NCBI GenBank assembly: GCA_947625495.1
Contig: CANQOQ010000003.1
Span: forward strand, 62,001-126,000
Length of the DNA stretch: 64,000 bases
Origin: Candidatus Gastranaerophilales bacterium
GTDB lineage: Bacteria; Cyanobacteriota; Vampirovibrionia; Gastranaerophilales; Gastranaerophilaceae
Reading direction: 5' to 3'
The notes below the pieces were generated by a model. That model worked only from the letters and a program-made list of their open reading frames with translations, was not told the DNA's origin and made no database searches. The position numbers were made by a program, and so were the translations under genes. Below, one piece after another: positions 1 to 64,000 of the stretch. How positions within the stretch are numbered: position 1 is the first letter of the stretch; each line of letters starts with the position of its first letter.

Positions 1-718
1 CAAAATTAGCGACATAAATATTATCGAACTTATCTATAGCAAGTCCTACAGGTCCTTCTAACAAATAATCTTTAACAAAATCAGTTCTTGCCTTATTTTT
101 ATCAACTTTTACTATGGAATTGGAAGAATAGCAAGATACATACATATTACCTTCCGAATCAACAACTATACCTGCGGGAGAATCAAATTTATCTATTATG
201 ACTCTCTTATTCGGAACCGCATTTGATATTTTTGAACGTTCTACTTTTCCAGCCTGAAGTTCAAATTGTTCTTTAGCATCTTTATACAATTGTTTTACAA
301 CATAATATTTTGAATAATCTTCAGGAATATAATTTAAATATTTCAATACAAGCGAATAATTTTTTCTGTTATAAGAAATTTTAGCTGCTTGTACAATAGA
401 ATCATAATCTTTCGGATTTATTGCAATAGCCTTAGTATAATTATTATATGCTTCATCGTAATCCTTTTTGGCTATGTATATTTGAGCAATATTATAATAA
501 GCATCGGATAATTTAGGATTATATTCTAATGCTTTTTGAAAATAAATTATTGCATCATCGTAATTCTTGATTTTTAATAATTGAACACCTTTTTTATACG
601 CAGTAACTGACTGCCGCATATTTTCATCGGAAATTTCCTGTTTGGCAAGAACAGGTATACTGCTCCAACTTATAAACATTAATATCAGTATTGTTAATTT
701 AAATAATTTATTTTTCAT
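1..718 (-). CDS. TPR and NHL-type repeat secreted protein (partial, C-terminus outside window)
   Basis: The reading frame starts at the ATG complementary to 716-718 and runs off the window edge, so only the first ~239 residues are visible. It opens with a signal peptide (basic MKNK, hydrophobic stretch, a likely cleavage after 'VLA'). Two or three TPR-like units follow, with typical 'A..YF..ALEYNPK..DAYYN' spacing around residues 45-130. From about residue 185 there are NHL/SMP-30-like propeller blades ('GIVVDSEGNMYVS', 'GLAIDKFDNIYVA'). The likely role is a periplasmic or surface scaffold; no catalytic residues are visible. Its ATG overlaps the stop of gatA (ATGA), so the two are probably translated from one message. 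Confidence 0.8.
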   Translation of the reverse strand, partial: MKNKLFKLTILILMFISWSSIPVLAKQEISDENMRQSVTAYKKGVQLLKIKNYDDAIIYFQKALEYNPKLSDAYYNIAQIYIAKKDYDEAYNNYTKAIAINPKDYDSIVQAAKISYNRKNYSLVLKYLNYIPEDYSKYYVVKQLYKDAKEQFELQAGKVERSKISNAVPNKRVIIDKFDSPAGIVVDSEGNMYVSCYSSNSIVKVDKNKARTDFVKDYLLEGPVGLAIDKFDNIYVANF

Positions 719-2196
719 TTCACCAAAGATTTACTCGGAATACTATAATTAAATTGTACAGCATTTTCCAGTTTAAAAGCAACATTTAAGAGTTTTGTTT
801 CATTTAAACAGTCAGATAATAACTGTAATCCTATAGGCATATTATCGCTATCTAACCCTACAGGAATATTCATAGCAGGAATTCCCGCAAGATTTGCAGT
901 GATTGTTGCGATATCAGTTAAATACATACTTAACGGATCTTCAATTTTTGACCCCAAATCAAAAGCGGTATGAGGACAAGTAGGCGCCAATAAAACATCA
1001 ACTTTTGAAAAGGCATTATCAAAATCTTGTTTAACAAGTCTTCTCAACTGTTGTGCTTTTTTATAGTATGCATCATAATAACCTGAGCTTAAAGCATAAG
1101 TACCGAGCATAATTCTTCTTTTTACTTCCTCGCCGAATCCTTCAGCTCTGGTTTTAACGTACATATCATAAAGGTTTTCAGGATTTTTAGTTCTATAGCC
1201 GTATTTTACACCGTCAAATCTTGCAAGATTTGAACTTGCTTCAGCTGTAGCTACAATATAATATACTGCTATAGAGTATTTTATTAACGGCAGAGAAATT
1301 TCAATAATTTCCGCACCCATGGATTTATACGTTTCTATTGATTTTTTTACGGCATTTTCAACATCACCGGATAACCCTTCAGTACAAAGTTCTTTAATAT
1401 ATCCGATTTTAACGCCTTTTAAATCATTGTTCAGCTCTTTTGTAAAATCAGGAACAGGCTCATTTAAAGAGGTTGAATCTTTTTCATCATGCCCGGCTAT
1501 AACATTTAAAAGCATGGCAGAATCTTCAACCGTTCTTGTAATTGGTCCTATTTGGTCCAAAGAAGAAGCAAAAGCAATAAGCCCATACCTTGAAACACGG
1601 CCGTAAGTCGGTTTTAATCCGACTAAACCGCAATAACTTGCAGGTAATCTTATACTTCCGCCAGTATCAGACCCAAGAGCTACAGTTGCTTCACCTGCCG
1701 CAACAGCTGCAGCACTTCCGCCCGAGCTTCCCCCTGGTACCTTATTTAAATTCCAAGGATTGTGTACTATTTTGGTAGCCGAGTTTTCATTACTTGAACC
1801 CATTGCAAACTCGTCCATATTCGCTTTTCCTATTATAGGGATTAAATTTTCTTTTAATTTTAATGTAACTGTCGCATCATAAGGTGAAATAAAGTTTGAT
1901 AAAATCTTACTTGAAGCCGTTGTAGGATAGGATTTTAAATTCATATTATCTTTAAGTGCGAGAGGAATACCTGCCAGAGGAGGTAGTGTTTCTCCCGATT
2001 TTATTTTTTCATCAACCTTTTTTGCTGTTTCAATCGCATAATCTTTTGTTAAAGAGTTATATGCACCAATCTTAGATTCAACGGCATCTATTTGGTCATA
2101 TACAGCTTGAGTAAGTTCTAATGCACTTACTTCTTTATTTCTTAAAGCTTCACTTTGTTCTTTAGCTGATTTAGTGACTAATTCACGTATATCCAA
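715..2196 (-). CDS. gatA: Asp-tRNA(Asn)/Glu-tRNA(Gln) amidotransferase subunit A
   Basis: GatA liberates ammonia from glutamine for the GatCAB transamidation of Glu-tRNA(Gln) or Asp-tRNA(Asn). The 493-residue length is normal. The amidase-signature triad is visible: Lys in 'LALKDN' near residue 82, the cis-Ser in 'GGSSGGS' near 156, and the nucleophilic Ser in 'SDTGGSIR' near 180. The start is a TTG complementary to 2194-2196, preceded by a good ribosome site (AGAGGAT); no in-frame ATG fits better. gatB and gatC are not in the window. Two tRNA-Gln genes are present here, the substrates such an indirect pathway would serve. It overlaps the downstream TPR/NHL gene by 4 bases. Confidence 0.95.
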   Translation of the reverse strand: MDIRELVTKSAKEQSEALRNKEVSALELTQAVYDQIDAVESKIGAYNSLTKDYAIETAKKVDEKIKSGETLPPLAGIPLALKDNMNLKSYPTTASSKILSNFISPYDATVTLKLKENLIPIIGKANMDEFAMGSSNENSATKIVHNPWNLNKVPGGSSGGSAAAVAAGEATVALGSDTGGSIRLPASYCGLVGLKPTYGRVSRYGLIAFASSLDQIGPITRTVEDSAMLLNVIAGHDEKDSTSLNEPVPDFTKELNNDLKGVKIGYIKELCTEGLSGDVENAVKKSIETYKSMGAEIIEISLPLIKYSIAVYYIVATAEASSNLARFDGVKYGYRTKNPENLYDMYVKTRAEGFGEEVKRRIMLGTYALSSGYYDAYYKKAQQLRRLVKQDFDNAFSKVDVLLAPTCPHTAFDLGSKIEDPLSMYLTDIATITANLAGIPAMNIPVGLDSDNMPIGLQLLSDCLNETKLLNVAFKLENAVQFNYSIPSKSLVK

Positions 2197-2298
2197 TTTT
2201 CTATCCTCTCATGCTCTTTTGTTAATATTATAAATTAAACTGTTTAGAATTAATAATAAAATTTTTCCAATTTTAAAAACTAATGGTATGATATAAGA

Positions 2299-3360
2299 AT
2301 GGCAATAATTTCAGATGATGATAATAAACAGATAAAAATAAAGAACGAAGACACGACATCTTCTCAAACGACTTATGACATGTCTTTTGAAAATAACATA
2401 AGACCAAAAAAGTTTGAAGAATATGTCGGACAGAGTGCTTTAAAATCTACACTAAAAATATCAATAGAAGCGGCAAAAAAAAGAGAGCTTCCACTTGATC
2501 ATATACTTTTTTACGGACCTCCGGGGTTAGGAAAAACCACTCTCGCAACTGTTATTGCGAACGAAATGAATACAAATATTAAAATAACATCAGCACCTGC
2601 ACTGGAGCGCCCGAGAGACATTATAGGTCTTCTTATGTCGCTTAAAGCAGGCGATATATTATTTATAGATGAAATTCACAGATTAAATAAAATATCGGAA
2701 GAAATCCTCTATCCTGCAATGGAAGATTTCTCACTTGATATGACTACAGGAAAATCTCAAACATTAAAATCAATAAGGATTCCTTTGCCTAAATTCACGT
2801 TAATAGGGGCAACAACAAAAGCAGGAGCACTGTCAGGACCTTTAAGAGACAGATTCGGAATTATTCACAGGCTTGAATTTTATACAGATGACGAACTCAC
2901 CAGTGTAATAAAAAGAACCGCACAAATTCTGGAAATTGATATAAAAGAAGAAGGCGCAAAAGCTATTGCAAAACGCTCAAGAGGTACTCCAAGAATAGCA
3001 AACAGGCTGGTTAAACGCGTGAGAGATTTCGCCATAGTAAAATCTGACGGTATAATTGATGAAAATACCGCCAATAAGGCTCTTGATATATTACAAATTG
3101 ATAAATTCGGTCTGGATAATACCGATAGAAGTCTGTTAAATTTAATTGCGGAAAAATATAACGGCGGTCCCGTCGGCATTGAAACTCTTGCTACAGCTCT
3201 CGGTGAAGACGTTAAAACTATTGAAGATGTTTATGAACCTTATTTGGTTCAAAAAGGATTTATTCAAAGAACTCCCAGAGGCAGAAAATTAACTCCTTTT
3301 GCTTGTAAATGTTTCAATATAAAAAATATTAATGATTTACAGCAGACTTTTGAATTTTAA
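2299..3360 (+). CDS. ruvB: Holliday junction branch migration helicase RuvB
   Basis: RuvB is the hexameric AAA+ motor that drives branch migration with RuvA and RuvC. Walker A 'GPPGLGKTT' is at residues 73-81, Walker B 'LFIDEIHRL' at 121-129, sensor 1 in 'LIGATTKAG' and the arginine finger in 'PLRDRFG'. The C-terminal winged helix ends with 'TPRGRKLT'. The N-terminus has about 25 more acidic/polar residues than I expect. A short AT-rich gap separates it from the divergent gatA. Its stop overlaps the stop of the convergent hydrolase gene by 4 bases. Assignment is firm. Confidence 0.97.
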
Positions 3361-4322
3361 ATACCTGAAGCAATTATACGTCTGAGCTCCGCAGCCGCTA
3401 TATTTATTGCAGTTTTTGTATTTTGCATATCTTTTAATGCATTCAGCATAAGAAAATCATGGAATACACCTAAGATTCTGATACAAGATACGTTAACTCC
3501 CGCTTCATTTAGTTTTTGAGCGAATTTTTCTCCTTCATCTCTTAATACATCATTTTCGGCAGTAATAATTAAACAGGAAGAAAGCCCTTGTAAATCTTTA
3601 ATTTCTGCCTGATAAGGCGAAAAATAAATATTCTTTTTATCATCATCACAAGACATATAAGAATTCCAAAACCATTTCATAGCCTTTTTTGTAAGCCAAG
3701 GACCATTTTCATATTCATTATAGGATTTAGTATTCATATTTATATCAATGGCAGGATAAAACAAAAGTTCAAAAATAGGCTTGACTCCGTTTTCTTTGTT
3801 TGATTTTATTGCTGCAGATATTGCCATATTAGCTCCTGCACTGTCTCCTGCCAATATTATTTTATTGGAATCTATATTATATTTATCAGGATTATTGTAT
3901 AAATAATTCATTGCAGCATATATCTGATTTAAAGCCAGAGGAAATTTCGATTCCGGAGAACGTGAATATTCAATAAAAGCAATACAGCAATTAGCTTTTA
4001 TTGCAAGCTGTTTTATCAAATAATCATGAGTAAAACTATCTCCCATAACCCAGCCGCCGCCATGGCAGTATATTATAACAGGCAGATTCTGTTCTTGAGC
4101 ATACTTTGCTCTTATAAATCTTATTGATACATTCCCTGCCGTAGTTGTCATTATTTGTGTATCATATATATCAGTTTTTATCTCTTTATAATCCTTTTGC
4201 TGCAAAGTCTTTAAAAACTCCCTCGCTTCTTGAGGTGTCAGTTCATATAAAGGTTTTGATTTTGTTTCATTTAAACCGTCTATAAAATTTTGAGCTTCTT
4301 TATATAATTTACTCTGTTTCAT
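3357..4322 (-). CDS. alpha/beta hydrolase, hormone-sensitive-lipase-like esterase
   Basis: This 321-residue enzyme has the HSL-type oxyanion motif 'HGGGW' near residue 88 and the nucleophile elbow 'GDSAGAN' near 160. A late Asp ('[10 protein letters not shown]') and His ('VFHDF') complete the expected Ser-Asp-His triad. No signal peptide is visible, so it is probably a cytoplasmic esterase or lipase of unknown substrate. The start at 4322 has an upstream purine-rich stretch (AAAAAAGGAGG) as ribosome site. It is transcribed toward ruvB and is apparently monocistronic. Confidence 0.85.
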
Positions 4323-4455
4323 AAATTCCTCCTTTTTTATTTTAGAAAAAGAAAAGACTAATTAAATTCCCACCATTATCATTTGAAAGAGTAATAAATA
4401 ATTTTATACTTGAATAAAACAATATCTTTATGATAGTATTTATATAACTTGAAAA

Positions 4456-4545
4456 GGAGAAGTGGCCGAGTAGGTTTAAGGCGGCACCCTGCTAAGGTGT
4501 TGTGTGGAGTAATCTGCACCGTGGGTTCGAATCCCACCTTCTCCG
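4456..4545 (+). tRNA. tRNA-Ser (anticodon GCT)
   Basis: A complete class II cloverleaf can be folded. The acceptor stem GGAGAAG/CTTCTCC spans 4456-4462 and 4538-4544, with discriminator G at 4545. The anticodon loop CTGCTAA has GCT at 4491-4493, the variable arm is long, and the T-arm is GTGGG-TTCGAAT-CCCAC at 4521-4537. CCA is not encoded. It reads serine AGC/AGU codons. The DNA downstream is accessory in character, which fits a tRNA-linked insertion point, although I see no repeated tRNA end. Confidence 0.95.
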
Positions 4546-4563
4546 TTTTTATGATTTTATAAC

Positions 4564-4734
4564 TTAATCTATTGTCGAAATCTTACATTTGCTCATCACA
4601 ATCGGAAAATAGCTCACCTGTTTGTTTGATAGCAATTTGTTTACAGTTTCAATGGGATATTTGAAAATTTTTTCTGCCGGCTTTCGTCTTTGTATTTGAA
4701 TTATATCCCCTTCCGAGTGGTCGACTGAAACTAT
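4564..4734 (-). pseudogene. open remnant without start codon downstream of tRNA-Ser
   Basis: A stop-free frame of 57 codons, bounded upstream by a TGA (complement of 4735-4737), ends at a TAA (4564-4566). It has no usable start codon. The predicted peptide looks protein-like ('VDHSEGDIIQIQRRKPAEK' then 'YPIETVNKLLSNKQ'), so it may be the 3' end of a lost gene. I do not recognise the family. The rest of the 295 bases between the tRNA and the next gene holds nothing else I can name. Confidence 0.25.
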
Positions 4735-4811
4735 TCAGAAAGTCACTTTATTGTCTACTAGATGATATAAATAATATAAGTAGTCATGAAAATAAATAAA
4801 AGAGTGGAATT

Positions 4812-4856
4812 ATGAATGATACGATAATTAATGAAATAAATGATGTTAAAACTTAA
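4812..4856 (+). CDS. short open frame overlapping the start of the nuclease-like gene
   Basis: A 14-codon frame (MNDTIINEINDVKT) starts at an ATG with a weak upstream purine-rich stretch (AAAAGAGTGGAAT). It ends at a TAA inside the next gene. It overlaps the first possible ATG of the 646-residue protein (4840) in another frame. It could be a leader peptide, or the true N-terminus of the next protein separated from it by a one-base shift near 4848-4852. I cannot decide between these. Confidence 0.25.
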   Translation: MNDTIINEINDVKT

Positions 4857-4887
4857 TGGCGACTTATTAAAAGAAAGGTATGCAAGA

Positions 4888-6828
4888 ATGTGTAAAAATA
4901 TAGAAAAATATAGTATCGAAGATTTAATTACAAAACTAAAATATGACAACCATTTCTATCCGTTTGGGCATCTATATGATAAGAAAAGAATCACAGATTA
5001 TTTTAATAATATTAAAAATACAAAAATAGATAACCCAAAACATGGTTATATTTACAATATTTTAAGCGTAATACCTTTACTGGCTAATTTTAACAAAGAT
5101 ACTATTTGTACAATTAATAAATATATTAATAAAATCAATATACCGAGTGAAGATTTAATTACGCTAATAACTGCATATACAAATTATTACTTTGTCAGAA
5201 CTTCATATAATATAATAAATAAAGAACCTAAAAATTACACTTATTTTGAGGATTTATTATTATCTAATAATTTAGCTGCGAAGCAATGTGAAAATCTTGT
5301 TACATTCAACAATTTATTTTTTAATTATCTTAATTATTACAAAACAACGGGATATTACAAGAAAGAAGAAAAATCTGATATTACATTAGATAATATAAAT
5401 AAATTGTACATGTTTTTACAAATTTTATGCGGTTATAAAGATTTTTATGAAACCTGCTTGTTTGAAAAATATAATATTAAACAAATACGAAATGATAAAG
5501 ATATATTTTACATTGCTACAATGTATGATAAAGATTATTCAAAAATAAGAACAATAAGCGATATCAGGCAATCTAAATATATTTTTGGGTATTTATATTT
5601 TTTAGATAATAATCCTCATTTGAAAACAAAAATCTCAAATTTTGTTTTACAAAAAATAAAATTTAAAAAAATAACAAATATAAGATTTGAAAATAATAAA
5701 ATCAATTATGAACTAGATGAAGCAAGCAATGCATCTGAATTTCTAGATGAATACAATAAGTTAAACTGTTTTGTTATGCCTTTCTACCAATTCATGATAA
5801 ATAACAATAAGTATTCTGAACTAATAAATGATTATTTAATTTTATACTCTAAATTTCAAGATTTTTTCAAACAAATACAAATAAAATGTAATACTTCCGA
5901 TATAAAATCACTAGATGATTTAAAAAATATTCCAGCAAAAATTAATAAAAACATTTTAAAGAACTATCTATTAAATACAACAACATATCCTCAAGAAACT
6001 ATACAAAAGTTTTTAAAAATTTTAGGAAACAAAAATACAATAAATTTTTTCAAAAAACCACTATTACCAATAGGAAATGATTATTTATTTCATTTATTAA
6101 ATATAACCGGCAATATTACAGTTAATAATATTGATGACTGGTTGGAAATAAATAATGTAAATTTGCAAGAAAGAGGAATTATTTTTGAAGATTATGTCAA
6201 GGCTAAAACTAAAGAAATTTTGAAAAATAAAAATTATAAATTTTTTATTCCTGATATTAAAAAATTTAAAAATAGCAACGAAAATGAAGAAGAAATTGAT
6301 TTAATTATAAGTTTAGAAAATATAATTTTATTAATTGAATTGAAATGCATTAAATATCCAATAGAATATCATGATATTGAAAACGCTAAACAACGACTAT
6401 TGGAAGGTGTTTCACAAATAAAAAGAAAAATGGTTTTTGTGCAAGATAATACCCAGTTATTTAAATCAAAACAAGTAAATATTGAAAACAAAGAAATTAT
6501 TCCACTGGTTATAACAAATAATCCAAATTTTACAGGATTAATTGTTAATAACGTACCTATAATAGATTTTGAACTTTTTAATAACTATATTGACGTTGGA
6601 AAATTCATAACTTTTAAAATAGATAATAAATCGTTTAAAGAGGATAAATCTGTTATTTACTATAATAATCAAAGAGAATTTGAATTAAAGATAAAAGATT
6701 TTATGAATAATCCAATACCATTAAAAGATATTGAAGAAAAAATTGAATTATCTAAAACGCAAATAATACATGATAATAAAATATTTAAATGTCTGAATCC
6801 CAAATTATATATTGAAAGATATAATTAA
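4888..6828 (+). CDS. unrecognised protein with C-terminal PD-(D/E)XK nuclease domain
   Basis: The first ~400 residues are AT-codon-rich, mostly helical and unlike any family I recognise. The C-terminal part has a restriction-endonuclease fold signature: a conserved Glu in 'RGIIFEDYVKAKT', an Asp in 'EEIDLIISLEN', then 'ILLIELKC', the D-(x)n-ExK core. A helix with a Gln ('EGVSQIKRK') follows. I chose ATG 4888 because AAGAAAGG lies just upstream; an in-frame ATG at 4840 lacks a ribosome site. Lys, Asn and Ile codons are even more abundant here than in the neighbours, which suggests horizontal acquisition. The location beside a tRNA and the nuclease domain suggest a defence or mobile-element role, but this is inference. 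Confidence 0.6.
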   Translation: MCKNIEKYSIEDLITKLKYDNHFYPFGHLYDKKRITDYFNNIKNTKIDNPKHGYIYNILSVIPLLANFNKDTICTINKYINKINIPSEDLITLITAYTNYYFVRTSYNIINKEPKNYTYFEDLLLSNNLAAKQCENLVTFNNLFFNYLNYYKTTGYYKKEEKSDITLDNINKLYMFLQILCGYKDFYETCLFEKYNIKQIRNDKDIFYIATMYDKDYSKIRTISDIRQSKYIFGYLYFLDNNPHLKTKISNFVLQKIKFKKITNIRFENNKINYELDEASNASEFLDEYNKLNCFVMPFYQFMINNNKYSELINDYLILYSKFQDFFKQIQIKCNTSDIKSLDDLKNIPAKINKNILKNYLLNTTTYPQETIQKFLKILGNKNTINFFKKPLLPIGNDYLFHLLNITGNITVNNIDDWLEINNVNLQERGIIFEDYVKAKTKEILKNKNYKFFIPDIKKFKNSNENEEEIDLIISLENIILLIELKCIKYPIEYHDIENAKQRLLEGVSQIKRKMVFVQDNTQLFKSKQVNIENKEIIPLVITNNPNFTGLIVNNVPIIDFELFNNYIDVGKFITFKIDNKSFKEDKSVIYYNNQREFELKIKDFMNNPIPLKDIEEKIELSKTQIIHDNKIFKCLNPKLYIERYN

Positions 6829-6907
6829 TTATTTGATTAACAAAGATGTTAAAATTTTTAAATTATTATAGCAATCTGCTTTTAATACGTTATTGCAGAT
6901 TTATAAA

Positions 6908-6944
6908 CAACTTGATTATGTATTGACATAATCAAGTTATTTTG
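6908..6944 (+). terminator. 13-bp inverted repeat, terminator or operator
   Basis: AACTTGATTATGT (6909-6921) pairs perfectly with ACATAATCAAGTT (6926-6938) across a 4-base loop, followed by ATTTTGT. It can terminate the nuclease-like gene upstream. It also lies just before a gene encoding a ribbon-helix-helix protein, a class that often binds such palindromes next to its own gene, so an operator role is possible. Confidence 0.6.
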
Positions 6945-6996
6945 TAATACTTTATATATGAAATGCTTTAATACAAATTGGGGCGGTAAGCGAGAA

Positions 6997-7569
6997 ATGG
7001 CGGGGAGAAAAAAAACCTGTCTAAAAAAAATACCGTTCAACAGAAGAATAAACGAAAATATTTTAAATATTCTGCGAGATTATGCTAAAAGGCATGATAT
7101 TACGGAGACAGAAGCACTAGAAAGTGCAATTTTATTACAAACAAACATTGAAAAGTTAAAAGGAGATAATATTATGAAAATTTGTATTCCGACAAGTGAA
7201 GGCAGGTTGTGCGGACATTTTGGACATTGCGATTCATTTACAATTGCTGAAATTAACCCTAATACCAGAGAAATATTAAATATTGAAGAAAAAATACCGG
7301 AAGAAGGAATTTCTTGCCACAGTACGAATTGGATAGCCCAGCAAGGTGTAAGTAAAGTTATAGCAGGCGGAATGGGTGCAAGACCGATGATGTCATTTAT
7401 GCAAAATGGCATTGAAGTTGTTACGGGCTGTCCTGAGTTGCCTATAAGAGATATATTAGAAAAATATCTTTCCAATTCTCTTGAATCAGGCGAAAATACT
7501 TGCGGTGGTGAAGGAAGCGATCATCATCACTGTCATCATCACGGAGAAGGGCATAATTGTAAAGGTTAA
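6997..7569 (+). CDS. ribbon-helix-helix / NifX-NafY-type fusion protein with His-rich tail
   Basis: The first ~58 residues are basic and look like an RHH DNA-binding module ('IPFNRRINENILNILRDYA'). From 'MKICIPTSEGRLCGHFGHC' on, the protein is a dinitrogenase iron-molybdenum cofactor (NifX/NafY/YjeB-like) domain with conserved Cys and His. It ends in a His/Cys-rich tail ('DHHHCHHHGEGHNC') likely to bind metal. Such proteins occur in anaerobes without nitrogenase and probably handle metal or Fe-S clusters. I chose ATG 6997; an ATG at 6958 adds 13 residues. A perfect internal ribosome site before ATG 7174 suggests that the NifX domain is also made alone (131 residues). Confidence 0.8.
   Translation: MAGRKKTCLKKIPFNRRINENILNILRDYAKRHDITETEALESAILLQTNIEKLKGDNIMKICIPTSEGRLCGHFGHCDSFTIAEINPNTREILNIEEKIPEEGISCHSTNWIAQQGVSKVIAGGMGARPMMSFMQNGIEVVTGCPELPIRDILEKYLSNSLESGENTCGGEGSDHHHCHHHGEGHNCKG
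7158..7176 (+). promoter_or_regulatory. internal ribosome binding site and start (ATG 7174)
   Basis: AAAGGAG (7159-7165) lies 8 bases before an in-frame ATG at 7174, exactly at the boundary between the RHH-like and NifX-like domains. It is the strongest Shine-Dalgarno sequence in this gene, better than the one before 6997. This supports either a second product or recent fusion of two genes. Confidence 0.65.
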
Positions 7570-7582
7570 AACGGTAAAATAA

Positions 7583-8350
7583 ATGAAAATTCATCAAATA
7601 AGAAATGCTACAATTATAATTACTTATTGTAATAAAAAGTTTCTGATAGATCCTTGGCTGATGCCAAAAAACTATATGGCAGGCTTTGAAGCCGGAATAA
7701 ATTCACATATAAGGCAGCCTAGAGTTGAGCTTCCTATAAGTATTGAAAAAATTGCGGATGTTGATTCTGTTATTTTAACTCATTACCATCCTGATCATTT
7801 TGATGAATTTGCAAGCAGGGCAATTAGAAAAGATATCCCGTTTTTTGTTCAATCGGATACAGATAAAGAGATCATTAAAAAATTAGGATTTAATGATGTA
7901 AGAATAATAACAGAAGCAGGTACTGATTTTGAAGGAATTAAGTTATTTAAAACTCCCTGCCAGCACGGCAGAAGGGAAATTGTAAAACCTTTATGCGAAA
8001 GTGTTAATATGCCTTATGATGCTATGGGAGTTGTGTTTTTGTCATCTAATGACAAAACTTTATACCTTGCAGGTGATACAATATGGTGTAATGAAGTAAA
8101 ACAAACACTTGATAATTTTACCCCTGAAATTATTATCATAAATGCTTGCGGGGCTAAAGTTATAAATGGTGAACGTTTAATTATGGATATAGAAGATACT
8201 AAAGAAATTTCATCATATTGCAAATATTCAAAAATTATAGCAAGTCACATGGATACTGTTAGTCACTTAAGCGTTACAAGAGATGATATTAAAAATCTTA
8301 AACTTGATAATGTTATTGTTCCTGATGACAATGAGGTCTTAGAATTTTAA
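7583..8350 (+). CDS. metallo-beta-lactamase-fold hydrolase (UlaG/UPF0173-like)
   Basis: This 255-residue protein begins with the UlaG-type strand 'MKIHQIRNATIIITYCNKK' and 'LIDPWL'. It carries the zinc motif HxHxDH as 'HYHPDH' near residue 71. Further ligands fit 'CQHGRRE' near residue 132, 'AGDTIW' and the late 'SHMDTVSHLS'. It is a soluble metal-dependent hydrolase of unknown substrate. It lies 13 bases after the RHH-NifX gene, and its TAA overlaps the ATG of the next membrane protein (TAATG), so the three genes form an operon. Confidence 0.85.
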   Translation: MKIHQIRNATIIITYCNKKFLIDPWLMPKNYMAGFEAGINSHIRQPRVELPISIEKIADVDSVILTHYHPDHFDEFASRAIRKDIPFFVQSDTDKEIIKKLGFNDVRIITEAGTDFEGIKLFKTPCQHGRREIVKPLCESVNMPYDAMGVVFLSSNDKTLYLAGDTIWCNEVKQTLDNFTPEIIIINACGAKVINGERLIMDIEDTKEISSYCKYSKIIASHMDTVSHLSVTRDDIKNLKLDNVIVPDDNEVLEF

Positions 8351-9288
8351 TGAATATAAAATTATTAAAAATCAGAAAATTTGAAAGATATTTATTTGCA
8401 GGGATTTTAACGGTTCTAATGTTCTTATCCGCACAATTGACAGGGCATAAAGAAATAATATTTCCGGAGATTCTTGCAATATTAACAGGTGCTTGGGTTG
8501 CAAAAAGACAGCCGTGGAATACCAATAAATTCAGGATATGGATATTAACAACACTATCAGCATTGATTGGTGTTCTGTTGGTCAAATATCTACCGTTAGG
8601 GATTTATTATAAAGTAATATTTTCATTTCTGTTCACGGCACTTTCACTTATTTTGTTTAAAACAACTTTTATCCCTGCAATACCGGCAGGAATATTCCCT
8701 ATCTTTATGAATGTAAAGACACTTATTTATCCTTTAGCTGTCGGAATTATGGTTTTTGCTATAGTTATTGGACAATATTTACTTGAAAAGTATCATTACA
8801 GGCACAAAGATAAATATCTGCCTCAAAAAATAAATCGAAAAATGATGTTTAAACATTGGACTAAACTGTCTTTTATTTTCTCGTTAGTTTCAATTTATCC
8901 GTTGTTTAACGGTTTTTTATTCTGGTTGTCACCGCCTGTCGTTGTTACATTTGCAGAATTATCTAACCCTATGAGTCCTAATCGTAATAAATTATTTAAA
9001 ATATGGGAAATAATGACTATTGGTGCAGTTATAGGAACTATATTCAGGTTTGGTCTAAATATTTATTTAGATTTACCGCTTGTTGTATCGGCAATATTTG
9101 CTTGTTTATTTATGTTCCTTGTTTACAACAAAACAAAAGTATTATATCCTCCGTCATCAGGTGCATTATTAATGCCAATGATATTGAAGCCGCAGGAAGT
9201 TTTATGGTATCCCGTTGAAGTCGCATTAGGATTAATAATTTTAATTTTTATTGCTAAATATTTATTCCGTTTTAAATTAAATCATTAA
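8350..9288 (+). CDS. integral membrane protein, HPP-like
   Basis: 312 residues with about eight to ten hydrophobic segments. Two similar halves each carry a Pro/Gly-rich re-entrant-like motif: 'IPAIPAGIFPIF' in the first half and 'LYPPSSGALLMPMI' in the second. The second resembles the HPP-family motif, but the literal HPP triplet is absent. HPP proteins have been linked to anion transport in cyanobacteria and plants; function here is unproven. Translation is coupled to the MBL hydrolase upstream. The following 172 bases before the convergent radical SAM gene hold no clear feature. Confidence 0.6.
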   Translation: MNIKLLKIRKFERYLFAGILTVLMFLSAQLTGHKEIIFPEILAILTGAWVAKRQPWNTNKFRIWILTTLSALIGVLLVKYLPLGIYYKVIFSFLFTALSLILFKTTFIPAIPAGIFPIFMNVKTLIYPLAVGIMVFAIVIGQYLLEKYHYRHKDKYLPQKINRKMMFKHWTKLSFIFSLVSIYPLFNGFLFWLSPPVVVTFAELSNPMSPNRNKLFKIWEIMTIGAVIGTIFRFGLNIYLDLPLVVSAIFACLFMFLVYNKTKVLYPPSSGALLMPMILKPQEVLWYPVEVALGLIILIFIAKYLFRFKLNH

Positions 9289-9460
9289 AATTTTTATAAA
9301 CATTTTTATTAAAAAAAACCTCTCATAGACACATCTATAAAAGGCACTATGTTTCGCTAGTATGAGTTTTAAGAAATCAAATATATAATTTATTTTATAT
9401 AAAAATTACCCAACAGACTATTAGCCTTATGGCGTATAATACCGGTCATATAGTTAATAA

Positions 9461-11275
9461 CTATTTATGTTGAATTAAAGTTTTATATCCGGAAATTATT
9501 TTATTTTTTATTTTTTCAAACATATAAAGAGTATTCAAATATTTTAACGGTATCTTATCTATTTCAGGGAGCATAGATGCACCGTTTAAGCTGCTGTTGT
9601 ATATCATATATTGAGGAGTCTTTTTTAATTTATAAGCTTCCTTTTCAACTATTTCATCTTTTTCTTTTACATTTTCATTTTCATTACATATCATACTGTA
9701 TGATACGAAATCTTTATTTTTGATGTCTTCTGGATTAATAGAAAATTCTTCCGGATGTTCATAAATATATGTATCTCTGCATATTACAAATGAATGAAAT
9801 GCATATGATTTAACTTCTTTTTTATATTTATTTATAAAGTTAATGGTCATCATAAAATCATCCCAAGTTTCACCGGGGAAATTGTATATTAAATACAAAT
9901 GGTTGAAAATACCAATTTTATAAGCATCTTTAAGTATTCTTATTACCGTTGAAACCTTAATTCCTTTATTGTACTTATTTAAAATTTTAGGACTTGCGGT
10001 TTCTAATCCCCATTGAGCTATTCTAAGTCCTGATTTATATAATTTTTTCAGTAATTTTTTATCGAATTCTTCCTCAAAACGTAAATTTGTTAAATATCTG
10101 ATTTTTATTTTTTTTGAAATAATTTTATCTGCAAATTCTTCAATGAATTTAGGATGTAATGCCGCATCTTGGAAATGGAAATATTTTACATTATATTTTT
10201 TCATTAATTCTTCTATTTCTTGAATTACATCATCAACGCTTTTCGGATCATATACTTTACCGGAATTATAGTTACAGAATTTACATTTACCCCAATAGCA
10301 GCCGTAAGAAACTTTTATTGGAAGAATCGGTTCACTAAGATAATATTGAGAAAAATCATATCCGTTATAATTATATTTTCCGATTTTTTTATTTAATTTA
10401 TTCACATTTTTTGTTTGATAAATATTCCCGTTTTCAAAATATATAATATTTGATACATCCTTTATATTTCTTTTTCCGATATGATGTTCCCACAATTCTT
10501 TTACTGCAATTTCTCCGAGTCCTGTCATACAATAATCAACATATCGGGTAAATAATTCCTTATCATTTTTAATGTTTATTAATTCATAATCAATCCAGCT
10601 TCCACCTATCGCAATTTTTACATCGTACATTTTCCTTATAATTTTAATAGTCGTTAAGGCACCCAATAATTGATCGGTTGAATTTATTGAAATACAAACC
10701 AAATCACCATTTTCTATTTTTAAATTAGGTATTTTATATTCCATATATTCCAAAAATATATTTAAATCTTTATCTTCTGCTGCATTTTTAAAATTTGAAG
10801 AATATTCAGAAGCTCCTAAATTTATTAAAACATTAGAAAAGCCTTTGGTTCTTATTATATAAGGATAATAAGGAAAAGATAATATCTTTAGAGCTATATT
10901 TATATAATATTGACTGATTTCTTTAGATTTATAATCGAAAATTCCGTTTTTATTTTTTATAAGATTTGTTATAGTTTCTATTTTATAAATAAGAGTATTT
11001 ATATTTTTGTATTTTAGACAACTTTCAAGCATGTTTTTTATATAAGCAACCTTTTTAGGATCATATTTATTATCTCGATTTTCAACAATTTCTTTTGATT
11101 TTTTGATTGCATCAAGAATATGTTTCGGCTTTAGAATATAATTAAAAAAATCAATATTTAAATCATATACAATACATTCAACACCCATTTCTGATAATAC
11201 ACCCATAAGTGTCGGAATTCCTGTACTTGGATATCGAATATCCCACTGGGGAGGAAATATAAATACTGTTTTCAC
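9461..11275 (-). CDS. B12-binding-domain radical SAM protein
   Basis: 604 residues. The N-terminus ('FIFPPQWDIRYPSTGIP', 'LMGVLSEMG') is a typical cobalamin-binding-domain start of class B radical SAM enzymes. The cluster motif is at about residues 325-333, 'CYWGKCKFC', giving Cys-x4-Cys-x2-Cys, one residue longer than the usual x3 spacing. Downstream lie 'GLETASPKIL' and 'IYNFPGETWDDF', normal Elp3-like TIM-barrel elements. The substrate is unknown; relatives methylate or rearrange peptides, tetrapyrroles or lipids. It is monocistronic, and no precursor peptide gene is evident next to it. Confidence 0.85.
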   Translation of the reverse strand: MKTVFIFPPQWDIRYPSTGIPTLMGVLSEMGVECIVYDLNIDFFNYILKPKHILDAIKKSKEIVENRDNKYDPKKVAYIKNMLESCLKYKNINTLIYKIETITNLIKNKNGIFDYKSKEISQYYINIALKILSFPYYPYIIRTKGFSNVLINLGASEYSSNFKNAAEDKDLNIFLEYMEYKIPNLKIENGDLVCISINSTDQLLGALTTIKIIRKMYDVKIAIGGSWIDYELINIKNDKELFTRYVDYCMTGLGEIAVKELWEHHIGKRNIKDVSNIIYFENGNIYQTKNVNKLNKKIGKYNYNGYDFSQYYLSEPILPIKVSYGCYWGKCKFCNYNSGKVYDPKSVDDVIQEIEELMKKYNVKYFHFQDAALHPKFIEEFADKIISKKIKIRYLTNLRFEEEFDKKLLKKLYKSGLRIAQWGLETASPKILNKYNKGIKVSTVIRILKDAYKIGIFNHLYLIYNFPGETWDDFMMTINFINKYKKEVKSYAFHSFVICRDTYIYEHPEEFSINPEDIKNKDFVSYSMICNENENVKEKDEIVEKEAYKLKKTPQYMIYNSSLNGASMLPEIDKIPLKYLNTLYMFEKIKNKIISGYKTLIQHK

Positions 11276-11320
11276 TAATTATTTCACCTTCAATCCTGTA
11301 AAATAGCTTTATTTAATTAT

Positions 11321-11962
11321 TTATAGACTTTTTCCGAGTTCGTAGGCTTGTTTGGGGTAAACGGTATTATTTACGGAGCCTTCCGTCCAGACTCCGGATG
11401 CTATAATTTGCCCTGCATCTTGCCAGCCCAAGTAATTTATAAGAACCTCATAGTGGTTTTTAATGGGTTCAGCTTCTTTTTTTGAGGTATCAGCATATGT
11501 TAAAATAAGAGCAGCTTTTTTAAAAATGTGAATTCTACCGTTAATTGAATAAAATCTGTCTATTACTGCTTTTAATTGAGCGGATATTCCAAAATAGTAC
11601 ATAGGAGTAGCAAAAACAACCATATCTGAATCAACTATATTTTCTTTAATGAAATTAAAGTCATCATTAAAAACACAATCTCCATTCATACCGCATTTAT
11701 TGCAAGCTGTGCAGGGATGAACATTCTTAAATGCGCTGTCAAAACGAATTACATTATGACCTTTTTCTTTTGCTCCTTTGATAAAACTGTCAGCTAAGGT
11801 GTTTGAGTTGCCGTTTTTTCTCGGACTTCCCGTTATTACTAATATTTTCATTTTCCCTTTTTCCTCACTTAATGAGGGCAATACGGATTTTGAAAGTATT
11901 GCCCCGCCTGCCATAGTTCCAGCAGCAATTATAGAATTTTTTATAAAACTCCTTCTGTCCAT
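11321..11962 (-). CDS. flavodoxin-like NAD(P)H:FMN reductase with Tat signal
   Basis: The N-terminus 'MDRRSFIKNSIIAAG' is a twin-arginine signal (RRSFIK plus hydrophobic stretch), so the protein is probably exported folded with its flavin. The mature part starts 'MKILVITGSPRKNGNSNTLA', the FMN phosphate-binding loop of the NADPH-dependent FMN reductase/iron-sulfur-flavoprotein group. It continues with 'CTACNKCGMNGDC' and 'ATPMYYFGISAQLKAVIDR'. 213 residues is the full length. It overlaps the upstream flavodoxin gene by 22 bases and belongs to the operon with the aldo/keto reductase. Confidence 0.85.
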   Translation of the reverse strand: MDRRSFIKNSIIAAGTMAGGAILSKSVLPSLSEEKGKMKILVITGSPRKNGNSNTLADSFIKGAKEKGHNVIRFDSAFKNVHPCTACNKCGMNGDCVFNDDFNFIKENIVDSDMVVFATPMYYFGISAQLKAVIDRFYSINGRIHIFKKAALILTYADTSKKEAEPIKNHYEVLINYLGWQDAGQIIASGVWTEGSVNNTVYPKQAYELGKSL

Positions 11963-12522
11963 TTTTTAAGTTCTTCTTTTGTCGGATGATTGTTAAATAA
12001 CTTGCCTTCTATAATTTCAGTTGTATTTGAAACGCTTTTTTTCAGGTTATCTACAGTTCTGCCGAATCCGCTTCCGCCTGATGTTGCAAAAAGAATGATT
12101 TTTTTATTTGTAAAGTCGTGTGCTTCCAAAAATGTATTAACAATAGTAGGAGCTATATACCACCATATAGGGAACCCTAAAAATATTGTGTCATAACTAT
12201 CGGTTGAAAAATCATCATTAACTATTTCGGGACGTGAATTATGGTCATTCATTTCAAGCGTGCTTCTTGAATTTTTATTAGTCCAATCTAAGTCAGCTCT
12301 TGTATAAGGGACTTTCGGTTTTATTTCATAAATATCCGCATTTATTGCTTGAGCTAAATTTTGAGCAACTTGTTTTGTTGTACCTGTTGCGCTAAAATAA
12401 GCTACTAACACTTTTTTATCCATATTTGTATCCTCCTTTGCTTGTGATTTATCGTTTAGAATCCAAACAGCTCCTAAAACTGCAACAATTAATCCTAAAA
12501 TTATCAAAAATATATTTTTCAT
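11941..12522 (-). CDS. membrane-anchored flavodoxin
   Basis: 193 residues. Residues 4-22 form a hydrophobic anchor or signal ('FLIILGLIVAVLGAVWIL'). A flavodoxin domain follows, with the FMN phosphate loop 'AYFSATGTTKQVA' and the 'GFPIWWYIAPTIVNTFLEA' segment that is typical of the Flavodoxin_4 group. It probably serves as an electron carrier or quinone/aldehyde-linked reductase at the outer face of the membrane. It lies 11 bases after the aldo/keto reductase and overlaps the Tat-type reductase, all in one operon. Confidence 0.85.
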   Translation of the reverse strand: MKNIFLIILGLIVAVLGAVWILNDKSQAKEDTNMDKKVLVAYFSATGTTKQVAQNLAQAINADIYEIKPKVPYTRADLDWTNKNSRSTLEMNDHNSRPEIVNDDFSTDSYDTIFLGFPIWWYIAPTIVNTFLEAHDFTNKKIILFATSGGSGFGRTVDNLKKSVSNTTEIIEGKLFNNHPTKEELKKWTEGVL

Positions 12523-12533
12523 TTATTTTCTCC

Positions 12534-13457
12534 TTATTTCATTTCTTTTTCCCAATATCGAATTATATTTATATTTAAAATTTTAGACAAATTTTCAATT
12601 TTTTCAATATCTTCAGATGATAATTTTACTTTATTAGCTTTAATTAAATCTTCAACCTGATATACTTTTGTAACTCCGACTATAGGGAGCGTTCCTTTTG
12701 CTATTGCCCATGCAATCGGGATTTGTGCTGTTTGGACATTATATTTATCTGCAATTTCTTTTAAAAGTGCGTTAAGTTTTTCAAGTTTGCCTAAAAGAGG
12801 GTTGTATGTTTTTCCCCTGTCCGAGTTCTCGGGAAACGGGTGCTTTGTATCATATTTACAGGATAATGCGCCTTGTTCTAAAACCATATAAGCAAAAAAT
12901 GTTATTCCGTTTTGCCTGCAGTAATCAAGAATACCTGAATCTTCGCTCGAACGATTTAAAATACTAAAGTGGTTTTGAATGGCTGATATTTTTAATCCTT
13001 CTTTTGATAATATCTCTTGAGCTTCTTTTATTTCAGCCAAATTGTGATTAGATAGCCCAATTTTACCGATTTTCCCGCTCTTTGCTAATGGTATTAATTC
13101 CTGAACCCATTTTGGAGCGTCAGTCGGATTATGAATCCAATAATAATCTATAAAATCGACTCCCAATAACTCGGCACTTTTATTGAACATTGCTTCTACC
13201 ATGTTTCCCTGAAACAAAGACGCACATTGAGGAGTGAATTTTGCACTTATTTGAAAACCGTCTCTCGGAATTGTCCTTAAAAATTCACCTAAAATTTTTT
13301 CACTTGTACCCATTCCGTAAACATAAGCACTATCCCATAAAGTAAGCCCGTTTTTAACAGCTGTTTGAAATACAGGTCTTAAATCATCTTTGGTTAAATT
13401 ATTTCCGAAAGTTCCGTCATTTCCCCAAGCCCAGGCTCCAAGAGCTATTTTATTCAT
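12534..13457 (-). CDS. aldo/keto reductase
   Basis: A 307-residue NADPH-dependent oxidoreductase with the AKR tetrad: Asp and Tyr in 'LWDSAYVYGMGTSE', Lys in 'FQISAKF', His in 'YYWIHNP'. The C-terminal cofactor segment is 'PIVGVTKVYQVEDLIKA'. I chose the ATG complementary to 13455-13457 because AGGAGT lies 8 bases upstream; a longer frame to 13520 has no ribosome site. It is the first gene of the operon with two flavoproteins. A TTGACA-N3-TGTCAA palindrome 24 bases upstream of the start suggests control by the nearby TetR regulator. It probably reduces toxic aldehydes or ketones. Confidence 0.9.
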   Translation of the reverse strand: MNKIALGAWAWGNDGTFGNNLTKDDLRPVFQTAVKNGLTLWDSAYVYGMGTSEKILGEFLRTIPRDGFQISAKFTPQCASLFQGNMVEAMFNKSAELLGVDFIDYYWIHNPTDAPKWVQELIPLAKSGKIGKIGLSNHNLAEIKEAQEILSKEGLKISAIQNHFSILNRSSEDSGILDYCRQNGITFFAYMVLEQGALSCKYDTKHPFPENSDRGKTYNPLLGKLEKLNALLKEIADKYNVQTAQIPIAWAIAKGTLPIVGVTKVYQVEDLIKANKVKLSSEDIEKIENLSKILNINIIRYWEKEMK

Positions 13458-13481
13458 ATTATGTACTCCTTTAATTCTATA

Positions 13482-13496
13482 TTGACACAATGTCAA
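13482..13496. promoter_or_regulatory. putative TetR operator, copy 1
   Basis: TTGACA-CAA-TGTCAA is a perfect 6-bp palindrome with a 3-base centre. It sits between the aldo/keto reductase start (minus strand) and the divergent pseudogene at 13522. A near-identical copy lies at 14765-14779, next to the TetR gene. Each half also reads as a -35 hexamer on either strand, so a bound repressor would block RNA polymerase. Confidence 0.75.
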
Positions 13497-13521
13497 AATA
13501 AAATAAAAAAGGAGAAACAAT

Positions 13522-13985
13522 ATGCCTATTATTCAAATAGAAGCGGTTAGACCCACACTTAAACAGAAAGAAAAATTAATGATGAAGGAGCAAAAATTGT
13601 TTCAAAATATCCGGATAGATTTAAACTTTTTGCAACACTGCCTCTGCCTGATATAGAAAATTCAATAAAAGAAATAAATTATGCTTATGATGAACTTCAC
13701 GCAATAGGTATAAAACTGCCGACAAGTGTCAATGGGACTTATTTAGGCGATGAAAAATTTGACCCTGTTTTTAGAGAATTAAATAAAAGAAAAACTATTG
13801 TTATTTTGCACCCCGTTCAAACCTTGAATATGGCAGATATTTCACATCTTTTATACGGAAGCGATTATCCCTATGCGTATCCTGAGTTTATAGAAAAACA
13901 GAAAGAAAAACTTGATAAAACAAAGCTTTTGAACAAAAAAGATAAAATCAAAATTTATAAAAATAATTATGAATTTATAAAATAA
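13522..13985 (+). pseudogene. remnant: tautomerase start joined to decayed amidohydrolase
   Basis: A good ribosome site (AAGGAG) precedes ATG 13522, which begins 'MPIIQIEAVRPTLKQKEK', a 4-oxalocrotonate tautomerase-type N-terminus with the catalytic Pro. Within ~25 codons the reading switches frame to an amidohydrolase-2 sequence ('KYPDRFKLFATLPLPD', 'FDPVFRELNKRKTIVILHP'). After 'HPVQT' the sequence jumps straight to 'ISHLLYGSDYPYAYPEF', skipping the middle of the barrel. The frame then runs to TAA at 13985. These are deletions fusing two former genes, so the product should be inactive. It is divergent from the aldo/keto reductase and shares the palindrome at 13482. Confidence 0.75.
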
Positions 13986-14000
13986 TAATACAACTCAAAT

Positions 14001-14114
14001 TTATTTTACATTTTTTGCATTTTTAATCCAAACGTGGTTTTCGCCTTTGCTTTGCGGTTTATTTTGAGCCATTACTCCTGCTAAGGCGAGAGGAATGTAT
14101 AAAATTTATTTCAT
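14001..14114 (-). pseudogene. remnant of a short secreted protein, stop at codon 3
   Basis: AAGAGGTAAAA precedes an ATG (complement of 14112-14114), but codon 3 is TAA. Past that stop the frame stays open ('IPLALAGVMAQNKPQSKG' then 'ENHVWIKNAKNVK') and looks like the end of a signal peptide followed by a short mature part. It lies 9 bases after the TetR gene in the same direction. I read it as a collapsed exported protein; the family cannot be named. Confidence 0.45.
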
Positions 14115-14123
14115 TTTTACCTC

Positions 14124-14741
14124 TTAATTCAAAAGCAGTTTTACGCAGTTATAAGTTATTTCATAAATACTGTGGTGAATAAATCCGACCTTTGCTATTT
14201 CCATAGCTTCTTTTTGTTTTTCGCTTACGGTTGTATATGGGTAAATCCCGTAAATAAAGGGAAACAGAGCATAAATAAATTTTGTTCTGTCACCATCTTT
14301 CATATCAGGGCAGAATTTTTCAAGCAGTTTATTTAAAGTTTTCATAGAATTTCCGAATGCTGTTTTAAATTCCGCCAATACTTCAAGACGGCTATTTGCC
14401 TCCATATCAAAATGATTCATCATCAGCCTTAGCATATCTTCTCTTTTTGCTAATGATTCAGCGATATTTTTTGCAATCTCATCTTTTGATAAAGTTTTAT
14501 TATTTTGAATAATATTTTCTAAATCACCTACCCAAGCCTCATATTGCCTTTTATTGAGCATAAGAAAGATTTCTTCTTTTGTTTCAAAGTAGTTATAAAT
14601 CGAGGTTCTTTTAAAAGTTGTAAGCTCTGCAATATCATTTAAAGTTATATCTTTAAAATTTTTTACTTTGTACAGCTTTTCAGCAGCATTTAAAATTTCT
14701 TCTTTTCTTGTATTAACCAGTTCAATTGAGCCTTTGGGCAT
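14124..14741 (-). CDS. TetR/AcrR family transcriptional regulator
   Basis: 205 residues. The N-terminal helix-turn-helix is clear: 'RKEEILNAAEKLY' followed by 'ITLNDIAELT' and the recognition helix 'FKRTSIYNYFETKEEIF'. The C-terminal part is the all-helical ligand and dimer domain and is not diagnostic. The gene is divergent from the CMD/cupin operon, and a TTGACA-N3-TGTCAA palindrome lies in the shared promoter region. A second copy of that palindrome controls the aldo/keto reductase side. I infer an autoregulated repressor of the whole redox cassette, released by an electrophile or similar ligand. Confidence 0.9.
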   Translation of the reverse strand: MPKGSIELVNTRKEEILNAAEKLYKVKNFKDITLNDIAELTTFKRTSIYNYFETKEEIFLMLNKRQYEAWVGDLENIIQNNKTLSKDEIAKNIAESLAKREDMLRLMMNHFDMEANSRLEVLAEFKTAFGNSMKTLNKLLEKFCPDMKDGDRTKFIYALFPFIYGIYPYTTVSEKQKEAMEIAKVGFIHHSIYEITYNCVKLLLN

Positions 14742-14764
14742 AATTTCATCCTTTTATAAGTCTA

Positions 14765-14779
14765 TTGACATAGTGTCAA
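14765..14779. promoter_or_regulatory. putative TetR operator, copy 2, with divergent promoters
   Basis: TTGACA-TAG-TGTCAA lies between the TetR gene and the CMD gene. On the minus strand TTGACA is followed after 16 bases by TATAAA and then the TetR start. On the plus strand TTGACA is followed after 15 bases by TATACT (14786-14791). The palindrome therefore overlaps the -35 of both promoters, the usual arrangement for an autoregulated TetR repressor. Confidence 0.75.
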
Positions 14780-14829
14780 AATAAATATACTATTATTGTT
14801 ATATTGTGTCAACAAAAAGGGTAAAGATT

Positions 14830-15672
14830 ATGAAAAAAATACTCGCAATTTTAGTATTAATTATGATTTCAATAAGTTCTACGGTTTTTGCAAAGGAGGA
14901 AAAAATGACAAGATATGATATCGCAAATAAAAATCTTCAAACACTTTTTAATATCAGCCTTGAAAATAATAAGGGCGCAGATAAAGACTTTATGGATATT
15001 TTGCAAAAATATATCTTTGGTGAAGTCTTTGAGGTGGGTGAGCTTGATATAAAAACGAGGGAGCTTTTGACGGTTACAACGCTTAGCGCTTTGCAAACGC
15101 TTCCGCAGTTAAAGGCTCATATAAATGGGGCATTAAATGCAGGTAATAATCCTATTGAAATTAGAGAAGCCATTTATCAGTGTGCGCCTTTCATAGGTTT
15201 TCCTAAAACTCTTAATGCAATAGCCGTTTTTAATGAAGTTATTAAAACAAGAGGGCTTGAAGGTGAGTTAAAATCAACAGCAACAACGACAGAAAAAGAC
15301 AGATTTAAGAAAGGTTTTGAAATCCAAAATCCTCTGTATGGCGGTGAGATAAAAGAAAATTTTAAAAATCTGCCCGATAATATGGGAAGTGATGTAGCAA
15401 GATTTTTAACTGAAGTATGTTTTGGCGACTATTACACAAGAGAAGGACTGGAGCTTAAAACAAGAGAGCTTTTAACAATAGCTGTTTTAACAACTACAAA
15501 AAACTTTGATACTCTAAAAAGCCATATAAAAGGCAATTTAAAAGCAGGAAACTCTATTGAAACAATAACTGCTTCAATTATTCAAATTATGCCGTATATC
15601 GGATTCCCCGATAGTTTTCAAGCATTAAAAGCTGTTCAGGAAGTTATGAAAGAAGAAAAAGCAGGGAAATAA
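14830..15672 (+). CDS. exported double-domain carboxymuconolactone decarboxylase/AhpD-like protein
   Basis: 280 residues with a signal peptide (MKKILAILVLIMISISSTVFA). Two CMD domains follow in tandem, each with the signature 'LKTRELLTI' or 'IKTRELLTVT', then 'LPQLKAHINGALNAGN' or 'TLKSHIKGNLKAGN', and 'CAPFIGFPKTLNA' or 'IMPYIGFPDSFQA'. The CxxC pair of true AhpD is not seen, so peroxidase activity is uncertain. I start it at ATG 14830 (ribosome site AAAGGG) rather than the GTG at 14806. The cupin gene follows after one base. It is probably a periplasmic partner of the aldo/keto reductase and flavoproteins. Confidence 0.85.
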   Translation: MKKILAILVLIMISISSTVFAKEEKMTRYDIANKNLQTLFNISLENNKGADKDFMDILQKYIFGEVFEVGELDIKTRELLTVTTLSALQTLPQLKAHINGALNAGNNPIEIREAIYQCAPFIGFPKTLNAIAVFNEVIKTRGLEGELKSTATTTEKDRFKKGFEIQNPLYGGEIKENFKNLPDNMGSDVARFLTEVCFGDYYTREGLELKTRELLTIAVLTTTKNFDTLKSHIKGNLKAGNSIETITASIIQIMPYIGFPDSFQALKAVQEVMKEEKAGK

Positions 15673-15673
15673 T

Positions 15674-16186
15674 ATGAAAAAATCAGTAATACTTTTAATT
15701 ACAATTATATTTATATCTGCAAATTTAGCGTTTGCGATGATTTCAAAGAAGGAGAAACCAACAGTGTTAACTAAAGAAGAATATCAAAAAACAATTATGT
15801 TTCCGATTGGAAGCCCTAATGACGCTTATAAACAATATTTTATCGGTCAAAGCTATATTGCGCCAGTATCAACCAGTCAGGTTAAAATGTTTAACGTAAC
15901 GTTTGAGCCCAAATGCAGAAATAACTGGCATATACATAAAGCAAAAGAAGGCGGAGGGCAAATTTTAATCGCTGTAGGCGGTCGAGGCTACTATCAAGAA
16001 TGGGGAAAAGACCCGATTGAAATGAAGCCGGGGGACGTCATAAATATTCCTGCGAACGTTAAACACTGGCACGGGGCAGCACCAAACAGCTGGTTTTCTC
16101 ATTTAGCAGTTGAAGTTGATGGAACAGAGACGGAAAATGTATGGCTTGAACCTGTCGACAATGAACAATATTCAAAATTAAAATAA
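15674..16186 (+). CDS. exported cupin-domain protein
   Basis: 170 residues with a signal peptide ('LLITIIFISANLAFA'). A single cupin fold carries metal ligands: 'NNWHIHKAKEGGGQ' supplies two His and a Glu position, and 'NVKHWHGAAPNSWFSHLAVE' the second motif. Cupins of this kind are commonly found next to CMD proteins in bacterial redox cassettes. Translation is tightly linked to the CMD gene upstream (one base between them). The substrate is unknown. Confidence 0.85.
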   Translation: MKKSVILLITIIFISANLAFAMISKKEKPTVLTKEEYQKTIMFPIGSPNDAYKQYFIGQSYIAPVSTSQVKMFNVTFEPKCRNNWHIHKAKEGGGQILIAVGGRGYYQEWGKDPIEMKPGDVINIPANVKHWHGAAPNSWFSHLAVEVDGTETENVWLEPVDNEQYSKLK

Positions 16187-16195
16187 GGTAAAATT

Positions 16196-16474
16196 ATGGA
16201 AGAAATAAGAATTGATGTCAGAAATCAAGAATCTGAAAGGATTGAAGAATAAAGAAGAAGCTCCGATTTATGCTTCGGGATAAACCAAACAAACCCGACA
16301 ACCCCTGAATGTAAAGAACTTATTGATGAACTTTTCAATCATACACTTGGTGAAAATGCAGTAGTAGAGGCGGGTGCGGTTGTTACAAAAGATGTACCCG
16401 ATAACGCAGTTGTTGTCGGAACCCCCGCTAGAGTAATTAAATACCTTGATAAAGAAAAATTTAAAAACAATTAA
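16196..16474 (+). pseudogene. remnant of a hexapeptide-repeat sugar O-acetyltransferase
   Basis: After the cupin gene, ATG 16196 opens a frame of only 18 codons (to TAA 16252). In the next stretch, '[13 protein letters not shown]' resembles the N-terminal Mac domain of maltose/galactoside acetyltransferases. It is joined directly to the C-terminal left-handed helix end, '[20 protein letters not shown]' then '[10 protein letters not shown]'. The middle of the enzyme, with the catalytic His, is missing. It is an internally deleted gene in the same operon as the CMD and cupin genes. Confidence 0.7.
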
Positions 16475-16492
16475 ACTAAAATTGCCAAATGT

Positions 16493-16816
16493 TTAAATTA
16501 AATACTTATCATTATTAGCACCGGGGATTTTAACGACGACATTTTGCGTATCATCTTCAAGGCATTCAAAATCCGTTGATTCATTAGGCTCCATTACAAT
16601 TATATCACCTTTTTTATATTCTACACCATTCATTCTCACTCTGCCTTGAATAATTACCGTGATTTCAGTTGCGATTTTATGATAGTGACGCTCTTCATAA
16701 TCACCTTTTTTATAGCTTTTAACCGCTGCCTCAACATCATTTGTCTTATATAATGTCGGTTTGAAGTTACCTACGAACCAACCTTTTATCATATCTTCAA
16801 GTTTAGCTGTTTTCAT
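16493..16816 (-). CDS. small cytoplasmic cupin protein
   Basis: 107 residues, no signal peptide. The core cupin motif is visible as 'YEERHYHKIATEITVIIQG' (metal-type His-x-His and Glu), with the second motif around 'YKKGDIIVMEPNESTDFE'. It is the last gene of the operon with two nucleotidyltransferases, a HAD phosphatase and a GDPD-like protein, 13 bases after the preceding gene. A role in forming or isomerising a sugar or polyol phosphate for the glycan is inferred from context only. Confidence 0.7.
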   Translation of the reverse strand: MKTAKLEDMIKGWFVGNFKPTLYKTNDVEAAVKSYKKGDYEERHYHKIATEITVIIQGRVRMNGVEYKKGDIIVMEPNESTDFECLEDDTQNVVVKIPGANNDKYLI

Positions 16817-16829
16817 CTGAGTTTTCGTT

Positions 16830-17558
16830 TCATTCTTTGCTTATATTTTTTATATACTTATCTAAATCTTCAGGTGTTCCGATTCCATGCATAGCAGTTT
16901 TATCTATTGTATAAATGCCGAATTTTTTGCCTTGACTTATAGCATAGTTATAAACAGGCGCTACATAAAATTCATTATTTACTCTTTCATTTCTGACTAT
17001 CATATCTATTGCGTTTTGAACAAAATCGCATCCGTGCTTAAAATAATAAATACCGACTGTTGCATACTCTGATATGACTTCTTTTTCTCTAATCATGACA
17101 ATATTGCCATTTTCATCAAGCTTTGCATAGGACCATTTTTTATCGTTATCTTCAAAACAAAGTACAGATCCGTCAAGCTCGCGATTTTCACTATCATCAA
17201 TGTAATCAGCTATATTCATATCAACAATTTGATCTGAATTTGCAATTAATAATGGAATATCATTATTAATAAGACGATGTGTATGTAATACCGTGCAAGC
17301 TGCACCTTCCGTTAATTTATCAATCAAATCAAATTCGACATTATAATTAGCCTTAATCCAATTAACAGTATTTTGCTCATTTTCATAATGCTCAGCACGT
17401 GCAAGAAGAATAAATTTAGCATTTTTTATCTTTAAATTATCCAAGACATGGCAGATCATGGGTTTACCCATAACATCAATGAACGGTTTTGGTTTAGCGT
17501 ATCCTGCTTTAGCAAATCTTGAACCTGCTCCTGCCATCGGTATTACTATATTTATCAT
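16830..17558 (-). CDS. nucleotidyltransferase (NTP_transferase family)
   Basis: 242 residues. The nucleotide-binding signature is canonical: 'IPMAGAGSRFAKAGYAKPKP' followed by 'GKPMICHVL'. The metal-binding Asp lies in 'LLIANSDQIVD', and the substrate-side strand ends in 'GIGTPEDLDKYI'. The family joins an NTP to a sugar- or polyol-phosphate. It is paralogous to the gene just upstream (17576-18310), and the HAD phosphatase precedes both. I cannot tell the NTP or substrate from the sequence. Confidence 0.8.
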   Translation of the reverse strand: MINIVIPMAGAGSRFAKAGYAKPKPFIDVMGKPMICHVLDNLKIKNAKFILLARAEHYENEQNTVNWIKANYNVEFDLIDKLTEGAACTVLHTHRLINNDIPLLIANSDQIVDMNIADYIDDSENRELDGSVLCFEDNDKKWSYAKLDENGNIVMIREKEVISEYATVGIYYFKHGCDFVQNAIDMIVRNERVNNEFYVAPVYNYAISQGKKFGIYTIDKTAMHGIGTPEDLDKYIKNISKE

Positions 17559-17575
17559 TTATTCTCCTTTATTAA

Positions 17576-18310
17576 TTATCTTGCAACAGTTCCCCTGTGT
17601 GCCATATAATTTTCATACATTTGATAGCTTGAAAAAGAAATGTAGTCTTTTTTTGGAATTTCATAAATGCCGATTTTTTTATTGTTTAAAATCATTTCAT
17701 TAAAAGTTGAACTTATATAATACTGTCCATTGGTATTTACGTCTTTTTCAATAACACAAAAAGCGGCACTTACGAAATCAGAACCTTTTTTAAAATAGCA
17801 GCAGCCTGTTGAAGCCAAATTTGAAATTGGTCTTTTTTCACTTGTCTGGACAACATAATCATTTTTATCCAACAAGACCGAGCTGTATTTAGGATGAATT
17901 GCTTTAAAAATAACTATTCCGCCATCTAGCTTGCGTTGTTTAAAATCATTAAGAGCCGGGGCAATATCCGTTTTTATAAGTTGATCACCGTTTAAAATTA
18001 ATAATTCATCGTCATTATTAATATCATCAATCGCAAACAATGCAGTGCAAATAGCACCTTTTGTGTCGCCTTGAGTTTCTATAACTTTTATTTGAGGGGA
18101 CATTATCTTTAATGTGTCGCCTAAATAATACTTTTGCTGGTCTTCTTTTCTTATAATACAAGTGATTTTATTGCTGATATTGTTTAGAGAATCAATAATT
18201 CTTTGAATTAAAGGTTTATTTTGTATTTCAATTAAATATCTGGGGTATAAAAATCCTTTTTGTTCAAAATCCTTTGAATTTCCCGCCATTAAAATTATAA
18301 TATTCATCAT
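17576..18310 (-). CDS. divergent nucleotidyltransferase paralogue
   Basis: 244 residues with the same fold and layout as the next gene (16830-17558): 'LNGDQLIKTD' for the metal site, 'STGCCYFKKGSDFV' against 'TVGIYYFKHGCDFV', and a similar C-terminal strand. The N-terminal glycine signature is degraded, 'LMAGNSKDFEQKGFLYPRYL', lacking the usual G-x-G-[ST]-R. It may be a non-catalytic partner, or may use a different donor. It overlaps the HAD gene by 4 bases. Confidence 0.7.
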   Translation of the reverse strand: MMNIIILMAGNSKDFEQKGFLYPRYLIEIQNKPLIQRIIDSLNNISNKITCIIRKEDQQKYYLGDTLKIMSPQIKVIETQGDTKGAICTALFAIDDINNDDELLILNGDQLIKTDIAPALNDFKQRKLDGGIVIFKAIHPKYSSVLLDKNDYVVQTSEKRPISNLASTGCCYFKKGSDFVSAAFCVIEKDVNTNGQYYISSTFNEMILNNKKIGIYEIPKKDYISFSSYQMYENYMAHRGTVAR

Positions 18311-18957
18311 CTTACCCCTATATAGCTTTTAGCGCCTTCAATTTCATTTATACGATTTTTTATATTTTGATAAGTCACATCATATACCGTTTGAACCTTT
18401 AATAAATTAGCTCCGCTTGCCAAAGCTGCTTTTATGCCGTTTTGATTATCTTCAATAATAAGGCATTCATCGGGGTTGTAGCCGAATCTTTTTATTGCGG
18501 TTTGATAAATTTCTGGATCGGGCTTAGGTTTAACCACATCTTGATTAGATAAAGTAAAATCCAGATATTTAACTAAATCTGCTTTTTCCATCATCATATC
18601 AATAGTAATTCTGACTGAATTTGAAGCAAGTGCCAAGCCGTAGCCTTCATTTTTTAATTTAGCAAGAGCATATTGATGATGAAACATGGGTTTACACTTC
18701 ATATAAACATGTTCCATTGTATAAATTTGTTTCATGTAATTTATGAACTTATGCAGACCTTTAGGTAATCCTTTTTCAATAGAAAGCATTTCAAGCTTTT
18801 TTCTTGTCGGAAGTCCGTCAAATGTTACAAGATGATCATATCGGCTTATATTATAGCCAAACAAATTTAATGCCTGATTAAGTGCTTCATAGTGCCAGTC
18901 TTTAGCATCAATTAAAACTCCATCCATGTCAAAAATAACTGCTTTAATTTTACTCAT
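18307..18957 (-). CDS. HAD-superfamily hydrolase (phosphatase/phosphoglucomutase-like)
   Basis: 216 residues. Motif I is 'FDMDGVLIDAKDWHYEAL' with both Asp residues. Motif II lies in 'LALASNSVR', a Lys in 'KPKPDPEIY', and motif IV in 'CLIIEDNQNGIKAA'. The cap is of the beta-phosphoglucomutase type. It overlaps the phosphodiesterase gene upstream by 8 bases and the nucleotidyltransferase downstream by 4, so its translation depends on the operon. A likely task is removing or moving a phosphate on a sugar or polyol before nucleotidyl transfer (inference). Confidence 0.85.
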   Translation of the reverse strand: MSKIKAVIFDMDGVLIDAKDWHYEALNQALNLFGYNISRYDHLVTFDGLPTRKKLEMLSIEKGLPKGLHKFINYMKQIYTMEHVYMKCKPMFHHQYALAKLKNEGYGLALASNSVRITIDMMMEKADLVKYLDFTLSNQDVVKPKPDPEIYQTAIKRFGYNPDECLIIEDNQNGIKAALASGANLLKVQTVYDVTYQNIKNRINEIEGAKSYIGVR

Positions 18958-19619
18958 TAAAATACCTCAAAGCTTCCATAGGATAATCCGTACAAATCAT
19001 TATGCCTTTAATATCTTTATACCTTTGCCAAACATTTTTATATTCTCTTTTGTGAAGGTCAGGAGATACTATGCAGACTTTTTTATTTTTATTTAATAAA
19101 TTTTCTATATCTTTTTTATAAAACCAATCGGAATTAAAACTATCAAGCCAAATGCCCTTGGTCTCTTCAAGTAATATCGGATTTTTTATAATATCGCTAA
19201 TTCCGCTGTAAAAATTCAACCCCAATTTGTGTTGATAAATCATTTCAGGGATTGACATATCAAAAGTAAAATAGTTAGTGCAATTATATTTATTTAACAG
19301 TCTTTTTATCTCATCAGCAAGCCCATCTGCTTTAATATTAAGCGCTAACGGGGGGGGGGAATTTTCTTCCGTCAAAAAGTTTCAAAAGCTCTTCAAAAGT
19401 CATTTCATCACCCTTTGGCATGTTATGAGAAATTACAATAGTTCCTTTTATATCTCTTAAATCCGTTTCGATACCAAAACCACTATCAAAAGCTCGTTCA
19501 AAAGCAGTTTTTGTATTTTTCTCTGATTCTTTCAACCAATACCCGCGATGTGCAAATATTTCGATTTTGTTAATTGCACTACTGTCATAAGCCTGTTGTA
19601 AATATAGACTGGATTTCAT
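18950..19619 (-). pseudogene. phase-variable glycerophosphodiester phosphodiesterase-like gene (frame OFF)
   Basis: The frame starts at 19619 and carries the GDPD active-site set: 'AHRGYWLKES', 'FGIETDLRD' and the second His in 'VISHNMPKG'. At 'FDGRKFPPP' it enters a run of ten C (coding strand) and stops 5 codons later at 19338. The other half continues in another frame ('LALNIKADGLADEIKRLLNK') to 18950. The total length of 670 bases becomes divisible by three if one base is lost, so a tract of 9 (or 12) gives a 222-residue protein. As sequenced it is OFF. It heads the HAD-nucleotidyltransferase-cupin operon. A sequencing slip in the tract is the alternative. Confidence 0.75.
19350..19359. 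repeat. homopolymer tract, 10 G (coding-strand C), contingency locus 1
   Basis: A run of ten G in an AT-rich genome, inside the phosphodiesterase gene. The tract splits a frame whose two parts are both clearly GDPD-like. This is the hallmark of slipped-strand phase variation. Confidence 0.8.
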
Positions 19620-19860
19620 AACTTACTATACTTCCTGAAAATATTCTTATTAACATCGCATCTTTTTAGAGAATTGTATATAATAGATTTTGAACCCCTG
19701 AAATTATTGTATCACGAACATATTAAAATTTTATTTATATTAAAAATTGTAATAAAATCGTTTGTTAATTAAAAATTTATCCGTAACTTGAAAATACACC
19801 ATATTTAACTTAGCATAAAATAAAAGCTAATAAACATTAAAATAATTTTAAGGGGAAACA

Positions 19861-20511
19861 ATGAAAAAAGTAATTATAGTTAACGGAAGTCCGAGGAAAA
19901 ATTGGAATACTTATAAAATGTGTGAAAGCTTTGCTAATGGTGTTAAAATGGCAAGCGGCGAAGCTGAGATTATAAACCTGTATGATGTTGATTTTAAGGG
20001 CTGCAGAAGCTGTTTCGCCTGTAAATTAAAAGGAGGTAAAAGCTTTGGCAGATGTGCATATCCTGACGGATTAACTCCGATATTAGATAAAATCGCCAAC
20101 GCTGACGGTCTTGTTGTTGCAAGCCCTATATATTGTTCCGATGTAACGGGTGTAACAAGATGCTTTATAGAACGCTTGACTTTCCCCTTCTTTGAATATA
20201 AAGAAGGTTATCCTTCAATTGCTCCTAAAAGACTTAAAACCGCAATGATTTATACAATGAATGTATCAGAAACTCTTTCAAATCAAATGTATCCTGATAT
20301 GTTTGATAAAACAGAATTTATGATAGCAACCGTATTTGAAAAACCCGTCAGAATTTTTGCTTATGACACATATCAATTTTCTGATTATGATAAGTTTGTA
20401 GTTGAAACTTTTGATAAAAATGAAAAACTCAAACACAAAGAAGAACAGTTCCCCAAAGACCTTCAAAAGGCATTTGAAGCAGGAAAAAATATGATTGAAA
20501 ATATTAATTAA
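19861..20511 (+). CDS. flavodoxin-like NAD(P)H:FMN reductase
   Basis: 216 residues, cytoplasmic. The FMN phosphate loop is 'IVNGSPRKNWNTYKM', and the Cys-rich segment 'GCRSCFACKLKGGKSFGRC' matches the iron-sulfur-flavoprotein/Isf group. 'ASPIYCSDVTG' is the flavin-ring contact. It has its own ribosome site (AAGGGG) and lies alone between two minus-strand glycan operons. In the Campylobacter order a kinase gene (Cj1415-like) would be expected near here; this gene is not such a kinase. The 241 bases before it hold promoter-like AT-rich DNA only. Confidence 0.85.
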   Translation: MKKVIIVNGSPRKNWNTYKMCESFANGVKMASGEAEIINLYDVDFKGCRSCFACKLKGGKSFGRCAYPDGLTPILDKIANADGLVVASPIYCSDVTGVTRCFIERLTFPFFEYKEGYPSIAPKRLKTAMIYTMNVSETLSNQMYPDMFDKTEFMIATVFEKPVRIFAYDTYQFSDYDKFVVETFDKNEKLKHKEEQFPKDLQKAFEAGKNMIENIN

Positions 20512-20533
20512 ATAAATCCGAAACAAGTTTTGT

Positions 20534-21310
20534 TTAATGTTTTACAATATTAAAATTTTTATCTATTACCCCGTTTTTTAGGGCATCTGACAGTATTTCA
20601 TAATCTTTGTCCGTATCAAATTCGAGCCAATTTGAAGTTATTATAATAGGAGTTACTTGTATACCGTCAGATATTATTTTATTAAGGATATCGGTCATAT
20701 ATCCCTGCTCAAAACTTTTACCCGATTGCTCCCACATTTTTCCCATATGATTTTTATAAGTATTAATAAAGGTTTTAATACCGTTTAATAAAAGTTTTAT
20801 AATCCCTACATATCTGTAATCAAGATTATCAGAGGAAGTAACTTCTTTCCCCAGCTCTATTATTTTCCCCTCTTTAACCGTTAAACTTTCTAAGTCATAA
20901 TCTGTAGTATTATATCTTAATTTCCACAAGAATTTCCAGTTATTATCCACAACAACACCAATATCTGAGCGATTATTAATACACATATCCACAACTTTTT
21001 TTGTGTAAAGAATATCAGAATAGCAAATTAAAACATCATCATCCAAAAATTCTTTAGCACACATTAAAGTTTCTATCATATTAGTAGTATCAAATTTTTT
21101 GTTATGATAATATTTAATTCCGTTATAATTAATTTTATCAGCCTTATAACCCGTTACAATTGCAATATCATAAATTCCTGCGCTTTTTAATGTTTCAATT
21201 TGCCTTTCTATAAGAGTTTTTCCGTTTAAATTAAGCATACCTTTGGGTAAATTTTCAGTATATTTCCCCATTCTTGTTCCTTTACCTGCAGCAAGTATAA
21301 TCGCTTTCAT
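20534..21310 (-). CDS. nucleotidyltransferase, Cj1416-like (CTP:phosphoglutamine cytidylyltransferase candidate)
   Basis: 258 residues. The N-terminus 'IILAAGKGTRMGKYTENLPK' is the full signature of LicC-type cytidylyltransferases. It is followed by 'GKTLIERQIETLK' and the metal-binding Asp in 'LICYSDILYT'. Late 'WLEFDTDKDYEI' resembles phosphocholine/phosphonate cytidylyltransferases. In C. jejuni, Cj1416 makes CDP-L-glutamine from CTP and L-glutamine phosphate. Here the gene is third in the operon after a Cj1418-like and a Cj1417-like gene, as in Campylobacter. Its start overlaps the gene upstream by 29 bases. The assignment rests on context as much as on sequence. Confidence 0.65.
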   Translation of the reverse strand: MKAIILAAGKGTRMGKYTENLPKGMLNLNGKTLIERQIETLKSAGIYDIAIVTGYKADKINYNGIKYYHNKKFDTTNMIETLMCAKEFLDDDVLICYSDILYTKKVVDMCINNRSDIGVVVDNNWKFLWKLRYNTTDYDLESLTVKEGKIIELGKEVTSSDNLDYRYVGIIKLLLNGIKTFINTYKNHMGKMWEQSGKSFEQGYMTDILNKIISDGIQVTPIIITSNWLEFDTDKDYEILSDALKNGVIDKNFNIVKH

Positions 21311-21923
21311 TTATTTCTCCGTTCGTATTTATAAAATTTTTAATTAGCTGCTCAGAAAAAATACGAGAAGCTTCATCGTTAAATTTTCTTTCAGGATGCC
21401 ATTGAATTCCTAAAATTTTCATTTTGCCGGAATAAAATGCTTCAATTACATCATTTTCTTTATCTATAGCTAAAACATTAAGTCCTAAAGCCAAATCATT
21501 TTTGAGAATACCGTCATTATGATAATTATTAACGCATATTACTTTATTATTAATATAAACTTCGTGGTCAACTCCGATTACCCTTTTTATTTTTAAATTA
21601 TTAAGAGATGATAATTTCCCGCCTAAAAGCAGATTAACATATTGCATTCCTCTGCAAACGGCAATTATTGGGATTTTATTTTTAACTGCGGCATTAAACA
21701 ATTCCGCTTCAACTAAATCCCTTTCTTGCTGTTCTTTATATATATTTCCCCCGCCCGTTAAAATTAATATATCGGCATTAAATAAATCTGCCTTTTGAAA
21801 GTTTGAAACAGGAATTAATTTTACTCCCAGATTGTTGTAAAAATTTATATAATCTTTTTCAAGCGAATCACAAGAAGCACCGTATGAATTAACTGTTTGT
21901 CTTTGAGTTATTATACCAAGCAA
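21282..21923 (-). CDS. class I glutamine amidotransferase-type hydrolase, Cj1417-like
   Basis: 213 residues of the peptidase C26/gamma-glutamyl hydrolase fold. The nucleophile is the Cys in 'IIAVCRGMQYVNLLLGGKL', and the His-Glu pair lies in 'GIQWHPERKF'. The 'GGGNIYKEQQERDLVEAEL' segment is typical of the family. Cj1417 of C. jejuni hydrolyses CDP-L-glutamine to cytidine diphosphoramidate and glutamate. The position between the kinase (13-base overlap) and the cytidylyltransferase (29-base overlap) is the same as in Campylobacter. Alternative: a general gamma-glutamyl hydrolase such as PuuD. Confidence 0.7.
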   Translation of the reverse strand: MLGIITQRQTVNSYGASCDSLEKDYINFYNNLGVKLIPVSNFQKADLFNADILILTGGGNIYKEQQERDLVEAELFNAAVKNKIPIIAVCRGMQYVNLLLGGKLSSLNNLKIKRVIGVDHEVYINNKVICVNNYHNDGILKNDLALGLNVLAIDKENDVIEAFYSGKMKILGIQWHPERKFNDEASRIFSEQLIKNFINTNGEINESDYTCCR

Positions 21924-24718
21924 ATTTCTTTATCTCCGTTTTCAATTTTACCTGATTTACAATTAATAACTGCCGATTTAAAATGTGAAACTTTTGAATA
22001 AATCTGTTCCCCGACTCCTATAGCGGCAGGCAAACCGAATTCCGAACACCTTATTGCCATATGAGATGCTACTCCGCCATATTTTGTTACCAAGCCTTTT
22101 ATGTTTTTGGTAAATATCCAATCATAACCGGGATCTGCTTTATCTATTAAAACTATTTTCCCCGAAACATCGGCATTTTTATTATTTTCTAAATTAATTA
22201 TTTCGCCCGTGATAATTTTATCCGAAATAAAGTTTGGTTTTGCCTGTTCAAATTTTATAAAAGAAAAACTGTTTTCATCCAGAATAACTTCGGGAAGTTC
22301 AATCTGCGAATTTAATTCCCAAATTTCTTTTCTTCCTTTTATTATGGTAGTTAAAAAATCTTTTAAATCCCACTCATTTTTATATAAATTTGCGGCATAT
22401 ATATCATTAACGGTTAAGAAAGCAAAGTCGCTGCGGCTAAATCCCATTATATTACCTATTTTTGCCAGAATTTCTATTGCAAGCGAAAGTGATTTTGTAA
22501 ATTCAAATTTAAAATATTCCCTTTGTTCAAAAGCGGTTCTTAAAAATTTTACGAAATTATCACATTTTAAATTTAATTGTGCCAAAGGAACTTCAAATAA
22601 TTCTTCATCAATATTTTCGTTAACATTACAATTATTTGATGAAATATTATTAATTTTATATTTTTTTTCAAACTTCATATCGGAATAAACGGGAGTTGTT
22701 ATATCATAAGTCCCTGCTCTTAAATGACCGTATTTTAAATTGAATTCTTTTAAAGAAAGTTTATTACATAAATACAGGTCAAAATCTTTTGCAAATTTTC
22801 CTGCCACTGTATCAATACTGAGCATAAATTTTTCCATTTTATCAAAAGAAATATATGACTTAGCAACAAGAGTTCTGCAAAAGGCCTTAGCTATAAAAGC
22901 ATATCTTGCCTGTCTTGAAAACTGCGGAGTAGCGTTTATTTTTATATTGGAAATCAGAAGCTTAAAGCAGTCATTTAATTGTTTTACCGTTAATTTCTCA
23001 TTTCTCAGCTCACTTTGAACTCTTTTTCTTATTATTTCAAGGTCGGTTAAACTTTTTAAGTCATCTTGCAAAACATCAAAATATTCATTTAATGCCTTTT
23101 GTGTTAATTTATACAGTGATGATTTTATTTCTTCAATTTCTTTTTGATTAAAACCGTTATCAAGTAATTCCTTCAGCTTATCATCAGTTTCAAAATCCAA
23201 ACAGCTCAATGTTATTTCAAATTCTATCTTGTCATGAAGTTTTAAATTATTTTTCAATTTTGTTTTGTAAAAATTAACCAATTTGTTTGTTAGTTTTTCA
23301 CTTACGGAATCAGGAATTAATGAGCGGAATGAATAATCTATGGAAATATAAGGTTTATTGGCAAATCTTCGCATTAAATTATGATTAACTTCTTTATAGC
23401 CCATTGGTACCAAACCCTCATTCCAAGGTCTTGAAGTTATAATTTCTTTATATAAAGAATAATCAAGGTTCTTAGGGTTAGAGCCGATAATTTCCGCAGG
23501 ATTCCAAAACGCCATATCCGAATACATCATTGGTTCATCAGAATAAACATTTAATAATTTTAAATACTTATTTTTTGCATTATCAACCAATTCATATAAA
23601 ATTTCTTCATTTATGTCTTTCTTATATTTATAGTTTGCAGCTAAAGGTCTGACTTGGAAGATAACTACTTTACCGTCATTTTTTATTGCAAATTCAATAT
23701 CAAGAATTATATCCGTTAAAATATCTTCTATTTCTTTAACCGATATAATTAATGGTTTCCATTCTTTCTGTATTTTATCAACCGGACTGTTTCGGAGAAT
23801 TCTTATGGTCTTACTTGCACCTCCCGAGGTAACGGAATCGGTTGAGCCGTTATCATCATAGTTTATTAAATAGTAAGGACGATTTTCCTGAATATCCCTT
23901 GTAAATATTACACCCGAGTATTTTATATTTTCGGTTTGTTTTTGTATTAATATTTGTTCATCGGATTTATTCATGCCCGAAACTTTTTTATAAGAAGCGG
24001 CAACGGAATAAATCGCATTTTCCGTTTCAATTTTACTGGTTGAATCTACATTTAAAATACTTTCAAAACATCCGGCATTAGAGCTGTTAAATCCGTCTTC
24101 CATTGAGCAAGAGCTTCTTACCACTATTTTTGAGCCTTTAAATTTATTTTTTATTTTTTCAAATATTATAGATTTATTTTTATTGAATTCCGACTCCGTT
24201 ACAACTAAAATATCTTCAATTCTGGATTTTTTTAATTTATCCTTTAAATTCAGCAAAGTATTGGCTTTTGTTGAAATAATATCATTTCTTTTTAAAGATA
24301 TATCATTAGTCTCTTTTAACCTGCGATATATATTCTCGGGTGATAATTTTTTGTAATAAGGAATAATTACAATTTTACAATTAACGGATTTTAAAAATTC
24401 ATCCGTAGGCAGAATTTTCCAATGAGAGCCTCTATACAATGTAATTTGTGCTTGGGGATATTTTTCGTGTATTTTTTTCAAATTATTTGTAGGGTCAAAT
24501 GTTTCCTGCGGAATAATTTCATCAATAAGATTAAGTGATTTTAACGTTTGATACCTTTCTTCATAGGTTTCAAGCAGCTGACCAAACCATTCTATTATTG
24601 AATCATCTTTTATTAATCCGAATATATGTAAATCAGAATTTTTTTTAGCTTCCTCAAACGCTTTAATGTGACCGACATGAAGTAAATCTACTATACCAAA
24701 ACTATATGAAATGTTCAT
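21911..24718 (-). CDS. HxGH nucleotidyltransferase fused to PEP-synthase-like kinase (Cj1418-like, L-glutamine kinase candidate)
   Basis: 935 residues from the ATG complementary to 24716-24718, chosen for GAAAGG upstream. Residues ~1-135 are a TagD/GCT-type cytidylyltransferase-like domain ('SFGIVDLLHVGHIKAFEEA', later 'LSPENIYRRLKE'). The next ~500 residues are PEP-synthase-like ATP-binding ('VVRSSCSMEDGFNSSNAGC', 'IFQVRPLA'). The C-terminus is the swivelling phosphohistidine domain with 'GGVASHMAIRCSEFGLPAAI'; its His carries the phosphate. C. jejuni Cj1418 has this kinase architecture and phosphorylates L-glutamine amide nitrogen with ATP. The N-terminal fusion is an addition I do not know from Cj1418. 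First gene of a tight three-gene operon. Confidence 0.7.
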   Translation of the reverse strand: MNISYSFGIVDLLHVGHIKAFEEAKKNSDLHIFGLIKDDSIIEWFGQLLETYEERYQTLKSLNLIDEIIPQETFDPTNNLKKIHEKYPQAQITLYRGSHWKILPTDEFLKSVNCKIVIIPYYKKLSPENIYRRLKETNDISLKRNDIISTKANTLLNLKDKLKKSRIEDILVVTESEFNKNKSIIFEKIKNKFKGSKIVVRSSCSMEDGFNSSNAGCFESILNVDSTSKIETENAIYSVAASYKKVSGMNKSDEQILIQKQTENIKYSGVIFTRDIQENRPYYLINYDDNGSTDSVTSGGASKTIRILRNSPVDKIQKEWKPLIISVKEIEDILTDIILDIEFAIKNDGKVVIFQVRPLAANYKYKKDINEEILYELVDNAKNKYLKLLNVYSDEPMMYSDMAFWNPAEIIGSNPKNLDYSLYKEIITSRPWNEGLVPMGYKEVNHNLMRRFANKPYISIDYSFRSLIPDSVSEKLTNKLVNFYKTKLKNNLKLHDKIEFEITLSCLDFETDDKLKELLDNGFNQKEIEEIKSSLYKLTQKALNEYFDVLQDDLKSLTDLEIIRKRVQSELRNEKLTVKQLNDCFKLLISNIKINATPQFSRQARYAFIAKAFCRTLVAKSYISFDKMEKFMLSIDTVAGKFAKDFDLYLCNKLSLKEFNLKYGHLRAGTYDITTPVYSDMKFEKKYKINNISSNNCNVNENIDEELFEVPLAQLNLKCDNFVKFLRTAFEQREYFKFEFTKSLSLAIEILAKIGNIMGFSRSDFAFLTVNDIYAANLYKNEWDLKDFLTTIIKGRKEIWELNSQIELPEVILDENSFSFIKFEQAKPNFISDKIITGEIINLENNKNADVSGKIVLIDKADPGYDWIFTKNIKGLVTKYGGVASHMAIRCSEFGLPAAIGVGEQIYSKVSHFKSAVINCKSGKIENGDKEICLV

Positions 24719-24733
24719 AATAAAACCTTTCAT

Positions 24734-25080
24734 ACAGTTTTTTTATTATTTTACGGGTTATATTATATAAACACAGATTTGAGGGGGGGGGAATTTTTTA
24801 AAATTTTAAAAGCCTCTTTTTCCATAATTATAACTTTAATTAATTCCAGATCTTTATTGCTTAATATGAATTTTATCATAAATTATAATTTAGTGTAAAC
24901 TATGCCAATAATTTTGGTAATTTTGTCAATTTTTGAATCTGTTTATTTGTATAGTTAACAGTTTAAACTTTAAGCAACAACAACTTTTTCTATCTTTAGA
25001 GTGTTTTTAAAATACAAGACTCTTGTAAAATTGCCGTATATAACAAACTAATTTTAAATTTTTAGCCAAAGTAGTTAAAC
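24734..25080. other. intergenic leader region with promoter and possible small ORFs
   Basis: 347 bases between the kinase operon and the M48 gene. On the minus strand a TATAAT (complement of 24882-24887) lies 163 bases upstream of the kinase start, with a poor TTGGCA-like -35 15 bases before it. The leader contains a small open frame from the ATG complementary to 24877-24879 (MIKFILSNKDLELIKVII...) that runs into the homopolymer tract. With 9 C it stops soon after; with 8 C it would run on and stop just inside the start of the kinase gene. No strong ribosome site precedes it, so translation is uncertain. Confidence 0.5.
24783..24791. repeat. homopolymer tract, 9 G (coding-strand C), contingency locus 2
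   Basis: Nine G between the likely promoter and the start of the glutamine-kinase-like gene, about 65 bases upstream of its ATG. The flank (AAATT before the C run on the coding strand) is the same as at tract 1. Length change here could alter the leader reading frame, the RNA structure or ribosome access of the operon. Confidence 0.75.
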
Positions 25081-26115
25081 TCAACCTGCCTGCTGTAATG
25101 CATTTACCTGTTCTTGAACATATTTATCCGCCGGAGCAAGAGATTGTGCTTTTTCTATAGCATTTTTTGCCTCGTTAAGGTATTTATCTTTATGCGTTTG
25201 TTTGTATAAATATTCATTTGCATAAGAAATGTATAAATAATTTACATAATTTTTTCCGCCGAGTTTTTCAAAATACTTTACGGCATTCTCCATATTTCGG
25301 TTTCTATAACTTGTATATGCTATTCTTTTAAGCATCGCTTCTGCATTTTCAGGCTTATAGTAATTGTGCGCTGCCGCATTTTTACTTATTACTATTGATA
25401 CTCTGTCAGATGACTTTTTTACATCCAAAACATTTGAATTAATTATATTATACTTACCTTCATTTATCCATTCTATAGGGAAGGTGCTGCGATTTTCCAT
25501 TATACTTTCAATTCGTTTATCAGTCATTGGATGATCATCACTCAGAGTTTTCACATTAGGTAATGCACTCATAAATGTAAGGGCTTCCATCCCCTTTTCC
25601 ATATCAAATCCTGCTCGTGTCATTAATTCCGCACCTAAGGCATCTGCATTATATTCCATATTCCTTAATTCGGCAAGATATTTTTTCTTTAAAACAGTTG
25701 TTGTAAGACCATCAACAGAACTTCCTGAAAATTCTCTTAATTTTTTCAATCTTGTATTCATTTCAGCAGTCCGCTGTTCATGACCTAAAATCTGATGGCC
25801 CATTTCATGTCCTATAATAAATGCTAAAGCATCGGAATTCGTATATAAACTGTCATATAATGCCGTATTTATATATATAAAGTTTGCAGATGATGTTGCA
25901 GCATTAAATTCATCTGCTGATTTCCTGATTGCAATTCTCCAGTTAATATAATCAAGATTATTTGCTCTAATTATTTTTTCCGCAATCCTATATACATTAT
26001 AAAAATCTACTGATGCAGGCTGAACATTTACACTACCTAAATTTGTATTGAGTGCTTTTTTGATTTTAGTATCTGTAATTATAATGCAGATTGCGAAGAA
26101 TTTGAAAACATACAA
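25081..26115 (-). CDS. M48-family zinc metalloprotease with TPR tail, N-terminus rearranged
   Basis: The zinc-binding 'IIGHEMGHQILGHEQ' and the third ligand region 'NMEYNADALGAELMTRAGF' identify an M48 (BepA/LoiP-like) protease. About 100 residues of TPR-like helices follow ('NAVKYFEKLGGKNYVNYLYI'). Members normally begin with a signal peptide or lipobox. Here the only start is a TTG at 26115, giving 'YVFKFFAICIIITDTKIKK', which is not a convincing signal. The DNA just upstream encodes part of another protein on the opposite strand. I infer that the true 5' end was lost by rearrangement near 26075; the protease domain itself is intact. Confidence 0.75.
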   Translation of the reverse strand: MYVFKFFAICIIITDTKIKKALNTNLGSVNVQPASVDFYNVYRIAEKIIRANNLDYINWRIAIRKSADEFNAATSSANFIYINTALYDSLYTNSDALAFIIGHEMGHQILGHEQRTAEMNTRLKKLREFSGSSVDGLTTTVLKKKYLAELRNMEYNADALGAELMTRAGFDMEKGMEALTFMSALPNVKTLSDDHPMTDKRIESIMENRSTFPIEWINEGKYNIINSNVLDVKKSSDRVSIVISKNAAAHNYYKPENAEAMLKRIAYTSYRNRNMENAVKYFEKLGGKNYVNYLYISYANEYLYKQTHKDKYLNEAKNAIEKAQSLAPADKYVQEQVNALQQAG

Positions 26116-26226
26116 GATTTATTTTCTGTCATTTTATATAAAGGGATTTCAAATCAGGTAAAACGTGGTTTATACAATCGATATAAATCTGTTGATGAAT
26201 TATGTGAAGCTTTCAAAAATATATAA
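26083..26226 (+). pseudogene. fragment resembling McrC-type restriction subunit
   Basis: An open stretch without start codon ends at TAA 26226. Its peptide 'EEFENIQDLFSVILYKGISN' followed by 'QVKRGLYNRYKSVDEL' resembles the helical segment before the conserved 'GL..Y' of McrC-family proteins. It is cut at its 5' side where the M48 gene begins on the other strand. It is too short to be sure of the family. Confidence 0.3.
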
Positions 26227-26295
26227 GTTCCGTTTGGTTCCGTAAAAAGTTCCGTTAAGGTTCCGTTATGGAACAGAAAAATATTTTTCTGGAAC
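26227..26295. repeat. GTTCCGT repeats and 18-bp palindrome
   Basis: GTTCCGT occurs at 26227, 26237, 26249 and 26260, that is every 10-12 bases, close to one helical turn. Two inverted half copies (GGAAC) follow at 26270 and 26291, flanking a perfect 18-bp palindrome, CAGAAAAATATTTTTCTG (26274-26291). This could be an iteron-like protein-binding site, or the linker of a lost gene in which 'VP'/'SV' codons repeat. The rest of 26296-26540 holds nothing I recognise. Confidence 0.45.
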
Positions 26296-26540
26296 TTGTG
26301 TTATTTTATTTAGTTATAAAAATCTGATATTTAATATAGGATATTTCCTTACAGAAATAAGAACTTAAGACGTATTCATTTGTAAAATTTGGCTTTTAGA
26401 GAACACAAAATACTTCAAATCGGACAGATTGGATTTTTCTGTAACCCAAAATTGTTATAAAATGCCTTTGATAACAGGGGGATTGTGACTGGTTCCCTTT
26501 TTCTGTATTGTTCTGTTCTTTTACAACAACTACAAATATC

Positions 26541-26577
26541 AAAAAACAAAAGAGCCCAGTAATTACAAGGCTCTTTA
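26541..26577 (-). terminator. rho-independent terminator after tRNA-Gln
   Basis: On the minus strand AAAGAGCC and GGCTCTTT pair around an 11-base loop. The stem is followed by TTGTTTTTT, just 3' of the tRNA-Gln gene. This is a standard intrinsic terminator. Confidence 0.8.
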
Positions 26578-26579
26578 CT

Positions 26580-26655
26580 TGGCTGGGACGGAAGGATTCG
26601 AACCTCCGAGATGCCTGGACCAAAACCAGGTGCCTTACCACTTGGCGACGTCCCA
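26580..26655 (-). tRNA. tRNA-Gln (anticodon TTG)
   Basis: The acceptor stem TGGGACG/CGTCCCA, the anticodon loop with TTG inside CTGG-TTTTGGT-CCAG, and the T-arm GGAGG-TTCGAAT-CCTTC are all visible on the minus strand. The CCA end is encoded (complement of 26580-26582). A terminator follows immediately. It reads CAA glutamine codons and is a likely substrate of the GatCAB route (gatA is in this window). Confidence 0.95.
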
Positions 26656-26732
26656 TTACTTTCGACTATTATATATTATTAACTATACAGTTAAAAGTCA
26701 AGACTTATTTTACCTTATGATATAATCAATAT

Positions 26733-27990
26733 ATGTCGGATTATTTTAAGAATAAAAATATTTTATTAGTTTCACAAAATCTTCAAATTGAAGGTGCTGC
26801 GATTGTACTTTACAATTTAGCACAAATTCTTATTAATCTTGGATTTAATATTGATATTTTAGCTTTTCAAAACGGACCTCTGTCAAAAAAATATAGTGAA
26901 CTTGGTATAAATATTAATTTCGGTTTAAATTATAAGGAATATCCTTTTTTTCTACATCAAAAACTTATCAATTATGATTTAATAATTGCTAATACATCTG
27001 TTTCATACAAAATTGTAGAAAAATTGAAAGATTATGTACCTGTTATATGGTATTTACACGAATCAAAAATACCCGAGTTGTTTATAAAAAATATGGAAAA
27101 TTTTAACAATATTTATTGTGTAAGTGAATATGCGAAAGAAGAACTTGAAAAATCATTTTCAAATCTTAATCAGAGAAAAAATATTAAAATTATATATAAT
27201 TATGTGGAAGACGAAAATAAATCAAAAGAAAAATCCCCCCCCCCGAAAGGATTTCACAACCAATCACGAACATCAAAAGGTTATATTCAATATTGTTGGG
27301 ACAATATCAGAAAGGAAAAATCAGCTTGGGCTTTTAAAAGCATACAGTATATTGCCTGAAAAGTATAAAAATAAGTGTCAAATAAACATAATCGGTTCAA
27401 ATGGAGACTCAAAATACTATAATTCATTAATGCAATTAAAAGATGATAATATCAATTTTACCGGCGTAGTCACGGGAAATAAAAGAATTGAATTATTTAA
27501 TGCTGCTGATGTATTTGTAGTACCTTCTCTTGATGATCCTGCATCATTAGTTGTATTTGAGGCTTGCATGTTATCTAAACCGTTAATCGTTTCCGATAAA
27601 GTCGGTGCAAAATATATGCTAAACGATAAAAACGGTATTATTTTTAAATATGATGATATTCAAGCTTTAAAAGATTCTTTAATTTATATGATTGACAATA
27701 AAGACTCTCTAACCGAGATGGGGAAATATTCACGAAAGATGTATGAACAACTTGCTACAAAAGAAAAATATATTAATGATTGGATAAATATTCTTAAAAA
27801 TGAATTTAATAAACAACACAATCTTAAAGATAAAAGCGATTTTAAAATAAAACACTCATTTTTATTGCCCATAACTGTTACAATTAATATTATATACAAT
27901 TTCTTATCTTATAAAATTTCGAAGCAAGAAAAGAAAAAATATTCTTTAGAAAAAAATATAAATATACTAAAAAACATATATAATTTATAA
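26733..27990 (+). pseudogene. phase-variable GT4-type glycosyltransferase (frame OFF)
   Basis: The first frame (from ATG 26733) encodes the acceptor half of a GT-B enzyme ('NILLVSQNLQIEGAAIVLYN', 'IWYLHES', 'IYCVSEYAKEEL'). At 'EDENKSKEKSPPP' it meets ten C and ends at 27359. The donor half lies in another frame ('FNIVGTISERKNQLGLLKAY', 'ADVFVVPSLDDPASLVVFEA' with the GT4 Glu-x7-Glu-like site) and ends at 27990. Total length is 1258 bases; losing one C gives 418 codons, a normal GT4 length. So 9 or 12 C is ON and the present 10 is OFF. It is monocistronic, probably adding a sugar to a surface glycan. Confidence 0.8.
27235..27244. repeat. homopolymer tract, 10 C, contingency locus 3
   Basis: Ten C in the linker between the two Rossmann domains of the glycosyltransferase, preceded by GAAAAAT. 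Frame bookkeeping shows that exactly one base too many separates two halves of one protein. Confidence 0.8.
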
Positions 27991-28058
27991 AATAAAGTAT
28001 ACAATTATTTTTTTTTATGCCTTAATATAATGTATAAACATAAAAAAGGAATTATACA

Positions 28059-28715
28059 ATGCAGGCAAGACGTGCGGCGAGAGAGCTGGCTTTAATATTA
28101 TTTTCACAGATGGATTCAATACAAAATCTCAATAAATGGGATTTTCAGGATATTGTTTTAAAATCGGTAAGGACATTGACGAATAATTCTGCTGATGATT
28201 TAAAATCAATAGCAGCTTCTATTCTTGAAATGAAAGAATTTATTGAAGAATATGAGTCCAATCATCCGAAAAATCTTGAAAGACCTATTGAAGTATCAAA
28301 TATTCCCGTTCCGATTCCAATGACATCTGATATGCAGGGGAAATTAGACGAACTTTTAAATATTGCGGAAAAGACCATGCTTGCTCTTGAAATAGCTGAA
28401 ATGTCAGCCTTGGAAGAAAATTCCGATGTTAAAGAATATATTATAAAGATTGCCGATGCGTTTAAAACTCATAAAGATGAAATTGATGAACAAATTAAGA
28501 AATTTGCATTCGGCTGGGATATTAACCGTCTTGTTAAAATGGACAAGGATATTTTAAGAATTGCTATTTGCGAGCTTTTATATGTAAAAGATGCTCCTTT
28601 GAAGGTTATTATTGATGAAGCATTAGAACTTGCAAAAAAATATTCTACGGATGATTCCGCTTCATTTGTCAACGGCATTTTAGGCAAAGTGGTTATTGAA
28701 AATAATCTGAAATAG
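28059..28715 (+). CDS. nusB: transcription antitermination factor NusB (long form)
   Basis: 218 residues. The C-terminal NusB core is clear: 'NRLVKMDKDILRIAICELLY' then 'PLKVIIDEALELAKKYS' and 'SASFVNGILGKV'. The N-terminus 'MQARRAARELALILFSQMD' is also typical. About 70 extra residues separate the first helices from the core, as in cyanobacterial NusB. It binds boxA RNA with NusE in rRNA antitermination complexes. ftsY follows after 15 bases, a gene order I associate with cyanobacteria. Confidence 0.93.
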   Translation: MQARRAARELALILFSQMDSIQNLNKWDFQDIVLKSVRTLTNNSADDLKSIAASILEMKEFIEEYESNHPKNLERPIEVSNIPVPIPMTSDMQGKLDELLNIAEKTMLALEIAEMSALEENSDVKEYIIKIADAFKTHKDEIDEQIKKFAFGWDINRLVKMDKDILRIAICELLYVKDAPLKVIIDEALELAKKYSTDDSASFVNGILGKVVIENNLK

Positions 28716-28730
28716 TTTCAGGATATATTT

Positions 28731-29708
28731 ATGTTTAATTTCTTTAAAAAAGATATGCAGGAAAACAAAAGCCAAAAGGAGGAAAATTCAAAATCTTTTT
28801 GGAAGTTTTCTTTTGACGGACTAAAAAAAACAATATCTAATACGACGCAAAATCTTGTGGATAATGTAGTAAATGCCGTTGAAGAAGAAGAAATATTTGA
28901 TGATTTTATACTTGACGATATGGAAGACCTTTTAATTAAAGCGGATTTAGGGGTTAATTTGGCTTCCTCCATCACGGATAAATTAAGAAAACAAACGAAA
29001 GTAAAACCTTCTCAAATAAAAATGTTTTTGAAAGAAGAATTTAAAAATATTTTGGATTTAGCAGGCAGCAACGAATTAAATTTTAATGATAACGGGCTGA
29101 ATATATATTTTATAACAGGTGTAAACGGAGCCGGCAAAACAACATTAATAGCTAAATTGGCATATAAATTCAGGTTATCGGGCAAAAAAGTACTTTTAGC
29201 AGCAGGAGATACATTTAGAGCTGCTGCTGAAGAACAGCTTGATATTTGGGCTAAAAGGGCCGAAGTTGATATTGTTCGAAAAGACGGAATTGACGCTGCT
29301 GCCGTTGTTTTTGACGCAATTAAAAAAGCACAAAACGAAAACTATGATGTTCTTTTAATAGATACGGCAGGCAGATTGCATAATAAACGCAATTTAATGG
29401 AAGAACTGAACAAGGTTAAATCCGTAATTGATAAGCTTGCTCCTGATTGTTTACAAGAAAGTATGCTTGTACTTGATGCCAATACAGGGCAAAACGGACT
29501 TTCTCAAGCCAAATTATTTTCTGATGCCGTTAATTTAACTTCTGTTGCTCTGACTAAACTCGACGGCAGTGCAAAAGGCGGTATTATTATTGCTATTGCA
29601 AAAGAATTTAATCTTCCGGTTAAATTAATCGGAGTGGGCGAAAAACTTGATGATCTAAAGCTTTTTGACTCAAATGATTTCTTAAATGCTTTGTTTGAAA
29701 AAAAGTAA
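28731..29708 (+). CDS. ftsY: signal recognition particle receptor FtsY
   Basis: 325 residues. The NG GTPase domain has G1 'GVNGAGKTTLIAKLA', the insertion-box region 'AAGDTFRAAAEEQL', G3 'DTAGRLHNKRNLMEEL', G4 'TKLDGSAKGG' and the closing 'GVGEKLDDLKLFD'. The N-terminal A region is short and Lys/Glu/Asn-rich, with a helix that may touch the membrane ('MFNFFKKDMQ'). It docks SRP-ribosome complexes at the Sec translocon. It is co-transcribed with nusB. Confidence 0.95.
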   Translation: MFNFFKKDMQENKSQKEENSKSFWKFSFDGLKKTISNTTQNLVDNVVNAVEEEEIFDDFILDDMEDLLIKADLGVNLASSITDKLRKQTKVKPSQIKMFLKEEFKNILDLAGSNELNFNDNGLNIYFITGVNGAGKTTLIAKLAYKFRLSGKKVLLAAGDTFRAAAEEQLDIWAKRAEVDIVRKDGIDAAAVVFDAIKKAQNENYDVLLIDTAGRLHNKRNLMEELNKVKSVIDKLAPDCLQESMLVLDANTGQNGLSQAKLFSDAVNLTSVALTKLDGSAKGGIIIAIAKEFNLPVKLIGVGEKLDDLKLFDSNDFLNALFEKK

Positions 29709-29760
29709 ACTAGCAAATATTTTTTTTCGATGGTTTAATACCTTCGAAAGGAATAAAATT

Positions 29761-30474
29761 ATGAATATTAGACCTATCACTGAATGTAATATACAAGCTT
29801 TTCAAGGTAAGAAAAATAAGTCAAAAAGCCAAAAAAGAGATAACAATATATTACCAAAAGCTTTAATTTTAGCAGGTGCATTAAGTGCTGCAACAATTTC
29901 AGGCATTTTACTTATTAAAAATCCTAATTTCTCAAAATCATTACCAAAACATACAAAAAATTTAAAAGAAACTTTACAAAGCAAATACAAAGAATTACAG
30001 GTTCAGAGTACTGCAGGTTCTATAAAAAAACCAAATACATCATTAAACATAGAAGTATTACCTTCAGGCATTCAAAAAGTAGAAGAAGTTACCTCTGATA
30101 TAATTCAAGGAACTAATATTTTAACAAAGCTAAATCCAAGTGTTAATGGTATATCAAAAATCCAAACACATAAATTTGTTAATGGAGACATTTCAGAAAT
30201 AACTACATTTGATGAAGCAGGGAAACAATTAAAAAATATTATATTTTATCACGATTATATGATAGGCCGTAAACCTCATACAATTACTGTTTCGGATAGC
30301 AGCAAAGGGATTACTAAAATCTTTTATGAATTTTTAAAAACTAATCCAGAAAAAATAAGTTCTGTTCTTATAGAAAATCCTGACGGCACAATACAAAAAA
30401 CCACAATAGCTAAAGATAAATTGTCGGATAAATTATCAAGAGCATTTCTGGAAATAAAAAAATCTATTTTTTAG
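29761..30474 (+). CDS. unrecognised single-pass membrane protein with 'AFQGK' N-terminus
   Basis: 237 residues from ATG 29761 (ribosome site GAAAGG); a longer frame from 29686 has no ribosome site. Residues 1-25 are 'MNIRPITECNIQAFQGKKNK', a short tag with 'F(Q/K)G(K/R)' that I associate with many proteins of this lineage. One transmembrane segment follows near residues 36-57 ('ALILAGALSAATISGILLI'). The remaining ~180 residues are polar, with no known domain. It is convergent with lrgB (4-base overlap) and 52 bases after ftsY. Confidence 0.6.
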   Translation: MNIRPITECNIQAFQGKKNKSKSQKRDNNILPKALILAGALSAATISGILLIKNPNFSKSLPKHTKNLKETLQSKYKELQVQSTAGSIKKPNTSLNIEVLPSGIQKVEEVTSDIIQGTNILTKLNPSVNGISKIQTHKFVNGDISEITTFDEAGKQLKNIIFYHDYMIGRKPHTITVSDSSKGITKIFYEFLKTNPEKISSVLIENPDGTIQKTTIAKDKLSDKLSRAFLEIKKSIF

Positions 30475-31139
30475 AATATAATTATACATACCACTGTAGT
30501 AATAATACCAATAACAATAAGTGCAAGAGTTGCCATAACAACCTGTTTATCCTTATGTCTTTCAAGACAGCTTGAAGTACCCAGTACATGGCTTGCCGCA
30601 CCTATTGCAATACCTATTGATATGTCGCTTTTAATATTAAACAGTTTTAACAGTTTATGACCTATTAATGCTCCGTATATACCTGTTAAAGACACTATAC
30701 AGGCTGTAAGTTCGGGTATTCCGCCTATTGCTTTTGATATTTCAAGTGCAATAGGTGTCGTTACTGATTTTGGCATTAATGATGTTACTATATTCCAATC
30801 GGTATGAAAGACCTTACCTATAAAATAGCTGGTCAAAAGTGCGGTAATTGTTGCAATAACAAACCCTGTATAAACAGCTCTTTTATTTTTCGTTAAAAGT
30901 TCTATATTTTCAACCAGAGGATATGCAAGTGCTATTGTAGCAGGTCCGAGCATTAAAGTTAAAAAGCAGGCTGATTTATTATAGCTTATATAATCAAGTT
31001 TAAACCCCAATATTATTGCAACCAATATTAATCCTGCCATAAATGTAGGCGGAAGTTTATTTAAAAATTTTACTTTTTTTAGTCTTTTTGCCGTCTCAAA
31101 AACAACTATTGTTAATATTATCCCCCACAAATTAATCAT
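30471..31139 (-). CDS. lrgB: LrgB/CidB-family membrane protein
   Basis: 222 residues with six to eight hydrophobic segments. Family landmarks include 'FMAGLILVAIILGFKLDY', 'LGPATIALAYPLVEN', 'SLMPKSVTTPIALEIS' and 'SHVLGTSSCLERHKDKQ'. With LrgA it forms the holin-like CidAB/LrgAB pair, linked to autolysis control and to pyruvate or glycolate export. It overlaps the lrgA stop by 8 bases, so it is translated from the same message. Confidence 0.9.
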   Translation of the reverse strand: MINLWGIILTIVVFETAKRLKKVKFLNKLPPTFMAGLILVAIILGFKLDYISYNKSACFLTLMLGPATIALAYPLVENIELLTKNKRAVYTGFVIATITALLTSYFIGKVFHTDWNIVTSLMPKSVTTPIALEISKAIGGIPELTACIVSLTGIYGALIGHKLLKLFNIKSDISIGIAIGAASHVLGTSSCLERHKDKQVVMATLALIVIGIITTVVCIIIF

Positions 31140-31524
31140 TTTTGAGTTTCCTTATGTGTCTTAGGCGAATAAATTTTATTATATTGTCTACCACTATTGC
31201 TGTTAACAGAAGTGTGAGCGTGGCTGTTATAATTATATTAACCAAAATCGGTATTAGATTTTTTTCGATTATACCGTAATAAGCAATAATACCGACAAAA
31301 ATAGGCACAAACATTAAAGGCATCAGCTGTAATAATAAATTACAGGAATCCTTAACCCATTCTTTTTTTATTATGCCAAAATTGAGCATAAATGCAAAGA
31401 TTATAAGCCCGAGTATCGGCGCAGGAAGTATTATATGCAGATACTTAACCAATAAGTTGCATAAATACTGCACTGTTATAATTATAATAAATCCCAAGAT
31501 TGTTTTTAATATTCGGCTAAACAT
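31132..31524 (-). CDS. lrgA: LrgA/CidA-family membrane protein
   Basis: 130 residues with four transmembrane segments. Family signs are 'LHIILPAPILGLIIFAFML' and 'LMPLMFVPIFVGIIAYYGI'. I place the start at the ATG complementary to 31522-31524, because GAGGAT lies 6 bases before it; a TTG four codons upstream overlaps that ribosome site. It is the first gene of the lrgAB operon. Confidence 0.88.
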   Translation of the reverse strand: MFSRILKTILGFIIIITVQYLCNLLVKYLHIILPAPILGLIIFAFMLNFGIIKKEWVKDSCNLLLQLMPLMFVPIFVGIIAYYGIIEKNLIPILVNIIITATLTLLLTAIVVDNIIKFIRLRHIRKLKND

Positions 31525-31564
31525 TATAATCCTCAAAGACTATTTTAGCACAAATATAATTAAC

Positions 31565-33031
31565 CTAGTGTCTGTATTTTGAATCCATATAGTCGCTGCC
31601 TTCAATGCCGTCAACAAAGAAATAATCAGAGCTGTATTTATACTGAAAAGTTTTCGGTTTTTTATTTACATATTCATCCATCAACTTATGTTTTGAAAAT
31701 CTATCACTATCAAACGATATATAATTTGCAAGTTTTTCTACCGGTATTGATTTATAAGGCACAATTACATCCCCGTCATAGTAGCCTGTTATATATATTT
31801 TTTTAATATTTGTTCCTTTTTTAGCTTTAACAGTCCATAATACAGGTTCATAAGCTGATAAAAGAAGTGTTACGGGTTTATTTTGTACTTCAACTTTAAC
31901 GGTTACCGTTCCAAGCCCATGGTTCATTCGGCTTGAATTATCTTTATAATATCCTTCATATACAGACACAACGTGCAAATCGCCTATAATTTCTTTTCTT
32001 TTGTTTTGTATTTGTTCAATTTTCTTTTTAAAATCTTTTTCAATTTTTTTATTTTTTTCTTCTTCCAAAAAGATTTTTTCTTCAACTATATTTGATTCAT
32101 CGGTTGTTTTTTTTATTACAAAATCTTTTTCGACGATATAAGGAATTTCATCATAAAGAAAATCGGTTACAATATTATTCTTATAGTCAACCTGTCCCCA
32201 TTTGCCGTCTTTTTTTACCCATATAGCATCTGAGTCGTTATAAAAATAATCATTATTTATTTCATCATAAACTATAGGCAGTATAAGTTCATTATTTATG
32301 CTTATAATCCCGTATTTCCCGTGTTTTTTGATAAGAAAAGCCGCTAATCCGTTTATTCTTTTATAAACTCTATAATTATTAAAGCCAAGTTCATCATAAT
32401 CTTCATTTATAATACTTCTGCCTTTTGTATCAACAACAAAAACCTTCCCCTTGTTTTTTATAATATAAATTCCGTCAGAAATGCGCTCGGGCAGAGTTTC
32501 AGATACAAATTTAAACTGAAATTTTTTATTTTTTGTATAGTAATAATATTTATTCCCTTTATTTATTATAATGAATGAATCGTTAACTCTTATTTTTTGC
32601 TTTCTTAAGGGGAAAATGACCTTACCTTTGTCATTATATAATGCCTCTTTAATATTATTAACATTTTTTATGTATGAAGCAACAATCATATTTCCTGCAA
32701 AATTAATACTATCATATTTAAAAGGAATTACGGTTTTTCCTTCAGAATTAATAACCCCCATTTTTTCGTTTTTAGCCGCAAGAAATAAATTATCTTTTAG
32801 ATATTTTATACGTTGATATCTTTCGTTATTTATGGGATTTTTATTTTCATCGGCAAGGTAGTATAAAGACGGCTTTACTGCCTTTATTTTAGTTATTTCC
32901 GAACCTGACATAAGCCGCATTATAGTAAACAAATAAACTCTTTTTACACCCGTAAATAATATTATACTTACGGCAATAATTATAAACACGGAAAGCAAGA
33001 TTGATAATTTTTTATATATATTATTTTTCAT
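31565..33031 (-). CDS. membrane-anchored WG-repeat protein
   Basis: 488 residues. An N-terminal transmembrane anchor ('LLSVFIIIAVSIILFTGV') is followed by WG-type repeats such as 'EKMGVINSEGKTVIPFKYDS', 'KYGIISINNELILPIVYDE' and 'KWGQVDYKNNIVTDFLYDE'. A Lys/Glu-rich segment comes next, then a beta-rich C-terminal domain ('LHVVSVYEGYY'). WG repeats form propeller-like surfaces. Its start overlaps the stop of the related gene upstream by one base. Function is unknown; a surface or periplasmic role is inferred. Confidence 0.75.
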   Translation of the reverse strand: MKNNIYKKLSILLSVFIIIAVSIILFTGVKRVYLFTIMRLMSGSEITKIKAVKPSLYYLADENKNPINNERYQRIKYLKDNLFLAAKNEKMGVINSEGKTVIPFKYDSINFAGNMIVASYIKNVNNIKEALYNDKGKVIFPLRKQKIRVNDSFIIINKGNKYYYYTKNKKFQFKFVSETLPERISDGIYIIKNKGKVFVVDTKGRSIINEDYDELGFNNYRVYKRINGLAAFLIKKHGKYGIISINNELILPIVYDEINNDYFYNDSDAIWVKKDGKWGQVDYKNNIVTDFLYDEIPYIVEKDFVIKKTTDESNIVEEKIFLEEEKNKKIEKDFKKKIEQIQNKRKEIIGDLHVVSVYEGYYKDNSSRMNHGLGTVTVKVEVQNKPVTLLLSAYEPVLWTVKAKKGTNIKKIYITGYYDGDVIVPYKSIPVEKLANYISFDSDRFSKHKLMDEYVNKKPKTFQYKYSSDYFFVDGIEGSDYMDSKYRH

Positions 33032-34791
33032 TATATCTCCTTTCCGTCAAAAGGCTTATATCCTTCAAGCATTTGATATTTAAACTTTTGAGAACCGAAA
33101 TTTACGGTTAATATTTCGCTGTAGCCCGAAATAGAGAATGCAGGGTAATACTCTTTATTTTCATCTAATTTTATTCCGCTCTTTTTACTATACGGATCTT
33201 TATCTTTAAATATACCGTTTATGGAGATTTTAGCTCTTGCGTTATCTAAATCCAAAGAGACTCCAACAATATCACCCGTTTTAATATCGTATCTTCTTAA
33301 TTCTTCAATTACACTTGGTGACATTTTCCAGTCATACATTCTAGCAGGTTCTTTATGAAAATAAATAAAACCAAATTTATCACCATTATCTAGAGAGATT
33401 TTTTCTTTTGATTTCGTATCTTTTATTTGAAATTCAAAATAATATTTGCCCTTTGTATGGGATTTACTTGCGGTATAGAAATTCTGGTGACCGCAGTACT
33501 TTGCACTTAAGCCGTTTGGAGATAATTTACAAAACTGCATTTGTGTTTTTTCGCTGCAGGTTAATTTTGTGTAATTACCTTTTTTGAGGGGTGAATTAAA
33601 GTCTGATATATAATCGGATACTTTTCCTTTAGGAATCGGCGGCACCATAAATGTTACATATTTACCGTCTTGTATTTTTCCTATAAATAAAATATTTGAT
33701 TTTTTTTCAAATTTCTTAATTTCTTCAAGCGTATAGAATTCAGGTTCAATATTCTCAGTTTTTTCTTTATGCGTTTTTTCTGAAGGTTTTTCTTCCTCTT
33801 CTTTTAAAATTAACCTTTTAGGATTTCCGTATCCTCTATCTTCATATTTTGAGCCGTAAGAATAACTTTTTTTATATACCCATTCTTCATAGGGAAGATT
33901 TTTATAATCCAAAAAATTTCCATCTAAATCGAAAAAGGCATATTTGTTGTTATTTTTCGCCATTATTACAGAATTATCTTTATTATATTTAAGTCTTACA
34001 TCTTCAAATACCGGAGGGCATATTATTTTATTATGGTTATCAATAACGCCGTATTGATAATTATTTTTTACTTCAAATAATACCTTATTATCTTTTTTAT
34101 AAAATCTGCTTATATTATCATATAACAACGGAAGAACTTCTCTGCCTTTATTATCAACCAGTTTATATCTGCCTGATTGTTTAATTTTAAAATAATTTGA
34201 ATCTACAATTACCGGATTATACTCAGATATTATTTCAAATATTTTTTTATAATTGCTGTCTGAAATTATATATTTATTATTTTCACCTCCAAAAACAACA
34301 TAATCCGAATAAATATCAATTTCATCAGCTTCAAGCTTTTTATTTCCGTCATAGTCAAAAATAATATCAATAAGATTTGATTGTGAAGAGCCTTTTTCTT
34401 CATCTTTTTTTATTTGTGCAAAGAAAATATTTTTATCTCTTTTGTATTCTATCTTATAATATTTAAGAGGCAGAATATATTTCCCAGTGTTATCAATTAT
34501 TCCGTACTTACCGTATTTTTTAACCTTAAGCCTGTCTGGCGTCAATTTAGAAACGGATTTATAAAAATCGTTATTAAGTTTATTACCTTTTATATCGGTA
34601 ATATAGTACCTTGTATTATCTCTTTTCTTCTTCTTTTCTTCATAATCCGATTTATATTCTTTTTGTTTTTTCTCTGTTTTTAAGGTTAAAATTTTTAATT
34701 GAATTATTGGTGCATTCAAATATAAGATATAGCCCAAAATCAAAGAAAGTATAAGAAGAATGAAAAATAAAAGTTTATAAACTCTGTTCAT
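33031..34791 (-). CDS. membrane-anchored WG-repeat protein with C-terminal SPRY domain
   Basis: 586 residues. The N-terminal anchor is 'LLFFILLILSLILGYILYL'. WG repeats fill residues ~60-300 ('KYGIIDNTGKYILPLKYYKI', 'QYGVIDNHNKIICPPVFED'). The last ~150 residues are a SPRY/B30.2 domain: 'GKYYFEFQIKDT', 'GDIVGVSLDLDNARAKISIN', 'YYPAFSISGYSEILTVNFGS' and 'MLEGYKPFDG'. SPRY is a peptide-binding beta sandwich that is common in eukaryotes and sparse in bacteria. It is first in the operon with the second WG protein. Confidence 0.8.
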   Translation of the reverse strand: MNRVYKLLFFILLILSLILGYILYLNAPIIQLKILTLKTEKKQKEYKSDYEEKKKKRDNTRYYITDIKGNKLNNDFYKSVSKLTPDRLKVKKYGKYGIIDNTGKYILPLKYYKIEYKRDKNIFFAQIKKDEEKGSSQSNLIDIIFDYDGNKKLEADEIDIYSDYVVFGGENNKYIISDSNYKKIFEIISEYNPVIVDSNYFKIKQSGRYKLVDNKGREVLPLLYDNISRFYKKDNKVLFEVKNNYQYGVIDNHNKIICPPVFEDVRLKYNKDNSVIMAKNNNKYAFFDLDGNFLDYKNLPYEEWVYKKSYSYGSKYEDRGYGNPKRLILKEEEEKPSEKTHKEKTENIEPEFYTLEEIKKFEKKSNILFIGKIQDGKYVTFMVPPIPKGKVSDYISDFNSPLKKGNYTKLTCSEKTQMQFCKLSPNGLSAKYCGHQNFYTASKSHTKGKYYFEFQIKDTKSKEKISLDNGDKFGFIYFHKEPARMYDWKMSPSVIEELRRYDIKTGDIVGVSLDLDNARAKISINGIFKDKDPYSKKSGIKLDENKEYYPAFSISGYSEILTVNFGSQKFKYQMLEGYKPFDGKEI

Positions 34792-34852
34792 AAATCCTCA
34801 AATTTTTATCTACAAACAGAATTATATAGTTTTTTCTCCACAATGTAAATAA

Positions 34853-35593
34853 TTATTTAACCGTAAAAGTAGCAGTAACGGTGGAAACAACCTTTTTTTC
34901 AATTGAAGAAGTATCATTTATTCCGTAGTTTTCAACATCAGTTGAATCAACTGGAACTATTTGAAATACTCCGAGTTTTGCACTTGTCATAACGCCTATT
35001 TTGCCGTTTGTACCTTTAACTAAGCTTTCTGCTCTTTGTTTAGCGTTTTTTGCAGCTTCCTGCGCCGCTGCAATTTTAATATCATCAAGGTTTGAAACAT
35101 AATACTGAACGCTTCTTGATTCAATATTAACATCTTGGTTTACAAGCATATCAACCTTTTTGGATACTTCCGTTAATTTATTTATATCCTGCAGTTTAAC
35201 TGTTGCGGTTTGAGTAGCATTATAGTATTCAACTTCATTTGTTGTATTATATGAACCGGGGAATTTTTTATAAACGGGATAGCTGTCAACAACTGAAAAT
35301 TCTATACTGTCTGTATTTATGCCGTTTGATTTAAAAAATTCTTTAATTTTATTGGAGTCTTGTGCAAGCTGTGCATAGCTTTCTTTTAGTGTCGGTTTTT
35401 TAGCCGTATATGAGATAGTCCATGAAGCATTATCTGATGTAACTTTTTGGCTCGCCGAACCCGTTACTCTTATTGTTTGGTTTTGGAGTTTTTGGAATTG
35501 TATTATTGATTTTGATAAAATATAAGTTGAAAAAATACACCCGAGTGCAATCATAAGTCCCAAAAGAACAACATGTAAACCTTTAATCTGCAT
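34853..35593 (-). CDS. SIMPL (DUF541) domain protein with signal anchor
   Basis: 246 residues from the ATG complementary to 35591-35593, placed by AAAAAAGGGG upstream. A hydrophobic N-terminus ('VVLLGLMIALGCIFSTYIL') is followed by the SIMPL hallmarks 'IRVTGSASQKVTSDNASWTI' and, near the end, 'IEKKVVSTVTATFTV'. Family members (BP26/YggE-like) form oligomers in the periplasm; their chemistry is unclear. It is monocistronic, just downstream of tRNA-Gln(CTG). Confidence 0.85.
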   Translation of the reverse strand: MQIKGLHVVLLGLMIALGCIFSTYILSKSIIQFQKLQNQTIRVTGSASQKVTSDNASWTISYTAKKPTLKESYAQLAQDSNKIKEFFKSNGINTDSIEFSVVDSYPVYKKFPGSYNTTNEVEYYNATQTATVKLQDINKLTEVSKKVDMLVNQDVNIESRSVQYYVSNLDDIKIAAAQEAAKNAKQRAESLVKGTNGKIGVMTSAKLGVFQIVPVDSTDVENYGINDTSSIEKKVVSTVTATFTVK

Positions 35594-35620
35594 AATAAAC
35601 CCCTTTTTTGTTATTAAAAA

Positions 35621-35693
35621 ACTCCCGCTCAAGGATTCGAACCTCGATAGCAACATCCAGAGTGTTGCGTCCTACCATTAGACGAAACGGGAA
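35621..35693 (-). tRNA. tRNA-Gln (anticodon CTG)
   Basis: On the minus strand the acceptor TTCCCGT pairs with GCGGGAG, including G-U pairs. The D-arm is TCGTCTAATGGTAGGACG, the anticodon arm CAACA-CTCTGGA-TGTTG gives CTG, and the T-arm is CGAGG-TTCGAAT-CCTTG. CCA is not encoded, unlike the tRNA-Gln(TTG) at 26580. It reads CAG codons. Confidence 0.9.
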
Positions 35694-35731
35694 TATTTTT
35701 ATTCTACTACAAAAATTTATTTGTCCAACAT

Positions 35732-38488
35732 TTATTTTATCTTTTTTAAAGATGAAATGAAATTATTATGTTCAACGTCGCCGTCTACCTTGGTTAAAAA
35801 GACCTGACAATCTTTTTCATCCGCTTCAATAGGAGGGAGCTGCTCTAATTCCGCCGCATAATAATTGCTGTCATTTCTTGAATTTAAAGGTATTCTGTTT
35901 GCCAGACTGTTTAAGGAAATATTCCTTAAAATTCCCGCAAACCCTTTTTTACGATTACTGAATTTTGTGTATATTCTTAAGATTGCATCGGAATTTTCAA
36001 GGTTATAACATCCTACAATATATGCACTTAATGTGGGAGAATATGATTTTATTTTCATAAGTTCAATTTTATTATCTTTTAATTTTAAATCGCCCGTTAT
36101 TTTATCAAAACTGCCGTCAGGGATATTTACCATATCTGAAAATACCGAAGGGCTAATCATTGTAACGGGGTTTCTGAATAATGCCGCAAATTTAAGTATA
36201 TATTCAACAAGCCCGACTTTTTCTATCGTACCGTTTTTAACTATAAATTTTATAAACCCGTTTAATTTTAAGGATTCATCGGTATTTAAGGAAATTATGC
36301 CCGATGCTTTTCCCGTTATTTGTCTTTTTAAATTTAATATAGCCGTTGACATTATATCTGAATCAACGTCTTTAATGCCGAGTTTTAAATCATATTTTTG
36401 ATTCTTTAAGTCGCAATTAACATCCAAAGATGAAATACCGTCTGCTATATCAAATCTGTTAGACTTCAATTTAAAAATGCTGTTTTCATCAAGAGTCATA
36501 TTAGCTATAATATTTGAGAAATTAATTTCTTTATATTTGCCTTTGACAATTTTTAATACACATCTTTCGACTATCAGATTTTTAACATCAAATGCCATTG
36601 CCCCATCATCATCGCTGTCGTCATCTATATCCTCTTTAGTATAATCGGCAGCTTCAACGGGTTTTGTCATTGCCGTCATTATTCTGTCCACATCGATGTC
36701 ATCTATCGTAAGTTCGGTATTTTTAATAACTATCGGGAATTTTATTTCGTTAAGAATGCTTCCCGTAAAGTTATAACTGCACCTTCTGTATCTTCCGTCA
36801 GCTTTTATATTAACAAGGTTATCTTTTGTTGAAATTGAACCTTCTTTGAGCATAAGCCTTTGAGAAGGAATTAGGATTTTTTCCGCAGATAAATCAGCAG
36901 CAATAACAGGCACTTTACCCGTATTATCATATTTCATCTGCCCCGAGAATGTACCTTTTCTAAACATTTTTTGACCTATAAGTACATTTAAGAACTCGCT
37001 CGGCAAGGGTTTTGGAATATCGAAACCAAAATCCAATATGGTTCCGTCTGTTTTTACATTACCGTTTAAGGTCAATATAGGCTTTATTCCTTTGGATTCT
37101 CTCGTAATTTCTTTTGCTATATAGTAATTGATATCTTTGATGTTTATGATGTCACCATCAACTCTGACATCCGCTTTAAAAGCTCTGTCATAGTTTATCG
37201 GGCTGAAAGAAGCACCATCTACCAGAATATCATCACCTTTTTTGATTTTTCCCATCAAAATAACATCAAATATATTATTTTTAGATTTTATTATGAGTTT
37301 ACCTCTGCTTGAACCTTTTAATGTAAGCGGAATACAGGCAACTTTAGCAAGATAGCCTTCTATAAAATCATTTGTTATGGCGGTCGTCATATCTATATTT
37401 GTATCAAGAGTTTTAAGATAGTCTTTTACGCTTCCCGAAAACTCAAAATCGTTAACTTTACTGTTATTATAAAACCCTTTAAAGTTCTTAATCTCTAAAT
37501 TATTACCGTTTAAAGATATTATTCCCGAATTAACAAGGAAGGGAAGATTATTTAACGGAATAAGCTTTGCTTGTATCCTGTTAAAATTAATATCTCCCGT
37601 CATATTATTTTTGGTAAGTTTTATTTTAAAATCAAAATCGCCGTGGATATCCTTAACTATCGCAAGAATATCATCAATATTATTTTCTATAACATTTGTC
37701 TTTAGAAGTTTAATAACGTCACGGATAAAGAACCTTTTAGCATATACGGTTGCTTCAAAGTTATTGTTTTTATCCGCCCGGGCGTCAAAAAATACTTTTG
37801 ATTTGTTTATTATTAAGGGGCAGTTTTCTATTAAAAGCTGTTTATTTTTTATCAATACTTTATTGTCATCTTTTATTGAAAGATTAACTGTTTTACCTCC
37901 TCTTAAAATATCTGCGTTTAAGTCAAAGTGAACGTATCTTTCTTCCTTTTGAGTATTATCAACATATAAGTTATCGGCAGTTAATTTTATCAGAGTATCT
38001 TTTTGGGGTGAATAGTAAATTAAACTTTTATTTATATATAAAACAGAATCTAATAAATAAATATTCCAATCGTTTTTTTTCTGCTCTTTATTGTCTTCAT
38101 TGATTTTAATTATTGAAAGAAGTTTATCGGTATCGGCAAAAATATTATCTGCTCCGAATTTTTTTACAACTATTGTTTTATTGAAAGCTTCTTTTAAAGA
38201 TATTAATCCTTCAATATCTTTAACAAAAAATATATTTTCGCCGTCTTTATCAATGGAAATTTTACCTGCCTTAAATTCGATATCTCCGTTTAAATCGGTT
38301 TTTAAATAAGTATTTTGAATATCGACATCGGTATTAAGATATTTTTTTGCACTGTTTTCGACAGCGGTAATTACTTTTCCGTTTGAAACTATAGAGGGCA
38401 GTATTTTTATATAAAAAATTAATGAAAATCCCAATAATATGAATAATAAAATAATTAGAAAGGATAATATTTTAAGACTTAATTTCAT
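35732..38488 (-). CDS. large AsmA-like/TamB-class envelope protein
   Basis: 918 residues from the ATG complementary to 38486-38488 (GGAGAA upstream); a longer frame to 38659 crosses the divergent gene and has no ribosome site. The N-terminal anchor is 'LKILSFLIILLFILLGFSLI', then 'LPSIVSNGKVITAVENSAKK', the usual AsmA-family opening. Long repetitive beta strands follow, with typical phrases such as 'GNNLEIKNFKGFYNNSKV' and a C-terminal AsmA_2-like region ('DITGDLKLKDNKIELMKIK'). Such proteins bridge inner and outer membranes for lipid transport. It is divergent from a WG-repeat gene only 28 bases away. Confidence 0.85.
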   Translation of the reverse strand: MKLSLKILSFLIILLFILLGFSLIFYIKILPSIVSNGKVITAVENSAKKYLNTDVDIQNTYLKTDLNGDIEFKAGKISIDKDGENIFFVKDIEGLISLKEAFNKTIVVKKFGADNIFADTDKLLSIIKINEDNKEQKKNDWNIYLLDSVLYINKSLIYYSPQKDTLIKLTADNLYVDNTQKEERYVHFDLNADILRGGKTVNLSIKDDNKVLIKNKQLLIENCPLIINKSKVFFDARADKNNNFEATVYAKRFFIRDVIKLLKTNVIENNIDDILAIVKDIHGDFDFKIKLTKNNMTGDINFNRIQAKLIPLNNLPFLVNSGIISLNGNNLEIKNFKGFYNNSKVNDFEFSGSVKDYLKTLDTNIDMTTAITNDFIEGYLAKVACIPLTLKGSSRGKLIIKSKNNIFDVILMGKIKKGDDILVDGASFSPINYDRAFKADVRVDGDIINIKDINYYIAKEITRESKGIKPILTLNGNVKTDGTILDFGFDIPKPLPSEFLNVLIGQKMFRKGTFSGQMKYDNTGKVPVIAADLSAEKILIPSQRLMLKEGSISTKDNLVNIKADGRYRRCSYNFTGSILNEIKFPIVIKNTELTIDDIDVDRIMTAMTKPVEAADYTKEDIDDDSDDDGAMAFDVKNLIVERCVLKIVKGKYKEINFSNIIANMTLDENSIFKLKSNRFDIADGISSLDVNCDLKNQKYDLKLGIKDVDSDIMSTAILNLKRQITGKASGIISLNTDESLKLNGFIKFIVKNGTIEKVGLVEYILKFAALFRNPVTMISPSVFSDMVNIPDGSFDKITGDLKLKDNKIELMKIKSYSPTLSAYIVGCYNLENSDAILRIYTKFSNRKKGFAGILRNISLNSLANRIPLNSRNDSNYYAAELEQLPPIEADEKDCQVFLTKVDGDVEHNNFISSLKKIK

Positions 38489-38516
38489 AATAAATTCTCC
38501 ATGATATAATTTAATC

Positions 38517-39404
38517 ATGAAAAAGCTTTTATATATAATTTTAGTTTTATTATTTTTTGTGCAGAATGTTTCCTTCGCTGAAACCACAATATACAGTGAA
38601 GACAATAAATTCGGAATAAAAGACGAAAAAGGCAATATCTGTGTAAAACCTGTATACAATAAGATTATCAGGCTCGGAGAAGGCGCTTTTATAGTTCAAA
38701 AAAAAGTCAAATTCGGAATAATTAATAATTGCGGAGAAATTCTTGTTCCGATTAAGTACAGACACGCCGAAAGAGTTTTGGGCAAATACGCAAAACTCGG
38801 AAACTACAATGACTACGGTTTATATGATGATAAGGGTTTTGCCGTTATTCCTCCCGTATACAGCTCTCTTGACCTCTTATTCGGCGGAATGATTTTGACA
38901 TATAAAGATTATAAATACGGCGTTTCTGATTTCACGGGGAAAGTATTACTTGATAACCTTTTTGACGATATCTATATGCCAAAGCCAAACATTATGAGGC
39001 TTGAATATGAGGGAAACTGGTATGAAATAGAACAGGTCAGATCAGACACTCTGACCCTGCCTGACGACGTTAAAAATATTGCTCAAAATGAAAATTTTAA
39101 GGTAACTAATATTGTGGTTAACACAGGTGTTGTTTCAGGGTATTCGGTTCTGACTTTTACCGATTATATAATTAAACTTATATCTTCAATTTCACCCGCA
39201 CACGAAGATACAATTGATGAATTAATGCTCTCTCAAGGAGCTGAAACGGTTAATATATTAATAAAATTTGTATGGCTACCAAAATATCCTCTTGCCTACG
39301 CAAGAAATTATTACAAATATATAAGAAACCCAAATAACGGCCCGTTGGCTGAAACCAGAAAAAGACTTCTTAATAAGATGAAAAAATCCTCATCTAATGA
39401 ATAG
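38517..39404 (+). CDS. secreted WG-repeat protein
   Basis: 295 residues with a cleavable signal peptide (MKKLLYIILVLLFFVQNVSFA). Residues 25-165 are WG repeats ('KFGIKDEKGNICVKPVYNK', 'KFGIINNCGEILVPIKYRH', 'DYGLYDDKGFAVIPPVYSS', 'KYGVSDFTGKVLLDNLFDD'). A unique C-terminal ~120 residues follow ('TVNILIKFVWLPKYPLAYAR'). It is the third WG-repeat protein in 8 kb and lacks the membrane anchor of the other two. Its stop is 11 bases inside the end of convergent gcvPB. Confidence 0.8.
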   Translation: MKKLLYIILVLLFFVQNVSFAETTIYSEDNKFGIKDEKGNICVKPVYNKIIRLGEGAFIVQKKVKFGIINNCGEILVPIKYRHAERVLGKYAKLGNYNDYGLYDDKGFAVIPPVYSSLDLLFGGMILTYKDYKYGVSDFTGKVLLDNLFDDIYMPKPNIMRLEYEGNWYEIEQVRSDTLTLPDDVKNIAQNENFKVTNIVVNTGVVSGYSVLTFTDYIIKLISSISPAHEDTIDELMLSQGAETVNILIKFVWLPKYPLAYARNYYKYIRNPNNGPLAETRKRLLNKMKKSSSNE

Positions 39405-40830
39405 ATTTATAAGCCAAATCAGGTTTTCTTGCCGCAAGAGTTTCATCAACCTTTCTGACGGGAGTTGATTTAGGATGATTTAAGACTTCCTCCGGATTTG
39501 ACTTAACCTCTTTTGCAATTTCAATCATTACATTAATAAATTCATCAAGTCTTTCTTTTGTTTCCGATTCCGTAGGCTCAATCATAATTGCTTCATGAAC
39601 GATTAACGGGAAATAAACGGTCGGCGGGTGGAAGTTTGAATCCATAAGCCTTTTTGCTATTGCAAGCGTATTTACACCGTCCTCTTTTTGCCATTCACCC
39701 GATAATACAAATTCATGCATACATTTTGTATCGTATGGCAGAAGGTAATACTGTTTTAACTTATTCATCATATAATTTGCATTCAAAACAGCATTGGCAC
39801 TTACATCTTTAAGTTCTTTTCCCATAGCAAGTATGTAGGCATAAGCTTTAATAAGTACGGAAAAATTACCGTAAAAAGCCTTCACTTTTCCTATTGAATG
39901 CTTAATATCGTAATCCCTATAGTATGAGGTTCCGTTATATTTAATAACGGGAGACGGAAGAAAATCTTTTAGTTTTTCAACAACCGCAACAGGGCCTGCA
40001 CCGGGACCTCCTCCTCCATGGGGAGTCGAAAACGTCTTATGCAGATTTATATGAACGATATCAAATCCCATTAATTTAGGATTCGTATATCCCATAATCG
40101 CATTCATATTTGCTCCGTCATAGTATAAAAGCCCGCCCGCATTATGAACAAGCCTTGAAATTTCCAATATATTTTCTTCAAAAATTCCTAATGTATTGGG
40201 GTTCGTAAGCATAATAGCAGCAGTATTATCATCTAATACAGATTTTAAAGCTTCAAGGTCAACCTGACCTTTAGAGTTTGATTTGATTTCAACTATATTA
40301 AATCCGCACATTGCGGCGCTTGCAGGATTTGTACCGTGCGCAGAATCTGGGATAATAACATTTTTTCTGTTTTGACCTATTGTTTCAAAGTATTTTTTTA
40401 CAATCATCATGCCTGTAAGTTCACCGTGGGCGCCTGCTGCGGGCTGCAGAGTTATTGCATCCATTCCCGTTACGGTTTTTAAAGCTTCCTGAAGATTGTA
40501 CATCAATTTTAACGCACCTTGAGAGTCCTCATCATCCTGCAAAGGGTGAAGGTCTGTAAATCCTTCTAAGCCTGCCAGCATTTCATTTACTTTGGGATTA
40601 TACTTCATTGTGCAAGAGCCTAAAGGATAAAAGCCTTTTTCTATACAAAAGTTTTTATCGGATAACTCTTTATAATGGCGCATAACTTCTAATTCAGTCA
40701 CCTCGGGCAGGATTGAATCATTAATTTCAGACAAATATTTTTTATCTATAAAATCAAAGTTAATATCTTCTTTCGTAAGATTTATACCGTCCGTACCTTT
40801 TTTGGATTTTTCAAAAATAAGTTTAGTCAT
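39394..40830 (-). CDS. gcvPB: glycine dehydrogenase (decarboxylating) subunit 2, P-protein
   Basis: 478 residues, the normal size for the C-terminal half of P-protein in two-subunit organisms. The start is the ATG complementary to 40828-40830 after AGGGGAT. The PLP lysine lies in 'INLHKTFSTPHGGGGPGAGP', and 'GSCTMKYNPKVNE' is the family phrase. It works with GcvPA, GcvH and GcvT in the glycine cleavage system; none of these is in the window. Last gene of the lysA-cdaA-eda operon, overlapping eda by 8 bases. Confidence 0.93.
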   Translation of the reverse strand: MTKLIFEKSKKGTDGINLTKEDINFDFIDKKYLSEINDSILPEVTELEVMRHYKELSDKNFCIEKGFYPLGSCTMKYNPKVNEMLAGLEGFTDLHPLQDDEDSQGALKLMYNLQEALKTVTGMDAITLQPAAGAHGELTGMMIVKKYFETIGQNRKNVIIPDSAHGTNPASAAMCGFNIVEIKSNSKGQVDLEALKSVLDDNTAAIMLTNPNTLGIFEENILEISRLVHNAGGLLYYDGANMNAIMGYTNPKLMGFDIVHINLHKTFSTPHGGGGPGAGPVAVVEKLKDFLPSPVIKYNGTSYYRDYDIKHSIGKVKAFYGNFSVLIKAYAYILAMGKELKDVSANAVLNANYMMNKLKQYYLLPYDTKCMHEFVLSGEWQKEDGVNTLAIAKRLMDSNFHPPTVYFPLIVHEAIMIEPTESETKERLDEFINVMIEIAKEVKSNPEEVLNHPKSTPVRKVDETLAARKPDLAYKSIH

Positions 40831-41443
40831 TATATCCCCTAACCATATTACAGGCATTAAAAGCCCTGTTTGTAATTTCATCTAAAGAAGCATTTTTATA
40901 CAGTGCTCTACCTAGTCCTACGGCTTTTGCACCTGCTTTTAAATATGCCTGAATATCCTCTATTTTTATACTGCCTGCCGCAATTACGTTGATAAACTTC
41001 ATCGGGCGAAGAATATCTTCAATATAATCAGCGCCGCCCATAGGATTAGCAGGTGAAATTTTTATTAATTGAGTTCTTGCCTTCCACGCGGAATATGCTT
41101 CATTTGGTGTTGTTGCAGTCATAATCAAAGGAATTTTTTGGCTTTTACAAAGTCTTACAAGATTCATTTGAAATACGGGAGAAACAACCACATCTACACC
41201 CGAATCTATTGCGATCTGAGCTTGACGCTGAGTAATTATTCCGCCTGCCATAATCATCGGGCGAGTACTTTGACTTGTAATATCTTTTATAACATTAACC
41301 ATTTCGGGCTTTTCGATAACTATTTCAATAATATTTATACCGCCTTGAGTTAATGCGTTAACAATATCTTTTGTTTTTTGTACATCCTCAATTCTTAAGA
41401 CTGCAAATAATTTTTCGGCTGATATCTTCTCTATGGGATTCAT
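40823..41443 (-). CDS. eda: KDPG/KHG aldolase family protein
   Basis: 206 residues. The Schiff-base lysine is in 'LIKISPANPMGG', in the place of the canonical 'KFFPA...GG'. Glu in 'INIIEIVIEKPE' fits the catalytic Glu site, although the usual 'T.R' after it is changed to 'IEKP'. 'MAGGIITQRQAQIAIDSGVD' and 'GAKAVGLGRALYKN' are family motifs. It would cleave 2-keto-3-deoxy-6-phosphogluconate or 4-hydroxy-2-oxoglutarate to pyruvate; the altered residues leave the substrate open. It follows cdaA by 3 bases. Confidence 0.8.
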   Translation of the reverse strand: MNPIEKISAEKLFAVLRIEDVQKTKDIVNALTQGGINIIEIVIEKPEMVNVIKDITSQSTRPMIMAGGIITQRQAQIAIDSGVDVVVSPVFQMNLVRLCKSQKIPLIMTATTPNEAYSAWKARTQLIKISPANPMGGADYIEDILRPMKFINVIAAGSIKIEDIQAYLKAGAKAVGLGRALYKNASLDEITNRAFNACNMVRGYND

Positions 41444-41446
41444 TTT

Positions 41447-42346
41447 TTATTTCTTTCTCAACTTCAATAAATTTGTCATAAAAGCATTATCAATTTTATC
41501 TGATTTATCAAATGTAATTATTTTTTCCAAATCTTCTTTAAATTGTGTAATATCATCGTATTTTCTAAGAATACCGTCAATAGCAACAGATATATCACCT
41601 GTTTCTTCGGAAACAACAATGCAGGCGGAATCGGAAATTTCGCTGGCACCTATTGCGGCTCTATGTCTTGTTCCGTATCTCCAGCTGAGTTTTGGATCTT
41701 CTGTTAAAGGAAGAAGAACACCTGCCGCCAGTATTTTATCATTATAAATAACCATAGCACCGTCGTGCAGCGGAGTATTAGGGAAAAATATTGTTAAAAT
41801 AAGCTCGGTTGAAATATCAGCATTAATAGGAATTCCAACCTCATTATACATAGACTTATCTTCCGCTTTTTGTATAACGATTAAAGCACCTCTTTTAACA
41901 CGGCTGCAATATTTTACGGCCTCCGTTATTTCTTTTATTACATTTGTTTTTTTATCGGCATTATTATTTTTGAATGAAAAGAAATTCTTAGCCACAAATT
42001 TAGTCTGTCCGAGATGAACAAGCAATTTTCTAAGCTCGGGCTGAAAAACTATAACCAATGATAATAAAATACCCGATAATAAATATTGCGCAATTTGACC
42101 TAAGAGATGAAATTCAAGTGCAATAAGTACAGCCGAAAATATCCACGCCACAATTATAAACAATAAAATACCTCTGACCAATTTTTCAGCTTGAGTATTT
42201 TTAATAAATTTTAAATATATATATGCAACAATAATTACAACAATAACAACTTGAATAATATCTTTAAATGTAAAAGAAACAGGACTGTTAACCAGCTCCG
42301 CACCGTTTAATAAATTTCTGTATACATCTAACATTTTGTTGAACAT
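41447..42346 (-). CDS. cdaA: diadenylate cyclase CdaA (c-di-AMP synthase)
   Basis: 299 residues. Three transmembrane helices lie in residues ~30-105 ('IIQVVIVVIIVAYIYLKFI', 'LLFIIVAWIFSAVLIALE', 'YLLSGILLSLVIVFQPELRK'). The DAC domain follows, with the catalytic 'NTPLHDGAMVIYNDKI' and 'WRYGTRHRAAIGASEISDS' (DGA and RHR). It makes c-di-AMP at the membrane, a regulator of potassium and osmotic balance. It is adjacent to lysA by 3 bases, the same pairing as in Synechocystis. Confidence 0.95.
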   Translation of the reverse strand: MFNKMLDVYRNLLNGAELVNSPVSFTFKDIIQVVIVVIIVAYIYLKFIKNTQAEKLVRGILLFIIVAWIFSAVLIALEFHLLGQIAQYLLSGILLSLVIVFQPELRKLLVHLGQTKFVAKNFFSFKNNNADKKTNVIKEITEAVKYCSRVKRGALIVIQKAEDKSMYNEVGIPINADISTELILTIFFPNTPLHDGAMVIYNDKILAAGVLLPLTEDPKLSWRYGTRHRAAIGASEISDSACIVVSEETGDISVAIDGILRKYDDITQFKEDLEKIITFDKSDKIDNAFMTNLLKLRKK

Positions 42347-42349
42347 TAA

Positions 42350-43678
42350 CTATCCGTTCATTCTATCGGGAATTACATCCGACTCACATAATTGCGCATA
42401 AGTTTGTCTATTTATAATAATATCAGATTTTCCATTATTTACAAGTACTGCAGCAGGTTTTAAAACTCTGTTATAATTACTGGACATAGAATAGCCGTAT
42501 GCACCTGTATTATAGAAACAGATAATATCTCCTTCTTCAATTTCAGGCAAAACAATATCTTTAGCCAAAATATCACCTGATTCACAAAATCTGCCTGCAA
42601 TAGTAACTTTTTCAACAGGTTTTTCATTCGGTTTATTGGCTATTTCAACGGTATATTTAGCTTGATAGAGGCTTGGTCTGGCATTATCAGCCATTCCGCC
42701 GTCAACAGCCTGATATTTTCTGCCGTTTGGTACTTTTTTAGAACTTCCCGCCGTATATATAGTAACACCTGCTGTTCCTACTATACTTCTTCCGGGTTCT
42801 ATAAATACATAAGGTTCATCTATATTGTACTTTTGAGCGTGAGTTCTGATTGAATCGATGATTGTATTTGCGATTTCATATATTGATATCGGTTTATCCT
42901 CTTCAGTATATTTAATTCCGAGCCCGCCGCCTAAATTTATTTCGCTTAATTCTATATTATACTTATCCTTGATTCTTTTTATTTCATTAAAAATAACATC
43001 CACTTCATCATAATATACTTGTTTTTCAAATATTTGCGAGCCGATATGAGCATGAAGCCCCACCAAATGCAAATTAATATATTCGTCTCTTATAAGTTCA
43101 AGCGCTTCATCAATTTGAGTAAGGTCAAACCCGAATTTAGAGTCCAAATGCCCTGTTTGAATATATTCATGAGTATGACATTCAATTCCGGGGGTTATTC
43201 TTAAAAGTATTCTGACCGTTTTATTTTTCGATTTGGCAATATCATTTAAAAGCGCAAGTTCAAAGAAATTATCAACAGAAACCGTTCCTATCCCTAAATC
43301 AAGAGCCATATTAAGTTCATCATAAGATTTGTTGTTTCCGTTAAATAAGGTTTTTGACATATCAAACCCTGATGATTGAGCAGTATATATTTCGCCTCCC
43401 GAACACAAATCAAGTCCGAAGCCTTCCTGTGCCATTATTTTGCACACAGCCTTTGTCATAAAGGCTTTAGAGGCATACATCATTCGCATTTTAGGATAAT
43501 TTTTAAATGCATCCTTATAACTTTTTGTAATTGAGCGAATTGTTGCTTCATCAAATATATATAAAGGTGTTGCATACTCATTCGCAAGTTCAATAAGGTC
43601 GCATCCGCCTATTTCTATATTTCCGTTTTCATTAATTCGGGTTGTAACTGGTTTAATTTCTTGATTTGCCGTATTCAT
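42350..43678 (-). CDS. lysA: diaminopimelate decarboxylase
   Basis: 442 residues of the fold III PLP family. The PLP lysine is in 'MMYASKAFMTKAVCKIMAQE', the phosphate site 'NLGGGLGIKYTEED' and the pyridine-side 'IEPGRSIVGTAG'. The active-site Cys from the partner subunit is in 'AGRFCESGDILAKDI'. It makes L-lysine from meso-DAP, the last step of lysine synthesis. It is the first gene of the four-gene operon with cdaA, eda and gcvPB. Confidence 0.95.
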   Translation of the reverse strand: MNTANQEIKPVTTRINENGNIEIGGCDLIELANEYATPLYIFDEATIRSITKSYKDAFKNYPKMRMMYASKAFMTKAVCKIMAQEGFGLDLCSGGEIYTAQSSGFDMSKTLFNGNNKSYDELNMALDLGIGTVSVDNFFELALLNDIAKSKNKTVRILLRITPGIECHTHEYIQTGHLDSKFGFDLTQIDEALELIRDEYINLHLVGLHAHIGSQIFEKQVYYDEVDVIFNEIKRIKDKYNIELSEINLGGGLGIKYTEEDKPISIYEIANTIIDSIRTHAQKYNIDEPYVFIEPGRSIVGTAGVTIYTAGSSKKVPNGRKYQAVDGGMADNARPSLYQAKYTVEIANKPNEKPVEKVTIAGRFCESGDILAKDIVLPEIEEGDIICFYNTGAYGYSMSSNYNRVLKPAAVLVNNGKSDIIINRQTYAQLCESDVIPDRMNG

Positions 43679-43761
43679 ACTATCTCCTTAACAATCTTTT
43701 TTATAATATCATGAACATAATCAATCTTGATAAACATAAAAAAAGTATTATTATAAATAAT

Positions 43762-44319
43762 ATGAAGAAAGTTATTATTTTACTCGTTTTAATACTTATA
43801 TCTTTACCCAGTGTATCTGATGAAGATTATGATACTCTCTATGATAATGTAGAGCCGTTTCAAACAAAATTATATAATGATATAGACCCTTTTCAGGACG
43901 AAGATACCATAAAATATTCCTGGTCGCCGTATCCATTGTTCAGGACATCTGCCGAATTATTTTTTAAAGATATAAAAATTGAACCGGGATATTACCTTTT
44001 AACCCCGAGGCAATTTAATGAAAAAGATTATATACTGTTTAAACAAAACGGAAAAGTTCAATATATAATTCCTGCGGCAAAAAAAGAGGCAACACCTTTT
44101 AATTTTTATAATGCAAACGTAGCGCCAATGGCAAAAACAAAATGGCAAAAGTTTGCTTCAGGCATCAGAAAGAAATTTTATGATACGGCAAAAGATTCAG
44201 GGCGTTCTACTCCGCCTAATTCTTTGGTTGATATAAAAGTTGAAATAAAATATATTGTTATGACTTTATACTATGGAGAAGACAAATATACGGTATTATT
44301 TAAGAGAAGCCCGTATTAA
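43762..44319 (+). CDS. small secreted protein of unknown family
   Basis: 185 residues from ATG 43762. A longer frame from 43666 would overlap lysA and put the signal peptide inside. The N-terminus 'KKVIILLVLILISLPSVSD' is a signal peptide. The mature part is acidic at first ('VEPFQTKLYNDIDPFQDED') and then basic, with 'GYYLLTPRQFNEKDYILF' and 'ASGIRKKFYDTAKDSG'. I do not recognise it. It is divergent from lysA and convergent with the small Cys-containing gene (4-base overlap). Confidence 0.65.
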   Translation: MKKVIILLVLILISLPSVSDEDYDTLYDNVEPFQTKLYNDIDPFQDEDTIKYSWSPYPLFRTSAELFFKDIKIEPGYYLLTPRQFNEKDYILFKQNGKVQYIIPAAKKEATPFNFYNANVAPMAKTKWQKFASGIRKKFYDTAKDSGRSTPPNSLVDIKVEIKYIVMTLYYGEDKYTVLFKRSPY

Positions 44320-44525
44320 TCTTTCTTAAGTTTTGATTTTCTCACAACAAACCCGCATTTACTGCAAGCCAGAATTTGACCCGTGGAATCTATGGGCAAA
44401 AAATTATGAGAACACGTAACGGGATCTTCAAGCTCGCTTCTGTCCTCCATTGAAGGCAATTCTATATTTTTTTCTTTATTTTTGTATTTTAAATATAAAC
44501 GTATTATTTTCTCAATTATATACAT
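44316..44525 (-). CDS. small protein with zinc-ribbon-like end
   Basis: 69 residues from the ATG complementary to 44523-44525, one base after the stop of the UbiA gene (stop-start coupling). Residues ~33-60 contain 'VTCSHNFLPIDSTGQILACS' then 'KCGFVVRK', a Cys-His...Cys-x2-Cys set that can hold zinc. The N-terminus is a basic amphipathic helix ('YIIEKIIRLYLKYKNKEK'). Longer frames upstream would lie entirely inside ubiA. Function unknown. Confidence 0.6.
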   Translation of the reverse strand: MYIIEKIIRLYLKYKNKEKNIELPSMEDRSELEDPVTCSHNFLPIDSTGQILACSKCGFVVRKSKLKKD

Positions 44526-44526
44526 A

Positions 44527-45462
44527 TCACATCTTATCCAAAATAATTGAAGCACATAATAAAAGAGTAAAAACCGTATGCAAAGTTTGAGCGAGCATAA
44601 ATTTATATAAAAAACTTTTTTTATCATCCGCCGCATTAATATGATTTTTCATTTCTTTTAAAAGTTTAACCGCTAACGGTAAAGAAAGAACAGGAATTAA
44701 ATAAACAATACCTATTTTCCCCATAAAAAAGAATACAAATAAATTAACATAAGCCATAATAACAAAAACAAAAAGCAGGATATAAGCATTAAACTGATTG
44801 CCTGAAATCGTACATAAAGTAATCTTCCTGTTTGTTTCGTCAAATTTATAGTCTAAAAGCATATGATTATGAAGTATTGCAACCGTCAAGAAACCTGTTG
44901 ATATTGAAAGAATAAGCAGTTTTACAGAAACATCTCCCGTCATAACAAAATAAACGCCCAAATACAATAAAGGAGAGAATATTATTGCAATAAGAACTTC
45001 GCCAAAACCTTTAGAACCTAAAACGGGATATAATAAACATAAAACTGCAGTTAAAATTATAAGCCACAACAATTCAAAACCGCATTTATAAATAAAGAAT
45101 ACTCCGATAATAAATGCTAAAATAAATAAAATTAAACACAATATAAATGCATTTTTTATTGTTAAATCGCCGTTAAAGATGTATTTACACTTACCCTCCT
45201 GAAAGTTAAATTTATCTTTTAATCCCTTATCAATAGCGGATTTTTCTCTTATATAGTCAATAACATCATCAAAAAGATTAGCTGCCATATGCAAAATAAG
45301 AATTCCTAATAAAGACAACAGACCATAATATATATCAGCTCCTTTTTTTAATGCAAAAGTAAACGGAATTACCCAAGACATAAAGGAAATAGGAAGAGAA
45401 TAACATCTGCATGCCGTAAAAAGAATTTCAGCTTTTTTAGTAAAATTATCAAAAAAAAGCAA
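44527..45462 (-). CDS. UbiA-family prenyltransferase (MenA-like)
   Basis: 311 residues. Nine or so transmembrane helices carry the two Asp-rich sites of aromatic prenyltransferases: 'NLFDDVIDYIREKSAID' (DDxxD) and 'LLDYKFDETNRKITL'. The layout fits 1,4-dihydroxy-2-naphthoate or related polyprenyltransferases of quinone synthesis. The only well-placed ribosome site (GGGAGG) precedes a TTG complementary to 45460-45462, so I use that start; a TTG eight codons upstream is the alternative. No other quinone gene is nearby. Confidence 0.8.
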   Translation of the reverse strand: MLFFDNFTKKAEILFTACRCYSLPISFMSWVIPFTFALKKGADIYYGLLSLLGILILHMAANLFDDVIDYIREKSAIDKGLKDKFNFQEGKCKYIFNGDLTIKNAFILCLILFILAFIIGVFFIYKCGFELLWLIILTAVLCLLYPVLGSKGFGEVLIAIIFSPLLYLGVYFVMTGDVSVKLLILSISTGFLTVAILHNHMLLDYKFDETNRKITLCTISGNQFNAYILLFVFVIMAYVNLFVFFFMGKIGIVYLIPVLSLPLAVKLLKEMKNHINAADDKKSFLYKFMLAQTLHTVFTLLLCASIILDKM

Positions 45463-45486
45463 AAGAAACCTCCCAATATATAACAA

Positions 45487-45798
45487 TCATACCTCAAAAA
45501 AGACGAAAGATTGTTAAATTTTGTTAAAATTATTTTGTTATCATATTTAAATAAGATATAATATTAAAAAAACAATCAAAATTAATACGTTTAAAAATAT
45601 AAAATAGTATTTTAATTTATATAAAAATGTGCTATTATAATAGAACCTGATATGATAAAGTGTTTCTTTTACATTTTATCCCGAAACAAAAAATAGTTAA
45701 TATTTTTTAAAAAATGGAACAAAAATAGCAATAAAGGAAAATCAAAATTTTTTATATAAAAGTGATGGTAAGTAAGTAGATTTTTTGTCGGAGGAAGA
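45487..45798. other. 312-base intergenic region, promoter of the HEAT-repeat gene
   Basis: Very AT-rich DNA between two divergent genes. A TATAAT at 45636-45641, preceded by a weak TTAATT-like -35 at 45612-45617, is the best promoter for the plus-strand gene. It leaves an untranslated leader of about 150 bases. GGAGGA lies just before ATG 45799. I see no gene, terminator or known riboswitch in it. Confidence 0.5.
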
Positions 45799-46647
45799 AT
45801 GACAATAAGTGTGAACTCTAGAAAAAAACAAGCAAAGAAGTCTTTTGATGAATTATTAAATGATTTAAGAACAAGTAATTCAGAAAAGGTTAGATATAAT
45901 GCTGCAAGAGTCCTTGGAGAAATGGGCGACTCAAGTGCAGTAGAACCTTTAATAGACGTATTAAAAAATGACAGAAACGGTTCCGTAAGATTATATGCAG
46001 CAAGAGCATTAGGAGAACTTGGCGAAGTATCTGCAACAATGCCGTTAATCGAATCACTTCGTGAAGACAGAAACGTAGATGTACGTGTTCGTGCAGCAAG
46101 AGCATTAGGCAGACTCGGCGGAAAAGAAGTTGTTGAACCGTTAGTTGAAGCTTTAAATGATGAAAATCCTCAGGTTTGTATTACAGCAACTGATGCTTTA
46201 ATTGAAATAGGTGATGTTGCAACAGATTCTTTAATTGAATCATTAGACAGTGAGAAAGTAAATGTAAGATGCGATGCAACTAGAGCATTGGGCGAAATCG
46301 GAAATCCTAAAGCAGTTGAACACGTTATTAAAATGCTTAAAGATGAATGGGTAAATGTTAGAATTTATGCCGTTACTTCATTAGGTAAACTTAATGACAC
46401 AAAAGCAGTTCCTTCTTTAATAGAAGTTATGCAGAATGAAAAAGAAAATGATTTGGTTAGAGCAGGTGCAGCTGCTGCACTTGGTGTTCTTCGTGACCAA
46501 AGAGCTTTACTTCCGCTTAGAGAACTTATTGTGAAAGCAGAAGAACTCGGTGAACTTGAAGATACAGCTCTTAAATCTTTTAAAAAGATTATGGCTGCTA
46601 ATTGGAAACCTGTTAATGAAGTTCAAGCTAAAAAAGTATCAGTGTAA
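45799..46647 (+). CDS. HEAT-repeat (PBS-lyase-like) protein
   Basis: 282 residues made of about seven HEAT units of ~31 residues, e.g. 'VRYNAARVLGEMGDSSAVEP', 'VRLYAARALGELGEVSATMP', 'VRVRAARALGRLGGKEVVEP' and 'VRCDATRALGEIGNPKAVEH'. This is the same repeat style as cyanobacterial phycobilin-lyase-like scaffolds, but no phycobilisome genes are present, so it is probably a protein-binding scaffold. It has a strong ribosome site, a long leader and its own terminator, and is probably well expressed. Confidence 0.85.
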   Translation: MTISVNSRKKQAKKSFDELLNDLRTSNSEKVRYNAARVLGEMGDSSAVEPLIDVLKNDRNGSVRLYAARALGELGEVSATMPLIESLREDRNVDVRVRAARALGRLGGKEVVEPLVEALNDENPQVCITATDALIEIGDVATDSLIESLDSEKVNVRCDATRALGEIGNPKAVEHVIKMLKDEWVNVRIYAVTSLGKLNDTKAVPSLIEVMQNEKENDLVRAGAAAALGVLRDQRALLPLRELIVKAEELGELEDTALKSFKKIMAANWKPVNEVQAKKVSV

Positions 46648-46660
46648 ATAAAAAAATTAA

Positions 46661-46699
46661 TAAAAAAAACTCTGAATGAAAATTCAGAGTTTTTTTTTG
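46661..46699 (+). terminator. rho-independent terminator after the HEAT gene
   Basis: ACTCTGAATG and ATTCAGAGT form a stem with an AAA-type small loop, followed by nine T, 20 bases after the HEAT-gene stop. It also carries a run of A upstream. Confidence 0.92.
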
Positions 46700-46777
46700 T
46701 GTTAAATTAAATCTCATTTTTGACATTAATCATTGTTTTATTTAAAGTAATAATAGTGCAGTAAGGGCTATTATTAT

Positions 46778-47500
46778 ATGAAAATTAAAGCAGAAAATCT
46801 TGTTAAAATATATAATGACAGAACAGTTGTAAATGATATTTCAATTGAGGTAAATAAAGGAGAAGTGGTAGGACTTTTGGGTCCTAACGGTGCCGGTAAA
46901 ACAACAACTTTTTATATGGTTGTAGGACTTGTCAGACCGAATTCAGGAAAAATTTATATTGATGATATTGATTTAACAGAAATGACAATGAATATCCGCG
47001 CAAAACACGGTATCGGATATCTCCCGCAAGAAGCCTCCATTTTTAGAAAACTTTCCGTTGAAGATAATATTAAATTGGTTTTAGAGTTAAATGACAAACT
47101 TAATAAACAAGAAAAAAAAGATAAGTTAGAAGAACTGCTGGAAGAATTTAGTATAAAAAGATTAAGAGATACATCTGCAGTTTCATTATCAGGCGGAGAA
47201 AGAAGAAGAGTTGAAATAGCAAGAGCCTTAGCAGCAAGTCCTGAATTTATTCTGCTTGATGAACCGTTTGCAGGTATCGACCCTATTGCGATAGGAGAAA
47301 TCAAAGACAATATTAAATTATTGTCAAACAGAGGGCTGGGAGTTTTAATAACAGATCACAATCCTAAAGCGACTTTGTCTATTACAGATAGAGCATACGT
47401 TATTTTTGACGGTAAAATAAAAATTAAAGGCACAAGAGATGAAATTGCCAATGATGAAATCGCAAAACAATTCTATCTGGGAAAGGATTTTTCTCTTTAA
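46778..47500 (+). CDS. lptB: LPS export ABC transporter ATPase LptB
   Basis: 240 residues. Walker A 'GLLGPNGAGKTTTFYMVVG', Q-loop 'YLPQEASIFRKLSVEDN', signature 'LSGGERRRVEIARALA', Walker B 'FILLDEPFAGIDPIA' and the switch His in 'LITDHNPKATL' are all intact. The close match to LptB phrases ('EASIFRKLSVEDNI') makes the assignment firm. It powers LPS extraction with LptF/LptG and implies a true outer membrane. Its stop overlaps the next start (1 base). Confidence 0.95.
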   Translation: MKIKAENLVKIYNDRTVVNDISIEVNKGEVVGLLGPNGAGKTTTFYMVVGLVRPNSGKIYIDDIDLTEMTMNIRAKHGIGYLPQEASIFRKLSVEDNIKLVLELNDKLNKQEKKDKLEELLEEFSIKRLRDTSAVSLSGGERRRVEIARALAASPEFILLDEPFAGIDPIAIGEIKDNIKLLSNRGLGVLITDHNPKATLSITDRAYVIFDGKIKIKGTRDEIANDEIAKQFYLGKDFSL

Positions 47501-48603
47501 TGAAAATAAAACTTATTGATAAGTATATATTTTCTCAAGTTTTCTGGGCATGTTTTGCTTGTGTATTCATTTTTATGATTGTCTGGATAATGCCTGAAAT
47601 ATTTTTAAGAACTGTACAACGAGCTTTAAGCGGTGTTTATACAATAGAAATGGCAATATCCGTTATTGTTTATGAATTGCCGAAAGTTTTAAATATTGCT
47701 CTGCCTGTCGGAATGTTGTTAGGTACTATTTTAACTTTTGATAAATTAAGTAAAGACTTCGAAGTCACTGTTATGCGAGCTTCCGGTATATCATTTACCA
47801 GAATTATATCATCTGCCATAGTAATAAGTTTTTTTGCAATGATATTAACATTTTTTGTAGGTTCAAAACTCCTGCCTTATTCTGCTTGTAAATTAAAAGA
47901 TATAAAAGGCGAAAACAGAGTATCTCAATTCGTTTTCCCCGTAAAAAATCAAAATGATTCTCTTAACAAAATTCTTATAATATCAAATTTTGACGATAAT
48001 AATATCAGGGATGTTATTGTATTAAACTTTTATGATGAAACTACCGACGGTTCAAGTCTGCTGTCAGGAATAACTGTTTCGGATTTTGTTAAATATAAAA
48101 ATTCAACTTGGATTATAAACTCTGCAAAAAAATATAATATTTCTAAAGAAGGCATTTTTGAGAGCATTGATAAGGTAAAAAATCTAACTGTTTTAAAAGG
48201 AAATGCAGGTTTAAATGCCTTTAAATTAATGAAATATTCTATTTACAGAGATAGAGAACTCACAAATCCGCAAATCTCAGAATACATTAAACTGCTAAAA
48301 AAAGAGAAAATGGACGATGAATACAGATATATGCTCAATAAATATATTCAAAGATTTGTACACTCTTTTATGTGCATTTTATTTGCTATTTTAGGCTGTT
48401 TGCTCGGGTTTTCTCAACCGAGGGAACAAAGACTTATCGGTATGCTGATTGCAGTCGGGATAATTTTTGCTTACTATATTACTATTCCGTTTTTTGACCT
48501 GCTTGCCGAAAAATCAATCCTATCGCCTTGGATTACTTCTATGATTGCACCATTTTCAGCTATAATATTAATAATAATATTTAAAAAGATAAAGGATTTA
48601 TAA
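47500..48603 (+). CDS. LptF/LptG-family permease
   Basis: 367 residues of the YjgP/YjgQ family. Three transmembrane helices at the N-terminus ('VFWACFACVFIFMIVWIM', 'ALPVGMLLGTILTFDKLSKD') and three at the C-terminus ('ILFAILGCLLGFSQPREQR', 'MLIAVGIIFAYYITIPF') flank a periplasmic beta domain. 'DFEVTVMRASGISF' is the coupling-helix motif that docks on LptB. Only one such gene is here; it may act as a homodimer or with a second copy elsewhere. It is translationally coupled to both neighbours. Confidence 0.92.
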   Translation: MKIKLIDKYIFSQVFWACFACVFIFMIVWIMPEIFLRTVQRALSGVYTIEMAISVIVYELPKVLNIALPVGMLLGTILTFDKLSKDFEVTVMRASGISFTRIISSAIVISFFAMILTFFVGSKLLPYSACKLKDIKGENRVSQFVFPVKNQNDSLNKILIISNFDDNNIRDVIVLNFYDETTDGSSLLSGITVSDFVKYKNSTWIINSAKKYNISKEGIFESIDKVKNLTVLKGNAGLNAFKLMKYSIYRDRELTNPQISEYIKLLKKEKMDDEYRYMLNKYIQRFVHSFMCILFAILGCLLGFSQPREQRLIGMLIAVGIIFAYYITIPFFDLLAEKSILSPWITSMIAPFSAIILIIIFKKIKDL

Positions 48604-49418
48604 TGAAAAAAATATTAGCAATTTTTATTATGACTTTTTTGTTTTTCTTATTACCCTTAAGCGCAAATGCTAAATTTAAACAAAAAGATTACAGAATAGT
48701 AGAAGACCCTGAGGGTGTTTTTATTATTGAACTTAATTCCGAATTAATAAAAGACAGATTTATGCCTTATGTTGTTGAAGGCTTAGAAACAAATGCCGAT
48801 GTTTTTGATAATACGGGGGCAAAATTAGTCATCAATGCAGGTTTTTTTGATCCTAAAAATAAAAAAACAGTATCTTATGTTGTAATTGATTCAAATACCG
48901 TTCTTGATCCGCATGATAATGAAAATCTGATGGGAAATAAAGTATTAGAACCATATATGGGCAAGATATTAAACCGCACTGAATTCAGAATAATAAAAAA
49001 AGATAACGGAAAAATTGTTTATGATATCTGTCCTCACGAATACAGTGTAAAAGATGATGAAACACTAATTCATTCCGTACAGGCAGGTCCTATGCTGTTG
49101 CCTGATTTGAGATTGGAAGAAGAATTTTTTGTCCTCAAAAAAGACGGAAAAATAACAAGTGAATCAGCCTCATGCCTGCATAAATACGCAAGAACAGGAA
49201 TAGGCATTAAAGATAACAATGTATATTTATTTATCGCAACAAGAGATTATCCGATGACATTGGAAGAGTTAAAAGACTTAACCAGAAAATGGGGTATGGA
49301 AAAATCAATGGCATTTGACGGCGGCGGTTCTACTTCTTTTAACTCAAAAGAATTGAGTATCATTTCAGAAAAAGATAATCAGGCAAGGAAATTAAAATCA
49401 TTTCTTATTTTGAAATAA
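48603..49418 (+). CDS. secreted phosphodiester glycosidase-like (NAGPA/DUF2233) protein
   Basis: 271 residues with a signal peptide ('[19 protein letters not shown]'). Family motifs are '[20 protein letters not shown]', '[15 protein letters not shown]', '[20 protein letters not shown]' and the near-terminal '[11 protein letters not shown]'. Members cleave sugar-phosphate diesters such as N-acetylglucosamine-1-phosphodiester. The position after lptB and the permease suggests a role in envelope glycan maturation, in line with the phosphodiester-type chemistry inferred for the 16-25 kb cluster. Confidence 0.88.
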
Positions 49419-49839
49419 AGTCAACTACAGCTATTAATCCAAGCTTATAGCTGTTTTTTCCGAAGCCTGTTATTTGTCCTATGCAAGCAGGAGCGGTAAG
49501 TGATATTTTTCTGAATTCTTCTCTTGTATGGATATTAGAAAGATGAATTTCCACAGCAGGAATTTGAACCGCAAGAATGGCATCTCTTATTGCAACACTG
49601 GTATGAGTATATGCAGCGGGATTAATCACAATTCCGTCAAATTTATCTTTTGCTTCCTGTATTTTATTTACAAGCTCGCCTTCAATATTACTTTGGAAGA
49701 AAACTGTTTCCACTCCGATATTTTGAGCTTCTTTTTTGATAAAATTTTCTATATCATAAAGCGTTTCATTTCCATATTTATCAGGTTCTCTTGTACCTAA
49801 AAGATTTAAATTCGGGCCGTTTAAAAATAATATTTTCAT
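49405..49839 (-). CDS. aroQ: type II 3-dehydroquinate dehydratase
   Basis: 144 residues, normal dodecameric enzyme. The N-terminus '[20 protein letters not shown]' contains the active-site Arg and Tyr. '[20 protein letters not shown]' and '[15 protein letters not shown]' complete the site. It converts 3-dehydroquinate to 3-dehydroshikimate. It follows dxr by 2 bases, and its end overlaps the convergent glycosidase gene by 14 bases. Confidence 0.95.
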
Positions 49840-49841
49840 AT

Positions 49842-51017
49842 TTAAACCTCTTTTTTTAATGAATTAATTAATAATTTTGTTTTTTCACGAACTTTTTCAT
49901 CTTCTGCTATTATTTGTTCTATCGAAGGTGAATTAATACCTTCATAAGAATCATATATTTTTTTAGTTATTTTATAAATATCGGTAAATTTAATTTTTTT
50001 ATTCAGAAAAGCAAAAACAGCTTCTTCATTGGCAGCATTCATACAAACAGGATATGTATTGCCTTTTTTACCTGCATCAATTGCTAAAGCCAAAGAAGGA
50101 AATTTTTCATAATCGGGTTCAAAAAACTCAAATTTAGCAGCCTTAAAGAAATCAAAACTCTCTGTTTCAATACCTTCTAAGCGCTCAGGATATGTAAGAG
50201 CGTATTGAATGGGAATATGCATACTCGGATTTCCAATCTGCGCAATAATACTTCCGTCTTTATATTCAACAGCACTGTGAATATAACTTTGAGGATGAAC
50301 AACAACCTTGATATCCTCATAATCCATATTAAATAAATGGTGCGCCTCAATAACTTCAAGTCCTTTATTCATCAAAGTAGCTGAATCAACCGTAATTTTC
50401 TTTCCCATTTTCCATCTCGGATGATTTAAAGCTTCATTTAAATCAGCATTTTCCATATCCTCTTTTGAAGCGGTTCTAAAAGGCCCGCCTGATGATGTTA
50501 TTATAAGGTGTTTAACATCTTCACGTTTATTAATGCACTGAAATATAGCGGAATGTTCACTATCCACGGGTAAAATTTTCACATTATTTTCCTTAGCCAA
50601 TGACATCACTATATCACCTGCCATAACAAGAGTTTCTTTATTTGCAAGTGCTATATTTATCTTATTTTTAATTGCTCTGATAGTAGGTTTAAGCCCTATT
50701 TTACCCGATACGGCCACCAGAATTAAATCAAGTTCTTTTAAATCAGCAATTTTAATAAGCCCGTCTTCTCCGTAAAAAAATTCGGTTTGTTTAAAAATAT
50801 TCTTCAAATGTTCAAAGGTTTCTTTTTGTTTTACACAAACATACTTGGGAGAATATTTTTTAATCTGCTCAGAAATTAAATCAATATTATCACCGGCGGT
50901 CAAAGCAGCTATTTCAAACCTGTCAGGGAGCATATCAATAACTTCCAGTGCCTGAGTACCTATTGAACCGGTAGAACCTAAAACGGCAATCTTCTTTTTT
51001 TTATTAAACACGTCCAT
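49842..51017 (-). CDS. dxr: 1-deoxy-D-xylulose 5-phosphate reductoisomerase
   Basis: 391 residues from the ATG complementary to 51015-51017. The NADPH site is '[19 protein letters not shown]', the metal ligands lie in '[13 protein letters not shown]' and '[20 protein letters not shown]', and the flexible loop is '[11 protein letters not shown]'. It makes MEP in the non-mevalonate isoprenoid pathway, which feeds the UbiA-type enzyme and the lipid carriers needed for glycans. It overlaps manC by 14 bases. Confidence 0.95.
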
Positions 51018-52446
51018 AAATATCTTGCAGTCTTTCAATATCATTTTCGTCCAAAATATCACCCTGCTGTACTTCAAGAACTTTAAGCTGAGATACTCCG
51101 TTATTTTGAAGTGAATGAATTTCTTCCACATCAATATCAATACTGTCTCCGGGATTTAGTAATATTTCCTTTTTCCCTTTTATAACACAAGCCTGACCTT
51201 CAAGAATAATCCAGTGTTCACTTCTATGGAAATGTTTTTGCAAACTTAATTTAGCATTAGGATTAACGGTTATGCACTTTGTAAGAAACCCCTGACCATT
51301 TTCCAATACGGTATAATATCCCCAGGGTCTGTATACCGTCTTATGTATTTCTTTTGCGGAAGAATTTTTTCCGTTTAATTTTTTATAAATTCTTTTTACA
51401 CCATCCGTATCTTTTTTATTACAAACAAGCAATGCATCATCTGTTTCCACAACAATAGAATCCTTTAACCCCATTGTTGCAACAAGCTTTGTTGTTGAAT
51501 AAACAAATGAATTATCAGAACCTATGTCTAAAGCATTTCCCGATATATAATTTCCTCTTTCATCCTTTTTACCTATCTCATAAACAACATCCCAAGAGCC
51601 TATATCGAGCCACTTAACGTCAAACGGAACAGTTACAAGCTTTTTTGTTTTTTCCATCAATGCATAATCAACGGATATTTCAGGCATTTTTTCATATTCT
51701 GCCAGCGTAACGGAGGGTATAGTATCTTTTACTTCTGTTTTTTCAATAAGTTTAAATATTTCTTTAGTATTTGATTTAAGTTCAGTTAAAAAAGTATCAG
51801 GCGTAAACATATATATACCCGTATTTACATATAACTGTCCTTTAAGTTTTTCCTGCTGAGTTTTATTATCCGGTTTTTCAATAAAACTTGTTACTTTAAG
51901 CGCCTCAGGAACAATTTCACTTACTTTGGGATTTTTTCTGGCTTTTACATATCCGAATTTTTCATTTAATTTATTAGTTTTTGTTGAAAACGAAACTATA
52001 TAACCTTGTTGAGCAAGAGGAATACCTTTTTCAACGATTTCAATAAAAGCTTCACGGTTAAAAACAAGATGGTCACAGGGAACAGCAATAATAACAGGCT
52101 GTTCTTTTGAAAAACGTGCATTATTTTGAATATATTTAACAGCTATAGCTAAAGCAGGCATAGTATTTTTTGAAACAGGCTCCGTTATAACCTTATAGTC
52201 CTTATTTCTGCAAAATTTTTCTTCCAACAATTTAAGCTGCTCTTTAATCATGGAAACATGTTTAATATTAGTTGCGGTTATAATATTTTTATCATCAACT
52301 ATACCGGCAATTCTCAAAAAAGTCTGCTGAAAAAGAGAAACATCATTATCAAATTTTAACAGCTGTTTAGGATACATTTCTCTTGAAAGCGGCCACAATC
52401 TGCTTCCCAAACCACCTGCTAAAATTACCGAATATAATGCTGACAT
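51004..52446 (-). CDS. manC: mannose-1-phosphate guanylyltransferase / mannose-6-phosphate isomerase
   Basis: 480 residues, the normal bifunctional length; start at the ATG after GAGGGGAG. The pyrophosphorylase part has 'ILAGGLGSRLWPLSREMYPK' and 'FIEKPDNKTQQEKL'. The C-terminal type II PMI cupin shows 'KHFHRSEHWIILEGQACVIK' and 'GDSIDIDVEEIHSLQN'. It makes GDP-mannose from fructose- or mannose-6-phosphate for surface polysaccharide. It is first of a manC-dxr-aroQ operon. Confidence 0.93.
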   Translation of the reverse strand: MSALYSVILAGGLGSRLWPLSREMYPKQLLKFDNDVSLFQQTFLRIAGIVDDKNIITATNIKHVSMIKEQLKLLEEKFCRNKDYKVITEPVSKNTMPALAIAVKYIQNNARFSKEQPVIIAVPCDHLVFNREAFIEIVEKGIPLAQQGYIVSFSTKTNKLNEKFGYVKARKNPKVSEIVPEALKVTSFIEKPDNKTQQEKLKGQLYVNTGIYMFTPDTFLTELKSNTKEIFKLIEKTEVKDTIPSVTLAEYEKMPEISVDYALMEKTKKLVTVPFDVKWLDIGSWDVVYEIGKKDERGNYISGNALDIGSDNSFVYSTTKLVATMGLKDSIVVETDDALLVCNKKDTDGVKRIYKKLNGKNSSAKEIHKTVYRPWGYYTVLENGQGFLTKCITVNPNAKLSLQKHFHRSEHWIILEGQACVIKGKKEILLNPGDSIDIDVEEIHSLQNNGVSQLKVLEVQQGDILDENDIERLQDIYGRV

Positions 52447-52546
52447 GAAACTCCCCTCGTCTGATATCTTATTATACAATAAATCAAATAAATATAGAAA
52501 TTATTAAAATCTTTTCCTAATCAAAATAAGGTCGTATAATCATTGT

Positions 52547-53674
52547 ATGAAAAATTATAAAACAATAATATCAATGATGTCAGGCACTTCTTTAGACGGG
52601 GTTGACGCTTGTCTTGTTAAAATTTTTGACGACCTGTCTTTTGAAATTTCAGATAGTTTCTCTCTTGATTATCCGTCTGATGTAAAAAACAAATTATTAC
52701 AATTAGCTAATAATAAAGGTACTGTTGAAGATATCTGTTTTATGAATTTTGTTATAGGCGAATTATTTGCAAAAACCGCAAATTCTTTAATAAAAAAAGC
52801 CAAAATAAAAAAAGAAAACATAGATTTTATATCTTCTCACGGTCAAACAATATGGCATAGTCCGTTTTACAAGGAAATTGGGGGAATAAAAACAAAAAGT
52901 ACTCTGCAAATCGGAGACATTTCAGTAATTGCTCATAAAACAGGAATAATGACAGTAGGTGATTTCAGAACAAAAGATATGGCTGCAAACGGTGACGGAG
53001 CGCCGTTAGTTCCGTTTGCGGATAAAATCATATTCGGTTCTGATAAAAACAGACTTATTCAAAATATCGGCGGAATATCTAACGTCACCGTTCTATCTAA
53101 AGATTGTCCCATATTTGCTTTTGATAACGGAGTAGGCAATATGCTGATTGATTTTTATATGAATAAGCTTTTTAATCTTCCGTTTGATAAAAACGGTGAA
53201 ACTGCACAACATGGAAAAGTTGATGAAAATTGGCTTAATGAACTGTTAAATGAGCCTTATTATGAAAAAACACCTCCAAAAACAACAGGGAGAGAATTAT
53301 ATAATGAAAATTATGCCCTTGAAAAATTGAAAACCGCACCTTCAGATAAATATGATATTATTGCAACAATTACAAATTTAACGGCAAGAGTAATAGCTGA
53401 TTCATATAAAAAGTTTATATTTCCCAAAACAAATATAGAAGAAATAATATTAGGCGGCGGAGGAGCTTACAATTTAACACTAATAAAATTTTTAAAAGAT
53501 TATCTGCCAAATACAGACATAAAAACACACGAAGACTATAATATCCCCAATAAACTAAAAGAGTGTTTAGCCTTTGCTTATCTTGGTTATTATACAGTAA
53601 ATAAAAAGCCCAATAACGAACCATCCGCTACGGGAGCGGATGATAACGTTATAATGGGTAAAATTTCTTACTGA
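52547..53674 (+). CDS. anmK: anhydro-N-acetylmuramic acid kinase
   Basis: 375 residues of the ASKHA fold. 'MMSGTSLDGVDACLVKI' is the phosphate-1 motif, 'ISSHGQTIWHSPF' and 'GDFRTKDMAANGDGAPLVP' hold the active-site residues, and 'IQNIGGISNVTVL' is phosphate-2. It phosphorylates anhydroMurNAc to MurNAc-6-phosphate in cell-wall recycling. Its stop directly abuts the stop of the convergent ilvD gene. Confidence 0.95.
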   Translation: MKNYKTIISMMSGTSLDGVDACLVKIFDDLSFEISDSFSLDYPSDVKNKLLQLANNKGTVEDICFMNFVIGELFAKTANSLIKKAKIKKENIDFISSHGQTIWHSPFYKEIGGIKTKSTLQIGDISVIAHKTGIMTVGDFRTKDMAANGDGAPLVPFADKIIFGSDKNRLIQNIGGISNVTVLSKDCPIFAFDNGVGNMLIDFYMNKLFNLPFDKNGETAQHGKVDENWLNELLNEPYYEKTPPKTTGRELYNENYALEKLKTAPSDKYDIIATITNLTARVIADSYKKFIFPKTNIEEIILGGGGAYNLTLIKFLKDYLPNTDIKTHEDYNIPNKLKECLAFAYLGYYTVNKKPNNEPSATGADDNVIMGKISY

Positions 53675-55339
53675 TTATACGCTTGTTATTGCACCCTTAT
53701 CGGAAGATGAAACAACAGTCGCATATCTTTTTAAATAGCCTTTTTTAATCTTAACGGGAAGCGGATTAAATTTTGACAATCTTTCCTTTAATACGGATTC
53801 ATCAACTTTTAAGGTTAATTCTCTTTTCGGGATATTAATATAAATTTCATCACCGTCTTCAATAACCCCGATAATTCCGCCTATAGGGGCTTCAGGACAA
53901 ATATGACCTATACATAAACCTCTTGTACCGCCGGAAAATCTTCCGTCAGTTATTAAAGCAACTTTACTGCCTAAGCCCTTACCAACAATTGCAGAAGTAG
54001 GAGAGAGCATTTCTCTCATACCGGGGCCGCCTTTAGGTCCTTCATATCGAATAACGACAACATCACCTGCTTTAATTTTATCATCCATAATAGCCTGCAT
54101 TGCCGTTTCTTCACTGTCAAAGGTCTTGGCTTTACCCGTAAATTCAAGACAATCTTTTTCGACACCCGATATTTTAACAACAGCACCGTCAGGCGCAAGA
54201 TTACCGTGTAATACAGCCAGTCCGGGGTTTGAAGTTATCGGATCTGATATTGGTCTTATAACCTCATTGTCACACCAAATATCAGCTGAAGCTATTTGAG
54301 ACAGTTTTAAGCCCGATACCCCTTTTGTATCTTTCATCTCAGCTATATTTCCGTATATGGTTTTTAATACGGCAGGAATACCTCCCGCATTATCCAAGTC
54401 CGTCATAGTTTTAGCTGCAGAAGGGTCTAATTTTATAATTTGAGGGACTTTAAAACTCAATTCTTCAAAGTCTTTTAATGTTATATCAACCCCTGCTTCA
54501 TTTGCTATAGCAAGCAAATGCAAAATAGAATTTGTAGAACCGCCTAACGCCAAATCCACAATTATGGCATTTCTAATGGAATCCTTAGTTATAATTGAAG
54601 ACGGGCGGATGTCTTTTTCTATAAGTTCATTTATAATTACACCCGAATCAAAGGCAATTCTCTTGGTCTTAGCACTAACGGCAGCCGATGTGGCACACCC
54701 CGGCAGACTCATTCCCATAACTTCCGTTAAACAAGCCATGGTATTAGCCGTATACAAGCCCTGACAAGCACCTGCTGTCGGACAAGACGTTATTTCCATT
54801 TCTTTGAGCATTTTTTCGTCTATTTCACCGTTTGTAAATTTACCTACGGCTTCAAAAGTACCTTTAATCATCGTCAAGGTATTATTATGGCATTTTCCGT
54901 CAGACATTGGGCCTACCGTAACAACAATAGAGGGGATATCAAGCCTTGCCGCCGCCATTATCATTCCGGGAGTAATCTTATCGCAGTTTGTCAATAAAAC
55001 AAGTCCGTCTAATTTATGAGCATTTGCAACGGATTCAACACAATCGGCAATCAAATCTCTTGAAGGCAGAGAATAATTCATACCGCTGTGTCCCATTGCA
55101 ATACCGTCACATATTGCAGGTACACCGAATATAAAAGCCTGACCACCGCCCGTATGAATACCTTTCTCAATTTGTCTTTCTATATCACGCATTGAGCAAT
55201 GTCCCGGAACCAAGTCGCTAAAACTGCTTGCTATTCCTATAAATCTTTTATTTATTTGTTTTTCGCTTACTCCCGTTCCGTACAACAAAGACCTGTGCGG
55301 AGTCCTTTGTATTCCTTGTTTTATCTCATCACTTCTCAT
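53675..55339 (-). CDS. ilvD: dihydroxy-acid dehydratase
   Basis: 554 residues. The Fe-S cysteines lie in '[14 protein letters not shown]', '[19 protein letters not shown]' and near '[11 protein letters not shown]'. '[19 protein letters not shown]' and '[20 protein letters not shown]' are family phrases. It makes branched-chain 2-keto acids. The cluster is oxygen-sensitive in most members, and the gene sits directly after an FprA-rubredoxin pair. Confidence 0.95.
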
Positions 55340-55356
55340 TGACTTTTCTCCTAATG

Positions 55357-56541
55357 TTATATTAATCCCAATTCCTTATGTTTAGAATATATTATTTCTG
55401 CCATATTATCCAATTTGAGATAATCATCAGCCTTAGCTTTACCTTTAACCATAATAGGTTCAATAACATCAAGCTTTAATGGAGCAAGCATTTCCGCCAT
55501 TTTACCGAAAAGATTACCGCCCCAGCCGTAAGAACCGATAAATGAAGCTATTTTTGCTTTTGGTCTCAGCACCGATGCAAGATATACGGTATTGAATGCG
55601 GCAGGATGAGGCCCCGCTAAGACCATTGAAGTTCCGAGGACTATTGTGGTTCCATCCACTAAAGCCATAGCTAAATCACCCAGATTTCCGTCAACCATAT
55701 CATATTTTATTGAAGGAATTCCTTTTTCTTTCAATTTTTCGGCAAGATAATCAATCATTTCCTCAGTTGATTTATACATGGAAACAAAAGGAAGAAGAAC
55801 AAGATTTTTTCCTTTTTCTCCTGCCCAGTCCTCATAAAGATTTAATATATAATCGGGATTCTTATGAATAGGACCATGACTCGGAAGTATCATATCAACT
55901 TTTAAATCCTGCAATTGTTTAACATATTTTCTGCAAACATTACTAAATGGCATCATAATTTCTGCAAAGTATTTTTTTGCACTTTTTTCAAGCTCTTTTG
56001 AAGGAACTGCAAACACATCATCAAAAATATAATGAGCGCCTAAAAAATCACAAGTACAAATTATATTATCTTCCTTTATATATGTAAACATAGTATCAGG
56101 CCAGTGAACCCCAGGAGATATCATAAATTTAAGTGTTTTATCTCCGAGTGACAGTTCTTCATTATTAGATATAATCTTTATTTTATCTTCAGGAACTAAT
56201 AACATTTCTTGAATATTTTTTGCACAAACTGCATTTGTAACAACAAGCGCAGAAGGAAATTTTTCAAGTAATGCAGGGATACTCCCCGAATGGTCCTGTT
56301 CACCATGGTTTGCTATTATATAATCAACTTTTGTAATCCCGTTTTCATCAAAAGAATCAATATATTCTTTGGTAAATTTAGGATACATAGTATCAATAAC
56401 AGCAGTTTTTTCACTGCCTTTTACAATATATGAATTATAACTTGTTCCGTTATCTAAGGGTATTAACTCATCAAAAATTAAACGGCCCGAATCATTCATA
56501 CCTGCATAAAATATGCCGTCTTTAATAAATTTATATTTCAT
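55357..56541 (-). CDS. fprA: A-type flavoprotein (FprA/flavodiiron protein)
   Basis: 394 residues. The N-terminal diiron metallo-beta-lactamase domain has '[13 protein letters not shown]', '[13 protein letters not shown]', '[11 protein letters not shown]' and 'PSHGPIHK'. The C-terminal flavodoxin domain starts '[20 protein letters not shown]', with '[15 protein letters not shown]'. It reduces O2 to water and/or NO to N2O in anaerobes. The rubredoxin gene 19 bases upstream supplies electrons. Confidence 0.93.
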
Positions 56542-56560
56542 TTTCTGCCTCTATAATAAA

Positions 56561-56698
56561 CTATTGTTTTTCAAACATGTCTTTACCGACACCGCAAATA
56601 GGACATACATAATCATCAGGTAAATCCTCAAATGCTATATTGTTATTTTCAGAAGGTTCATAAACCCAATGACAAGCCATGCAAACATAATTTTCCAT
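56561..56698 (-). CDS. rubredoxin
   Basis: 45 residues, start at the ATG complementary to 56696-56698 after GAGGTAAT. The two iron-binding CxxC pairs are '[14 protein letters not shown]' and '[15 protein letters not shown]'. The first loop has 'CHW' where most rubredoxins have 'CGY'. It is slightly shorter than the usual 52-54 residues. As the first gene of the rubredoxin-fprA-ilvD operon it is the likely electron donor of the flavodiiron protein. Confidence 0.92.
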
Positions 56699-56841
56699 AA
56701 ATTACCTCATTTCTTTTGTACATTATTGAGGATAACATTCGTAAGAAAAGCATGCAATAAGACATATTATTAAGTTTTGTTAAATATTTTTAAAGTTTCC
56801 CGCCATATTGCCGATAAATAAAAATAAAAAGGGAAATAGGT

Positions 56842-59046
56842 ATGAATTTTGAATCTATTAAAAACGGATTTATTAGTTATTTACAAGAAAAACTGGGGGC
56901 AGAAAACCCTGAATATAGTTATGAAAATATTCCGGATTCAAATATAAGCATATTTATGTACAGTAATGAATTCAAACAATACCTGACCGAAGAAGTAGGA
57001 GCCGATGTATCTATATTTTCAAAAAGTATCAATGATATTATGAACATGGAAGTTGTAAACGGGAAACTCGTTGATACAAATACAGATTCATTTGAACGCA
57101 ACAATAACAGTTCAGATTCAGACATGATGGCAGACTTTTTAAATGAAATGTTTTCTGATGAAAAAGTAATAAATACACTTGATGTTGATATGAACGGCAG
57201 TTTAAATAAAGATGAAATGAATACATTTCTTATGGGTGTAGCAAATGCTGATGAAAATCAACAGGTAACATTTGATAACATGGCAAAATCCGTTCAAGCA
57301 ATTCAAAACGGGACATACAGTCAGGAAGAAATCGCAGAAAGTAACGGAAATATTCTAAACAGAATGCTTGACGGCATATATGAAAACAACACCGTAAGAA
57401 AAACACTTGATTTGGACGGTGACGGAGAATTATCCGATGAAGAAAAAGCACAATTCGAAGAATATATAAAAGGTTATGACGGCAATAGCGACGAATTAAC
57501 CGAAGCTGATATTAAACGTGCTTTTGATGATATTATGTCCGGTAAATTCAGTTATGATAATGATTTAAAAACAAGATCAGAAGAAATAGATAAACTGGCT
57601 GAAATAGAAGCTGCCGGAAATGAACCAAACAGTGAAATCGGAGGTTCTGATATATCATCTCCGGAAAGCTCCGGATATTCAGGTGGTTACGGAAATGCCG
57701 GAAGTTATAACTCATTTTCATCTTCAAATTCTAATGCACCTAAAACCCTTGATAATATGACATTAGAAGAGCTTGAGGCTGAAAAAAATTCAAGAGAATC
57801 AGAAGTTAGTGATGCAAGACAAGCCGTAAATGATGTTCATTCGGGTCAAAACGAAGCAGTTAAAAAGGCGGAAGAAGATGAAATGCAAGCCGAAGATGAT
57901 TATAAAAATGCGGTTGCTAATGATGAAAAAATAGATGCTCAAACAAAAAAGAATTTAAACGAATGCCTTGAAAAAATATCTAAGCAGGAAGATGTTGTAG
58001 ACGGATTAAATTCTGACATTTCGGATAAAGAAAATGAAATTAAAGATCAAAATTATGTTATAAGTGAAGACAAATCAAATATATCAGCACTTGAATCCGC
58101 TCTGGCTTCATTGCAGCAACAATCTTCAGAAGATCCTGAAAAACAAGCAGAAATAGACGCAAAAATTGCTAAAGTCAGACAAGAACTGGAAGATGCAAAG
58201 GCTAAACTTGAAAAAGATAATGCCGATTTGGAAACTTTAGAAAAAGCAAAAGGTGATCTGGAAAAACAACTTACTGATGAACAAGCAGTTCTGGATGAAT
58301 ACGAAAAAGAAAAAGACGAAATTGAAAAAGAAATTTCTGCAAATTGTTCTGATGAAACAAAAGAAGCTATGAAGGCTTATAATGATGCAAAAAGCAATAC
58401 CAAACAAACTAAAGAAACCGAATTATCCAATGCTGATTCCGCACTAAAAACCGCATTAGAGGCATTAGATGAAGTTAACGAAAAAATCAATGAAAAGAAA
58501 GCTGAAAAAACAAAAAAAGAGAATTCAATAAGCGAATATAATTTTGATTTTGAACTGAATTTATCGGGTGTTCAAGAAAGAGAACTTGAAGCATTTAAAC
58601 AAAATTGGGAACAAAACCATGATAAATATGAAAAAGTTGAAGAAGCAACAGGTATGCCTGCTGAACTTGTAGCTGCGATACACTGGCGAGAAGGTTCAGG
58701 GAACTTCAATACTTACCTGCACAACGGACAACCTTTAGGACAGACAACAACTATTGTACCAAAAGGTATATATTTTGAGGATTGGACCGAAGCTGCCATT
58801 GATGCGGTTACAAATTACGGCGGCGGCCTTTCATCAATTGAAGAAGGAAATCTGGATACTTATTATGATTATGCGGAAAAATATAACGGGCTGGGATATA
58901 GAAAAAGAGGACTTCCATCTCCTTATGTATGGGCGGGAACCAATAATTATTCAAGCGGTAAATATGTGAGAGACGGAGTATTTGACCCGAATGCAGTTGA
59001 TCAGCAGTTAGGCGTCGCTGTTATGCTCCAAGCTCTTCTCGGTTAA
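56842..59046 (+). CDS. EF-hand / coiled-coil protein with C-terminal lysozyme-like domain
   Basis: 734 residues without a classical signal peptide. EF-hand loops occur near residues 113 ('LDVDMNGSLNKDEMNTF') and 190 ('LDLDGDGELSDEEKAQFEE'). A Gly/Ser-rich hinge is near 270-295 and a long coiled coil spans ~300-570. The last ~150 residues resemble phage-type lysozymes (COG5526-like): 'GMPAELVAAIHWREGSGNF', 'YLHNGQPLGQTT', 'YAEKYNGLGYRKRGLPSPYV', ending 'QQLGVAVMLQALLG'; the Glu in 'WREGSG' is the likely acid. It probably acts on the cell wall, perhaps exported by a non-Sec route. Confidence 0.75.
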   Translation: MNFESIKNGFISYLQEKLGAENPEYSYENIPDSNISIFMYSNEFKQYLTEEVGADVSIFSKSINDIMNMEVVNGKLVDTNTDSFERNNNSSDSDMMADFLNEMFSDEKVINTLDVDMNGSLNKDEMNTFLMGVANADENQQVTFDNMAKSVQAIQNGTYSQEEIAESNGNILNRMLDGIYENNTVRKTLDLDGDGELSDEEKAQFEEYIKGYDGNSDELTEADIKRAFDDIMSGKFSYDNDLKTRSEEIDKLAEIEAAGNEPNSEIGGSDISSPESSGYSGGYGNAGSYNSFSSSNSNAPKTLDNMTLEELEAEKNSRESEVSDARQAVNDVHSGQNEAVKKAEEDEMQAEDDYKNAVANDEKIDAQTKKNLNECLEKISKQEDVVDGLNSDISDKENEIKDQNYVISEDKSNISALESALASLQQQSSEDPEKQAEIDAKIAKVRQELEDAKAKLEKDNADLETLEKAKGDLEKQLTDEQAVLDEYEKEKDEIEKEISANCSDETKEAMKAYNDAKSNTKQTKETELSNADSALKTALEALDEVNEKINEKKAEKTKKENSISEYNFDFELNLSGVQERELEAFKQNWEQNHDKYEKVEEATGMPAELVAAIHWREGSGNFNTYLHNGQPLGQTTTIVPKGIYFEDWTEAAIDAVTNYGGGLSSIEEGNLDTYYDYAEKYNGLGYRKRGLPSPYVWAGTNNYSSGKYVRDGVFDPNAVDQQLGVAVMLQALLG

Positions 59047-59059
59047 TCTACATAGATTA
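59044..59059 (+). terminator. small hairpin after the EF-hand gene
   Basis: TAATCT-ACAT-AGATTA forms a perfect small hairpin that includes the stop codon of the EF-hand gene. No T-run follows, so termination is doubtful; it may stabilise the 3' end. Confidence 0.3.
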
Positions 59060-59080
59060 GCCGGCTTCCCGTTTTATTTT

Positions 59081-59118
59081 CTCAATCTGTTTTTTACACT
59101 GTTAAAAAACAGATTGAG
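59081..59118 (+). promoter_or_regulatory. perfect 16-bp hairpin in front of the next start codon
   Basis: Positions 59081-59096 pair perfectly with 59103-59118 around the loop CACTGT. The right arm ends in GATTGAG, directly followed by GG-ATA-ATG, so part of the ribosome site of the gene at 59124 is in the stem. It lacks a T-run on the plus strand. It may act as a translational switch, a processing site or a barrier between the two genes. Confidence 0.6.
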
Positions 59119-59123
59119 GGATA

Positions 59124-59900
59124 ATGAAAAAAATTTTAATAATAATTTTTATAATAATAATTCAACCCGCAATGGCAAAAACAATTACGGGAGAAATAAA
59201 AAAAGAAACACAATCTAATACAAACACAATATATGATTTATACAGCAACCGCCCAATAGAAGGGGCAAAAGTAAAGCTGCCATCAAAACATTTTGAAACC
59301 GTCACGGATAATAACGGAACCTTTCAGCTTGGAACAAGAATCAATTCACCTACAATAATGTCCGTGGAAAAATCCGGATATAAACCGTTTTCATTAACAT
59401 TAAACTCCACTCCGAATACACCGATTTCTATAGGAATAGAAAAAACTACCCCGCAGGATATTATAATAGAAACCGATATGATACACCTTGGAGATAATTC
59501 GTTTTCGGAAAATTCAGCCAACGCTTATGACTTTTCATTAAAATCAACAGGTGCATTTTATTCTAAAGACCTACCCGTTAAAAAACATATAAAAGATGAT
59601 GAAAATATCTTCCTTGTTATAGGTTCAATCATAGGAATTGATACAATTCAATCACAAAAAATGGGACAATCAAAAGTCCGAACATCATATTCAAGTCCGC
59701 CTGAAATATTCTGCAACGGAAGTAAAATTGCCGAAATAAAAATTAACGGTGATAATCAGCGCATTAATATTCCAAAACCTCTTATTCTGGGTAAAGAACT
59801 CATTAATATTACCGTTAAAACGGGAAGAAATTTATATAAAACCTCCGCCGTTGATTATGATGATATAGAGTTTACAAATTTATTACTTGAAATAAAATAA
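59124..59900 (+). CDS. secreted carboxypeptidase-regulatory-like (Ig-fold) domain protein
   Basis: 258 residues with a signal peptide (MKKILIIIFIIIIQPAMA). Residues ~20-110 are a CarboxypepD_reg-like beta sandwich ('YSNRPIEGAKVKLPSKHFET', 'TDNNGTFQLGTRI', 'VEKSGYKPFSLTLN'). The second half is a beta-rich domain ('DLPVKKHIKDDENIFLVIG', 'ITVKTGRNLYKTSAVDYDDI'). Probably a surface or periplasmic structural protein. Its ribosome site overlaps the hairpin just upstream. Confidence 0.7.
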   Translation: MKKILIIIFIIIIQPAMAKTITGEIKKETQSNTNTIYDLYSNRPIEGAKVKLPSKHFETVTDNNGTFQLGTRINSPTIMSVEKSGYKPFSLTLNSTPNTPISIGIEKTTPQDIIIETDMIHLGDNSFSENSANAYDFSLKSTGAFYSKDLPVKKHIKDDENIFLVIGSIIGIDTIQSQKMGQSKVRTSYSSPPEIFCNGSKIAEIKINGDNQRINIPKPLILGKELINITVKTGRNLYKTSAVDYDDIEFTNLLLEIK

Positions 59901-59982
59901 TCAAAATTTAATCTAGTGTCGCACTCTACTACCGACTCCTCGTCGCTGTACGAGTGCTCACCTTTTCAATAACGTCACTCTC

Positions 59983-60024
59983 AAAATTTTACTCACACCA
60001 CTTCGTGTCTTATCGTAAAATTTT
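59983..60024. repeat. nested inverted repeat in intergenic DNA
   Basis: AAAATTTTAC (59983-59992) and GTAAAATTTT (60015-60024) are perfect inverted copies around a 22-base loop that itself holds ACAC/GTGT. The surrounding bases 59920-60024 are less AT-biased than the window average ('CGCACTC...CGTCGCTGTACGAGTGC'). They may be a dispersed palindromic element. Confidence 0.5.
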
Positions 60025-60027
60025 GTT

Positions 60028-60056
60028 CGGACAATATATCATATTTCTGCTATAAT
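60028..60056 (+). promoter_or_regulatory. promoter of the rfb operon
   Basis: TATAAT at 60051-60056 is preceded at 17 bases by CGGACA, which shares GACA with the -35 consensus. AAGGAGG follows before ATG 60074, giving a short leader. It directly follows the inverted repeat. Confidence 0.6.
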
Positions 60057-60073
60057 TATTTCAAGGAGGGTTT

Positions 60074-60622
60074 ATGCCTTTTGAATTTAAGGAATATGAT
60101 ATAAAAGGAGTCAAACTCGTAATTCCAAAAGTCTTTGAGGATGAAAGAGGTTTTTTCCTTGAAAGTTATAAAAAATCCGATTTTTATAATAACGGAATAG
60201 AAGTAGAATTTAATCAGGATAATCATTCAAAATCTACAAAAGGAGTACTTAGAGGACTTCATTATCAAAAAAGTCCGAAAGGTCAGGCAAAACTTGTCAG
60301 ATGTATAAAAGGTGAAATTTTTGATGTTGCGGTGGACATTAGAAGAAATTCACCTACATTCGGCAGATGGGTGGGAGAAAAGTTATCGGAATCTAACAAA
60401 TATATGCTTTATATTCCGGAAGGTTTTGCTCACGGTTTTCTTGTTCTAAGTAATGAAGCTGAACTTATTTATAAAGCTTCCAATGAATATTCTAAAGAAC
60501 ACGACAGAGGCATTTTATGGAATGACCCTGATATTAATATTAACTGGGGAATAAATTATTCTCCCGTTTTAAGTGAAAAAGACAAACATCAACCACTACT
60601 AAAAGATATAAAGGATTTATAA
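60074..60622 (+). CDS. rfbC: dTDP-4-dehydrorhamnose 3,5-epimerase
   Basis: 182 residues. The catalytic His lies in 'GVLRGLHYQKSPKGQAKLV', the partner Asp in 'FDVAVDIRRNSPTFGRW', and the Tyr region follows 'IPEGFAHGFLVLS'. It makes dTDP-4-keto-L-rhamnose. First gene of the complete rhamnose operon, with a strong ribosome site. Confidence 0.95.
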   Translation: MPFEFKEYDIKGVKLVIPKVFEDERGFFLESYKKSDFYNNGIEVEFNQDNHSKSTKGVLRGLHYQKSPKGQAKLVRCIKGEIFDVAVDIRRNSPTFGRWVGEKLSESNKYMLYIPEGFAHGFLVLSNEAELIYKASNEYSKEHDRGILWNDPDININWGINYSPVLSEKDKHQPLLKDIKDL

Positions 60623-61602
60623 TGAAAATACTTGTTACAGGCGGAGCCGGATTTATAGGCAGCTGTTTTATCAGATATATGCTGACTAAATACCCTAATT
60701 ATAAAATAGTCAATCTTGATGCACTAACTTATGCGGGAAATATTGAAAATCTTGATGATATAAAAAATAATAAAAATTATACATTTATTCACGGCAATAT
60801 ATGTGATAAAAGACTTGTAAGAGATATAGTTTCGGAAACAGACTGCATAATAAACTTTGCGGCAGAAAGCCATGTTGATCGTTCAATAACCGAACCTGAA
60901 ATATTTATTCAAACAAATATTCAAGGAACATTGAACCTCTTGCAGGCTTCTAATGAAATGGGAATAGAAAGATATTTACAGGTATCAACAGATGAGGTAT
61001 ACGGTTCATTAGGTAAAGAAGGGTATTTTTATGAAACATCACCAATAAGCCCGAATAGTCCTTATTCTGCTTCTAAAGCAAGCGCTGATTTACTGGTAAA
61101 AGCCTATTTTGAAACTTATAAACTTCCCGTTTTGATTACAAGATGTTCAAATAACTACGGACCATATCAATATCCCGAAAAATTAATTCCGTTTTTCATA
61201 TCAAAACTGTTAAAAAATGAAAAAGTACCTGTATATGGTGACGGATTGAACGTTCGTGACTGGTTATATGTTTATGATCATTGCAGTGCCATTGATATGG
61301 TGCTTCATAACGGCAGAGAAGGTGAAATATATAATATCGGCGGTCATAATGAAAAAACAAATCTGGAAATTACCAAATTAATAATTAATGCAATGGGAAA
61401 AAGCGAAGATTCAATACAGTATGTAAAAGACCGCTTAGGTCATGACAGACGATATGCTATTTGTAATGATAAAATAAAATCCGAACTTGGCTGGGAACCT
61501 TCAATATCCTTTGAAGAAGGGATTAAATTAACTATTAACTGGTATCTTGAAAACCAAGACTGGATAAGAAGTATTGAAGATAAAAAAGCCGGAGTTATTT
61601 AA
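60622..61602 (+). CDS. rfbB: dTDP-glucose 4,6-dehydratase
   Basis: 326 residues of the extended SDR family. NAD site 'VTGGAGFIGSCFIRYML', catalytic Asp-Glu in 'STDEVYGSL', and YxxxK in 'PYSASKASADLLV'. 'RCSNNYGPYQYPEKLIPFFI' and 'GDGLNVRDWLYV' are diagnostic of RfbB. Its ATG overlaps the last base of the rfbC stop. Confidence 0.96.
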   Translation: MKILVTGGAGFIGSCFIRYMLTKYPNYKIVNLDALTYAGNIENLDDIKNNKNYTFIHGNICDKRLVRDIVSETDCIINFAAESHVDRSITEPEIFIQTNIQGTLNLLQASNEMGIERYLQVSTDEVYGSLGKEGYFYETSPISPNSPYSASKASADLLVKAYFETYKLPVLITRCSNNYGPYQYPEKLIPFFISKLLKNEKVPVYGDGLNVRDWLYVYDHCSAIDMVLHNGREGEIYNIGGHNEKTNLEITKLIINAMGKSEDSIQYVKDRLGHDRRYAICNDKIKSELGWEPSISFEEGIKLTINWYLENQDWIRSIEDKKAGVI

Positions 61603-62424
61603 ATGAAAATTCTTGTAACAGGAGCAAAAGGAATGCTGGGACAGGATTTATGCCCCATATTAGAAGATGAAGGATTTGAAGTTATTGAAACAGATATTCA
61701 TAATCTGGATTTTACTGATTTAAATGCCTGCAAAAAAGTTATAAAAGAAAATAATCCCGACTATGTTATTCATCTTGGCGCATATACAAATGTTGATAAG
61801 GCTGAAGAAGACAGTGAACTTGCTTTTAAAATTAACACAGAAGGAACAAAAAATATTGTAGAGGCGCTAAAAGAAACTAATTCAACTTTAATATACATTT
61901 CAACTGATTACGTTTTTGACGGAACAAAACAAGGTAAATATACACCTGAAGATAAACCCAATCCGATAAATGTATACGGGAAAAGTAAGCAAATGGGAGA
62001 AGAAGCCGTCAAACAATACGATAAATATTATATAGCAAGAACAAGCTGGTTATACGGACATCACGGTAAGAATTTTGTTGAGACAATGATTTCACTTGCT
62101 GCAAAAAGTGAACTAAAAGTTGTTGATGACCAAATAGGCTGCCCTACTTGGACTGTTGAACTTGCTAACGGAATAATAAAATTAATAAGAGAAGAAAAAC
62201 CATACGGCATATACCATATATGCGGTTCAGGTCAGACAAGCTGGTTTGGATTTGCCAAAGAAATATTTTCACTTATGGGAATAAAAACAAAAATAACTCC
62301 CTGCACAACAGAGGAATTTCCAAGACCTGCCAAAAGACCAAAAAACAGTATTATGGAAAATAATAAAATATGCAGAAACTGGCAAACCGCACTAAAAGAG
62401 TACTTGGAATTGAGGTGTGAATGA
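61603..62424 (+). CDS. rfbD: dTDP-4-dehydrorhamnose reductase
   Basis: 273 residues. The NADPH site is '[18 protein letters not shown]', the catalytic Thr/Tyr are in '[14 protein letters not shown]' and '[14 protein letters not shown]' (YxxxK), and '[18 protein letters not shown]' is typical. It makes dTDP-L-rhamnose. It starts one base after rfbB and overlaps rfbA by 4 bases. Confidence 0.95.
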
Positions 62425-63290
62425 AAGGCATAGTATTAGCAGGCGGATCAGGTACAAGATTATATCCTTCCACATTATCCATATCAAAACAGCTTTTACC
62501 TATATATGATAAACCTATGATTTATCATCCCATTTCCGTATTAATGCTTGCAGGAATAAGAGAAATATTAATCATTTCAACCCCTGAAGATTTACCTAAT
62601 TTCAAAAAGTTATTAAAAGACGGAAGTCAATTGGGAGTAAAGTTTTCATACGTTTCACAGCCCAGTCCCGACGGACTTGCGCAGGCTTTTATTTTAGGAA
62701 AAGATTTTATAGGAAATGATTCCGCTGCATTAATTCTAGGCGACAATATATTTTATGGGCCTTCTTTTTCGGGAATACTCAGAAATGCCGTGAAAAATAT
62801 TGAAACAAATGGCGGCGCCGTTTTATTTGCTTATCAGGTAAAAGACCCTCAAAGATTCGGGATTGTGGAATTTGATGATAATAGAAATGTTATATCAATA
62901 GAAGAAAAACCAACAAAACCAAAATCACAATATGCGGTTACGGGACTTTATTTTTATGACAATGATGTGGTTAAATATGTAGCAAACCAAAAGCCTTCAA
63001 AACGGGGAGAGCTTGAAATTACGGATTTAAACAATGTTTATTTACAAAATAAAAAAATAAAATTGGAAATTTTAGGCAGAGGCTTTGCATGGCTTGATAC
63101 AGGTACTCATGAATCACTTTTACAGGCTTCTCAATTTATAAAAACAATCGAAGATAATCAGGGTATTAAAATTGCCTGTCTTGAAGAAGTAGCTTATCGT
63201 ATGGGATATATTTCTTCTGATGATTTAATAAATATTTCAAATAAATATCCCAATAACCCGTATTATCAATATATTAAAAATCTAAAATAA
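62421..63290 (+). CDS. rfbA: glucose-1-phosphate thymidylyltransferase
   Basis: 289 residues. The nucleotide signature is '[20 protein letters not shown]', the metal Asp is in '[13 protein letters not shown]', and '[16 protein letters not shown]' and '[15 protein letters not shown]' are family phrases. It makes dTDP-glucose, the first step of the pathway whose other three enzymes precede it in this operon. Confidence 0.96.
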
Positions 63291-63355
63291 TTAGCCTGAT
63301 TATATATAATATTTTTTATCTATATTTCTCATAATAAACATATAAGGAGAATATT

Positions 63356-63601
63356 ATGAGAAATAAGAAAAAATCATTATTAAATGCCCTAAATAAGAAC
63401 TGTACAAAAAAAGTAAGGATTTGTACAAGTAAATTTTGTGCAACCGGATGTTTAGTGGAAGATTATGATGATGAAGATATAGTATGTCTTGAAAACGTAG
63501 AGATGATGTTTACGGACGGATGCCATGAACAAGAACACAGAGACAGTCTATGTATTTGTGATGACCATATAATAGCATTTGAAGCAATAAATGACAAATA
63601 A
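63356..63601 (+). CDS. small Cys-rich acidic protein
   Basis: 81 residues, ribosome site AAGGAG before ATG 63356. The first third is basic ('RNKKKSLLNALNKNCTKKVR'). The rest is acidic with seven more Cys, including 'CTSKFCATGC' and 'SLCICDDH'. The spacing suggests a metal- or cluster-binding fold, but I know no family for it. It lies 65 bases after rfbA and may be on the same message. Confidence 0.6.
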   Translation: MRNKKKSLLNALNKNCTKKVRICTSKFCATGCLVEDYDDEDIVCLENVEMMFTDGCHEQEHRDSLCICDDHIIAFEAINDK

Positions 63602-63621
63602 AAAAGAGGCAAATGCCTCTT
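63602..63621 (-). terminator. rho-independent terminator for the small minus-strand gene
   Basis: AAGAGGC (63604-63610) pairs with GCCTCTT (63615-63621). On the minus strand the stem is followed by a run of six T, so it ends transcripts of the gene at 63649-63921. On the plus strand it follows the Cys-rich gene but lacks a T-run. Confidence 0.75.
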
Positions 63622-63648
63622 AAAACTTACTCTTCGGTCAGCTTACAA

Positions 63649-63921
63649 CTATTCTACAAAACCGCTCTTAATATCAGGCTGCTCATTGAAGTTGAAGATA
63701 AAGTGGGAATATCTTTCCATTCTCAATTTAAACCACCCTAACATCGTATCAGAGCCATAAATCTTTATCGTTCGCATTTTATCGAAATTTTTATTACTGC
63801 GATTATATGATTCATCAATATATGTCTGGCATTTACAATTAAGTTCTTCAACCAAATCATATAAAGTTTTTAACCAAGCAGGCTGAACCTGCAGTTCATT
63901 TACTTTGTACTCTAGAATCAT
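63649..63921 (-). CDS. small conserved-looking protein of unknown function
   Basis: 90 residues, ribosome site AGGAAAG before the ATG complementary to 63919-63921. The sequence is soluble and mixed in structure ('MILEYKVNELQVQPAWLKTL', 'LNCKCQTYIDESYNR', 'MLGWFKLRMERYSHFIFNF'), with no motif I can name. It has its own terminator. The last 79 bases of the window upstream of it hold only AT-rich DNA. Confidence 0.6.
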   Translation of the reverse strand: MILEYKVNELQVQPAWLKTLYDLVEELNCKCQTYIDESYNRSNKNFDKMRTIKIYGSDTMLGWFKLRMERYSHFIFNFNEQPDIKSGFVE

Positions 63922-64000
63922 ATCTTTCCTGACTGTTTATTTATTTGTATTGGGAAGGGGAGAACATCTCTCATAACTAATTATATATATGCCGTGTTTT

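Follow-up and report, generated by a model that had tools for sequence, protein, structure and literature searches.

A Cj1418-Cj1417-Cj1416-like gene cassette behind a poly-C tract in a Gastranaerophilales genome and its predicted phosphoramidate chemistry

Three overlapping genes in a Candidatus Gastranaerophilales genome were found to encode relatives of Cj1418, Cj1417 and Cj1416 of Campylobacter jejuni. They lie on the reverse strand of a 64,000-nucleotide stretch of contig CANQOQ010000003.1, referred to here as the window. Judged from protein families, motifs and linkage, the cassette probably makes a nucleotide-activated phosphoramidate for surface decoration by a CDP-donor route, with the output switched by a nearby poly-C tract. 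It reads as a variant of the C. jejuni pathway, not a copy.

Families and organization of the three genes

The cassette occupies positions 20534-24718 (-) of the window and runs from the kinase through the hydrolase to the LicC-like gene, with an overlap of 13 nt at the first boundary and 29 nt at the second (Table 1). The initial annotation had described three overlapping genes with these domains, and both the open reading frames and the Pfam matches agree. Its kinase start, the ATG at 24718, is preferred over 24733 because relatives begin with MKISYSFG and this ATG has an AAAGG 8 nt ahead of it. Absent from that annotation were the fused CTP_transf_like domain, the upstream C9 tract and the tRNA-Gln border. 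The same three-gene order and overlaps were found in two sister genomes of the genus, and the triad was also found in Vibrio, Pseudohalocynthiibacter, Azospirillum, Agrobacterium, one deltaproteobacterium and Campylobacterales, a recurrence which indicates linkage far beyond chance. Some triads elsewhere are adjoined by a Cj1415-like kinase and a SAM methyltransferase.

Table 1. Features of the cassette and its surroundings, in window coordinates
Feature	Position (strand)	Remarks
Glutamine-kinase-family gene (Cj1418-like, fused N-terminal cytidylyltransferase)	21911..24718 (-)	935 aa from ATG 24718; 940 aa from 24733
Class I amidotransferase-like hydrolase gene (Cj1417-like)	21282..21923 (-)	TTG start; nucleophile Cys90, His176/Glu178
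LicC/Cj1416-like cytidylyltransferase gene	20534..21310 (-)	NTP_transf_3; identity to Campylobacterales Cj1416-type proteins
CTP_transf_like domain, HxGH motif	24311..24712 (-)	Residues 13-145; PF01467 34 bits vs cut-off 21
Kinase core, ATP-grasp (PPDK_N) to phospho-histidine domain	21941..24280 (-)	NF004508 match
Candidate catalytic His (GGVASHMAIR)	22061-22063 (-)	His891, invariant with Campylobacterales and others
C9 tract, candidate phase-variation switch	24783..24791 (-)	49 nt upstream of ATG 24733
Possible leader ORF spanning the C tract	24763..24879 (-)	Suggestive only
tRNA-Gln (TTG)	26580..26655 (-)	Border of conserved backbone and variable region

The kinase carries the Pfam domains PPDK_N and PEP-utilizers, corresponding to an ATP-grasp and a phospho-histidine domain. 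Against the NCBIfam models it scored 761 bits with NF004508 (cut-off 501, residues 152-931) versus 53 bits with the best PEP synthase model. The comparison set consisted of Campylobacterales genomes chosen for their Cj1417-type genes. Kinases of this set that lie beside over-cut-off gamma-glutamyl-CDP-amidate hydrolase genes, in Cj1418-1415-like loci, scored 1096-1173 bits with NF004508, and the kinase region is 36-37% identical to Campylobacterales kinases adjoining such hydrolase genes. Catalytic residues are kept in alignments of all three proteins with Campylobacterales, and the RSS motif of the kinase is invariant like its histidine. Score, domains and histidine place the protein in the glutamine kinase family NF004508, and it would be expected to phosphorylate the amide nitrogen of L-glutamine.

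The hydrolase (Pfam Peptidase_C26/GATase) matched NF045546, gamma-glutamyl-CDP-amidate hydrolase, as its best NCBIfam family at 67 bits and missed the equivalog cut-off of 250; the best matches to this model were about 55-181 bits in 17 further genomes or records that carry NF004508 kinases. Its class I amidotransferase triad aligned with the Campylobacterales enzymes, to which it is about 30% identical, and with PuuD. In trees, kinase and hydrolase fell among relatives from gut Firmicutes and archaea and apart from Campylobacter; the hydrolase tree was built by a quick method, in which PuuD and the other outgroups have very long branches and a meaningless placement. Given this grouping and the hydrolase score, the precise amide used as substrate may have changed. 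The LicC-like protein, with the Pfam domain NTP_transf_3, is 35-41% identical to Campylobacterales Cj1416-type proteins versus 20-23% to the other nucleotidyltransferases compared. Similarity, shared motifs and linkage mark it as Cj1416-like, and use of phosphoglutamine and CTP is predicted.

It is extremely improbable that the genes encode an ordinary PEP synthase, a PuuD-like hydrolase and a sugar nucleotidyltransferase that became neighbours by chance; best matches to proteins of these kinds were what the initial annotation had itself named as refuting its reading. The shared Pfam domains, and nothing more, speak for such a set; the family scores and identities above, the repeated occurrence of the triad across many phyla and the Campylobacterales alignments speak against it, and scores and alignments rule it out.

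The fused domain and comparison with known pathways

The kinase belongs to a different family branch from the Campylobacterales kinases, with a fused cytidylyltransferase. A profile of this N-terminal domain (A6) matched the Fom1 cytidylyltransferase 5x3d across the whole domain (E 2.7e-21), and 5x3d was also the top PDB match by E-value of its predicted structure (pLDDT 88). Pfam score, motif and predicted fold thus assign it as a PF01467 cytidylyltransferase of the Fom1/TagD type. It resembles the Fom1 domain in fold, HxGH motif and N-terminal fusion but is carried by a glutamine-kinase-family protein. In place of the RTxG of the usual CTP site, as in TagD, it has YYxx.

Linkage was counted in 66 loci flanked on either side by more than 3 kb of sequence, 33 with N-terminally extended kinases and 33 with stand-alone kinases. 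A LicC-like gene adjoins the extended kinases, whether the extension is nucleotidyltransferase-like or other, in 32/33 loci, and in those with a PF01467 fusion it is kept in 21/21; the fused domain has therefore not replaced it. A Cj1415-like (APS-kinase-like) gene lies near 2/33 extended versus 12/33 stand-alone kinases (Fisher p = 0.005). In a related Lachnospiraceae clade with a fused kinase-hydrolase, a cytidylyltransferase was found in 0/10, which suggests that members of the family can function without activation by CDP.

Of the Cj1418-Cj1417-Cj1416-like pathway that had been proposed, the families, gene order and residues stood, but sameness of the pathway did not: no Cj1415-like kinase and no Cj1421-like transferase were detected, the hydrolase fell below the NF045546 cut-off, and the kinase is of another branch. 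The Cj1415-like kinase, which the initial annotation had advised seeking elsewhere in the genome, was not found in this 97% complete assembly (G000); an APS_kinase search of G000, G034 and G012 gave only matches of about 17-21 bits over about 50 residues, one of them FtsY. A 610-aa Campylobacterales candidate for the Cj1421/Cj1422-type transferase had no match in the same three genomes, in a search run without a positive control. In C. jejuni, Cj1415-Cj1418 suffice to make the donor (PMC11800397); there Cj1418 is a glutamine kinase, Cj1417 a gamma-glutamyl-CDP-amidate hydrolase, Cj1416 a phosphoglutamine cytidylyltransferase and Cj1415 a cytidine diphosphoramidate kinase. The cassette is like the C. 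jejuni O-methyl phosphoramidate pathway in the three enzyme families, gene order, overlaps, catalytic residues and nearby G/C homopolymer tracts, and is unlike it in the missing Cj1415-like kinase, the undetected Cj1421-like transferase, the extra N-terminal cytidylyltransferase domain and the other kinase and hydrolase branches. Furthermore, the C tract of the cassette lies 5' of the kinase, whereas the functionally assigned capsule genes for which phase variation is reported in C. jejuni encode transferases and a methyltransferase (PMC8355987).

A second likeness is to phosphonate tailoring loci, in which Ppm is fused to PF01467 or PF12804 (PMC6697681). The same two nucleotidyltransferase types are fused to, or lie beside, an enzyme of an unusual phosphorus bond, with LicD nearby; there, however, the bond is P-C and the enzyme a PEP mutase, while the cassette has a presumed P-N bond, a PEP-synthase-like kinase and an extra glutamine hydrolase.

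Proposed route and competing readings

From the families, motifs, gene order, linkage, tract and missing Cj1415-like gene, we infer the following reactions, transferase, acceptor and switching. The kinase product phosphoglutamine would be joined to CMP by a cytidylyltransferase, for which the LicC-like protein is the likeliest candidate. The hydrolase would then cleave glutamate off the resulting CDP-L-glutamine; the expected product is cytidine diphosphoramidate. Unlike in C. jejuni, no 3'-kinase step would follow, and a CDP-donor phosphotransferase of the LicD type would place the phosphoramidate on a surface glycan. The N-terminal domain would be a second user of CTP, of a type that also occurs in fusions with enzymes that form phosphonates, and in our view it binds or processes a CMP-linked intermediate. 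The presence of two cytidylyltransferase domains is not accounted for by this explanation. In this genome the cassette has no adjacent transferase gene; LicD-type genes are found elsewhere in the genome, and a LicD gene directly follows the cassette in G034. The commonest neighbours of PF01467-fused triads include only 5 LicD, 4 CDP-glycerol glycerophosphotransferases and 3 CDP-alcohol phosphatidyltransferases among 112 proteins; glycosyltransferases, flippases and LicD occur near related triads.

A division of labour in which the N-terminal domain cytidylylates phosphoglutamine and the LicC-like protein activates another phosphate, for example a phospho-alcohol, for the same glycan is somewhat unlikely. 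In its favour, the domain is fused to the kinase that would supply its substrate, an arrangement also seen in Ppm-CyTase fusions (PMC6697681), and the closest relative solved over the full domain is an enzyme that works on a phosphonate; but stand-alone Campylobacterales kinases have the LicC-like protein only, the four C. jejuni enzymes suffice without the domain (PMC11800397), and the LicC-like gene is retained throughout the PF01467-fusion loci. The low hydrolase identity and the separate kinase branch would also fit a kinase acting on some other amide or amine, such as asparagine, a modified glutamine or a sugar amide, so that the cassette product is a different P-N compound. This is unlikely, as a gamma-glutamyl-type hydrolase with NF045546 as its best family stays with the kinase, and the kinase exceeds the NF004508 cut-off.

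A phospholipid head group or small molecule as end product, formed through a CDP-alcohol phosphatidyltransferase or by release, is held to be quite unlikely. A CDP-alcohol phosphatidyltransferase does lie close to the Agrobacterium triad, the three near PF01467-fused triads may be added, and the Lachnospiraceae kinase-hydrolase does without a cytidylyltransferase; against it stand the glycan genes near related triads, the LicD adjoining the cassette in G034 and the tract-bearing glycosyltransferase-like gene in the window.

Poly-C tract, genomic setting and distribution

A C9-C10 run lies 49-100 nt 5' of the kinase in 3/3 genomes with the cassette (this genome, L031 and L032), and both lengths were seen between species in assembly consensus. 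This genome has 38 G/C runs of at least 9 versus about 1 expected. Nearby in the window, a glycosyltransferase-like gene also has a poly-C tract. The possible leader ORF is out of frame here and stops past the tract; its counterparts in L031 and L032 continue and overlap the kinase start. Slippage at the C9-C10 run would turn the cassette on and off. The tract may act instead by changing promoter spacing; visual inspection of the three sequences gave no consistent -35/-10 arrangement around it. As in Campylobacter and Helicobacter tract phase variation, G/C runs of 9-10 nt are far more frequent than chance would give and lie within genes or 5' of them, including several surface-glycan genes, but the host is a Gastranaerophilales-type genome and the tract sits in a possible leader ORF ahead of the cassette. 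A literature search found no report of homopolymeric-tract phase variation in Gastranaerophilales.

The cassette is on the variable side of tRNA-Gln. Homology with the nearest relative ends at 26528, and no clean empty site is available since that relative is colinear only up to the tRNA. A viral-contig scan found nothing, and a 'phage' match, MT837632, was a bacterial contig by the look of its neighbouring ORFs. Contamination of the assembly is unlikely, because FtsY is encoded on the same 176-kb contig as the cassette, and because the cassette occurs in three genomes of the genus.

The kinase family was found in more than 500 bacterial and archaeal genomes. Glutamine kinase was described as C. 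jejuni-specific in a 2022 review (PMC9561416), and nearly all papers retrieved on Cj1416-Cj1418, judged by title, concern Campylobacter. These findings suggest that phosphoramidate surface chemistry has a far wider distribution than the literature indicates. More tentatively, and with slightly less than even confidence, bacteria and archaea may widely share a modular chemistry of P-N surface decoration that is organized like phosphonate tailoring and in which one large branch fuses glutamine kinase to a cytidylyltransferase and gives CDP-phosphoramidate directly to LicD-type transferases without 3'-phosphorylation; in gut cyanobacteria it would be an island-borne cassette under a poly-C tract. 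The fused domain and absent 3'-kinase would point to a donor other than that of C. jejuni, and if the pathway is active, P-N glycan chemistry could affect how the immune system and phages recognize many gut commensals.

Kinase, hydrolase and CYTIDYLYLTRANSFERASE

The three overlapping genes proposed from the sequence were confirmed as minus-strand open reading frames with overlaps of 13 and 29 nt. According to Pfam and NCBIfam, the first encodes a PEP-synthase-like kinase, the second a class I amidotransferase-like hydrolase and the third an NTP_transf_3 protein, in line with the types named in the initial annotation. For the kinase, the start at 24718 is preferred over 24733, because MKISYSFG also comes first in its relatives and AAAGG lies 8 nt upstream of this ATG, an arrangement read by eye in all three related cassettes (here and at loci L031 and L032 of two sister genomes). 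The kinase scored 761 bits against the glutamine kinase family NF004508 (cut-off 501), and an ordinary PEP synthase identity, which would have spoken against the proposal, was rejected, the best such model giving only 53 bits.

As a Campylobacter yardstick, 299 Campylobacterales genomes were searched with the gamma-glutamyl-CDP-amidate hydrolase equivalog NF045546, and 11 contained a hydrolase above its 250-bit cut-off. Loci were taken from eight genomes of that search, of which seven exceeded the cut-off and G219, at 181 bits, did not. In all eight, a LicC-like protein is encoded together with a kinase of 764-783 aa and a ~200-aa hydrolase; L201, L205 and L207 additionally encode an APS-kinase-like protein of ~170 aa. 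The order in L201 is kinase-hydrolase-LicC-(434 aa)-APS kinase, preceded by two ~610-aa and two ~260-aa genes, which we take to be the C. jejuni order. Against NF004508, two yardstick kinases reached 1096 and 1173 bits. Aligned with three Campylobacterales kinases, that of the window shows 36-37% identity and keeps the ATP-grasp and phospho-histidine motifs; this identity and the family score support the claimed relation to the C. jejuni glutamine kinase, Cj1418. A search for a solved structure of this family found none beyond PEP synthase relatives.

The hydrolase keeps Cys90, His176 and Glu178 and aligns with three Campylobacterales enzymes at 29-31% identity. Its blastp matches to Campylobacterales enzymes reached 51-72 bits, the weakest barely exceeding E. 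coli PuuD (50 bits), with GuaA at 39 and PabA at 37. Against NF045546 it scored 67 bits, under the cut-off, and is therefore not filed in that equivalog. Cj1416-type cytidylyltransferases share long motifs and 35-41% identity with the LicC-like protein, versus 20-23% for the two other nucleotidyltransferases of the window, in agreement with the Cj1416 type proposed for this protein.

Fused domains and branches of the kinase family

Residues 13-145 of the kinase match the CTP_transf_like family PF01467 in Pfam. This N-terminal domain is common to 24 kinases, nearly all of them retaining HxGH; the second motif keeps its serine. A profile built from 18 of these 24 matched the Fom1 phosphonate cytidylyltransferase over its full length (E 2.7e-21). 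In an AlphaFold2 model of the domain (pLDDT 88), the Fom1 cytidylyltransferase was the top PDB match by E-value; of the first ten matches, TagD had the highest TM-score. PEP mutases of phosphonate tailoring carry a fused PF12804 domain in 33% of cases and a fused PF01467 domain in 24% (PMC6697681); the glutamine kinase family likewise has both N-terminal fusion types, the window branch having PF01467 and many proteobacteria a LicC-like domain. A fused LicC-like domain was seen on kinases of L094, L151, L155, L166-L168, L172, L175, L176 and L178, most with a separate LicC-like gene too. On the plasmid copy L094 the fused LicC-like domain may serve for binding only, since its nucleotide-binding loop looks degenerate.

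At least 540 relatives of the kinase turned up in a scan of 84,980 species genomes. The 80 retained are a biased sample, having been picked for their resemblance to an alignment in which the window protein stood first; among them are DPANN archaea, Thaumarchaeota, Altiarchaeales, Synergistota, Lachnospiraceae, Bacteroidota, Proteobacteria and another Gastranaerophilales (L100). In a tree built with FastTree, the window kinase groups with L100 inside the branch that holds PF01467-fused kinases and gut Firmicutes, and Campylobacterales fall in the other, with stand-alone and LicC-fused kinases. The initial annotation (a Cyanobacteriota-type genome) and this grouping with L100 are the basis for regarding the host as a Gastranaerophilales-type cyanobacterium. 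Kinase and hydrolase were also observed fused in one reading frame, mainly in Lachnospiraceae (L099, most of L106-L118, L122, L124, L129, L131, L133). None of ten well-covered loci of this kind had a cytidylyltransferase nearby, and the neighbours checked were DegV, an integrase and transporters; such a fusion protein might release free phosphoramidate. L099 (MT837632.1), a record titled Bacteriophage sp., looks like a contig of bacterial origin, with reading frames resembling thioredoxin reductase, PRPP synthetase and MurC.

Following the suggestion that a Cj1415-like kinase be sought elsewhere, this genome and both sister genomes were searched with APS_kinase; no such kinase was found, the matches being short and weak and one of them FtsY. 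Among loci with >3 kb on both sides of the kinase, a Cj1415-like gene was near 1 of 21 PF01467-fused kinases, 1 of 12 with another N-terminal extension (mostly LicC-like) and 12 of 33 stand-alone kinases, Campylobacterales included (Fisher p = 0.005, a guide only, as the pattern was sought after the first table had been seen and the loci are related). A LicC-like gene was present at all 21 PF01467-fused loci and at 11 of the 12. The commonest families among 112 neighbours of PF01467-fused triads included LicD (5), glycerophosphotransferase (4) and CDP-alcohol phosphatidyltransferase (3); glycosyltransferases and flippases also occurred. We infer that the PF01467-fused branch uses a CDP-linked donor directly. 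An accessory gene pair, encoding a ~200-aa protein of no assigned family and a ~230-aa formyltransferase-like protein, was noticed near triads of several phyla (L154, L126, L121, L137, L148, L157, L177, L179) and is absent from the window cassette.

Genomic setting and poly-C tracts

The cassette occurs in 3 of 35 searched genomes of the genus, this one counted, and its flanks in the other two are unrelated to those here. The nearest relative (FtsY 98% identical) is without it and is colinear only from 26528 rightwards, adjoining a tRNA-Gln gene; a 342-bp piece beside this gene matches a copy in a second species of the genus (G025) at 100% identity. This places the cassette in a variable region that is probably island-borne, the tRNA-Gln and repeat being a likely integration border. 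A LicD gene follows the cassette in one sister genome (G034). In this genome LicD lies on contig C21, with a short CTP_transf_like protein, PEP mutase, a radical SAM protein fused to CTP_transf_like and a TPP decarboxylase; G9-G10 tracts stand before or at several genes. This candidate phosphonate tailoring locus would be a second, P-C, surface chemistry in the genome, and it looks phase-variable.

Coordinates of the cassette, tracts and related loci
Feature	Position	Remark
Cassette (three genes)	window 20534-24718	minus strand
C10 tract	window 19350-19359	inside split ORF pair 19619-18950, frame broken at tract
C9 tract	window 24783	upstream of kinase
C10 tract	window 27235-27244	inside glycosyltransferase-like gene 26733-27990, frame broken at tract
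tRNA-Gln and adjoining repeat	window 26116-26732	342 bp of repeat shared with G025 (L233 19160-19501)
Candidate phosphonate tailoring locus	contig C21, L222 7653-19891, L223 2226-8204	
Accessory gene pair	L154 12190-13408	
Accessory gene pair	L126 7557-8884	

Three G/C runs in the window reach 9-10, all others being of 5 or less; genome-wide, 38 were observed versus ~1 expected from the window's dinucleotide or third-order statistics. Very long G or C runs (G013:C108, G019:C55 and C60, the start of L203), several of them terminal on their contigs, resemble sequencing artefacts, and tract counts of such assemblies are untrustworthy. A C9 or C10 run precedes the kinase in all three cassette genomes, at 49, 88 and 100 nt; the chance that a given gene has a run in the 200 bp upstream of it is ~0.4% per genome (38 runs in 1.88 Mb), the three genomes not being independent. 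In each cassette a single start-codon frame enters the tract, and after it one frame, not that of the kinase, is open for 26-43 codons, up to a stop whose position within the kinase gene is common to all three. As the frames before and after the tract are joined in L031 and L032 and would be joined in the window by one added C, translational coupling of a leader ORF to the kinase is suggested; a promoter effect of the tract is possible instead. The window's two C10-bearing coding regions resemble contingency genes switched off.

Of the proposed identity with the C. jejuni pathway, families, order and linkage stand; the lack of a Cj1415-like gene in this and the two sister genomes, the extra fused domain and the failed NF045546 cut-off set it apart. 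No report of such a pathway in this organism group was found in the literature searched. We regard the families, order and linkage of the triad, the fused domain, the absence of a Cj1415-like gene and the tract excess as established, and we infer the reactions, donor, transferase, acceptor and switching. In conclusion, the cassette is a variant of the known phosphoramidate pathway type.

Follow-up and report, generated by a model that had tools for sequence, protein, structure and literature searches.

An accessory GT4-type glycosyltransferase gene with probable slipped-strand phase variation in a gut Gastranaerophilales bacterium

Phase variation by poly-G/C tracts has mostly been studied in mucosal pathogens (Campylobacter, Helicobacter, Neisseria). 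Phase variation of the Neisseria porA type depends on a homopolymer between the promoter elements, which sets their spacing. Among the poly-G/C tracts of Campylobacter, 53% have a length of 9 and 26% a length of 10 (PMC6321876). Reports on Helicobacter canadensis and Bordetella pertussis take homopolymeric tracts in reading frames and regulatory regions as phase-variable (PMC2823697, PMC1891110). Neither cyanobacteria nor Melainabacteria are mentioned in a 2025 review (PMC11868660). Our literature search, which had most subscription journals outside its range, found no description of phase variation for Gastranaerophilales or Melainabacteria, and its sole joint match was a flagellin survey. 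The mechanism is known; phase variation in this lineage is, provisionally, apparently undescribed.

The window, the whole 64,000-nt stretch of DNA that was analysed, belongs to an AT-rich genome of 1,879,619 bases (1.88 Mb) in 51 contigs. It contains a glycosyltransferase gene that is read in two pieces, with the following features.

26733 to 27359, + strand: 5' part of the glycosyltransferase gene; 208 aa including an out-of-frame tail, with GT4 N-terminal domains (Pfam)
27229 to 27233, + strand: A5 run just 5' of the C10 run; the sister genome, with its in-frame gene, has A7 here
27235 to 27244, + strand: C10, the candidate contingency tract, within the linker between the two domains
27124 to 27990, + strand: 3' open frame; 288 aa, with a Glycos_transf_1 C-terminal domain (Pfam) and homology that starts just past the tract

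The initial annotation had described a run of ten C that splits a GT4-type gene at the linker between its two domains. Counting the run in the sequence gave exactly 27235-27244 on the + strand, and the linker position was borne out by the intact protein of the sister genome, a metagenome-assembled genome of Candidatus Gastranaerophilales bacterium isolate Lapin-005__bin11 (G026, record CANQCO010000015.1). In the numbering of that protein, the tract encodes about residues 168-172, between N-domain matches that run up to residue 160 and a C-domain match that begins at 175. The gene spans 1258 nt, with its ATG at 26733 and its stop at 27990; minus one base, this makes 418 codons and a stop, which confirms the claim that one base fewer gives 418 residues. 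The tract lies inside the frame and passes the cut-off used for Campylobacter, a G/C run of at least 7. It reads C on the coding strand, as only 5% of the ORF tracts in Campylobacter do (PMC6321876).

Glyco_trans_4_5 and then Glycos_transf_1 were found above the Pfam cut-off in the sister protein, and the domains also occur in order in the two halves in the window. Residues 183-350 match glycogen synthase chains in a sequence search. At the E-x7-E position of the C-terminal domain, D-x7-E (DPASLVVxE) was read by eye in the window, in the sister, and in a second relative (G005). We infer that the enzyme is a GT4-type glycosyltransferase, with sugar-transfer activity predicted. A single-sequence structure model had a pLDDT of 47.7, too poor for fold assignment.

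Close copies of the gene were present in only two others among the 58 genomes searched, the sister and G005. The sister allele is one open frame of 419 aa with about 97% amino acid identity to the window. The G005 homologue (61% identity) is intact, with a shorter linker and without the tract. Counting the frame, together with the unbroken sister allele, indicates that translation of the full protein depends on repeat length; in the sister, it is the adjacent A-run that makes the difference. The idea that the C tract switches the gene off therefore stood in part. The frame is set at the tract, but C length is not what separates an ON from an OFF allele here, since both genomes have C10 and the preceding A-run is 5 in the window and 7 in the sister. 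It is plausible that the A-run and the C-run are both slippage sites.

The C10 run, in the linker between the two domains of an accessory enzyme, would act as a contingency tract prone to slippage. Slipped-strand mispairing would alter the length of the C tract, and probably that of the neighbouring A-run, and shift the frame. The ON state would give the full two-domain enzyme of 418-419 aa and the OFF state a 208-aa fragment, with the assembled genome representing the OFF state. Slipping of tRNA-Pro by +1 on CCC-C is established biochemistry, and +1 is the shift needed here, so a ribosome shift could also yield the full enzyme from unchanged DNA, alone or combined with phase variation. As the explanation of the split, such recoding is extremely unlikely, because the sister gene is in frame without it, the G005 homologue has no tract, and many tracts of this genome lie upstream of genes or are read as G-runs.

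Comparison with related genomes, which had been set earlier as a check on the switch, revealed no other inactivating changes in the gene in either relative. Between the window and the sister, dN/dS was 0.165 before the tract and 0.157 after it, an estimate that rests on two genomes and in which changes cannot be assigned to one lineage. Synonymous changes were in excess in each half (Fisher p 0.006 before the tract and 0.0002 after it). Purifying selection is evident in the two halves alike, which is not what one would expect of a 3' half that had long been dead, so the OFF state looks recent or reversible and not like an old pseudogene. The OFF call for this species rests on one metagenome assembly, and the broken frame in that single assembly could also come from a one-off frameshift that killed the gene, with the C-run incidental. 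We consider a fixed pseudogene of this kind improbable, given that the gene carries no other damage, dN/dS is near 0.16 in both halves, and the sister allele is intact with the same C10.

The surroundings of the locus were compared with those in relatives.

26580 to 26655, - strand: tRNA-Gln (ttg), the divergent neighbour; a conserved site next to nusB in relatives
26718 to 26726, + strand: putative extended -10 box, TGATATAAT, read from the sequence; ends 6 nt 5' of the ATG
28059 to 28715, + strand: nusB-like gene, the downstream neighbour

The gap between tRNA-Gln and nusB is about 1.4 kb here and contains the GT4 gene. In ten same-genus genomes, the distance is 125-162 nt, too short for this gene; the site is conserved and the gene itself accessory. 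The G005 homologue likewise lies 3' of tRNA-Gln. The initial annotation had assigned the gene its own promoter after tRNA-Gln, and this fared less clearly. The -10-like box occurs at equal spacing in both relatives (kept in the sister, TATGAT in G005), but the -35 is poor and a consensus scan listed no + strand promoter just 5' of the gene. A promoter of its own is plausible. A leaderless message is possible, as a -10 box 6 nt before the ATG would fit it. Since nusB is on the same strand, 68 nt downstream, the OFF state could be polar on it.

The tract is one of many. Counts of C/G runs in the window drop fast up to length 5, of which there are few; none has a length of 6-8, and three have a length of 9-10 (19350-19359, 24783-24791, and 27235-27244). 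A chance origin of the tracts was ruled out by dinucleotide shuffles, which gave a mean of 0.17 C8 matches against 8 in the window, and by a first-order Markov estimate of about 1.1 runs of at least 9 per 1.88 Mb against 38 found. Outside the window, counts come from pattern searches and from sequence stretches around the tracts. A pattern search gave 52 C9 matches in the genome, and 39 C/G runs of 8-10 were resolved (24 C9, 14 C10, and one C8). The C6 match counts leave space for few runs of 6-8 genome-wide. The 38 like tracts besides the one in GT4, several within open frames, also argue against an isolated frameshift in the GT4 gene.

Phase variation is by far the best reading of the GT4 split and the genome-wide tracts, because the tract sets the frame, the sister allele is intact, both halves of the gene are under purifying selection, and like tracts occur across the genome. 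We regard slipped-strand phase variation of this accessory glycosyltransferase, as one member of a phasome, as very probable. Active reversible switching and a role in surface glycans are what we infer from the gene and its tract. The GT4 locus would be one of about 39 tracts, located partly in coding sequence and partly in promoter spacers, whose joint effect is probably to diversify the surface glycans and surface proteins of this gut bacterium.

Tract length was compared at eight matched tracts, whose flanks are mostly 84-99% identical, with one pair near 79%. The lengths in the window genome and the sister were 10/10 for GT4 and 10/10, 10/11, 9/9, 8/9, 9/9, 9/10, and 9/9 for the others, a difference of one base in three of the eight. 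Across 117 genomes, C9 matches ranged from 0 to 487 per genome. Many Gastranaerophilaceae share such tracts, and tract-rich genomes, common in this family, are less frequent in the order's other families. Loss of mismatch repair was rejected as the cause of the tracts, as this genome has mutS and so do its tract-rich as well as its tract-poor relatives. The sole same-genus genome without a mutS match (G001) has no C9 tracts. Within a single family, C9 counts spread from 0 to 487 matches, without a link to mutS presence.

The tract set resembles the Campylobacter phasome in length, with 62% of tracts at 9 and 36% at 10 here and 49% and 33% in the sister, compared to 53% and 26% there (PMC6321876). 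Both are found in AT-rich gut bacteria with many tracts per genome and glycan-modifying genes among the targets. In contrast to Campylobacter, this bacterium belongs to another phylum-level lineage and has more upstream tracts. Helicobacter canadensis and Bordetella pertussis are alike in having tracts in frames and regulatory regions and are unrelated in lineage. We lean towards a lineage-wide poly-G/C phasome in gut Gastranaerophilaceae (Cyanobacteriota/Melainabacteria), both translational and in promoter spacers, which would switch a DNA methylase as well as adhesin-like proteins and surface glycans, share no descent with the phasomes of Campylobacter, Helicobacter, and Neisseria, and be unreported. 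If true, a tract set of Campylobacter scale in an uncultured non-photosynthetic cyanobacterial relative would suggest that the gut, with its phages, immune system, and neighbours, selects for phase variation. A good many of the genes that look "broken" in this group's genomes may be OFF alleles.

The two other tracts in the window lie on the - strand.

19350 to 19359, - strand: second window tract; C10 on the coding strand, splits a GDPD-like gene (frames 18950-19381 and 19341-19619)
24783 to 24791, - strand: third window tract; C9 when read on the coding strand; the first ATG of a cytidylyltransferase/PPDK-type gene (21911-24733) lies 49 nt downstream

The GDPD-like gene was named by eye and had no Pfam match. 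On the - strand at 16493-19619, this split gene precedes a HAD phosphatase, two nucleotidyltransferases, and a cupin. At 20534-24733, also on the - strand, an NTP transferase, a class I glutamine amidotransferase (Peptidase_C26), and the cytidylyltransferase/PPDK_N/PEP-utilizer gene are consecutive, with the C9 just upstream. These three resemble Cj1416-Cj1418 of Campylobacter jejuni in enzyme kind. Cj1416-Cj1418 are required for the O-methyl phosphoramidate capsule modification in C. jejuni (PMC3907429).

Genes with a tract in the frame or near the start include the GT4 gene, two GT2, a GT9, two TupA-like ATP-grasp genes, a polysaccharide pyruvyl transferase, a hexapeptide transferase, three tandem acyltransferases, LicD, a cytidylyltransferase/PEP mutase, and the GDPD-like gene. 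Upstream tracts precede genes for very large proteins, a TPS-domain protein, three kelch proteins, an N6 DNA methylase, and three radical-SAM proteins, one of them below the cut-off. Most of the 39 tracts are at genes of surface type, adhesin-like ones included. When sorted by hand, the seven clearly open genes had C9 and the six split genes C10, a rule from which the sister genome departs. This pattern would suit an assembly or sequencing miscount, in which the true C tract or A-run is one base off and the gene is really intact; the 51 contigs probably reflect a metagenome assembly, and homopolymers are prone to such errors. A miscount is nevertheless very unlikely. C10 also occurs at this position in the sister assembly, and while an error could explain the OFF call, it could not explain the tracts, their gene targets, or the missing runs of 6-8 in the window. 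In L077 (6109-9450, - strand), three tandem paralogous acyltransferase genes have a tract at the same place in each; one is open with C9, and two are split with C10.

As in the porA-type systems of Neisseria, tracts 16, 17, 21-25, and 39, though not the GT4 tract, lie in promoter spacers by consensus reading. Tracts 17, 21, 22, 23, and 39 have the form TTGC..-G9/10-TAAAAGTGG-TATAAT with slight variations; in tracts 16, 24, and 25, the G-run directly follows TTGACA and is itself followed by a -10-like box. With the G-run between the -35 and -10 boxes, tract length would alter the promoter spacer. In L080, a G10 at 2136-2145 lies about 49 nt upstream of the N6 DNA methylase gene, which, if switchable, could alter the expression of many genes together. 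A stretch nearly identical to this upstream region precedes another gene, in L067, where the tract length is 10 here and 11 in the sister.
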